DNA of 34,346 bases, taken from a virus. A program made the position numbers and the translations under genes. Where the stretch lies: positions 1 to 34,346 of IMG/VR virus record IMGVR_UViG_3300025133_009307, one strand, 5' to 3'. A model generated the notes under the pieces. The model saw only the letters and a list, made by a program, of their open reading frames with translations. It ran no database searches and was not told where the DNA came from. How positions within the stretch are numbered: the stretch's first letter is position 1; every line of letters begins with the position of its first letter. Shown here one piece after another: positions 1-34,346 of the stretch.

Positions 1-60
1 TACATTTTCTATATTTCTAGTGGAAACATTACCATCCACCATCCTGCTCCACTCATCCAT
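1..60 (-). CDS. 5' end of an unidentified CDS, cut by the window edge
   Basis: An ATG at 60 opens a frame that stays open to base 1, giving 20 codons (it begins MDEWSRMVDG). It starts one base after the TAA of the phosphomannomutase gene, the tight spacing seen throughout this cluster, so it is probably the next gene of the same transcript. No strong ribosome binding site is visible; an AGGA lies about 14 nt upstream. Too little is present to assign a function. Confidence 0.45.
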   Translation of the reverse strand, partial: MDEWSRMVDGNVSTRNIENV

Positions 61-61
61 T

Positions 62-871
62 TTATTCTTTTATTCCAGGAATAATTTTATCACAAATTAT
101 CTTAATTGTTTCATTGGGCCCAGATGTTTCAAATGAGTTTCCAGTCTTTAAAAGTTTCTCATAAATCGATCTATCATTTCCAGTTCCCTTGCATTTGTCT
201 CCAACAAACCATGGAATAATATCATCAGGGAAATGATTTAATGCATAAGTTTTATCCCATCCGTCTGGGTAAATATCAAGAGATGTACTGCCACCAAGTG
301 CTACAGTTATATTTTCAATATTGTAACTACTCATCCACGCTATTAATTGATCCCTCATTCTCAATCTCACCCTATGCCCATCGTCAAGTTCTGTAAAGAC
401 TTTCCTATCTTTATCATTTGCATTTCTTCCAATAGGGCACCAGTTAATTAATGACCCCCTGCTTGAGATAAAGTGACCTGTTAGCGGGCTTATTCCAAAA
501 TAATCATCAATATATTTTGTCTGAAGATACACTATTCCTTGAAACAGCCTATCCATCGATTCATTGCCTAGCCTGTCTCTCATAGATGCATTATGGGATG
601 ACGACCATGCCTCTCCATTCCAGCCGAACAGCTGTGTACCGTTACATGGTAGTAGTATGATGTCCCATAACTTGTCACCAGATGATAGAAATCTTGAATT
701 ATTCCATAGATCAGAGCACTGTTCTTTTAAATAGTCTAAACCACTTCCGGTCACGATGCCAACCTCTGTGTGCATTAGAAGATCAATTATTGCATTAACC
801 ATTCTCTTGCTTATTTTCTTTCTTGCAGGAGTTAATGTTCCATCCATATCAAACAATACTATATTACTCAT
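62..871 (-). CDS. Phosphomannomutase, eukaryote-type (HAD superfamily)
   Basis: This 269-aa protein resembles the HAD-type phosphomannomutases (PMM1/PMM2 family), which interconvert mannose-6-phosphate and mannose-1-phosphate, the precursor of GDP-mannose. Visible features are the HAD nucleophile motif DMDGT at residues 8-12 (Asp8 nucleophile, Asp10 acid/base) and the VTGS motif at 40-43. The family-typical stretch ISSRGSLINWCPIGR lies at 135-149, with Arg138 and Arg149 as likely phosphate contacts. GGSTSLDIYPDGWDKT is at 193-208, and the metal-binding GDK...GND segment is at 224-233. The length is close to that of human PMM (about 250-260). It is the distal gene of the metabolic cluster, 11 nt after isocitrate lyase, with AGGA 9 nt before the ATG. 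The fold assignment is firm. The exact substrate (mannose or another hexose phosphate, or simple phosphatase activity) is inferred. Bacteria normally use an unrelated phosphohexomutase, so this type is unusual here. Confidence 0.85.
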   Translation of the reverse strand: MSNIVLFDMDGTLTPARKKISKRMVNAIIDLLMHTEVGIVTGSGLDYLKEQCSDLWNNSRFLSSGDKLWDIILLPCNGTQLFGWNGEAWSSSHNASMRDRLGNESMDRLFQGIVYLQTKYIDDYFGISPLTGHFISSRGSLINWCPIGRNANDKDRKVFTELDDGHRVRLRMRDQLIAWMSSYNIENITVALGGSTSLDIYPDGWDKTYALNHFPDDIIPWFVGDKCKGTGNDRSIYEKLLKTGNSFETSGPNETIKIICDKIIPGIKE

Positions 872-882
872 GCCTCAAAATC

Positions 883-2196
883 CTAGTCAAATTGATCTGA
901 CTCTGTGGATCCTTTAAGCGCAAGAGTCGATGATATATCATCACCCATGATTGCTTCCTTTACAGAATCAAAGTATCCAGTTCCGACTTCCCTCTGATGT
1001 TTCGTAGCAGTATACCCAAAATGTTCAGACATAAATTCTTCATCTTGAAGCTCAACGTACGCAGACATAGAATAATCCTTATATTTTCTAGATAGCTCAA
1101 ACATTGAATGATTAAGAGAATGGAATCCTGCAAGTGTGACAAACTGAAATTTGTAGCCCATTTTGTTAAGCTGTTGTCTAAATGTTGAAATTGTCACTTC
1201 ATCCAAATGCTTTCTCCAGTTAAACGAAGGTGAACAATTATATGCAAGCAACTTTCCTGGAAACTTTTCATGAATCGCGTCGGCGAACTTTTGAGCTTCT
1301 TCTATATTTGGAGTTGAAGTTTCACACCATAACATGTCTGCATAAGGAGCGTAGGCAAGCCCTCTTGCAATAGCACAATCGATTCCTCCAGTAATTCTAT
1401 AAAATCCCTCAGAGGTTCTGCTACCAGTTAGGAACTCATGATCCCTTGGATCTATATCAGATGTTATTAGCTTTGCGCTATTTGCGTCTGTTCTAGCAAT
1501 TAAAACAGTAGGTACATCCATGACATCTGCTGCTAACCGTGCAGCCTTTAATGTTCTAATAAACTGCGATGTTGGTAACAGAACTTTTCCACCAAGGTGT
1601 CCACACTTTTTCTCAGAAGAAAGCTGATCTTCAAAATGAACTCCTGCTACACCTGATTCTATCATAGACTTCATCATCTCGTATGCGTTTAATGGACCTC
1701 CGAAGCCAGCTTCAGCATCTGCTATAACTGGGACCATCCAGTCTCTTGTTTGAATACCTTCTGAACTTTCAATTTGATCTGCTCTCTGCAGGGACTGATT
1801 AATTCTCTTTACTAGTGTTGGAACACTATTTGCCGGATATAAGCTCTGGTCTGGGTACGTCTGTCCAGAGAGATTTGCATCTGCAGCAACTTGCCAGCCA
1901 CTAACATATATTCCGTTTAGTCCGGCCTTTACTTGCTGAACTGCTTGATTTCCAGTTAGTGCTCCGAGAGCAGCGACCGGCTCTTCTTGATTGAGAAAGT
2001 TCCATAGCTTTTTTGATCCTTGCGCGGCAAGAGAATATTCTATTTTAACTCTTCCTCGAAGAGCATTAACGTCTGTTACTGTCCAGTCTCTATTAATTCC
2101 CTCCCACCTGCCGCTAGATGTAGGTTCTTCCTCGTCACACCTGCACTGATTCTCGTGCTTTGCACAAATAATGCAGTATCCATTATCATCGATCAT
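883..2196 (-). CDS. aceA: Isocitrate lyase (glyoxylate shunt)
   Basis: Isocitrate lyase splits isocitrate into succinate and glyoxylate, the first step of the glyoxylate shunt. The signature KKCGH with catalytic Cys198 lies at residues 196-200. Other conserved blocks are [10 protein letters not shown] near 99, [10 protein letters not shown] at 158-167 (metal and substrate Asp/Glu), ARTDA near 234 and NCSPSFNW at 320-327. The family-typical C-terminus ends in KGSTESDQF. At 437 aa it is of normal length (about 430), with all motifs intact, so activity is likely. I chose the ATG at 2196 because GGAG lies 6 nt upstream. An ATG at 2199 is possible; one at 2220 has no ribosome binding site. The 11-nt overlap with the malate synthase 3' end suggests translational coupling. 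The N-terminus carries an unusual cysteine cluster (Cys8, Cys11, Cys18, Cys20) before the normal enzyme begins near residue 28. Confidence 0.96.
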
Positions 2197-3763
2197 CATT
2201 TTCTCCAACCAGCATATCATATGCCGGCAATGTTAAAAAGCTTACTAGCTCTCTAGATGTTGAAAGTCTACCAAATAAATTTGCTGCTCTGTCATATTGA
2301 CCAGATAAAAATACATCTTCTCCAACCTCAAGCCTTATTTTAAGAAGCTCTTCATCAAAAATTTTATCAAATATGTTCATATCAAATTTTTGATGCCTTA
2401 TCCATTGCCACACCTGTGTTCGAGATATTTCAGCTGTGGCAGCATCTTCCATAAGATTATAGAGAGGTACACATCCATTTCCTCTCAGCCAATTTTCAAT
2501 ATATTGGATTCCAATATTTATATTCTTTCTCAGTCCGCCGACTGTAATAAGCCCATCAGGACATATTAATAAATCACTTGATGTAATTTCACGTTCAATT
2601 TGCTTACTAATCTGGTTAGAATCTTTCATATATTCATCAAATATTTCTCTTGCAACGGGAACTAGGCCGGGGTGAGCTACCCATGTTCCATCATGTCCAG
2701 ATGTTACTTCGCGAAATTTATCACTCTTAACAGCTTGCATTGCAACGTTATTTGCATCGATATCATTTTTAATGGGTATTTGTGCCGCCATTCCGCCCAT
2801 CGCATGAACTCCTCTTCGATGGCATGTTTTAATTAATAGATCACTATACGATTTCATAAATTTTCTGTCCATCGTAACAGACGATCTATCTGGAAGAACT
2901 TTATTTTTATGATTTCTAAATGTCTTAATGTAACTAAAGATGTAGTCCCATCTGCCACAGTTAAGCCCGGCAGAGTGATCTGAAAGCTCCCATAAAATAT
3001 CGTCCATCTGAAATGCTGCTGGAAGAGTTTCTATTAGGACTGTCGCTCTAATCGTGCCCCTTGGCACATCTAGCTCATCTTGTGACCAATTGAACACATC
3101 ATTCCACCATCTTGCCTCCAGGTGATCCTCTATTTTGGGCAGATAGAAATATGAGCCAGTTCCTCGATCTATTTGCTCATGAACGTTATGAAAGAAAAAT
3201 AAGCCAAAATCAAAGAGTGCTGCGGGTATGGGCTTATCATCAACTAAAAAATGAGTTTCATTTAAATGAAGCCCCCTCGGTCTGACAAATAAGACTGCCG
3301 GGCTATCGTTAAGTTTATAGGTTCCTTTTGTTGGGTGCTCATACCTTATAGTTTTCCTAACAGCATCCCTTAAATTTCTCTGACCACATAAAACGTTATC
3401 CCATGTAGGCGATAGTGAATCTTCAAAATCAGCCATGAATACATTTGCGCCAGAATTCATTGCGTTGATTATCATCTTTCTATCAACTGGGCCTGTGATC
3501 TCTACTCTTCTATCTCTAAGATCATCTGGTATATCTGCAACTCTCCAATCATCAGATCTAATATCTTCATTTTCAGATAAAAAGTCTGGAGAGTATCCCT
3601 CATCATAAAAGCTTTGACGATTGTTTCTTTGATCTAAAAGTGATGTTAACTTTGGCCTAAATTTTCTCGTTAATTCTGCGAGAAAGTTCATAGCTGATAC
3701 ATCTAGAATGTCTGGGTAGGTGTCTAGATTTTCTATTCTAATGTTTAAGTCTGAAAATAACAA
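2186..3763 (-). CDS. aceB: Malate synthase A (glyoxylate shunt)
   Basis: Malate synthase condenses glyoxylate with acetyl-CoA to give malate, completing the shunt started by the neighbouring isocitrate lyase. The 525-aa length matches the A-type enzyme (E. coli AceB is about 533). Visible motifs are [11 protein letters not shown] near 159-169 with the substrate arginine, and IETLPAAF at 245-252 with the metal-binding Glu. The family signature [17 protein letters not shown] is at 261-277 with metal-binding Asp273. [12 protein letters not shown] is at 437-448 with the presumed catalytic base Asp440. The start is a TTG with a strong AAGGAG 7 nt upstream; that site overlaps the stop region of the ClpP gene just before it. 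It is A-type, not the longer G-type (GlcB). Identification is firm; acquisition from a host is inferred. Confidence 0.96.
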
Positions 3764-3775
3764 TTTGATGCTCCT

Positions 3776-4378
3776 TTACTCGAATGCTATGTCTACATCT
3801 ATCTTGATTTTAAGTGTTGGTACTCTTATTTGATTAGCTAAGTTATGCTTTTTAGCCTCTTCAGAGTCAAGATACCAATCTGCATGACCCTTCTTATGGA
3901 CTATTTTTAAAAAATGATCCTTTCTTTTTCCACAGTTTGACGCCATCATTTCATAAACTAGTTTATTAAGTCTATCTGTCTCTTCAGCAGATGCCTTTAT
4001 TTCTTCTACCTTGCCTCGCTCCATAGAGGAGACATCATGAATCATAACTGTCGCGCTTGAATCCATAAATCTATATCCCTCCTCTCCGAAGCTAAATAGA
4101 ATAGCACCGCAAGACATAGCTTTTCCTTCAACAATTGTCGCAACAGGAATGTCTGCATTTCTTATAGCGCTTATCATTGCCATGAGACTATAGACCTGGC
4201 CGCCGTAAGAATCTATAACAACTGGGATTATATTCTGTCCAGTATTGTGAGCTGTTGCTATTTGATCTTGAAATTCTTTTGCAGACTTTTCATCAAATTT
4301 ATTAACTCTAACAATTACAGGATTTTTTCTTAGCTCAACATCCTTTAAAAGCCCAGAAATCTCTGTAGTCCACTTCAT
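3776..4378 (-). CDS. ClpP-like serine protease
   Basis: A 200-aa ClpP/crotonase-fold serine peptidase (family S14). The triad is visible: nucleophile Ser89 in GKAMSCGA, His114 in MIHDV, and Asp167 in HADWYLDSEEAKKHNLANQI, aligned with the ClpP segment around its catalytic Asp. The oxyanion Gly pair is in IDSYGG (56-60). Length is that of cellular ClpP. No Clp ATPase is encoded in this window, so it would act alone, with host ClpX/ClpA, or as a prohead-type protease. Its position among metabolic genes, far from any head gene, argues weakly against the prohead role. The ATG has GAGG 5 nt upstream. That site lies in the 3' arm of an inverted repeat, and the start overlaps the stop of a short upstream ORF (ATGA). 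Confidence 0.85.
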   Translation of the reverse strand: MKWTTEISGLLKDVELRKNPVIVRVNKFDEKSAKEFQDQIATAHNTGQNIIPVVIDSYGGQVYSLMAMISAIRNADIPVATIVEGKAMSCGAILFSFGEEGYRFMDSSATVMIHDVSSMERGKVEEIKASAEETDRLNKLVYEMMASNCGKRKDHFLKIVHKKGHADWYLDSEEAKKHNLANQIRVPTLKIKIDVDIAFE

Positions 4379-4485
4379 ACATACCTCAGAATAATTCTGA
4401 GATATGCAGTTTCACGATTCATTTGATTTCTATCAATCATTGCTGAGATCCTGTCTATTGCAAACTCTGTCATTAAAATTAACAT
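4375..4485 (-). CDS. Short unidentified ORF upstream of clpP
   Basis: A 36-codon frame (ATG at 4485; a second in-frame ATG at 4473 would give 32 codons) fills most of the 118-nt gap between the NFU and ClpP-like genes. Its TGA overlaps the clpP ATG as ATGA, a classic coupling arrangement. The peptide is amphipathic and helix-prone (it contains AIDRISAMIDRNQMNRE). The ribosome binding site is weak: an AGG about 10 nt before the first ATG. I recognise no family. It may be a genuine small protein or a leader peptide whose translation opens the hairpin over the clpP ribosome binding site. Confidence 0.4.
   Translation of the reverse strand: MLILMTEFAIDRISAMIDRNQMNRETAYLRIILRYV
4383..4401 (-). 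promoter_or_regulatory. Inverted repeat partly covering the clpP ribosome binding site
   Basis: The palindrome CTCAGAATAATTCTGAG (8-1-8, perfect) lies just upstream of the clpP start. In the mRNA it can fold as a 7-bp hairpin with a 3-nt loop, and its 3' arm contains the GAG of the GAGG ribosome binding site. It may limit clpP initiation unless the short upstream ORF is being translated, or it may act as a DNA operator. The symmetry is directly visible; the role is inferred. Confidence 0.45.
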
Positions 4486-4496
4486 ATTATGGTAAC

Positions 4497-4760
4497 CTAA
4501 TAGTACGGATTCGTACCGGAAAAATGATCAGTTATATCTTCAATGTCGCCTAGATCAGGAAATTCTTCTCTTAAGAGAGCTTCTACTTGAAGTCTTAAAG
4601 TTATTCTTGCCCTCTCACAGCCCTGGCATCCGCCGCCCATTTCAACCTTTATTGATTTTTTCTCATCATCAAAATTCTGAATCAAAAGATAGCCACCATG
4701 CACTCCTAGACTGGGATTGATATCTTCATCAACAAATTTTTGTATCTTATCTTTATTCAT
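4497..4760 (-). CDS. NFU/NifU C-terminal-domain Fe-S cluster protein
   Basis: A small (87-aa) protein consisting almost only of the NifU C-terminal (NFU) domain, which carries or delivers [4Fe-4S] clusters. Diagnostic features are the segment NPSLGVHGGYL, then VEMGGGCQGCERARITL with the CxxC ligand pair (Cys45 and Cys48 from the start chosen here), and a C-terminal helix region. I placed the start at the ATG at 4760, which directly follows the RNR stop. An upstream ATG at 4778 would overlap the RNR gene by 17 nt; both sites have weak ribosome binding sequences. It is co-transcribed with the RNR and glyoxylate genes. Possible clients are host Fe-S enzymes such as aconitase, which makes the substrate of isocitrate lyase; this is inference only. 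Confidence 0.9.
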   Translation of the reverse strand: MNKDKIQKFVDEDINPSLGVHGGYLLIQNFDDEKKSIKVEMGGGCQGCERARITLRLQVEALLREEFPDLGDIEDITDHFSGTNPYY

Positions 4761-4761
4761 A

Positions 4762-7275
4762 TTATCCGCACTTTGCATATCCGCAAGTCAAACAAGTGGC
4801 ACATCCTTCCTGATAAACTATATTCGCTTGATCTCTGGATTCACAGCCACATGAAAGTGTTCCATTCCCCGGCTTTGTTCCATCAGAAATATATTTCTTT
4901 AAACATCTTGCTGTAACCTTTGCAAACGTGAACATATCAGCATCTCGGTCCTTCATGAGTTGCTCTACAAGATACTGTATTGGAACTCCGTGTCTCAGCG
5001 CTAAAGAAATTGTTCTAGTGAATGAGCTATAATTTGGATTATCGAATACTGATACAATATCCTTTACCACAACTTCATTCCCATCTTCGCCAAAAAGTAA
5101 GTCATACTTTGAATTCATAGTTTTTCTTGGATGTTTAACTATTCTTCCTGTTGAATATTTCTTTGGAATTTCTACATACTTTGAAAGGCCGCCTATGATT
5201 TCGTACGGTTTATCACCCATTGTTCCCACGAGAATAGTCCATCTCTCACCAGCAATAGTCGCATGATTTATTTGACACTGTAGCTCTTTTGGTCGTTTTG
5301 GAGCGTTGTGATAAAAAATAGCACCATTCTCTCTATCACCTATAGACTTTTCTTCTTTAGACACAAGAACACCGTCTCGAGATCCATCTCTGTAGACAGT
5401 GACACCCTTGCACCCAAGCTTCCATCCTTGCATGTAGATGTCCTTAATGACACTAATGTCTGTATCTTTTGGAACATTTGTTGTATTTGATATCGCATGG
5501 CAAACCCACTTCTGTGCCGCGGCTTGCATTCTAATTTTTGAAATCCAGTTGATGTCAGCAGATGTAGATTTATGATACGGGCTCATTTGTTCAAGATCTT
5601 CATATGACATAGTCTTTCCCTCTGGAATAGACAATGAATTCATCCACCTTCTAAACCCATGATGATATACGTCGTACTCCTGCCATGTGTCACCATTATC
5701 ATCAACAAAATCTATTCTTGCTCCCGATTCTGCGACTTGATTGATCTTTTTTCTTCTCGTATATTTTAGAAGATATGCGGGCTCAATTCCAGAAGTTGTT
5801 TGAGCCAGTACAGAAACTGATCCTGCAGGAGCCGTTGTAGTTAATGAGATATTTCTTCTGCCCCACTTTTCATTCATTTGCAATAATTCTGGATCTTCCT
5901 CCCATATTCTTCTTAGGAATGGGTGATATGTTTCTTTAGAAAAATCATGAACAGGAAACGAGCCTCTTTCTTTTGCCATGATGCATGAAGATCTATACGC
6001 ATTAACTGCCAGTGTCTTATAGATTTTTTCAACAACTTCTATTGATTTATCTGATCCGTATGTGATATTCAGTGCTGCAAGTGTATCTCCTACTGCCGTC
6101 ACACCAAGCCCAGTTCGTCTACCATTTACAGCCTGTTCACGTATATTATTCCACAGGTCTCTTTCGATTTTCTTTACATTTTCTGGCTCAGGGTCAGCGT
6201 GTATTTTCTCTATAATCTTATCGATTTGTTCAATTTCAAGGTCTACCATGTCATCCATTAGGCGCTGAGCTTTATGAGCTACATCTGACATTTTATTAAA
6301 ATTAAATCTTGAATTCTTCTTAAACGGCCTATCAACAAACGAGCTAAGATTAATTAGCATCAATCTGCATGAATCGTATGCTGATAGAATTATTTCTCCG
6401 CATGGATTAGTGGATACAGACCCAAATCCCTCATCTTCGTAAATGTCAGATGGAGTTAATTTCTTAGCTGTATCCCAGAAGAGAAGCCCGGGCTCTGCAG
6501 TCTTGTGCGCTGATTCTATTATTTCCTCCCACAGATCCTTTGCCCTGATCATCTTTTTCATCTCGGGATCATCACTATCAACTGGGAACCTTAGCTCTAC
6601 ATCTGTGTCATCTTCAACAGCACACATAAATTCATCACTAAGCTTTATGGAGATATTTGCACCAGTAACTCTTGTGAGAAGATGCTTTATTTTTATAAAA
6701 TCACTAATTTGAGGATGGTGAACAGATATCGTTATCATTAACGCACCACGTCGACCGCCTTGAGCAACCTCTCTGCAAGAATTAGAAAATCTATCCATAA
6801 AGACTTCAATTCCATCAGTCGTTCTAGCTGCATTTGCAGTTGACAATCCCTTGGGGCGTATTGATGAAATATCAAATCCTACACCACCTCTTCTCTTTGC
6901 TATCTGGACTAGTTCTTGATCAGTTTTAAGAATCCCTCCGTAAGAATCCCACGGAGGCTCAATCACAAAGCAGTTTGATAGAGACTGAATCTGAAAATCA
7001 TTACCTATTCCAGCCATGGGGCTGCCCTGCGGGATTACGAATTTAAAATCCTTGAAAAGACCATATATCTCCTCCTCTGTCATTGGATTTTTGTATTTCT
7101 TTTCTATTCTTGAAAATTCTTTTGCGAGACGGCGATGCATGTCATCTGGTGTTTTTTCATAAAAGTTTCCAGATCTGTCGCACAGAGCGTACTTTGTAAC
7201 AAAGACATTGGCAGCTAGCTCGTCACCATCAAAATATTCAATGCTTTTCTTAAGAGCATCATTAAAATTTACCAC
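4762..7275 (-). CDS. nrdJ: Ribonucleotide reductase, class II (adenosylcobalamin-dependent)
   Basis: This enzyme reduces ribonucleotides to deoxyribonucleotides for phage DNA synthesis, using coenzyme B12 to generate a thiyl radical. Numbered from the start chosen here (837 aa), NPCGEI is at residues 290-295 with the presumed radical Cys292 and Glu294. Cys102 (SLSNCF) and Cys303 form the likely active-site redox pair. TTAPAGSVSVLAQTTSGIEP is the phosphate-binding region. The C-terminal 29 residues hold six cysteines (809, 811, 825, 828, 831, 836) as shuttle or zinc ligands, typical of NrdJ with a TSCPD-type tail. No small R2-type subunit is present, as expected for class II. I moved the start to the GTG at 7275, which has GGAGGA 6 nt upstream. 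The frame extends to a GTG at 7317 with no such site. Identity is firm; class II rather than class I rests on motif pattern. Confidence 0.93.
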   Translation of the reverse strand: MVNFNDALKKSIEYFDGDELAANVFVTKYALCDRSGNFYEKTPDDMHRRLAKEFSRIEKKYKNPMTEEEIYGLFKDFKFVIPQGSPMAGIGNDFQIQSLSNCFVIEPPWDSYGGILKTDQELVQIAKRRGGVGFDISSIRPKGLSTANAARTTDGIEVFMDRFSNSCREVAQGGRRGALMITISVHHPQISDFIKIKHLLTRVTGANISIKLSDEFMCAVEDDTDVELRFPVDSDDPEMKKMIRAKDLWEEIIESAHKTAEPGLLFWDTAKKLTPSDIYEDEGFGSVSTNPCGEIILSAYDSCRLMLINLSSFVDRPFKKNSRFNFNKMSDVAHKAQRLMDDMVDLEIEQIDKIIEKIHADPEPENVKKIERDLWNNIREQAVNGRRTGLGVTAVGDTLAALNITYGSDKSIEVVEKIYKTLAVNAYRSSCIMAKERGSFPVHDFSKETYHPFLRRIWEEDPELLQMNEKWGRRNISLTTTAPAGSVSVLAQTTSGIEPAYLLKYTRRKKINQVAESGARIDFVDDNGDTWQEYDVYHHGFRRWMNSLSIPEGKTMSYEDLEQMSPYHKSTSADINWISKIRMQAAAQKWVCHAISNTTNVPKDTDISVIKDIYMQGWKLGCKGVTVYRDGSRDGVLVSKEEKSIGDRENGAIFYHNAPKRPKELQCQINHATIAGERWTILVGTMGDKPYEIIGGLSKYVEIPKKYSTGRIVKHPRKTMNSKYDLLFGEDGNEVVVKDIVSVFDNPNYSSFTRTISLALRHGVPIQYLVEQLMKDRDADMFTFAKVTARCLKKYISDGTKPGNGTLSCGCESRDQANIVYQEGCATCLTCGYAKCG

Positions 7276-7303
7276 CTCTCGTCCTCCACAATAATATTTA
7301 CTG

Positions 7304-8677
7304 CTAGTCACCGTCACCGTTAACTTCTTTCCACTTCTTCTTTAAAAGATTTTTCATTGATTGAGCATCAGTTTTCAAAACATCTTCAAGAGACATCTCC
7401 TCACTATTTGCCACAACTCTGATTTTTGACATAGAAGTATCAAGCAGTACAGGATAAAGTATTCCATCTCTTCCCGCTCTATTTTTTGCTACAAATAATC
7501 TTCCGACACCCGACGATTTTTCCATCGGCTTTCTTGATAGGGATAATACAACATCTGCGACCATGGCCTTTCCATAGGCCTCAGACATGTTTTCTAGTCC
7601 CACGACTGATGCATTTGCTGCATCTCTATTCGACTGTGACGCTGTCCAGATTGGTACGTTCATGTCCATCGATAGATTTCTCAACTCCTCATAAATCAGC
7701 TTAAGTTCATGTCTAAGAGAATCATAGCGACGGGAAGAACGCATGATATCCGCGTAATCTATAATTATCAAGCTTGGTACGAAAGACTTTAATAAAAGCT
7801 TCTCTATATGATTTCTTATTGTCATCACAGATGCAGATCCTGTCGGATATTCTTTAATAATTAGACGACCCAGTTCAGCTTTTTCATACACTGCAAGGAC
7901 TTCTTCCTTTCTATCAATTACATCGTTACTTGGAATCTCACAAAGGTTGCTATCGTATCGAATACCGACAGCTCTTTCTGATAGCTCAAATGTATAGTGT
8001 ATTACATTCTTTCCACGAGTTAGTGCTTCAGCTCCAAGATTCACTAAGAAGTGTGATTTTCCAACTCCTGTGGGTGCTGTAATGACTCCCAGCTCTCCTC
8101 TTCCAAGCCCTCCGCTTAAAATTCCTCTTTTATCAAGTTCTGGAATTCCAGTGGGACATGGGAATCTAGTTATTTCTGTGAATCTGCTCTCGTAATCTTC
8201 AAAAAAATTATGACCCAAAGTTGATGGCATTCCCTTAGATATTGCATTTTTCATAAGATCAACAACAGACTCATATTTGTCTGACGCGATTAAATCAACT
8301 GCTTGCTCAAGAGCGTCCTTTAGTGATTGCTTCTTGCAAAAATCAAGAGATTTTTCTTTCACAAAATCAAGATCACCAAGATCTGGATTCATCTTAATTC
8401 TATGAAGAAATTCAATTATTTGATCTCTTAAGATTAGATCATTACCTTCACGAAGATCATCTCGTATTATTGTTATGAGAAGCGGAAGTGTTGGAAATGA
8501 CTTATACTTTTCGTGATAAGCGAAATATCTTTCTGTTAAAAAGCATAAATACTTTTGCTCAAAATATGTGGGTGTCATCACCTCAATCATCTGAGCTGCC
8601 CAGTTTTGATCAGTTATAAATGCCTGAAAGATCTTTTCTTGGAATGATTTTCCATATTGTCCAAAATATGAATTCAT
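7304..8677 (-). CDS. Replicative DNA helicase, DnaB/gp41-like
   Basis: A 457-aa ring helicase of superfamily 4 that unwinds the replication fork. The N-terminal ~150 residues are helical, like the DnaB primase-interaction domain. The RecA-like core starts near GIPELDKRGILSGGLGRGEL. Walker A APTGVGKS is at 201-208, the helicase Glu region HYTFELSERAVGIR at 227-240, and Walker B LIIIDYADI at 303-311. Also visible are the WTASQSNRDA sensor segment at 344-353 and an arginine-finger region near GRLFVAKNRAGRDG (392-405). The length matches DnaB and T4 gp41. The ATG overlaps the TGA of the upstream nuclease gene (ATGA), with AGGA 5 nt before it. Domain and role are clear. Confidence 0.93.
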   Translation of the reverse strand: MNSYFGQYGKSFQEKIFQAFITDQNWAAQMIEVMTPTYFEQKYLCFLTERYFAYHEKYKSFPTLPLLITIIRDDLREGNDLILRDQIIEFLHRIKMNPDLGDLDFVKEKSLDFCKKQSLKDALEQAVDLIASDKYESVVDLMKNAISKGMPSTLGHNFFEDYESRFTEITRFPCPTGIPELDKRGILSGGLGRGELGVITAPTGVGKSHFLVNLGAEALTRGKNVIHYTFELSERAVGIRYDSNLCEIPSNDVIDRKEEVLAVYEKAELGRLIIKEYPTGSASVMTIRNHIEKLLLKSFVPSLIIIDYADIMRSSRRYDSLRHELKLIYEELRNLSMDMNVPIWTASQSNRDAANASVVGLENMSEAYGKAMVADVVLSLSRKPMEKSSGVGRLFVAKNRAGRDGILYPVLLDTSMSKIRVVANSEEMSLEDVLKTDAQSMKNLLKKKWKEVNGDGD

Positions 8678-9645
8678 GTTCTTCCTACGTGGTTTAGTGA
8701 TAAAAATAGCCTATCAACATTGAATGTCTGAATACCCTCTCTAATGAGAATTCTCATAACGCTAATCTTGCTTCTTGATGGTTTGAAATTATCAAAAGTA
8801 TAACCTATTTTTGAAATTTGCTGACTTGATAAATTTCCTGTATCAAGATATATAAGTGACCAATTTCGCTTGATTAGTGTTTCAGACTCCGAGATATTTT
8901 TAATTGCCTTTAAATTATTACCCTCTGCAAGCATCAATTTACATCTAGAAGTTATATCTTGTATGGAAAGAATTGATGATTGAGCAAAATCTGGAAATCT
9001 CTTGGCCAGCGTTTTAAATCCTACTCTATCTACTCCGTCAATATTATCTGAAGGATCTCCGCATATTGCCTTAGCCAGACAAAAATTTTCTGGAGATATT
9101 CCAAACTTTTCTGTCACTTCTATTCTAGTTATTAGCTTTTTCCATGTGGGAGAGTAGATAATTGTATGATTGTCTAAAAGCTGATAGAAGTCTTTATCAG
9201 ATGAGATTATTAACTTTTTGTTATTCTTGAATGTGTATTTTGAAATATAACCTATCACATCATCTGCTTCACAGTCAGGAACATACATTTGAATTATTGG
9301 TAAATTCTTCATTATCTCTACCAGGGTAGAGATTTGATGATTTCTATTTTCTACTGTATCTGGCATTTCTCCATCTTCGTAGAATCTATTTAGTTTTTCG
9401 GGACGTCTCTTCTGTTTGTAGTCACCGTATATAGACCTCTTCTTAGATGATCCTCCGCCCTCCCAGACAACTATCACCTTAGAAGGCTTAAATCTTTCAG
9501 AAAAATCTGCTATAGCATACATGAATCCAACAATTCCGCCCACGTGCTCACCGTTTACACCGGTCGCAGGATGTGCGACAAAGTGTCTTGTGAATAAGTT
9601 TAAGGCATCGACTATTAATACTAAATCATTACTAGCTGTCTTCAT
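8674..9645 (-). CDS. 5'-3' exonuclease / flap endonuclease (FEN, T4 RNase H-like)
   Basis: A 323-aa nuclease of the PolI N-terminal/T4 RNase H family, probably removing RNA primers and 5' flaps. Metal-ligand acids are visible: Asp13 in IVDALN, the CEADD cluster at 125-129, SSDKDF at 148-153 and GDPSDNIDGV at 196-205. These are followed by the helix-three-turn-helix GVDRVGFKTLAKRF (204-217) that binds the DNA backbone. It stands alone rather than being fused to a polymerase, which fits the stand-alone family A polymerase at 15380-16573. It overlaps recA by 14 nt and the helicase by 4 nt, so the three are coupled. The ribosome binding site is weak. Confidence 0.92.
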   Translation of the reverse strand: MKTASNDLVLIVDALNLFTRHFVAHPATGVNGEHVGGIVGFMYAIADFSERFKPSKVIVVWEGGGSSKKRSIYGDYKQKRRPEKLNRFYEDGEMPDTVENRNHQISTLVEIMKNLPIIQMYVPDCEADDVIGYISKYTFKNNKKLIISSDKDFYQLLDNHTIIYSPTWKKLITRIEVTEKFGISPENFCLAKAICGDPSDNIDGVDRVGFKTLAKRFPDFAQSSILSIQDITSRCKLMLAEGNNLKAIKNISESETLIKRNWSLIYLDTGNLSSQQISKIGYTFDNFKPSRSKISVMRILIREGIQTFNVDRLFLSLNHVGRT

Positions 9646-10825
9646 TATCTTTTAGTGCTTCTGATATAGATTCAATTTCAATATATGACTCAGTATCGAT
9701 ATCGAGCGGATCTGTGGCAAACTTCTTTACCATCGCCTTATCTAGCAGGTCGTCTATAAATCTGCCATACTCAGGATTAGATATGATCTCATCAAACTTA
9801 GGTTTATGAAATTTCTTTTCAATAATGATTTCACCGGTTTTGGTGTCAGTTACACTTAACGTTTTCCATGAACCTGTTCCAGAAACAGCTATTTCATTTC
9901 CGCCTATAGCCTCAGGGCCATGCTTTCTCAATAAGTCAAATATCTGTTCGTGCTCTTTAATGCCTACACCGAAGTGAATTTCAAAATTTGCAGTTCTAAA
10001 CGGAGCAGCTACCTTATTTTTAATAGTCTTTGCTGACACATGGATGCCAATTACATCATCTCCGTCTTTAATCTGCTGACCAGCACCTAATTTTATCCTT
10101 GTAGTTGCGTGAAATGGAATTGCCTTCCCGCCGGGCGTTGTTGTGGGATCACCAAACATCACACCTATTTTCATTCTCGTCTGATTCAATATCACGAATA
10201 GGACATTTTGATCTCCAATGACGCCGGTTATCTTTCTCATTCCTTTCGATATTGTTCTTGCTTGTAGGCCTATTGTCTCTTTATCATAATCACCGAGCAA
10301 CTCTGCTTTTGGAGATGATGCTGCAACTGAATCCCAAATTATTGTGACAGGAACATCCTTATCCATTCCCTTTGACTTAAGAATAACAGACTCTGCTACT
10401 TTGAAGACTTCTTCTGTGCAGTGAGTATCGACGTATACAAACCTATTAGATACATCGACACCAAGCATTTGTAGATTTTCAACTGATGTGGCGTTTTCTG
10501 TGTCAATATACACAGCTATGCCGCCCATTTGTTGTGTAGTTCTAGCTATCTGTGTGGCTATGTGTGACTTCCCTATAGATGGTGGTCCAAATATCTCAAC
10601 AATTCTACCCTCTGGTAGCCCTCCGTCCCTTCTATTTGAACAAATATAGTCTAGTAGCTTGGATCCCGTTGATATCCACCGCTTAACGTGTGTTGGAGAT
10701 TCATCTTCGCTTAAGTTATATGCAACTCTTGCTCCGTGCTCTCTATTAAGAGCAACGATTAAGTCTGAAGTGAAATCTTCTATCTTGTCTTTATTTTTAT
10801 TTTTATTTTTATTTTTAGCTGGCAC
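9632..10825 (-). CDS. recA: RecA/UvsX-type recombinase
   Basis: A 397-aa strand-exchange ATPase for recombination-dependent replication and repair. Numbered from the start chosen here, Walker A GPPSIGKS is at 80-87 and the IDTENA segment (catalytic Glu) is near 107-112. Walker B IIWDS is at 162-166. The L2 DNA-binding loop runs from NQTRMKIGVMFG through TTTPGGKAIPFHA (214-240). The sequence is closer to bacterial RecA than to T4 UvsX by eye. I chose the GTG at 10825, with GAGGA 8-9 nt upstream; a TTG at 10846 lacks a site. The N-terminus encodes alternating Lys-Asn from a tandem AAAAAT hexamer, probably a disordered tail. The gene follows a terminator after the single-strand binding protein gene. 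Confidence 0.93.
   Translation of the reverse strand: MPAKNKNKNKNKDKIEDFTSDLIVALNREHGARVAYNLSEDESPTHVKRWISTGSKLLDYICSNRRDGGLPEGRIVEIFGPPSIGKSHIATQIARTTQQMGGIAVYIDTENATSVENLQMLGVDVSNRFVYVDTHCTEEVFKVAESVILKSKGMDKDVPVTIIWDSVAASSPKAELLGDYDKETIGLQARTISKGMRKITGVIGDQNVLFVILNQTRMKIGVMFGDPTTTPGGKAIPFHATTRIKLGAGQQIKDGDDVIGIHVSAKTIKNKVAAPFRTANFEIHFGVGIKEHEQIFDLLRKHGPEAIGGNEIAVSGTGSWKTLSVTDTKTGEIIIEKKFHKPKFDEIISNPEYGRFIDDLLDKAMVKKFATDPLDIDTESYIEIESISEALKDNEDS
10786..10818. repeat. TTTTTA hexanucleotide repeat inside the recA N-terminus
   Basis: About four to five tandem copies of the hexamer (AAAAAT on the coding strand) encode Lys-Asn repeats close to the start of RecA. Six-base units keep the reading frame, so copy-number change would lengthen or shorten the tail without breaking the gene. 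Confidence 0.7.
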
Positions 10826-10880
10826 TATTTGTATCCTCAAGTTCAAATATACAACAATAGCACAAAATGTTCATTGTTAC

Positions 10881-10914
10881 AATATAAAACGAGGGGCCCA
10901 AAGAGGACCCCTCG
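10881..10914 (-). terminator. Intrinsic terminator after the ssDNA-binding protein gene
   Basis: On the minus strand, 24 nt after the stop of the gp32-like gene, a GC-rich hairpin has outer arms CGAGGGG and CCCCTCG plus two inner G-C pairs after one mismatch. TTTTAT follows immediately. This is the standard form of a rho-independent terminator. It would allow high expression of the single-strand binding protein separately from recA and the genes beyond it. Confidence 0.85.
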
Positions 10915-10937
10915 ATTAATCAAATTAGAACAAGATA

Positions 10938-11726
10938 TTAATCTGTCATCAAGTCTGCGAATGCATCATCAATGTTTGAATATCCAGATCCGGTTCCCTG
11001 AGGTGTTTTAGCTTTATTGGTCGAAGTAGTGTTAGTACTTTCAGATGAGCTTCCTGAATCATATTCAGATTCACCTTCTCCCAGCCAGTCATTTACGATC
11101 TTTGAAAGTTCATCGTATGACTTACATTCCCAGAGATCATCCAAGTTCGGGATATTGCTCATCCACTCTTTTACCTGTGCGGGTGTTTCAGACAGAAGAG
11201 ACTGCTTTCCTCTCGGACGAACCTCAGTCATTGCCCACTTCTTTCCAGGCTGCTTAGAGCAAACCACTTTGATATCTCGTCCCTCAAGAGGATCAGTGAT
11301 ATCACCGTAATCTTCATCTAGCATCAAGCCAAGGAGTGCCTGGTAGACCATCTTTCCAAATCCCCAGATCTGTACACCCTTGTCTTCTTCACCTCGAACA
11401 ATTACTGGTGCATATGTTCTCATCTTAGGATATAGCTTCTTAGCTAGCTCATAAGATTCCTTTGATCCTTCCTCGCGAAGCTTGTTGATAAGCTCCTGAA
11501 TTGGATCGGGATTACCGAATTGATGAGGAGTTAGAAGTCCCCTTTCCTTTCCGATATTGTAATAGAACCAAAGCTCTTTGAAAGGCTGTCCCTCATTATC
11601 TGGGAAGGAGATCAGTCGAACAGTGTGTTCCTCTCCCTCTGTAGGTCGCCATGTTGAAGATCGATTCTTGTTAGTTCCACTCAACCGATCTAGTTTCTTA
11701 CGAATTGCATCAAAATCAACTGCCAT
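10938..11726 (-). CDS. Single-stranded DNA-binding protein, T4 gp32-like
   Basis: A 262-aa protein resembling the gp32-like SSBs of T4-type marine phages, which coat single-stranded DNA during replication and recombination. The N-terminal segment FDAIRKKLDRLSG is the likely cooperativity region. The OB-fold core follows (STWRPTEGEEHTVRLISFP, then the aromatic-rich FKELWFYYNIG). A Ser/Thr-rich linker ends in the acidic tail NIDDAFADLMTD, typical of partner-binding SSB tails. No Cys/His zinc site like that of T4 gp32 is apparent. The ATG at 11726 has GGAG 6 nt upstream, so I prefer it to an upstream TTG at 11738. The gene is followed by a strong terminator and preceded by a leader with repeats and a palindrome, so it may be a separately regulated unit. 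Confidence 0.88.
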   Translation of the reverse strand: MAVDFDAIRKKLDRLSGTNKNRSSTWRPTEGEEHTVRLISFPDNEGQPFKELWFYYNIGKERGLLTPHQFGNPDPIQELINKLREEGSKESYELAKKLYPKMRTYAPVIVRGEEDKGVQIWGFGKMVYQALLGLMLDEDYGDITDPLEGRDIKVVCSKQPGKKWAMTEVRPRGKQSLLSETPAQVKEWMSNIPNLDDLWECKSYDELSKIVNDWLGEGESEYDSGSSSESTNTTSTNKAKTPQGTGSGYSNIDDAFADLMTD

Positions 11727-11765
11727 TTTATACTCCAATGTTTATAATGTAGTTTTTAGTTTGTC

Positions 11766-11778
11766 TGTGCTTAGCACA
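11766..11778. promoter_or_regulatory. Palindrome upstream of the gp32-like gene
   Basis: TGTGCTTAGCACA is a perfect 6-1-6 palindrome about 40 nt upstream of the single-strand binding protein start. It could be an operator or an mRNA hairpin for autoregulation; T4 gp32 is known to control its own translation through its leader. Only the symmetry is observed. Confidence 0.35.
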
Positions 11779-11813
11779 ATTTAAAGGTACCCCAAAATAG
11801 GGCAATGTTCAAG

Positions 11814-11857
11814 ATTTAGTTTTTAGTTTTTAGTTTTTAATTTTTAGTTTTTAATTT
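11814..11857. repeat. TTTTTAG/TTTTTAA heptamer tandem repeat
   Basis: About six consecutive 7-nt units of TTTTTAG or TTTTTAA lie between the stop codons of the preceding gene and the leader of the gp32-like gene. A further TTTTTAG copy occurs near 11753. It is largely noncoding. The low-complexity, 7-base period differs from the hexamer in recA. It may reflect slippage or an unstructured, A-rich mRNA leader. Confidence 0.65.
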
Positions 11858-12129
11858 TTCTTTCTCTTAGTCTTTCTCCTTTTCTTTGATCCTCCAGCCG
11901 TACCGGTTGAAAACTCTTTTGCTTTCTTGACGATTCTATTAGGAGCGCCTGGATTGACAAGACTGCCACCTCCAAAGAAGCTAGCGTTTCGCTTAGTAAG
12001 CTTTTCATAGCTCTGCCCAGATCCAGTACCAAGAGGGCCAATCCATCCTGCGATATTTCCTGATCCGACCGTATTTTGTTCGTCCTCTCTCGAGATATCA
12101 TCTTCTTCTTCATCGTCTAATAGTTCTCT
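11851..12129 (-). CDS. -1 frame C-terminal extension of the virion-like protein upstream
   Basis: This frame has no ATG, GTG or TTG but encodes 92 ordinary-looking residues. It begins RELLDDEEEDDISRED, continues with a Gly-rich segment (GSGNIAGWIGPLGTGSG) and ends in a basic tail (KKRRKTKRKKN). It opens exactly at the A9 tract at the 3' end of the upstream 520-aa gene, in the -1 frame. Ribosomal slippage on AAA AAA AAA would therefore join the two into a protein of about 609 aa. A one-base error in the homopolymer is the alternative. The frame chosen by an ATG at 12113 (stop at 11844) is in the zero frame and gives a less protein-like sequence. Confidence 0.6.
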   Translation of the reverse strand, partial: RELLDDEEEDDISREDEQNTVGSGNIAGWIGPLGTGSGQSYEKLTKRNASFFGGGSLVNPGAPNRIVKKAKEFSTGTAGGSKKRRKTKRKKN

Positions 12130-13679
12130 TTTTTTTTATTTTCAGATATAATAGATTTTATTTTCCTTCGAATTATACTTCTAAGGGCAGCTTCTTTTAC
12201 AAGCTTATTTCTATCTTGATATGCGACAACTCCGCCGTCGGTTTTATATGCTACAGCAAATTCGTCATAGTCATCTAATGTTTCAAAATCAGAATCTGCA
12301 TCTTCCTTTGAAATGACTACGGGAACTGATCTGTATTCAAATCCTGTCGGCTGTGCTGCGTGATAAGATGGATAGTCTGGATATACAGACTCTCTTATAA
12401 AGCTTCTAAGCTCTTCAAGTGACATTTGTTCTCCTCCGGTCTGTGCAATTGCTTGGCGTAATTCTGATGGTAGTTCTACACCTGTTTCATTCGAGATCTT
12501 GTCAAGTGTTCCTTGAACAACTACATCACCTGGTGTTAGCTCTTCTGGATTGTGAAGAGCTCTATAAAATTCTCCAAGTCTTCTAAATGCCCTATCGGGA
12601 TAAAATATTACTGCCCTTAAAATTCCTCCGCCTTCCTCTAGCTTTGACATGTATTTCTGAACAGTCTCGGGACGGAGTGATCTTATCCACTCACTATATT
12701 TCTCAAGATATCCCGCTCCTTTTGTGGCCATATCAAACAACCATCGCTCAATAGGAATCATCTCTCCAAAAAATCCAGCAATACCTGTAGCAATATTTGC
12801 AGCAGGAACTGTCACTAGTTCTTCTGGTACTGCCGCTTGCGGGCCTGCAAAGCCTGCTGCAGTCGTTCCTACAGAATCGACTGTTTGAATAAGCGTCAAA
12901 ATAATAGATTTAAGCTGAGAGAGAAAATTATCAAACTCTTCTTTAATCGGGTCTGTATTTTCAACAGTAACCAGTGCCATGATATCTTGCCACTGCTGCT
13001 CATTATCAGATGTTAGAGCTGCAACAAATTGATTCTCTGGAACAGCTATCATTGTGACTAGAGAATCAGACGCTCCCTTTATCTTAGACATTGACCATCC
13101 AAGTAGAGCTGTTCCCAAAACTATGTCAACATAGGGAATTGCCATGCCTGCTGACTTGAGCGCTGCCGGAACAAGCTTCACAGCAGCTTGAGCTAATCCC
13201 TCATCTACTGTTTCATCACCTTCATTAAATACACTTAAAAGTGAGTATCTTGAATCACTAACAATATTGTCATCTTTAAATGTCATTTCTCTGATCCCTT
13301 GAATCTTTGGCCTCTTAATTTTAAAATCCTTTGGAAGCTTTCTACTTCTAATTGGGCTAGGCTCATCACCATAATAAATATCTTCGTCTTCGGCTTCTTG
13401 CTCAGGAAACATAGGAATATCTAAATAAACATCATCATATCCTGTATTTACTCTTGCAAGATATGATGAGAATGTAGAATCAGCTCCCTGAGTTGGTCTC
13501 CCAGTTCTAAAGTCTGGTAGTTTTCCGTGACCAATCTTTTGTTTATAATCGTCGCCGCCGCCCATGGCGCCGCCGATCGGGATTCCAATCCCCCTGCCGG
13601 ACCACACACCTTTTTCAGGTACATTATCCATAGAAGCTGCGTACTTCTTTTTAAATTGTTTAGACTTTAATGTTGCCAT
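12117..13679 (-). CDS. Unidentified, probably virion-associated protein
   Basis: A 520-aa protein I cannot assign. The N-terminus is basic and Gly-rich. A hydrophobic stretch at about 167-197 (AAVKLVPAALKSAGMAIPYV and onward) could be membrane-active. Further Ala/Val-rich hydrophobic segments lie around 260-310. The C-terminal part contains LRSIIRRKIKSIISENKKK, which resembles the LKxIIxEEL-type segment of the neighbouring 167-aa protein and of small virion proteins in large phages. It may be an internal or membrane-penetrating virion component; this is inference. No ribosome binding site is evident before the ATG. The coding frame ends at an A9 tract followed by TAG, where a -1 shift would add 92 residues. 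Confidence 0.75.
   Translation of the reverse strand: MATLKSKQFKKKYAASMDNVPEKGVWSGRGIGIPIGGAMGGGDDYKQKIGHGKLPDFRTGRPTQGADSTFSSYLARVNTGYDDVYLDIPMFPEQEAEDEDIYYGDEPSPIRSRKLPKDFKIKRPKIQGIREMTFKDDNIVSDSRYSLLSVFNEGDETVDEGLAQAAVKLVPAALKSAGMAIPYVDIVLGTALLGWSMSKIKGASDSLVTMIAVPENQFVAALTSDNEQQWQDIMALVTVENTDPIKEEFDNFLSQLKSIILTLIQTVDSVGTTAAGFAGPQAAVPEELVTVPAANIATGIAGFFGEMIPIERWLFDMATKGAGYLEKYSEWIRSLRPETVQKYMSKLEEGGGILRAVIFYPDRAFRRLGEFYRALHNPEELTPGDVVVQGTLDKISNETGVELPSELRQAIAQTGGEQMSLEELRSFIRESVYPDYPSYHAAQPTGFEYRSVPVVISKEDADSDFETLDDYDEFAVAYKTDGGVVAYQDRNKLVKEAALRSIIRRKIKSIISENKKKENY
12129..12137 (-). promoter_or_regulatory. A9 slippery tract, candidate -1 frameshift site
   Basis: In the coding strand AAT AAA AAA AAA GAG is followed ten bases later by the zero-frame TAG. 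Tandem AAA codons are a recognised slippery context for -1 slippage in bacteria. I did not identify a convincing downstream stimulatory hairpin by eye. Confidence 0.5.
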
Positions 13680-13715
13680 CGTAACTATACTTATGGCCGT
13701 CGGGCTATTAAATGT

Positions 13716-14219
13716 TTACCAGCCGCCAGCTTCTTCTACTTCTGGTACACCGCCGCCATACGGGACATCGAATCCCATCTTGATTCCTAAGATCGCCCCA
13801 ATTGCTGCCTGAACGTCCTCATCATCGGGATATTTTTCAGCAATTGACTGAAGTGCGTTAGCGAGAACCCTGCCCTTGCCCTGTCTAGCTGTTGTGTCTG
13901 GCTCTATTGTACCAAGCATCTCATCAAAGATGGGCCTTAACTGTGCTGACAGCTGCCCAGATACTGATCTTAAGCTCTCATATCCGAATGGAAGATTCTC
14001 TGAGTCTGCTTTTGGAAGAGCTCTACCTTTGTATCTCTCAATTCTTCCTGTGATCTCAGCGGGTTCATCTCCTTCTTCTGGCCTTGTGGGGTCTGCCATG
14101 ATAGAAAATGTCTTTTGATCATCACTGATCTTTAAAGTGTCAGGATTTACTCTCTCTCTAATTGCTCTTTGAAGCTCTTCTTGAATTATTCTTTTTAGTG
14201 TACTTGACTTAAGTTTCAT
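13716..14219 (-). CDS. Unidentified, probably virion-associated protein with LKRIIQEEL motif
   Basis: A 167-aa protein beginning MKLKSSTLKRIIQEELQRAI. From memory, the start MKL...LKxIIxEEL is a recurring N-terminus among small virion proteins of large T4-like marine phages, possibly a packaging or scaffold-type signal. The middle is charged; the C-terminus ends in a Gly-rich stretch (VPYGGGVPEVEEAGGW). No catalytic motif is visible. The ATG has GGAG 8 nt upstream. It lies directly before the 520-aa gene with a related C-terminal motif, so the two may belong to the same assembly step. Function unknown. Confidence 0.75.
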   Translation of the reverse strand: MKLKSSTLKRIIQEELQRAIRERVNPDTLKISDDQKTFSIMADPTRPEEGDEPAEITGRIERYKGRALPKADSENLPFGYESLRSVSGQLSAQLRPIFDEMLGTIEPDTTARQGKGRVLANALQSIAEKYPDDEDVQAAIGAILGIKMGFDVPYGGGVPEVEEAGGW

Positions 14220-14263
14220 TTAATCATCTCCTGATACACATAACTATTTAGATTCACTGCTAT

Positions 14264-14497
14264 TTACCACCAATCATCTCTAAATCTATTTCTAGCTGAA
14301 AGCTTATCGCTTAGCTTATGAATACCTTTGCTTGCTGTGTCTTTAAAGATGAATGGAAGTATTGAGTGTATGAATAGTATTATTCCAAGAACTAGCAAAA
14401 CTATACCTGTTCCCATGGCGAATCTTTGGTGAGAAAAATATGTTTCTCCTACTTCTCGAGGATGTTCTGTGAAAAGTGATTTAAGATATTTTATCAT
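14264..14497 (-). CDS. Small membrane protein, DUF6356-like
   Basis: A 77-aa protein with one strong transmembrane segment at about residues 28-51 (GTGIVLLVLGIILFIHSILP), flanked by charged ends. The pattern TEHPREVGETYFSHQRFA followed by the membrane segment and FKDTAS resembles, as I recall it, the bacterial DUF6356 family, common in Alphaproteobacteria. The match was not searched. The ATG at 14497 has GGAAG 5 nt upstream and is preferred to an ATG at 14509. Function unknown; it might alter the host inner membrane. Confidence 0.7.
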   Translation of the reverse strand: MIKYLKSLFTEHPREVGETYFSHQRFAMGTGIVLLVLGIILFIHSILPFIFKDTASKGIHKLSDKLSARNRFRDDWW

Positions 14498-14556
14498 AAT
14501 GACTTCCATATATTAAGTAATCTAAGATGTGGAAGCAGTATCCATGTATATAACTA

Positions 14557-14769
14557 TTACCTATCAGCTGTACCTTGTGTAGAAATGATTCGAAGTTCAT
14601 CGGACGGGTAGGTTCTAATTAATCCATTGCTCTCTAGAACAACTACACCAAATCCCATCATTCCGTGCAATGCTTTCGAATACATCTTAATAATTACGCC
14701 CTTTTTAAAATAAGGTTCTTCAGGGCCTTCCCAAAAAGGATAGTGACTTACAATATCACCTACTTTCAC
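14557..14769 (-). CDS. Small conserved-type phage protein of unknown function
   Basis: A 70-aa protein (MKVGDIVSHYPF...) with alternating beta-prone segments: VGDIV, KKGVIIKMY, FGVVVLESNG and YPSDELRII. This spacing is typical of small SH3-like barrels seen in phage genomes. There is no catalytic motif. It starts with GTG, with GAGG 6 nt upstream formed by the TGA stop of the HD-domain gene, which is 8 nt away. It is likely translated together with that gene. Confidence 0.65.
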   Translation of the reverse strand: MKVGDIVSHYPFWEGPEEPYFKKGVIIKMYSKALHGMMGFGVVVLESNGLIRTYPSDELRIISTQGTADR

Positions 14770-14777
14770 TAATAGCC

Positions 14778-15377
14778 TCAGAATGGAATAAATGAACTAG
14801 ATGTCTTGTGAATTGCCAGTGACTTTGCCTGTTGCAATGCTAGAGCGAGCGTTGGCTCACTTCCCACATAGAATCTATTCTCTTCAAAATGAGATCCCTG
14901 AGCTAGCTGGATAGCGATCCACTCATTACATGTTAGCTCTACACCAAAAGACTGTAGAAGAAAAAGCGTCCTATGCGACACAGACATCTTCTGTAAATCT
15001 TCATTATACTTGTACATCTGCCCTAGCTTGTCCCTATGCCAGTCAGAATCTTGATCTACAAATAGCTCTCTTTTACTACCACCTATCTTTCCAAGATCGT
15101 GAAGAAGTGAAACCTTTAGAATGGAAGCCACCTCTAGCCCAAGAGACTGAGAGTCATTTATCCCCCTAAGTGTTCCTGCAACTGAAAGTGAGTGCTCAAC
15201 AAGCCCACCAGGATATGCAGAATATTGATCTAGTCTTGGAGATGCGGGACACATAATTATTCTCTCTCCTAGCTCATCTAGCAGCTTATTTAAGTTATGA
15301 TCTGAGAGTCGCCTGCACAGTTTATCAAATGTTTCCCAATTTGATTCCATTTTATCTGGTGATAGAGATTTTGACAT
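14778..15377 (-). CDS. HD-domain metal-dependent phosphohydrolase
   Basis: A 199-aa protein with the HD signature: His62 in GGLVEHSLSV, the His93-Asp94 pair in SLLHDLGKIGG, and later His135 and His163 as possible additional ligands. HD proteins hydrolyse nucleotides or phosphodiesters; many phage members act on dNTPs, cyclic nucleotides or (p)ppGpp. The last canonical Asp is not obvious: the place where family members often have a D reads ALQQAKSLA. Metal binding may therefore be atypical. Start: two adjacent ATGs (15380 and 15377); the second sits 6 nt after AGGA. It directly follows the DNA polymerase gene (TAATG), suggesting a nucleotide-metabolism role, but the substrate is unknown. Confidence 0.75.
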   Translation of the reverse strand: MSKSLSPDKMESNWETFDKLCRRLSDHNLNKLLDELGERIIMCPASPRLDQYSAYPGGLVEHSLSVAGTLRGINDSQSLGLEVASILKVSLLHDLGKIGGSKRELFVDQDSDWHRDKLGQMYKYNEDLQKMSVSHRTLFLLQSFGVELTCNEWIAIQLAQGSHFEENRFYVGSEPTLALALQQAKSLAIHKTSSSFIPF

Positions 15378-15379
15378 CA

Positions 15380-16573
15380 TTATTCCTTTATAATTTCAAC
15401 CTTCACTGGAAATATACCCTCTAGCTTGTCAACTTTATAAGCTATATTTGTCAATTCTAGAATATTTTTATAATCTGTTCCCCCAATATCCAAGACAAGT
15501 GCATCATGTATCACATATATTGGAACAAAATTAATATTATTTTTTTGCAAGTCATCAATAATCTGTGAAAAAATATTAAAAGAGACATCAACTCCAGACG
15601 ACTGTAAAAAATGATTGACTACTGATTCATGAGACCTTATCTTTCTTCCACACAGATTCTTTATATAGCCTAATTTATCTATCTGTTTTTCTAAGTCTCT
15701 CTGGAGTGATGGTATCTTTAGATATCTCTTAATCTCCATTAATATCTTTTTGGCATCAAGCTCTTTTGGAATCTGCTTGGATAGTGACCAAGCAGATGCA
15801 CCATACATGCAGCTTAAAACAGCAATCTTTACCTGATCTCTCGTTAGACTGCCCTTCAAAACTTTATCTCCGATAAAGTTATAGACATCATCAGGTGATT
15901 CCTTTCCAGCAACGGCGAGAGCTATTCTTGGCTCCAGAGATGAAATATCAATCTGAATGATCTTTCCGCCTTCAAACCTTGATTTTAATATTCTTCTATG
16001 CTCCCTCTTTAGAGTTAAGATATTTGGACCTGACTCTATGGTTAGTCTTCCCGTTATGGATCCCGTCTGGTTGTAAATTGATCTGGGAGAGACATCTCCC
16101 CTTTCAGGAAGAAACTTTAAAATCTCTCCTCGCTTAAGCCCAGCACTTTCAATAACCTTTCTTAAATGTGGCACATCTACTAGTGGCTGCTGCAAGGCCA
16201 TAAGAAGCTCTCTGTTGCTTAGGAACTGATTCATATAGTACTGGTCATGCTCCTCTCTAATAACACTCCAGAGCTGATCTAGAAGGCTTAGAAGCTGCTT
16301 ATGAAACATGCCCTTGGGCATCACATGCATCCAAGGGATATCAACAGCTCTATCACCAAATATTATGTCCATCGAGCGCTTGTGTGGAGATTTTTCAAAT
16401 GTGGAAAGGTTATATCCGGCAGCCTTAGCAACAACCTCTATATCCCGCATAGAGTTATCAAATCCAAACCTCCAAGAATCTTCAGGGATACTATTTGACC
16501 ACGTGAACGTCTCTCCATCATGAATTAGATGCTGGATGGTTCCAAGTCTTTTTCCAGAAATTACAACTTGCAT
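15380..16573 (-). CDS. DNA polymerase, family A (short form)
   Basis: A 397-aa family A polymerase containing the palm/fingers core. TGRLT is at 174-178. Motif A is QIDISSLEPRIALA around Asp209. Motif B is RDQVKIAVLSCMYGAS at 245-260, with Arg245, Lys249 and Tyr257-Gly258. Motif C is VIHDALVLDI around Asp357. Both metal-binding aspartates are present, but the usual Glu of the motif C HDE triplet is Ala. The protein is much shorter than PolI or T7 polymerase. The first ~120 residues show no recognisable 3'-5' exonuclease motif, so proofreading would have to come from elsewhere. The start ATG lacks a ribosome binding site and is abutted by an inverted repeat. It is probably the replicative polymerase, the only one in this window. 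Confidence 0.9.
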   Translation of the reverse strand: MQVVISGKRLGTIQHLIHDGETFTWSNSIPEDSWRFGFDNSMRDIEVVAKAAGYNLSTFEKSPHKRSMDIIFGDRAVDIPWMHVMPKGMFHKQLLSLLDQLWSVIREEHDQYYMNQFLSNRELLMALQQPLVDVPHLRKVIESAGLKRGEILKFLPERGDVSPRSIYNQTGSITGRLTIESGPNILTLKREHRRILKSRFEGGKIIQIDISSLEPRIALAVAGKESPDDVYNFIGDKVLKGSLTRDQVKIAVLSCMYGASAWSLSKQIPKELDAKKILMEIKRYLKIPSLQRDLEKQIDKLGYIKNLCGRKIRSHESVVNHFLQSSGVDVSFNIFSQIIDDLQKNNINFVPIYVIHDALVLDIGGTDYKNILELTNIAYKVDKLEGIFPVKVEIIKE

Positions 16574-16575
16574 AT

Positions 16576-16611
16576 AGAATAATACAGGCTATTTTATGGA
16601 TGTATTATTCT
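16576..16611 (-). promoter_or_regulatory. 11-bp inverted repeat abutting the DNA polymerase start
   Basis: The arms AGAATAATACA (16576-16586) and TGTATTATTCT (16601-16611) are perfectly complementary, with a 14-nt loop. One arm covers the stop codon of the baseplate gene; the other ends 2 nt before the polymerase ATG. It is AT-rich and lacks a U-tract, so it is not a good terminator. It could be an mRNA processing or stability element, a translational operator, or a DNA operator at the junction of structural and replication genes. Confidence 0.55.
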
Positions 16612-19600
16612 GTGGGCTCTGATGCATCGGCAATTATTTCAGATAAGCCTGCCTGAGATGCTATTAACATACTTCTAAACGTCTTTAGTGTTCCGCTTCC
16701 AGAGAATGATAGTGTTGCGCTTGTTCTAAACTCACCCGCTGTTAAGGTGTGCTCTATTGATGTAATATAGTAGAGATTGTCTGCCGTCGTGCCTGTCCCG
16801 AGATCAACAAAGAAATTTTGCCCATACTCAAGGAGAGGACACCCAAGCAGGTCGATACTTGCATTTGCAGGGATTACTGTTATATCCTCTAAGTTATTTG
16901 TTTGTGAATCACTCTTAGTGGGATTATCTGTTTTCTTCTCTGCAGCAGTGATTGCATTTAACAACATGGTATTACCAACCGCTCCGCCTGTGGTTGACTG
17001 CATTGAAAAGCTGTTAAGGGCTGAGAATCCTAAGCCGAATGTCATGCTTGGAACAGTCGTCTTTATTATTCTTTTTATCTCAGTGTTTGGAAACCCAGAC
17101 ACTGCGACAACAAACGGCGACGCCTTAAACTCATCACTATCTGGATCCCCTGCATTTTGAATCACACCTGCTGCTAGCGCCGTCTCGCTTACAAATGAAC
17201 CATCAGAAGCTGGGATGAAGGAGCTTTCGTCTGCATCCTGATCTAGTGAATTCGATGTATCTGTGGTATTCTCTGCTTTTACTCTAACTGCTAGCTCCTT
17301 ATCATTCATCGCGTTATGAAGAAACATCTCGTCCCTATGGGGCGTTGCATTTGTGTCAAAGATATGAACTCTAAGAACTATCTTGCTCTTATCTGGAATA
17401 AATGGCGAATCGCCATCTTTTGCAACGAAAGCTGGCAATGCTTCAAATATCATTGCTAACTTGGGCTGCGTAAATATTGGTGCTGTTGGTGGGCCGGATG
17501 CATATATTGCCTTGAGTCGTTCTGTAACATCCGAGCCTATTTGAGTGACTTGATTCTGAACAGCCTCTGCCTCGTCCTCACTAGCTGACTCGTTTTCACT
17601 TTCAGTTACAGCAGATAGCTGATTTTGAAGAGCTGTCAGCCCATAGTTAACACTAGATGGGTCTCCTATGACTTCATTATTAAGCATGTTTATATACCCC
17701 TCTATTGAGAGGCCCGGTCGGGTAGCTATGTATTCAGTCATCGTGTAGTCTAGCCTGCCCATATTCACTAGAAAACTAGCGATTGTCGGATAGTTCTTTG
17801 CTGATCCTGACTTGCCGTTGAATTTATAGAACATTAACTGGACCTCATCAAATCTTCCGCTTCCGGCGAGAGGCACGCCAACAAATTGAGTTATTATTTT
17901 TCCAAGAGACTGGAACCCTGCAGTTGCATTTATTATATTTCCATCTTTGTCTGTGTCAGCTAAGTCGTTTATAGACTCCTGCACATGAACCGGTATCTCG
18001 GCTGGCCAAAATGGATCGTTTACGTGTGACAGCTGTGTTATTTTCCTCTTTGCCTCAGATGCTAGTGTGGCATTTGCTACACTGATTGCACCTTCAGCAT
18101 CGCGAGTCTCTGCATCAGCTGTTGGGTCGCCTACTAGTGTTTTAAGTAGTTCAGAAAATGAATCTGGAGTCTTTCCCTCATCTGTAGTCCCCGGGGCGAC
18201 GTAAAACATAAAGTCCTCCCAAAGCTGTCTAGTTATAACTGATGACGGAGATGATGCCTGGCCCATTGAGACATTTATTCTAGTGTTTATTTCCTTGAGA
18301 GTGTTGTCAGTTACTCCCTCTACAGCCTTTGCTTTTTGCAATGCCTCTGCTAAATACTGGGCGACCATTGACTTAAACGGTGCGACTGGCATTAGGTTTC
18401 CCGTAGCTATTGGAAATGTTCTTAACTCAGTTCCTCCTCGAGACGCTATTTTCATGTCTATCTTAACCTGTCCATCATTTCCCAGGCTAAAGTTTGATGC
18501 AACTATGTTAAATTGACCAACTGATCTCATGGAATTAAGAAGAGCACCATACGCGTTAGTGCTAGCGTCATCTCCATCTGGGTGAGACCATCCCCACTCG
18601 ACATTAAGATATGATTGTGAAAATAAATCAGTCGCTATTAGTGGCGCTATATCTGCCATTCTAGATCTATCATGAAGTGTAAATGATAGCATTCCAGTCT
18701 TATTTGAGTGTAGTGCATTTCCCAACCCAGAAATACTAATCTTTAAGGAGTTCAATGTCATGAAGGGAGCAAATACATCTAGTGCTGTTCCTGCCGCTCC
18801 TGCGTAGATATGTTTTCCCTCCCCGTTCATCTTATTTAGTTCTGGGTTCACAAGCGTCTGTGGAGATGTAAATAGCTCCATTCCAGCAGATGATAGTGTT
18901 GTTGCATATTCGCCTATGTCATCTGTTGTCACCTCTGCGGTGGCGCTAGGAGTCGTAAGTGTGTAGCCATACTCATCTGCAAGCTGCTGCGGTAGTGCGC
19001 TATCTAAGTTAATTTTATCATAGTCTGCTTCCATAGGTCCTGCCATGCCCAAAAATCTTAGAAGGCTTATCTGATTGGCACCATTAGTTTGGTAGGGCGG
19101 AACAGCTGCTACAAAGCTTATATTAATATACGGAATACACCGTGACATTTCAATTGAAGGTATTGCATTAACAAATAAAGATGTTGCAGCTGCTCCTCTC
19201 ATCTGCGGGCTCATCTTCTTGTTTGGAAAGAGCATCACTGATAATGTCGGGTTTGTGTATCTGTTTGGATCCATCGGGTCAGCATTGATAGCAAAGCCAG
19301 GACTCTCCGTTGATGTGCCGTCTGCGCCGCCTGATGTTGTGGTTTGCGGAGGAATAACATTCACAAAAGATGCGAGGCTGGCTTTGGCATCCTGCTCTCC
19401 GTTATCTGGCAGGGGTGTGAGTGGCTGCTGCGATACTGTCGTCTGATAGAATGGCAACTTCTCATCGTCGGGTGCTCTTATATCTGGCTCCATCAATATC
19501 ATGATGTAATTATTTATACCCGTGTAATCATCAGCTTCAGCAATTGCTATAGCTCCCCCGACGGGATCCGCTCCCTTCGCTATTGAGAATCTTGATAACA

Positions 19601-19928
19601 ACCTTGTATCAGTTAAGAGATCCTTCGTAAAATATGCACCCTCTGTGTTATCCATTAGTGTGAACATTAGTTGCTCTATGACGTCGGGTGGTATTCTTAC
19701 TGTGGCCTCATATTCCTCAAATATTGCCATGATATCTTCGGCTTCCCAGTTGGGGTCGGCGAGGGCGCTGTCCAGAACGTCTTCGGGAACCTCTTTTATT
19801 ATCTGAACTAGATCTCCGCGACCCATCATCGTGTAATACTTTCTTAATTCAAACATCGCTGCAGATAATTTATTTGAAGCAGAGGTTGTCCCGCTAGATC
19901 CTCCTGCCGCTGCATTGTCAACACCCAT
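16605..19928 (-). CDS. Large baseplate protein, probable hub component
   Basis: An 1107-aa protein, probably part of the baseplate. The N-terminal ~20 residues are Gly/Ser/Ala-rich. The middle holds a beta-rich region (LKISISGLGNALHSNKTGML, then SYLNVEWGWSHPDGD and FNIVASNFSLGNDGQVKIDM). This resembles large structural proteins of marine myoviruses. The C-terminal ~100 residues (YGQNFFVDLGTGTTADNLYY, then ITSIEHTLTAGEFRTSATL) look like the terminal domain of hub proteins of the gpD/gp27 type. A poorly structured acidic region (SENESASEDEAEAV) lies near 770. The ATG has GGAG 7 nt upstream. It lies with the gp53-like and 1190-aa genes downstream of the tape measure gene, the normal baseplate position. 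The exact subunit is not assignable by eye. Confidence 0.75.
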   Translation of the reverse strand: MGVDNAAAGGSSGTTSASNKLSAAMFELRKYYTMMGRGDLVQIIKEVPEDVLDSALADPNWEAEDIMAIFEEYEATVRIPPDVIEQLMFTLMDNTEGAYFTKDLLTDTRLLSRFSIAKGADPVGGAIAIAEADDYTGINNYIMILMEPDIRAPDDEKLPFYQTTVSQQPLTPLPDNGEQDAKASLASFVNVIPPQTTTSGGADGTSTESPGFAINADPMDPNRYTNPTLSVMLFPNKKMSPQMRGAAATSLFVNAIPSIEMSRCIPYINISFVAAVPPYQTNGANQISLLRFLGMAGPMEADYDKINLDSALPQQLADEYGYTLTTPSATAEVTTDDIGEYATTLSSAGMELFTSPQTLVNPELNKMNGEGKHIYAGAAGTALDVFAPFMTLNSLKISISGLGNALHSNKTGMLSFTLHDRSRMADIAPLIATDLFSQSYLNVEWGWSHPDGDDASTNAYGALLNSMRSVGQFNIVASNFSLGNDGQVKIDMKIASRGGTELRTFPIATGNLMPVAPFKSMVAQYLAEALQKAKAVEGVTDNTLKEINTRINVSMGQASSPSSVITRQLWEDFMFYVAPGTTDEGKTPDSFSELLKTLVGDPTADAETRDAEGAISVANATLASEAKRKITQLSHVNDPFWPAEIPVHVQESINDLADTDKDGNIINATAGFQSLGKIITQFVGVPLAGSGRFDEVQLMFYKFNGKSGSAKNYPTIASFLVNMGRLDYTMTEYIATRPGLSIEGYINMLNNEVIGDPSSVNYGLTALQNQLSAVTESENESASEDEAEAVQNQVTQIGSDVTERLKAIYASGPPTAPIFTQPKLAMIFEALPAFVAKDGDSPFIPDKSKIVLRVHIFDTNATPHRDEMFLHNAMNDKELAVRVKAENTTDTSNSLDQDADESSFIPASDGSFVSETALAAGVIQNAGDPDSDEFKASPFVVAVSGFPNTEIKRIIKTTVPSMTFGLGFSALNSFSMQSTTGGAVGNTMLLNAITAAEKKTDNPTKSDSQTNNLEDITVIPANASIDLLGCPLLEYGQNFFVDLGTGTTADNLYYITSIEHTLTAGEFRTSATLSFSGSGTLKTFRSMLIASQAGLSEIIADASEPTE

Positions 19929-19941
19929 TTTCTTTCTCCGA

Positions 19942-20238
19942 CTATCTAATTAGAAGCATTACATCACCTAATTTTTTAGGTACCCTAAGTATCGTTCCCG
20001 CTGGAAGCTGCATTCCCCACCCAATGCCAGATGCTGCTGCTATAACCCACCAAAGACTTGCAGATCCATATGTTGCACCTGCAATGTGATCAATTCGCTG
20101 ACCACCCTTTAAGACTACGGGAGTGAAACCTATCCTTCCCTTCATAACTGCATCATATATTTTTGACGATGCAGCTGATGTTGCCATTCTAGATCTACCC
20201 ATAATTCTTGGTGTGAATGTATATCTACTCGTTGCCAT
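19942..20238 (-). CDS. Baseplate protein with LysM-like domain, gp53-like
   Basis: A 98-aa protein. The C-terminal two-thirds is a LysM-type module: GGQRIDHIAGATYGSASLWW, then VIAAASGI and LPAGTILRVP. This pattern is shared by T4 gp53 (baseplate wedge) and by tail proteins of the gpX/LysM type. It is shorter than T4 gp53 (about 196 aa), so only the core is kept. It probably links wedge or hub subunits. The ATG has AGGAG 7 nt upstream. It sits between two very large baseplate genes. Confidence 0.8.
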   Translation of the reverse strand: MATSRYTFTPRIMGRSRMATSAASSKIYDAVMKGRIGFTPVVLKGGQRIDHIAGATYGSASLWWVIAAASGIGWGMQLPAGTILRVPKKLGDVMLLIR

Positions 20239-20260
20239 ATCTTATCTCCTAGTGTGATAC

Positions 20261-23200
20261 TCAGTCTTCATCTGGATTGTTAGATTGTGATGCTAGCCTT
20301 CCCTGATTCTTATATGCATCATGAGATGCCCTTCCGTCATCAGGATATGGATCTCCTGCAATCTTCTGCATTGTATCTCCAACATTATATAGAGGTGCTC
20401 TATTGTATCCAGAGTGATCAAGGCCTGGTGGGATGTCATGGATGGCATCAAAATTTACTGATACTTTTGCAACCTTTGGTGCTCTAGAATTCCAATCTAT
20501 CTCCCACGTATTTGTAGAATCTAACCACTCATAAGATAAGCTGCTTATAACTCCAGCCAGCCCTCTTCCTGCTGTGCTCTCAAATGACTTTACTAGTGGG
20601 TTATTTTCTGACTTCATAAAGGTTGCTGCTGGCGGTGCAGAGACATCTAAAACATCAGCTGGTATTCCTGATATTGTTGCTGCTTCATTTGCAAGAGTTT
20701 GAACTAGTGTATCAGCTAGCCCGGTCAGAGACAATGTTGCAAGAACATACGTGTTAAATAACGTGTCTGGATTTGGCATTAGATCAGCGTGTGTTACCTG
20801 AAACTTCCTGCCAAATAATTCTGCTGGTGCATTGAAATCCATTATCATTATATTATACATCGTCTTCTGAGTCTGTGCTCCCATCTGATCTGGTCCCTGA
20901 AAGGCTCTGCTAGAGTTTGCTGAAGATTCGCCTCTCGAGTCCAGAATTACAACCTCTCTACCTAGAACCAGCACCCTAATTGGCCGAGTTATTCTCCACT
21001 TTGTTATTCCATCCTTCTCCATCAAATAGCCATTGTCAGTTGACGGACGTAGATATGGAAATGACAGCGGTGTGTATCCCATTAGTGATGCATGGTCATT
21101 TCTTAGCCCAGATGCGTATGCCTGAACAGCGCCTGCAGCTGTTATACTAAACGGAACTGCATTTATTCTAGAGTCAGGATCCTGCAGCTCTCTCATTATT
21201 ATCATTAGCCCTAGTGGGTTTGCAAATCCGTTCACAAGTATTTGTGACGTTGCAGCTCTTAAGGCCCTTACAGCAGTTGGATCCATACCGTCTGTCAATG
21301 CAGTCATTATTGCCAAAGGAGATCCGTAGAGTGCGTTGAATACGACCTCTAGCTGTGTTTCATCCATCGCAGCTGCTGCTTCTGCAAGTGCTGAGCTCAT
21401 AGCACTAAATAAACCTCCCTCCTCGTCAACAACCGGTGTAATCCCATCATCACCGATACCAAATATTCTTGCAAGATTAAAGTTTGAATAATTTCCCTTA
21501 ATCACATCACCAATACGCAACCTTATAACTGGAGATGACGCAAGAACCTGGCTAAACGGCATGATAAATGTGGATGCTTCTGTTCCGGCCACTGTTGCGA
21601 GCTTTGTTCCCTGAGTCCACTGTGGGTAGACTAGAGTTGTCAGCTTGTTTATCTTAAACCACATCTCATTAAAATCTTCTTTTGACGTCGCTGCCACGTA
21701 GAATGAAAATCTTATACTTCTACTTGTATTTCTGTATATCTGCACGGGATCTATTCGACCATACCCAGAGCTTTTTGTAAAATTGGGTGAATAAGAGTCA
21801 GATAGGCTCTCTAAAAATGCATGAAAGCTAACTATCTCATTTGTTCTGAGATCATGAAAATAGAAAGGAACATACTCTGCATCCAGCGTATTCTCCATCC
21901 GCTCAACGATATCATTTGGAATTCTTGCACTAGCTCCTTCAGCAAGAACATCCACATATGTATTCTTTGCCAGGGTTGATCCCATATGACCCTTTAGAGG
22001 ATTCTGACCGTAGCCTAGAGTTCCCATTTTTGTAGATGCCATGATAACATTCCTGGGTATCATGTATAGCGCGGGAACTGAATTACCTCGCCAGGCTAGA
22101 GCATTAGATGTTAGACCTGTTTGCGATCTGCTCTTGGATACTCTCGTGGCTGGTCCGTCTGGAAGTCTATCAACATTCCACTGTCCAACTGGAGGGAGTG
22201 TGCTGCTTCCATCCCATCCAGGAGCAGTTGTTAATGACACATCCCCTATTGTTGCAGCGACATTCATAATATTCACTATGTCGTTTGTCTGAATTGCTGC
22301 TAAGACACTAGATATCCCGGTACTCATATCAGACGTAAAACTTTGCATCAATCCGCTGCCGTCATTTCCAATTGAATTAAATCCTCGTATAATCTTTCTT
22401 GCTACACCAAGCCAGAATCCTGGGGCCTCTTGAATCTGTTGATAGGCTGCTGCTGCATCAGCGTCTGTGTCACTTATACCCGTTCCAAATAACACTTTAA
22501 ACCCTCTATCGACGCAGTCAGTGTAGGGATGCTGTGTTGGTATTAGGACTAGCTTTCTAAGTAGGGAGAACTTTGCCTCTCTAGCTATGGTCTTTGGTTC
22601 ACCCTTATAGTATGGTCCCCTCTCAAGATCAACTACTGATGATACACCTACATCAACTAATCCCCATAGCGTCTTTGTGAGAAGAATCATTGCAGAAATT
22701 GCAGCTGCGGCGTGTGCAACTAAAATATCCTTATTCTTTTCATTTGAAAATTGTGTGTCTGGTGTATTCATCACACCAAACGACTTAACAAATGGTGTAT
22801 CCTCGCCTGTGACAAGTGTTCCCCATGCGCCCCTTCCAGATCTTGTCGATTCTCCCGTTCCGTCTTGCGGTGCATTATATGCTTCTTTTGCTCTAAGCAC
22901 ACTTGGAGATATTTTATCGTAAATACCTGTCTCCCACGCGACGTCATCGGAAGAGAATGTGAATCCAGATGGGTCAGAGCTCTCTCCTGGTGTATCCTTC
23001 CTATCCCACCCTGCAGACTTAAGCAATAGAGATGCGCCTACAGATTTCAACTCATCCTCTACAACTTTAACCGCATCAAGATCATAGTCACCAAATACTG
23101 CCTGAGATGTTTGAGTCCCCTCTTCATCTGCTCCAGATTCGAAGTCGTCCTGATTTGTCCCTCTAGTTGCGAAAGCCTTTGGGTCACTATAGCTTGGATT

Positions 23201-23833
23201 AAATCGACTCCTGCTTATCATAACCTGTTGTGCTGCATTTAGAATAACTGCTTCGGGATCAAGATTTGGATTCTGGTCTGAAATAGTTCCTCCATATCTG
23301 TCCATGTCGCCGCCTTCGATATTTGAAAGCATCTCTTGTGCGTGTCGTCCTCCAAGCTCTGGATTTGTATTATCCTTGCTTATTATGTTTTGAAGATCCT
23401 CTGGTGGAAAATATCCATTTGAATATTGTGCCATCACTGATCCAAGAGTATTTCTTGCTGACTCACTACCCTCCACGAAGACTTCTGCGGCTCCCTGATT
23501 ATTTGATGCCTCTAGCGGCACTCCTTTTCCGTCGTCTCCCATCCTACTATTTAAGCTAACAGCTAGAGTGTTCCCGCCATCAAGCTTGTAGGCGTTATCA
23601 GTGAGATCTACAACATACTTAAGAAAATCTCCTATTAGCCCTCCGCTTGTTTGTGGATTTTGTAATCCCACTAGCTCCTGACCGGTCGCTGGGTCAACAC
23701 CCAAGTCATCGCCGTGATTGAATCTATCAGCTGGCCCGACATCAGTCGGATCAATTGTAACTCCTATCCTCTGCTCGGGTACAGCGTAACCCTTATCAAG
23801 CAGAAAATCTCTTAATTTTTGTCTTGAGGCCAC
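20261..23833 (-). CDS. Very large virion structural protein, probable baseplate
   Basis: An 1190-aa structural protein. The N-terminal third is hydrophilic and Asp/Gly/Asn-rich. A central region contains AEYVPFYFHDLRTNEIVSFH and FLESLSDSYSPNFTKSSGYG followed by RSIRFSFYVAATSKEDFNEM. As I recall, these sequences recur in large baseplate or tail proteins of marine myoviruses. The C-terminal part has GRKFQVTHADLMPNPDTLFN and a beta-rich end. No enzymatic motif (lysozyme, peptidase) is visible. It starts with GTG, with AGGA 8 nt upstream, overlapping the preceding small gene by 22 nt. The size suggests several fused domains. The baseplate role follows from position between the tape measure and hub genes. 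Confidence 0.75.
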   Translation of the reverse strand: MASRQKLRDFLLDKGYAVPEQRIGVTIDPTDVGPADRFNHGDDLGVDPATGQELVGLQNPQTSGGLIGDFLKYVVDLTDNAYKLDGGNTLAVSLNSRMGDDGKGVPLEASNNQGAAEVFVEGSESARNTLGSVMAQYSNGYFPPEDLQNIISKDNTNPELGGRHAQEMLSNIEGGDMDRYGGTISDQNPNLDPEAVILNAAQQVMISRSRFNPSYSDPKAFATRGTNQDDFESGADEEGTQTSQAVFGDYDLDAVKVVEDELKSVGASLLLKSAGWDRKDTPGESSDPSGFTFSSDDVAWETGIYDKISPSVLRAKEAYNAPQDGTGESTRSGRGAWGTLVTGEDTPFVKSFGVMNTPDTQFSNEKNKDILVAHAAAAISAMILLTKTLWGLVDVGVSSVVDLERGPYYKGEPKTIAREAKFSLLRKLVLIPTQHPYTDCVDRGFKVLFGTGISDTDADAAAAYQQIQEAPGFWLGVARKIIRGFNSIGNDGSGLMQSFTSDMSTGISSVLAAIQTNDIVNIMNVAATIGDVSLTTAPGWDGSSTLPPVGQWNVDRLPDGPATRVSKSRSQTGLTSNALAWRGNSVPALYMIPRNVIMASTKMGTLGYGQNPLKGHMGSTLAKNTYVDVLAEGASARIPNDIVERMENTLDAEYVPFYFHDLRTNEIVSFHAFLESLSDSYSPNFTKSSGYGRIDPVQIYRNTSRSIRFSFYVAATSKEDFNEMWFKINKLTTLVYPQWTQGTKLATVAGTEASTFIMPFSQVLASSPVIRLRIGDVIKGNYSNFNLARIFGIGDDGITPVVDEEGGLFSAMSSALAEAAAAMDETQLEVVFNALYGSPLAIMTALTDGMDPTAVRALRAATSQILVNGFANPLGLMIIMRELQDPDSRINAVPFSITAAGAVQAYASGLRNDHASLMGYTPLSFPYLRPSTDNGYLMEKDGITKWRITRPIRVLVLGREVVILDSRGESSANSSRAFQGPDQMGAQTQKTMYNIMIMDFNAPAELFGRKFQVTHADLMPNPDTLFNTYVLATLSLTGLADTLVQTLANEAATISGIPADVLDVSAPPAATFMKSENNPLVKSFESTAGRGLAGVISSLSYEWLDSTNTWEIDWNSRAPKVAKVSVNFDAIHDIPPGLDHSGYNRAPLYNVGDTMQKIAGDPYPDDGRASHDAYKNQGRLASQSNNPDED

Positions 23834-24054
23834 GACTTATTTCCTTCATTATCAATTATTTTATCAAGTGATTCTGCAAACTTCTCCACGCCTTCCTCAT
23901 CTGCCAAACTAGACATTAGAGTATTATGAGCCTCAACTACTGGTGCAAGCATATCACAAACACTCTTCTCAAGCCTCTCAAGCTCTTCGCCCTCAAACTT
24001 GCTAGCAAAGTGTCTAAATAACTCACTCTTCAAAACTTCATCTTTAATATTCAT
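23812..24054 (-). CDS. Small helical protein of unknown function
   Basis: An 80-aa acidic, mostly helical protein (KSELFRHFASKFEGEELERL...). It follows the probable tape measure gene by 8 nt and overlaps the start of the 1190-aa gene by 22 nt, so its translation is probably coupled to both. No known family recognised. Position suggests a minor tail protein or an assembly factor. Confidence 0.7.
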   Translation of the reverse strand: MNIKDEVLKSELFRHFASKFEGEELERLEKSVCDMLAPVVEAHNTLMSSLADEEGVEKFAESLDKIIDNEGNKSWPQDKN

Positions 24055-24062
24055 TATTCTAA

Positions 24063-26969
24063 TTATCCAAGTGGAACTATTACTATTCTATCTTTTGTTC
24101 CGCGTGGGTGATCAATTACATATTGTGTGAAAGACTTTCCATCAAGAGAGACCAAAACTTCTGGTGCAAAGTTCTTCTCATTGATTGCTGTTACAATCTT
24201 TTCAAATTCTTTTGGCTGGACTTGAAGTAGTTCAAGCATTTTCTGACTAGCTACCGCCGTTCTCTTTGTGGCTGCAGCTGCTTGCTGTGAAACCCTATTT
24301 GCCGCCTCTTGAGTAGCTGCCTCATCGCTCGCCTCTGTCCTCTTTTCACGAGCCTCTCTATCTGCAGCATCCCGCTTTGCTCTAAGCCCTCCAGTAACGA
24401 TACCCTCAACATCGGCACCATCATCAAAGATACTCATAAGATCCTTCTCAGTCAGGCCGGTCTGCTCCGCCATCATATCCTTGAAGTCTCTTCCCAGGTC
24501 CTTGTATTGTCTTCCTGAATCTTGCATCCTCTTAAGCACATCTGTTGCCACAGCGCCCTGGTCTCGCTCTGAAGCACCTGTTGCGTGTTGTTCGCTCTCC
24601 ATTATCTGCTTCAGCTTGGCCTCATAATCGTCTCCCAGCTTAAACTGTTCAGCGTAATGCTTCTTCTGGACATCGGTCATATCCTCATATGAAATCCCCA
24701 TCCTTCCAAGCTCGCGGGCCATCTGTGTATAATAGGAATCACTCTGGCCTAGCTGTGCTTGTAATTCTCGACCAGATATCTTTGTCACGCCCTCATAAAA
24801 ACTAGCTTGCTCTTTTGATACATTTTCTGCTGCTTTAGTCGCAGCCTTTGCGTAATCTTGCTCGCCCTGAACTCTATTCGCTGTCCTTGCAGCAACAAGC
24901 ATATCAGACTTTTTAACACTATCCTCTTCTCTCTCAGCTAACTCCTCCATTAAATTTGATGCTGACTGAGCGTTTGACTCAAATAGTGCTTGAACCTGAT
25001 CTGCTGTAATCGTCATGGATTCAGCAGAATCCCTCATATCCTCATCGATCGTCAGTTTCATCGCAGCCATTGCGGCTTCAGCCTCAGCTGTTGCTCCTCC
25101 AAATGCCTCATGGAAAATATCTGGGAGCTCATTCATAGGAATGGCAATTCCCTCTTTCATGTTCTCACCAAGGAGAGATGGTGAGGAGCTGTATAGAGCA
25201 GAATTCTTAATTACATCCTCAAGACTTGTAATTACTGTGCTAAATTCTTCTGTAATGAGCTTGAAGCCGTCCACTAAGCCCGCAGAAATATTGGTCCCAA
25301 TGTCTCCGCCTATAATATCAGCAGAGTTTGCCATCGACTCTAGATCAGTTGCCACCTGAGATGTTGCTCCGCTCTCGACCATTCCAGCTAGTGCATCTCC
25401 GAGGCCTCGAATACCATCTCCAATCTGTGATATTGTATCCTCATCTACATTTACTAGATCAGACATCCCCTTGCCCATTATTGCCAGGCCAGCCTGAAGG
25501 TTGGCAGGGACTGCTTTTTCAAATGCTCCTGCTATTCTTGCTGCACCTTGCTCTGCAACAATCACTGTCTCTGCAAGAGGCTCCCTCATCTTTTCATTAA
25601 TGTTATTAAGAATGTTCTCTGATGAGAAGTCAACTGCCTGCTGGAGATCTACTATATCCTCTGCAAGATACTTCATTGTTGCAGAGACATCTTTTCCAAC
25701 ATCTCCTGTTTGAGATGTCAACTCCTCCATCGATGATATAGTCGCAGAGGGATCGAGCAATCTCTCAACTGCCTCAACATTTGAAAGCCCTGTCTGCTCC
25801 TTGATCAGTCGCTTCTCAGCGAGCGACATGTCATCAACTGATTTTGCTGTTGCTAGGAATTGATCTCTTATTCTTCTGAGGAAGCCCTCCTGGTCCTCAT
25901 TAGCAAGCTGCATCATCTCCATCGCGTCCATCTGAACACCGAAGACTGTAGTTAGAGCAGATACGCTTGTGGCTGCATCCTCGAAGTTCATGAACTTTTT
26001 AACCATGGTTCCCAATTCCTGGTAACCAAGTCCCAGCTGTCGCAAGTTAACACTTATTCTAGCAGCCTCTGCTACAGAGACATTACCAAAGTTTTCTGTG
26101 TCATCGATTAATCCCACAATATTTTGTGAAATCATCTTGGCTGAATCGCCTGTCATTCCAGCTAATCTCTTAGAGAATACGGCAGCCTCTCTAAGCATGT
26201 CGTTACTAGCCTCTCCGGTGAGACTGATCTGTCTTGACATGAATGTCTGTTGTTGCTGTACGCTATACCCAGCCGCCTTTGCAAGAGCCTGATTCTCCAT
26301 GACAAATTCGCCTGTTGCAACCTTTGCAAGCTTGAGGCTGTTAAGCATTCCTTGTGCACCACCAAAGAGCTCATTAAAGTTACCCATAACCTTGCCAAGA
26401 TCACCAAGTACTCTTTGGGGCATATATCCAAATGCGTCAGCAAATGCTCCCTCAGTTGCTAATAGGCCGTGATAGACTTCTTGAGTTGTCTTAACAAATG
26501 CTCTTGCTTGTTGATTGGTGGCATTGAATGGGCCGCCTGGGCCGCCCACGTTTGCAAGGCCGCCAAATTGTGCTTGGAGGAAGTCTAATTCCTCCCTTAA
26601 TTTTTGCGGAATCAAGGACTGTAGAGCTTTTGTTGCAGAATCGTATGCCTGCATCGCAGCTTTTGGAACATCTGCTGTGCTGGCTAACGCTGAATCTGAT
26701 GCTTGTTGATTCTCGACTACTGCTTCAGTATTTTCTTTAACAGCTCCTGTGAGATCATTTATACCGCTTGCAGCATTAGTGCTTCCTGCACCAACAGCAT
26801 CTAGCTGGTCTGATGTGAGATCTGCCACACCTGCCATATTGGCAGAAGCACCCTTGGCTGCCTCAAGAACTGCATTTTGAAGCAGCAGCTGTTTCTCAAG
26901 CTGCTCATTTATTAGCTGATAAGTTCTAGCTAGTTGTTGAGCAAGTTCTTCTTGTGTTGGCTTAGCCAT
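24063..26969 (-). CDS. Probable tail tape measure protein
   Basis: A 968-aa protein that probably sets tail length. It is Ala/Gln/Glu-rich and strongly helical. A coiled-coil-like N-terminus runs over about residues 5-40 (LARTYQLINEQLEKQLLLQN). Long helical repeats follow through 700, with Gly/Ala-rich hydrophobic stretches such as ARIAGAFEKAVPANLQAGLA, and a charged Ala-rich region near 880-930. It lies between the tail tube and assembly genes and the baseplate genes, the standard place for a tape measure. No lytic transglycosylase or peptidase motif was seen. The ATG has a GGGAG about 13 nt upstream, further than usual, with a GAGATATCTC palindrome next to it. Identity rests on composition and position, not on a family motif. 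Confidence 0.75.
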   Translation of the reverse strand: MAKPTQEELAQQLARTYQLINEQLEKQLLLQNAVLEAAKGASANMAGVADLTSDQLDAVGAGSTNAASGINDLTGAVKENTEAVVENQQASDSALASTADVPKAAMQAYDSATKALQSLIPQKLREELDFLQAQFGGLANVGGPGGPFNATNQQARAFVKTTQEVYHGLLATEGAFADAFGYMPQRVLGDLGKVMGNFNELFGGAQGMLNSLKLAKVATGEFVMENQALAKAAGYSVQQQQTFMSRQISLTGEASNDMLREAAVFSKRLAGMTGDSAKMISQNIVGLIDDTENFGNVSVAEAARISVNLRQLGLGYQELGTMVKKFMNFEDAATSVSALTTVFGVQMDAMEMMQLANEDQEGFLRRIRDQFLATAKSVDDMSLAEKRLIKEQTGLSNVEAVERLLDPSATISSMEELTSQTGDVGKDVSATMKYLAEDIVDLQQAVDFSSENILNNINEKMREPLAETVIVAEQGAARIAGAFEKAVPANLQAGLAIMGKGMSDLVNVDEDTISQIGDGIRGLGDALAGMVESGATSQVATDLESMANSADIIGGDIGTNISAGLVDGFKLITEEFSTVITSLEDVIKNSALYSSSPSLLGENMKEGIAIPMNELPDIFHEAFGGATAEAEAAMAAMKLTIDEDMRDSAESMTITADQVQALFESNAQSASNLMEELAEREEDSVKKSDMLVAARTANRVQGEQDYAKAATKAAENVSKEQASFYEGVTKISGRELQAQLGQSDSYYTQMARELGRMGISYEDMTDVQKKHYAEQFKLGDDYEAKLKQIMESEQHATGASERDQGAVATDVLKRMQDSGRQYKDLGRDFKDMMAEQTGLTEKDLMSIFDDGADVEGIVTGGLRAKRDAADREAREKRTEASDEAATQEAANRVSQQAAAATKRTAVASQKMLELLQVQPKEFEKIVTAINEKNFAPEVLVSLDGKSFTQYVIDHPRGTKDRIVIVPLG

Positions 26970-27017
26970 GGTTGTGAGATATCTCCCTTACCCATATACA
27001 TATTCAGAAATTTAATG

Positions 27018-27305
27018 TCACTTAAACTTCTTTTCACGTCTTGAAGCCTCTAAGTTCATCTCTCCCATTGGGATCTCTTGAATTCTTTGTCCTCTTTCTG
27101 CTGATCTATCTCTATCTCTCTTCTTGTGCTGCTCTGCTTTCTTCTTAAACTCTGTAGAAAGTCTATCTAAAAACCATCTTCTATACGGGATAGGGAGTTT
27201 TCTAATATCAGAATAGCTCATGTTAAGATGATATTGTAACAGAAAGCACTCTTCAAGAAAATTCTCTCTGCGATTACTCGCTGGGCCAAAAAAAATTGGT
27301 CCCAA
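27018..27305 (-). CDS. Tail-assembly partner in the +1 frame of the gp26-like gene
   Basis: A 95-aa frame overlapping the 3' end of the preceding gene by 32 nt. Its core FLEECFLLQYHLNMSYSDIR followed by KLPIPYRRWFLDRLSTEF resembles the short second member of phage tail-assembly chaperone pairs. The C-terminus is highly charged. The only early start is a TTG at 27305 with a poor ribosome binding site. A T8 tract inside the overlap would allow a +1 (or -2) ribosomal shift from the upstream gene, giving a fusion of about 353 aa. It lies directly before the tape measure gene, the canonical chaperone position. Whether it is made alone or as a fusion is undecided. Confidence 0.7.
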   Translation of the reverse strand: MGPIFFGPASNRRENFLEECFLLQYHLNMSYSDIRKLPIPYRRWFLDRLSTEFKKKAEQHKKRDRDRSAERGQRIQEIPMGEMNLEASRREKKFK

Positions 27306-28080
27306 TGGGAAGGGACACCCTGGAAGTGTTGCTGCATCTAGGGCAGCTCATCCAAACAGACATGTCAATTCCAGGCTCCTGTTTTTCAATATACGCCCTA
27401 AGCCGTCTTGAATCAAGTGCTGGCATCTTCTTAACAAATTGATTAATCTTATTTCTCTCTGTTACACCGTCAATAGATAAAATAAGCTGTTCTAATTTAG
27501 ATGTAACTGCAGAATCAACCTTCATACCAGGAGACATCTTCTTTTTTCTCTCCATTGTTAGGTTTCTCTCTGCCTCATCTTCACCTGTTAAAAATTTAAA
27601 ATGGACCTCTTTTCCCGTGACGGGAAGAGTAAACGAAAATCTATTTTCACCAGCTATAACAGGTTCAATTTCAAGCCGCTTAATCTCAAGATCAGTCAAA
27701 TTATACTGCTGTGCACTTCTTTCTCCGCACTCTGGACATGTGGAGTCTGCATTATACGAGCTACCATATCCGGTAATTCTAACAGATACCATCAATGAAT
27801 TTCTATCTCCTAGCAGCATATTCTGAACATCGACTGCCTTGTCTATTAGGCAGGACTGAATGAGATGTGTAATAACAGTTCCTTTTTGAATTAGAGCTCG
27901 GGAAGATAATATGTCCTCCTCCTGAGCTGTCATTGCCCTAATTTCAAGAACTTGTTTATTATGAAGCACACTATTTTGCGGATAAACCTTGCCTTCTGAG
28001 GGTATTGGTACAACCTCTACTGGCACCTCCCAATTAAATGTATCTTTTGTAACATCTTGGGATTGAATATTGTCTGACAC
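27274..28080 (-). CDS. Baseplate hub/tail assembly protein, T4 gp26-like
   Basis: A 268-aa protein resembling the T4 gp26 baseplate family in marine phages. The N-terminus has VPIPSEGKVYP followed by LEIRAMTAQEEDILSSRALI (47-66), the most typical block. Two CxxC pairs, CPEC at 115-118 and CPRC at 246-249, could bind zinc together. The C-terminus ends in NFFWPSE. It starts with GTG, with GGAG 7 nt upstream, just after a strong terminator, so it needs its own promoter or read-through. Its position before the tape measure gene and its out-of-frame overlap with the next gene fit a tail-assembly chaperone as well as a hub subunit. Confidence 0.8.
   Translation of the reverse strand: MSDNIQSQDVTKDTFNWEVPVEVVPIPSEGKVYPQNSVLHNKQVLEIRAMTAQEEDILSSRALIQKGTVITHLIQSCLIDKAVDVQNMLLGDRNSLMVSVRITGYGSSYNADSTCPECGERSAQQYNLTDLEIKRLEIEPVIAGENRFSFTLPVTGKEVHFKFLTGEDEAERNLTMERKKKMSPGMKVDSAVTSKLEQLILSIDGVTERNKINQFVKKMPALDSRRLRAYIEKQEPGIDMSVWMSCPRCSNTSRVSLPIGTNFFWPSE
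27288..27295 (-). promoter_or_regulatory. T8 tract, candidate +1/-2 frameshift site
   Basis: In the coding strand ACC AAT TTT TTT TGG CCC lies 9 nt before the stop of the gp26-like gene and inside the overlap with the +1-frame gene. Homopolymeric TTT TTT permits re-pairing after a shift. No stimulatory structure was identified. Confidence 0.35.
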
Positions 28081-28094
28081 GTTTTTTCTCCTGA

Positions 28095-28137
28095 TACTAT
28101 CTTATCATTCTTATACAAAGTGAATGAAAAGTAAAAT
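28095..28137 (-). promoter_or_regulatory. Possible promoter for the tail assembly/tape measure operon
   Basis: Just downstream of the bidirectional terminator (in minus-strand direction) is an AT-rich stretch with TATAAGAA at 28108-28115. It resembles a -10 or T4-late TATAAATA element and lies about 27 nt before the GTG start. A promoter here would be needed if the terminator is efficient. Match quality is modest. Confidence 0.25.
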
Positions 28138-28169
28138 AAAAAGGGGCCTGAATGTTCAGGCCCCTTTTT
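28138..28169. terminator. Strong bidirectional intrinsic terminator
   Basis: A perfect 15-bp inverted repeat with arms beginning AAAAAGGGGCCTGAA around a 2-nt centre. The A5/T5 flanks give a U-tract on either strand. It follows the tail tube stop codon by 21 nt. It would separate the highly expressed sheath/tube transcript from the tail assembly and baseplate genes. Confidence 0.9.
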
Positions 28170-28190
28170 AATAGTGTGAGTTTTATCGTT

Positions 28191-28682
28191 TTAGAATTGA
28201 AGAACTGCGTTGTCGTATCTTAGAGTTAATGATATTTCTACAGGCGCTTCGTCGTTATCATACGTGAGCGAATTATAGTTGGCCTCTGTTATAAAGGCAC
28301 CCTTGATATCCCACAATTCTACAACTGTGCCGATTGGATCGAGCATCTTAAGCTGTATGTCTCTCTTGTAAAAGTCTGCATATCCAGCTCTGCCTGATAC
28401 AGACTCATACTGTGTTCTAATCCATTCCATTACCTGTTGTGCACCGGAAGGTGCAATTGGGTCGTGCAATGTCACAGCCATTGTTCCAAATGTTAGTCTT
28501 CCAGCAAGATATCGCTTGGCGTTAATAAACGGTATCGTTGTTTCAGCTATTGTAAATGTGGGTCGTGCCGTTGTCTTCATTAAGAAGGCATCTACTCCTT
28601 CCATTGCTAGAACCCAGCGAAACTGTCGCTTGGGCTCAAACTTATTGGGAAGCATGTCGGTGACAGAAAGTGTTTCAGCCAT
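28191..28682 (-). CDS. Tail tube protein, T4 gp19-like
   Basis: A 163-aa major tail tube subunit, close to the T4 gp19 length (163). Family features are the N-terminal NKFEPKRQFRWVLAMEGVDA, ARPTFTIAETTIPFINAKRY and WIRTQYESVSGRAGYADFYK. The region KMLDPIGTVVELWDIKGAFI is followed by a C-terminal strand ending in LTLRYDNAVLQF. It lies directly downstream of the sheath genes, as in T4-like phages, and is followed by a strong terminator. The ATG has an AGGAG site 8 nt upstream, and an AATAAATA element lies 19 nt before the start. Confidence 0.92.
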   Translation of the reverse strand: MAETLSVTDMLPNKFEPKRQFRWVLAMEGVDAFLMKTTARPTFTIAETTIPFINAKRYLAGRLTFGTMAVTLHDPIAPSGAQQVMEWIRTQYESVSGRAGYADFYKRDIQLKMLDPIGTVVELWDIKGAFITEANYNSLTYDNDEAPVEISLTLRYDNAVLQF

Positions 28683-28700
28683 TTATAATTCTCCTAAACA

Positions 28701-28708
28701 TATTTATT
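28701..28708 (-). promoter_or_regulatory. Candidate T4-type late promoter of the tail tube gene
   Basis: AATAAATA on the minus strand matches the NATAAATA late-promoter element known from T4-like cyanophages (TATAAATA in T4). It lies in the only gap between the sheath and tube genes, 19 nt before the tube ATG and just upstream of the AGGAG site. This would give a short leader. A chance match in AT-rich DNA is possible. Confidence 0.35.
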
Positions 28709-28735
28709 CACTTGCGGGTGTTATACAGGATTTTT

Positions 28736-31700
28736 TTATGCATTGTCAAATGCATCTCCAGCATTGGTTAAGACGAAGTCAAGAGAAACGAATTCTGCAG
28801 TTCTTGTGGGCTGCAAGAAGATCTTACCCCTAAGGGTGTTATTCTCAACATCTGTTTGTGTGGTCGTGGTTGCATCAATGACTACCTTAAATCTTTCAAC
28901 TCCACTCTTCTCCTGAATGCTCTGGAGAATAGGCTGAACTAGAGAGCTAAACTTATCTAGTGTCTCCTGCCTGTTGGGTTCAAATAGCATTTGATTTGCA
29001 ACTGCTCTGACCTTTCTTCTAACATTAATTAGAAGCCTTCTAACATTAACCCTATCAAGAGCAGATGGAGCTGCCATCAGCGTCTTCTGTCCGAAGACCA
29101 TCACGCCTGTTCCTGGGAATGCTGTTAGCGGGTTTATGTCAGCGTCATATAAATCATCCATATTCGACTTATTGAGAGGAACTGAAGATTGAAGGACGTC
29201 TGTTAGTGCGCCTCTAGAGAAACCAGCTGGTGCGAACCAGGGGTATCCAATGGCATCATTGAGTGAAAATGCTCCCATGACTGCAACTGATGGGGGACAT
29301 TGAACATTAGTGAATGTTGTGGGATCTGTTAATACCACATCTGGGAAGTATGCAGCTGCGAATGATGTATCTAGTGCTCTTCCCCTGAATCCCGCGACTG
29401 TTGTTCCAATATTTGCTGTGGAGGCAACTGAGGATGTTATGACAGATGCCATTTCATCTTGCTCCTCTATATCCATTACATACATTGCATCAAATCTATT
29501 CTCTACAGTGTCTATTGCATAGTTTGTCACACCCGCAGTTCGAAGACCGGGTATGGCCAGGAGCTTGATATCCACATCTGATTTTGTGCCCATTATATCT
29601 AGCGCCTTTCTATAGGCAGCTATTGTAGGACCAGATACCCCGCCCTGTGCAGTAGAATCGTCCATCTCCCTCTTTGCTGCTGCATTGAGTAATCTTGACT
29701 TATCTTTGTTGAAAATATTCAGACCATTAAATCCAGACTGAAGGAAGAATGTAAACTTACCAAACTTTCTATTTCCCTGAATCTTCATGTCATTGACATT
29801 AAGTGCTCTAGTCTTATTAGATGGATTAGCATTTAATTGAGCACCACCATTTCTAATGTAGGATGCTGTAACCCAATATTCTGGATCTGCGTTAGTATCA
29901 GATCCAGTTCTAACCATAACTCTCTCTAAGCTAAAGATATTATTATTGAACTTATCGCAGTCTAATACTGTTCCTGCAGAATCTGCTACGCCGGGATTAT
30001 TTCCTACTGCAACATCTCTATTAGAGGAACCATATTGTGGGAAGAACTTCGTAAATTGTGCAATTGATCTATCCTGAAGACCGAGCAGATTCGGCTTAGA
30101 GACTGACACCTTCTGCATGAACTGTGTTCCCCAGTAGAGATTAGCAGATGGTCTATCATTGGGAGCTGTTCCGACTGCAACTGTCTGTCTATACGGTACT
30201 GGAGGTTGAACTGCCCTTCTCAAAGTCTGTGTTGTGGCCACCCCGGCGAATGGGCCGGTGGTGGCGGTGCCATCAGGCCAGAGAGATCCGCCGGAATTTG
30301 CCGCTGCAAGTGGGTTAGTTCCAGATGTTACGAGGTGGGTATATCCTCTATAACCGAATGGAAGAGCCTCTTTGGGAACCTGTCCATTTCTAAGCTCATT
30401 ACTCTGTTCAACTCTTATGTAGTTAGATTTGACAGGATGATCTCCTGCTACAACGAGCTTTTGTGACGAAGATGCTTGGTCAAAGTCAAAGTAGGAGTAC
30501 ATATCTCCAATTGCCCTAGCTATAAACTTATCGCTACTTGGATCGAGAGATAATCCTCTAAATGACTCAACAACCTTCTTTTCAAAGTCTGTATCTGTCC
30601 ACTGTCTAACAAGCAGATCAAATGTTCCATACTTATCAGTTGTTGATGTTGATGGCTTTAGATTCTCAATTGAGATCTTAATGTGGGTATTACTATAGTC
30701 TCCATCACCTAGAGCATGAATTCTAACGATATTCCACTTCTTTCCACCAAAGTCCTGCGATACAACAAATGGTGACTTGGGATGAGTGAATCTCTCCTCC
30801 CACGACTCGTAGTTTGGAGAGTTAGCATTTCCAGCATCTCTAGCTAATGTGCCAGATGCTAGGAAGGCAATTGGTTCTCCGCCCCCTAAGGCTCCCTTAT
30901 CCCATGTGCTTCCTCCGGCTGTGTCTGTAATGACTCCCGCTCCTGTAACAACAGCTAATGCAGGATGAATATCATAGGCAGCGTATAGAAGGTGACCCTT
31001 CTCCTCAATCTTAAATGGATCTGTATTGAGGACATTTGAAAAATAGCTAGCATCCTCCATATCGAATGATGCTGTAATAACATTTGGTGCAGCAGAATTA
31101 TGAATGTGTCCGTTTAGAAGAAGAGTGAACTGCTGTGATCCAATCTCACATGATCCAGAATATGCACCTTGAAGATATCTCCCCCCCACACCGAGGGTGC
31201 CGTCGTCGGTTGTTCTCGCTGGAATTCCAGCACGTGGCTGTGTCGATCCGGCTGTCCAGTTTCCAGATAGCTGAATGATAACACCTGAGGGTGCCATTAG
31301 CACGCCTCTAATAATTGGTACTGCTATATTTGCGTTAGAATCTGCGGTTTGAAGACCTGCATCACTAAAGATGGTTGATCCAGCGGAGCCGGACATGAAT
31401 ACTCCCAGGAACATTGTTCTTCCTGGATCTCCGCCATCAACTGCGTTTACGTTTCTACCAACAAGGCCGTTTGCCTGGACCTGCTTGCTACCTACGACGA
31501 ATCCTGCGTTTGTAACAACTCCCGTGTCTGACGACCTCTGTTTTCCATCTCCAATACCAAGAACTCTTACGTAGGTCAGAGCCTGCGCATGCTTTAGAAA
31601 CTGCTGGACAGCGAGCGGGCCAAATTTTTGACCATCAGTTGCTCCAAATACTGCAGCAAAGTCGCTATAACTCCCCACTGTTATTGGAACAAATGCCGGA

Positions 31701-31819
31701 CCTTCATTAGAAGTTCCAATCACACCTGCGGGAGTTCCTACAGGCTGTGCAGTTGTTGGGCCAGTGAGATCTATTTCGTTAGTATAAACCCCTGGGCTTC
31801 TATAAGTTACCTCAGCCAT
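28736..31819 (-). CDS. Tail sheath protein, gp18-like (copy 1)
   Basis: A 1027-aa contractile sheath subunit. The N-terminus has the family pattern TYRSPGVYTNEIDLTGPTTA followed by GTPAGVIGTSNEGPAFVPI. The C-terminal ~230 residues are the conserved sheath core: FPDVVLTD, YPWFAPAGFSRGAL, INPLTAFPGTGVMVFGQKTL, then DRVNVRRLLINVRRKV and an LDFVLTNAG end. It is much longer than T4 gp18 (about 659), so extra surface domains are inserted in the middle (about 100-600). The ATG has a GGAG upstream. It lies between a second sheath gene and the tube gene. Function is secure. Confidence 0.95.
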   Translation of the reverse strand: MAEVTYRSPGVYTNEIDLTGPTTAQPVGTPAGVIGTSNEGPAFVPITVGSYSDFAAVFGATDGQKFGPLAVQQFLKHAQALTYVRVLGIGDGKQRSSDTGVVTNAGFVVGSKQVQANGLVGRNVNAVDGGDPGRTMFLGVFMSGSAGSTIFSDAGLQTADSNANIAVPIIRGVLMAPSGVIIQLSGNWTAGSTQPRAGIPARTTDDGTLGVGGRYLQGAYSGSCEIGSQQFTLLLNGHIHNSAAPNVITASFDMEDASYFSNVLNTDPFKIEEKGHLLYAAYDIHPALAVVTGAGVITDTAGGSTWDKGALGGGEPIAFLASGTLARDAGNANSPNYESWEERFTHPKSPFVVSQDFGGKKWNIVRIHALGDGDYSNTHIKISIENLKPSTSTTDKYGTFDLLVRQWTDTDFEKKVVESFRGLSLDPSSDKFIARAIGDMYSYFDFDQASSSQKLVVAGDHPVKSNYIRVEQSNELRNGQVPKEALPFGYRGYTHLVTSGTNPLAAANSGGSLWPDGTATTGPFAGVATTQTLRRAVQPPVPYRQTVAVGTAPNDRPSANLYWGTQFMQKVSVSKPNLLGLQDRSIAQFTKFFPQYGSSNRDVAVGNNPGVADSAGTVLDCDKFNNNIFSLERVMVRTGSDTNADPEYWVTASYIRNGGAQLNANPSNKTRALNVNDMKIQGNRKFGKFTFFLQSGFNGLNIFNKDKSRLLNAAAKREMDDSTAQGGVSGPTIAAYRKALDIMGTKSDVDIKLLAIPGLRTAGVTNYAIDTVENRFDAMYVMDIEEQDEMASVITSSVASTANIGTTVAGFRGRALDTSFAAAYFPDVVLTDPTTFTNVQCPPSVAVMGAFSLNDAIGYPWFAPAGFSRGALTDVLQSSVPLNKSNMDDLYDADINPLTAFPGTGVMVFGQKTLMAAPSALDRVNVRRLLINVRRKVRAVANQMLFEPNRQETLDKFSSLVQPILQSIQEKSGVERFKVVIDATTTTQTDVENNTLRGKIFLQPTRTAEFVSLDFVLTNAGDAFDNA

Positions 31820-31856
31820 TTATTTATTCTCCATTGTGCACATGAATATCTATTCC

Positions 31857-34346
31857 CTACTCAAAGCTTACGCCAGCGTTAGTTATAATAAAGTCTATTG
31901 CGATGAATTCAACAGCTCTAGTCGGAACCACAACAATCCTACCATTAAGAATATTATTTTCAACATCCTCCTGTGTATTATTGCTTGCATCCATTACAAC
32001 CTTGAACTGATCAATTCCCTGTTGACTCTGTACTGTCGCTAGAAGGGGTGTTACCTGTGATACGAACCTTGCTCGTGTCTCAGGAGTGTTAGCTTCAAAT
32101 ACTATTTTCTGAGCCACATCAGAAACAAGTCGCTTAACTTCAAGCAACATTCTTCTAACATTTACTCTATCAAGAGCGCTCTTTGCTAGTTGAAGAGTCT
32201 TTTGACCAAATATTACGAATCCAGCATTTGGAAATGTTGCTATTGGGTTAATTCTAACATCATATAGAGTATCTCTATCCTGCTGATTTAACCTTACCTT
32301 GACATTTGATACAAAGTCTAGAGCAGCTCTATTAAATCCAGCTGGAGCAAACCACGGATATGCGACATTATCGTTATAGGCTAGTGCTCCAATTACTGCA
32401 ATAGATGCTGGAACTCTAACTGGCTGATTATTAATCTCATCTGTGATTGTAACATCAGGGAAATAGGTGCCTGAATAATTACTATCTAATGCCCTTCCGT
32501 CAAGTGCCTCTGCTGTCTTATCAACATTTGGTGCCGTTGAGCTGTCATCGAATAATCTATTCTGCTGCGCATCGTATGCTGGAAGATCCATTACATAGAA
32601 TGCCTTGCTATAGTCAGACAACCTAGCTTGAACATAATCTGTTAGAGCACCATCTCTGATTCCTGGAACTAATACTATATTGACACGTGACGCCATTGGA
32701 TCTGTAAGAATCCTTGAACCAACCCTATAGGATGCAACATAGGCATTGGTCGGACCTACTCCAAAGTCATTCTCAGAACTCAGGCCTATATCTAGCGATC
32801 CCACTCCAATCGTTCCGGCAGCCATTCCTCCTGAATCTGAAGATGTGGACCGGTCATCCATTCTTGCCATATCTGTATCAAGAATATTTACTCCATCAAA
32901 TCCTCCATACATAAAGTTTGTGAACTTAGTGTAGGTTGAAAATCTGTTAAAGTAGACTGATGATGTTAGTGCTGCTAGCGAAGCAAATGTTACTCTATTT
33001 CTTCCTGCCACAGTATCATACACTGTGTAAGTCTTAGAATTTATACGTCCGTTTCTAATGTAGGCTGTTTCTAGCATATGCTCTTTAGCTGAGCCAGTAA
33101 TGACGCTATTAGCTGTTATCGATAGATCAGGATTTCCTAGCGAATCCAGGGAAACCGCATTCGATAGTGCAACCTTTGCCATGGTGAATTTATTATTATT
33201 AAACGCATCTGCTCCAGATCCCGTAACCTGATTGTCGAGCTTTACTATTCCGGCGAATCTTGCATAATTTCTAAAGAGATCATTAACCTCGCTTGATACA
33301 TTTGCATCTAGCACAGCATCAGTTAGATCTGCCTCTCTTGGGATTCTAGTAAACTTGGCTCCCCAGTAGAATCTATTATCCACTCTCTCGTCGTCACCTT
33401 CTTCTCCAATCCATGTAACTCCAGAGTCCTGGACCTTTCCTCTTGTGCACTTAAATCTAAATGGCACAGGAGGTACGATTGATCCGCTTAGGGTGCTCAG
33501 ATAGCTTTCTCTTGGTTGAGCAAGTGATGCGGCACCAGCGGCTAATGCTCCAGATACGAATGTCATCCTTCTCGAGAGATCATTTCCAGTATCTCCCCTA
33601 ATTGGAACTGTGGGCCTATCAGTTAGCGTCTCATTTGTCTTGAGTGCTGGGAATCCTCTGAATCCGAATGGCAGGGCATCCTTGGGAACCTCTCCCTCTT
33701 CAAGGGAGAGTGCCATGATAACCCTAACTCTAGACGAGATGTTAGGATACTTGCCTTTCACGAGCACCTTTCTTTCATCATCTTGTTCTGCATCAAAGTT
33801 GTAATATGCCTTAAAGTCTCCCACCTTCTTAGCAAGGAAATCATCATCGTTCGGATTAAGCGTGCATAGTGGGTATGATTCCAAAACCTGCGGCGCAGTA
33901 TCACTATCATCAAAGGATCTAACCTCTAACGTAAATGTTCCATAAGGATCTGTAGGGTTAGATGACTTCTTAACATTGCTTATTGAAATCTTAAACTTCT
34001 CACTTGCATAGGCTCCATCAGATATGCACTCCACATGGAATAGATCAAACTCTGTCGCTCCATATGGCTGTGATATGAATGATGTCGTCTTTGGAGCAGC
34101 ATATCTTGTATCGAATCTTCCAAATGAATCTATAAAGGCTAGACTTGCGACGCCAGAGTCTTCAGAAGATAGAAGTGAACCAGATAGTAAGACTACCGAT
34201 GCATTTTGTCTTGTGGCGCCTCCAACTCTTCCTGTTCCCGGGATATCAGTTACGACTGCCAGCTCTGTCTCAACAGGGAAGTGAGCATAAAGAAGGTGCT
34301 GTTCTATCTGGAATCTTTCTGGATCAGTGTTGAGTATCTTTCCAAT
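31857..34346 (-). CDS. Tail sheath protein, gp18-like (copy 2), 5' end outside the window
   Basis: The open frame runs from the stop at 31857 to the window edge without interruption: 829 residues, N-terminus missing. A GTG at 34034 is internal, because the residues before it (ILNTDPERFQIEQHLLYAHF and onward) align with the same region of copy 1 (VLNTDPFKIEEKGHLLYAAY). The C-terminal sheath core matches copy 1 throughout: YPWFAPAGFNRAALDFVSNV, FPNAGFVIFGQKTL, DRVNVRRMLLEVKRLV and the end IDFIITNAGVSFE. The two genes are 37 nt apart and arose by duplication. Divergence is substantial, so this is not a recent copy. Both may be incorporated in the sheath, or one may be specialised. Confidence 0.93.
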   Translation of the reverse strand: MGKILNTDPERFQIEQHLLYAHFPVETELAVVTDIPGTGRVGGATRQNASVVLLSGSLLSSEDSGVASLAFIDSFGRFDTRYAAPKTTSFISQPYGATEFDLFHVECISDGAYASEKFKISISNVKKSSNPTDPYGTFTLEVRSFDDSDTAPQVLESYPLCTLNPNDDDFLAKKVGDFKAYYNFDAEQDDERKVLVKGKYPNISSRVRVIMALSLEEGEVPKDALPFGFRGFPALKTNETLTDRPTVPIRGDTGNDLSRRMTFVSGALAAGAASLAQPRESYLSTLSGSIVPPVPFRFKCTRGKVQDSGVTWIGEEGDDERVDNRFYWGAKFTRIPREADLTDAVLDANVSSEVNDLFRNYARFAGIVKLDNQVTGSGADAFNNNKFTMAKVALSNAVSLDSLGNPDLSITANSVITGSAKEHMLETAYIRNGRINSKTYTVYDTVAGRNRVTFASLAALTSSVYFNRFSTYTKFTNFMYGGFDGVNILDTDMARMDDRSTSSDSGGMAAGTIGVGSLDIGLSSENDFGVGPTNAYVASYRVGSRILTDPMASRVNIVLVPGIRDGALTDYVQARLSDYSKAFYVMDLPAYDAQQNRLFDDSSTAPNVDKTAEALDGRALDSNYSGTYFPDVTITDEINNQPVRVPASIAVIGALAYNDNVAYPWFAPAGFNRAALDFVSNVKVRLNQQDRDTLYDVRINPIATFPNAGFVIFGQKTLQLAKSALDRVNVRRMLLEVKRLVSDVAQKIVFEANTPETRARFVSQVTPLLATVQSQQGIDQFKVVMDASNNTQEDVENNILNGRIVVVPTRAVEFIAIDFIITNAGVSFE

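Follow-up and report, generated by a model that had tools for sequence, protein, structure and literature searches.

A minus-strand gene in an uncultured phage ends just after a run of nine adenines, and the -1 frame beyond that run stays open long enough to encode a further C-terminal extension. Is this junction a programmed recoding site that gives one protein two C-terminal forms, or a single gene split by a homopolymer indel? The stretch of DNA analysed, referred to here as the window, comprises the 34,346 nucleotides of IMG/VR record IMGVR_UViG_3300025133_009307; the features discussed are collected in Table 1. The best overall explanation, to which a rough probability of 0.62 is assigned from sequence comparisons, is recoding by slippage in the gene of a prohead-processed precursor that would carry a removable tail on part of its copies.

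The A9 junction and its -1 tail

The coding 3' end of the 520-aa gene reads AAT AAA AAA AAA GAG AAC TAT TAG, in agreement with the initial annotation, which placed the end of the gene just after the A9 tract. The heptamer A AAA AAA lies within the tract, and the next base is G. No other A-run of eight or more occurs in the window, where lysine is preferentially encoded by AAG (380 AAG vs 249 AAA). The junction is found again in about 20 diverged lineages and is therefore not a chance occurrence.

The -1 frame was also described correctly as open for 92 codons without a usable start, since no ATG, GTG or TTG precedes its TAA. The tail comprises an acidic linker, the motifs GxxGWxGPLG and FFGGGSLVNP, and a basic C-terminus; its predicted structure consists of two short helices, at low confidence (pLDDT 60). 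In 12 pairs of relatives, tail-frame substitutions fell mostly at third codon positions, with dN/dS at 0.10-0.26 in most pairs (full range in Table 1). Neither the zero frame past the stop nor the third frame gave a comparable pattern in the pairwise comparison. This pattern of substitution indicates that the tail frame is under purifying selection.

An 89-aa ORF with an ATG start (11844-12113) was rejected as a candidate, as it lies in the zero frame past the stop rather than in the tail frame and is not conserved. The compact, conserved character of the tail module might suggest that it is a gene in its own right, translated from its own start. Among the recoded relatives that were examined, however, no ATG, GTG or TTG lies upstream of the tail core, apart from a single GTG at the edge of the core in L041, and in L047, L050, L064, L071 and L075 the tail is the C-terminus of one ORF, so that a separate gene is highly improbable. 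In a further relative (L036:4961-5200) a second frame change occurs inside the tail, for which a mutation, a mistake in assembly or a further shift could account.

Assembly is prone to error at homopolymers, and a homopolymer indel splitting one gene was the alternative raised in the initial annotation. That alternative did not survive comparison of independent assemblies: the same offset occurs in these and in about 20 lineages, and near-identical contigs from different samples share one tract length (A9 in four, A10 in three and A11 in three, with further pairs in agreement). Sequencing error and a dead gene are excluded by this constancy together with the selection on the tail frame, and assembly error or a pseudogene was ruled out, the chance of either being close to nil. 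The same contigs bear on phase variation at the DNA level, whereby the length of the A-run would change in replication and virions would differ in tail expression. Homopolymers are mutable, and tracts of 9, 10, 11 and 12 are found among the lineages, but the single tract length of near-identical contigs makes such variation very unlikely.

Table 1. Coordinates of the features at the frameshift gene, in window positions. A slash marks the predicted cut within a site.
Feature	Position	Strand	Observation in relatives
Zero-frame gene, short form, 520 aa	12117-13679	-	Homologues known from about 25 lineages
A9 slippery tract, codons AAA AAA AAA	12129-12137	-	Every recoded relative has A9-A12
Zero-frame stop TAG, 2 codons past the tract	12117-12119	-	Found 0-6 codons beyond the tract, 20/20 lineages
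-1-frame tail, 92 codons past the tract, with its TAA (11851-11853)	11851-12135	-	dN/dS 0.10-0.54
Predicted prohead-protease-type site ISE/N, residues 511-513, directly before the slip site	12141-12149	-	
Predicted prohead-protease-type site FIRE/S, residues 427-430	12390-12401	-	(I/L)xE in 15/16 aligned relatives
Variable middle, helical, partly hydrophobic	12414-13286	-	Absent in L026/L037, L027 and L039
Predicted prohead-protease-type site IRE/M, residues 129-131	13287-13295	-	(I/L)xE in 12/14 aligned relatives

Frame arrangements among relatives

Relatives representing about 25 lineages were collected by sequence searches of IMG/VR. Annotated phage records contained no relatives of the frameshift gene. 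The 520-aa head ORF had no match in Pfam, PHROG or INPHARED, the tail had none in Pfam, PHROG or phage records, and a search of bacterial and archaeal genomes found no relative of the tail.

Three arrangements were distinguished. In most lineages, including the window (state i), the head ORF runs into A9-A12 and stops within 0-6 codons, with the tail in the -1 frame; a -1 tail following A9-A12 was found in 20 diverged lineages and in one whose site is displaced. The A9 site of L066-L069 falls within the tail, the first half of which is in the zero frame and the second half in the -1 frame. The -1 extension of L046 reaches 357 codons and includes a GDSL-type hydrolase domain (Pfam E 1.2e-15) ahead of the tail core. 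This GDSL/SGNH domain sits between the slip site and the core (L046:5018-6163), an enzyme reachable only via the frameshift.

In two lineages (state ii; L047, L082 and L050) head and tail form one ORF with A9 or A10 retained at the joint, and there a -1 slip would give ...KKR followed by a stop within 1-2 codons (KKR*). The slipped short form would end like the short forms of state (i), for example ...ESKKKR* in L048. Either arrangement encodes a short form as well as a long one, because the in-frame lineages with A9 or A10 meet a -1 stop after the slip. In three further lineages (state iii; L064, L071 and L075-77) the tail is fused in frame without a tract; the short form is therefore not needed everywhere. 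The initial annotation had taken an in-frame tail in relatives as a sign against recoding. A few distant lineages do have one, but in two of them A9 or A10 is kept and the -1 frame stops at once, which makes the case for recoding stronger.

On a tree of the neighbouring single-strand-binding protein (SSB), a proxy for the frameshift gene, which recombination could move, the frame states change at least about 6 times, and L078 (state i) and L082 (state ii) are sisters with 100/100 support. Together with the in-frame lineages lacking a tract, the roughly six changes would fit adventitious buffering, in which a mutable homopolymer produces an off-frame state that polymerase slippage rescues and the short form serves no purpose by itself; such rescue has been described for other genes (PMC1088944). 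Under buffering, an unselected tract of nine or more should decay. Moreover, the off-frame lineages are all -1 (20/20, none +1), the zero-frame stop follows closely in every one of the 20, and the in-frame lineages with a tract have their own stop in the -1 frame just as near. Buffering of this kind is regarded as unlikely.

An overlapping -1 ORF without its own start is thus fused to the upstream ORF, as expected of recoding; the site, the close stop and the downstream frame are conserved in diverged relatives (the 20 lineages and the one with the moved site), and the downstream frame shows coding-type selection. The claim of a programmed frameshift with two C-terminal forms is upheld by the -1 tail, which in about 20 lineages always follows A9-A12 and is selected in the tail frame only. 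These comparisons indicate that the A9 site is a programmed recoding site.

Mode of frameshifting

The initial annotation did not consider slippage by RNA polymerase, which is favoured here. The polymerase would slip on the A9 tract and add one A in a fraction of transcripts, and the extra A would lead to the product that a -1 ribosomal shift gives. The predicted products are a short protein ending just past the lysine run and a long protein bearing the 92-residue -1 tail. Bacterial RNA polymerase slips efficiently on nine As or Ts (PMC5009743), runs of nine are avoided in the coding regions of many bacterial genomes (PMC1088944), and on A7-A11 runs in E. coli insertions outnumber deletions (PMC6260861).

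The next candidate is -1 slippage of the ribosome on A AAA AAA (A AAA AAG/C in some relatives), which would give the same two products without a strong stimulator. A zero-frame slippery heptamer of the form X XXY YYZ is indeed present, as A AAA AAA, in all recoded relatives, and some frameshifts of tailed phages seem to lack stimulatory signals (PMC5009743). The direction is also always -1, as a ribosomal shift would give, which does not separate polymerase from ribosome.

The two modes differ in what they ask of the tract. A ribosomal shift at A AAA AAA requires 7, 8 or 9 As depending on codon phase, and slippage an A/T run of 9 or more. Tracts of at least 9 As were found in all three codon phases, including 12/12 lineages in the two informative phases; the chance of this would be about 5e-10 if the lineages were independent, which they are not, and the figure is too small because they are related. 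Folding of the downstream and upstream flanks gave no signal of RNA structure (z -1.5 to +1.9), and no Shine-Dalgarno-like stimulator was seen at the usual distance in the relatives examined, such a structure or stimulator being usual, though not obligatory, for -1 ribosomal shifts.

Because the tract is never shorter than nine in any phase and neither structure nor a Shine-Dalgarno stimulator accompanies it, slippage of RNA polymerase with insertion of one A is favoured as the probable mode, short of proof, and ribosomal slippage is given a smaller though substantial chance. The likelihoods given to the alternatives are not exclusive of the preferred explanation, as polymerase and ribosome slippage may act together.

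Predicted protein architecture and processing

The protein is composed of a conserved Gly-rich N-terminal module, a variable helical middle, a conserved C-terminal module and the tail. In L027, where the frameshift gene is without the variable middle, this region is found as a separate gene downstream (L027:3812-5344).

The T4 prohead protease gp21 cleaves after (L/I)xE. The proteases of T4 and of giant phages are reported to cleave after glutamate (PMC5694885). The candidate sites in the window protein have the form (I/L)xE, a short motif. In 16/20 lineages it occurs no more than 8 residues ahead of the tract, against 0-1/20 in windows 24-70 residues upstream. Two further predicted sites are conserved (Table 1), one of which, IRE/M, marks the end of the conserved N-terminal module.

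No head genes are present in the window itself. A 118-kb relative (G001) encodes a Peptidase_S77 protein of the T4 gp21 family (E 2.6e-26), and its protein N-termini are enriched for (I/L)xE (47/122 vs 25% elsewhere, p about 0.001). Cuts after the (I/L)xE sites, one of them just before the slip point, would be the work of the T4-type protease of the phage itself. We infer a precursor, internal or of the core, that is processed in the prohead and would lose its tail in maturation. Borne by only some copies, the tail may be a removable C-terminal extension by which the precursor is recruited or anchored in head assembly. The label 'virion-like' in the initial annotation was interpretive, and the prohead-protease motifs lend it partial support. 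A fold search with a low-confidence AlphaFold model (pLDDT 52) gave no match at E <= 0.001.

A T4-type prohead protease, seen through the relative G001, and conserved (I/L)xE motifs at predicted sites (15/16, 12/14 and 16/20) are features of T4-type internal head proteins. The N-terminal capsid targeting sequence (CTS) of such proteins was not found, the helix and (I/L)xE elements being internal or C-terminal, and the protein was not classified as a T4 internal protein because its targeting-like motifs are not N-terminal.

Comparison with known systems

The closest parallels lie among recoded genes and processed head proteins. In dnaX (tau/gamma), E. coli uses a ribosomal -1 shift at A AAA AAG and Thermus thermophilus RNA polymerase slippage at A9, and candidates with reversed frame arrangements have been described (PMC5009743). 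The phage gene resembles dnaX in its A-run, in long and short forms with a common N-terminal part, in the stop close after the site, and in having both frame arrangements among relatives with both products kept. It differs in encoding another protein, in a site near the C-terminus where no stem-loop or Shine-Dalgarno element was found, and in that the long form depends on the shift in most phage lineages.

In CsoS2 (Cso2A/Cso2B) of alpha-carboxysomes, -1 frameshifting gives two C-terminal lengths, though only in certain species (PMC5009743). CsoS2 too is an internal, shell-linked protein with two C-terminal lengths, a likeness that would extend to location if the prohead reading is right, but it has a complex 3' stem-loop stimulator, and no sequence relation to the phage gene was seen. 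By any test made, the phage gene is a member of neither dnaX nor CsoS2.

In Shigella mxiE and spa13, slippage on an A/T run likewise leads to a longer product, adding 112 aa at 25-30% in spa13 (PMC5009743). These are bacterial type III secretion genes with experimental evidence, whereas the present case is a phage gene family studied by sequence comparison. The gp21-processed internal head proteins of T4 share with the phage protein a same-family protease (in a relative), helix and (I/L)xE motifs, and variable cargo joined to conserved modules; no sequence similarity is detectable, and the T4 CTSs are N-terminal while the phage motifs are internal and C-terminal. T7 gp10A/10B and lambda gpG/gpGT are also single genes with two C-terminal forms, but they use ribosomal shifts in major capsid and tail-chaperone genes, and the phage gene, whose homopolymer has at least 9 bases, belongs to an unrelated family.

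Genomic context

A gp32-like single-strand-binding protein is encoded downstream of the frameshift gene, which adjoins UvsX, a DnaB-like helicase, a polymerase and T4-type tail genes. Because of these neighbours the phages are considered T4-like and contractile-tailed, and the family is one of uncultured T4-like marine-type phages. Two isolated phages, Microcystis phage Mel-JY01 and Flavobacterium phage immuto, have a similar replication block; both carry other proteins at this place, and no A-run of at least 8 was found on the coding strand of the stretch examined. Just upstream of the SSB, Mel-JY01 encodes an unrelated 428-aa protein (L086:3598-4884) ending ...REQLKEKIRIIVKRVLNEAMK, an end with the helix and (I/L)xE look of the head protein's C-terminus.

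Several other observations were made in the window. The neighbouring 167-aa protein (13716-14219) starts MKLKSSTLKRIIQEELQRAIRE, a beginning that resembles the helix at the C-terminal end of the frameshift gene; N-termini like it are found on several G001 proteins and are possibly capsid targeting sequences. Isocitrate lyase and malate synthase, the glyoxylate shunt, are encoded side by side in this T4-like phage (883-3763), together with a phosphomannomutase/HAD-type gene (62-871) and a ClpP-like protease (3776-4378); glyoxylate-shunt enzymes are mentioned in papers on marine viral metabolic genes (e.g. PMC4053976). A T8 run (27288-27295) falls in the overlap (27274-27305) of a T4_baseplate gene (27274-28080) with a 95-aa ORF in another frame (27018-27305), which has a TTG start and no ATG, the G001 counterpart (L055:18003) having an ATG. 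Two tandem tail-sheath paralogues (28736-34346) are also present in G001 (L055:10271-16552).

Significance

To our knowledge, programmed transcriptional slippage has seldom been documented, and we know of no well-studied slippage case in head-related genes of a tailed phage. The type of recoding is already known from dnaX and CsoS2; the gene family and the flipping of its frame are new here. Automatic annotation labels such genes as truncated and overlooks the tail.

For the family as a whole a broader reading is put forward tentatively, at slightly less than even odds: polymerase slippage on A9-A12 would fix the proportions in which a prohead-processed precursor is made in its two C-terminal forms, the frame having flipped with both products kept, the slip point standing by a predicted protease site and the GDSL domain of L046 being slip-dependent. 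The family is a natural experiment: about 20 lineages share the site, in two the frames are reversed and in three the tract is missing, which opens the roles of the run and of both products to comparison. Slippage would load a removable tail, and in L046 even an enzyme domain, onto a set fraction of the precursor.
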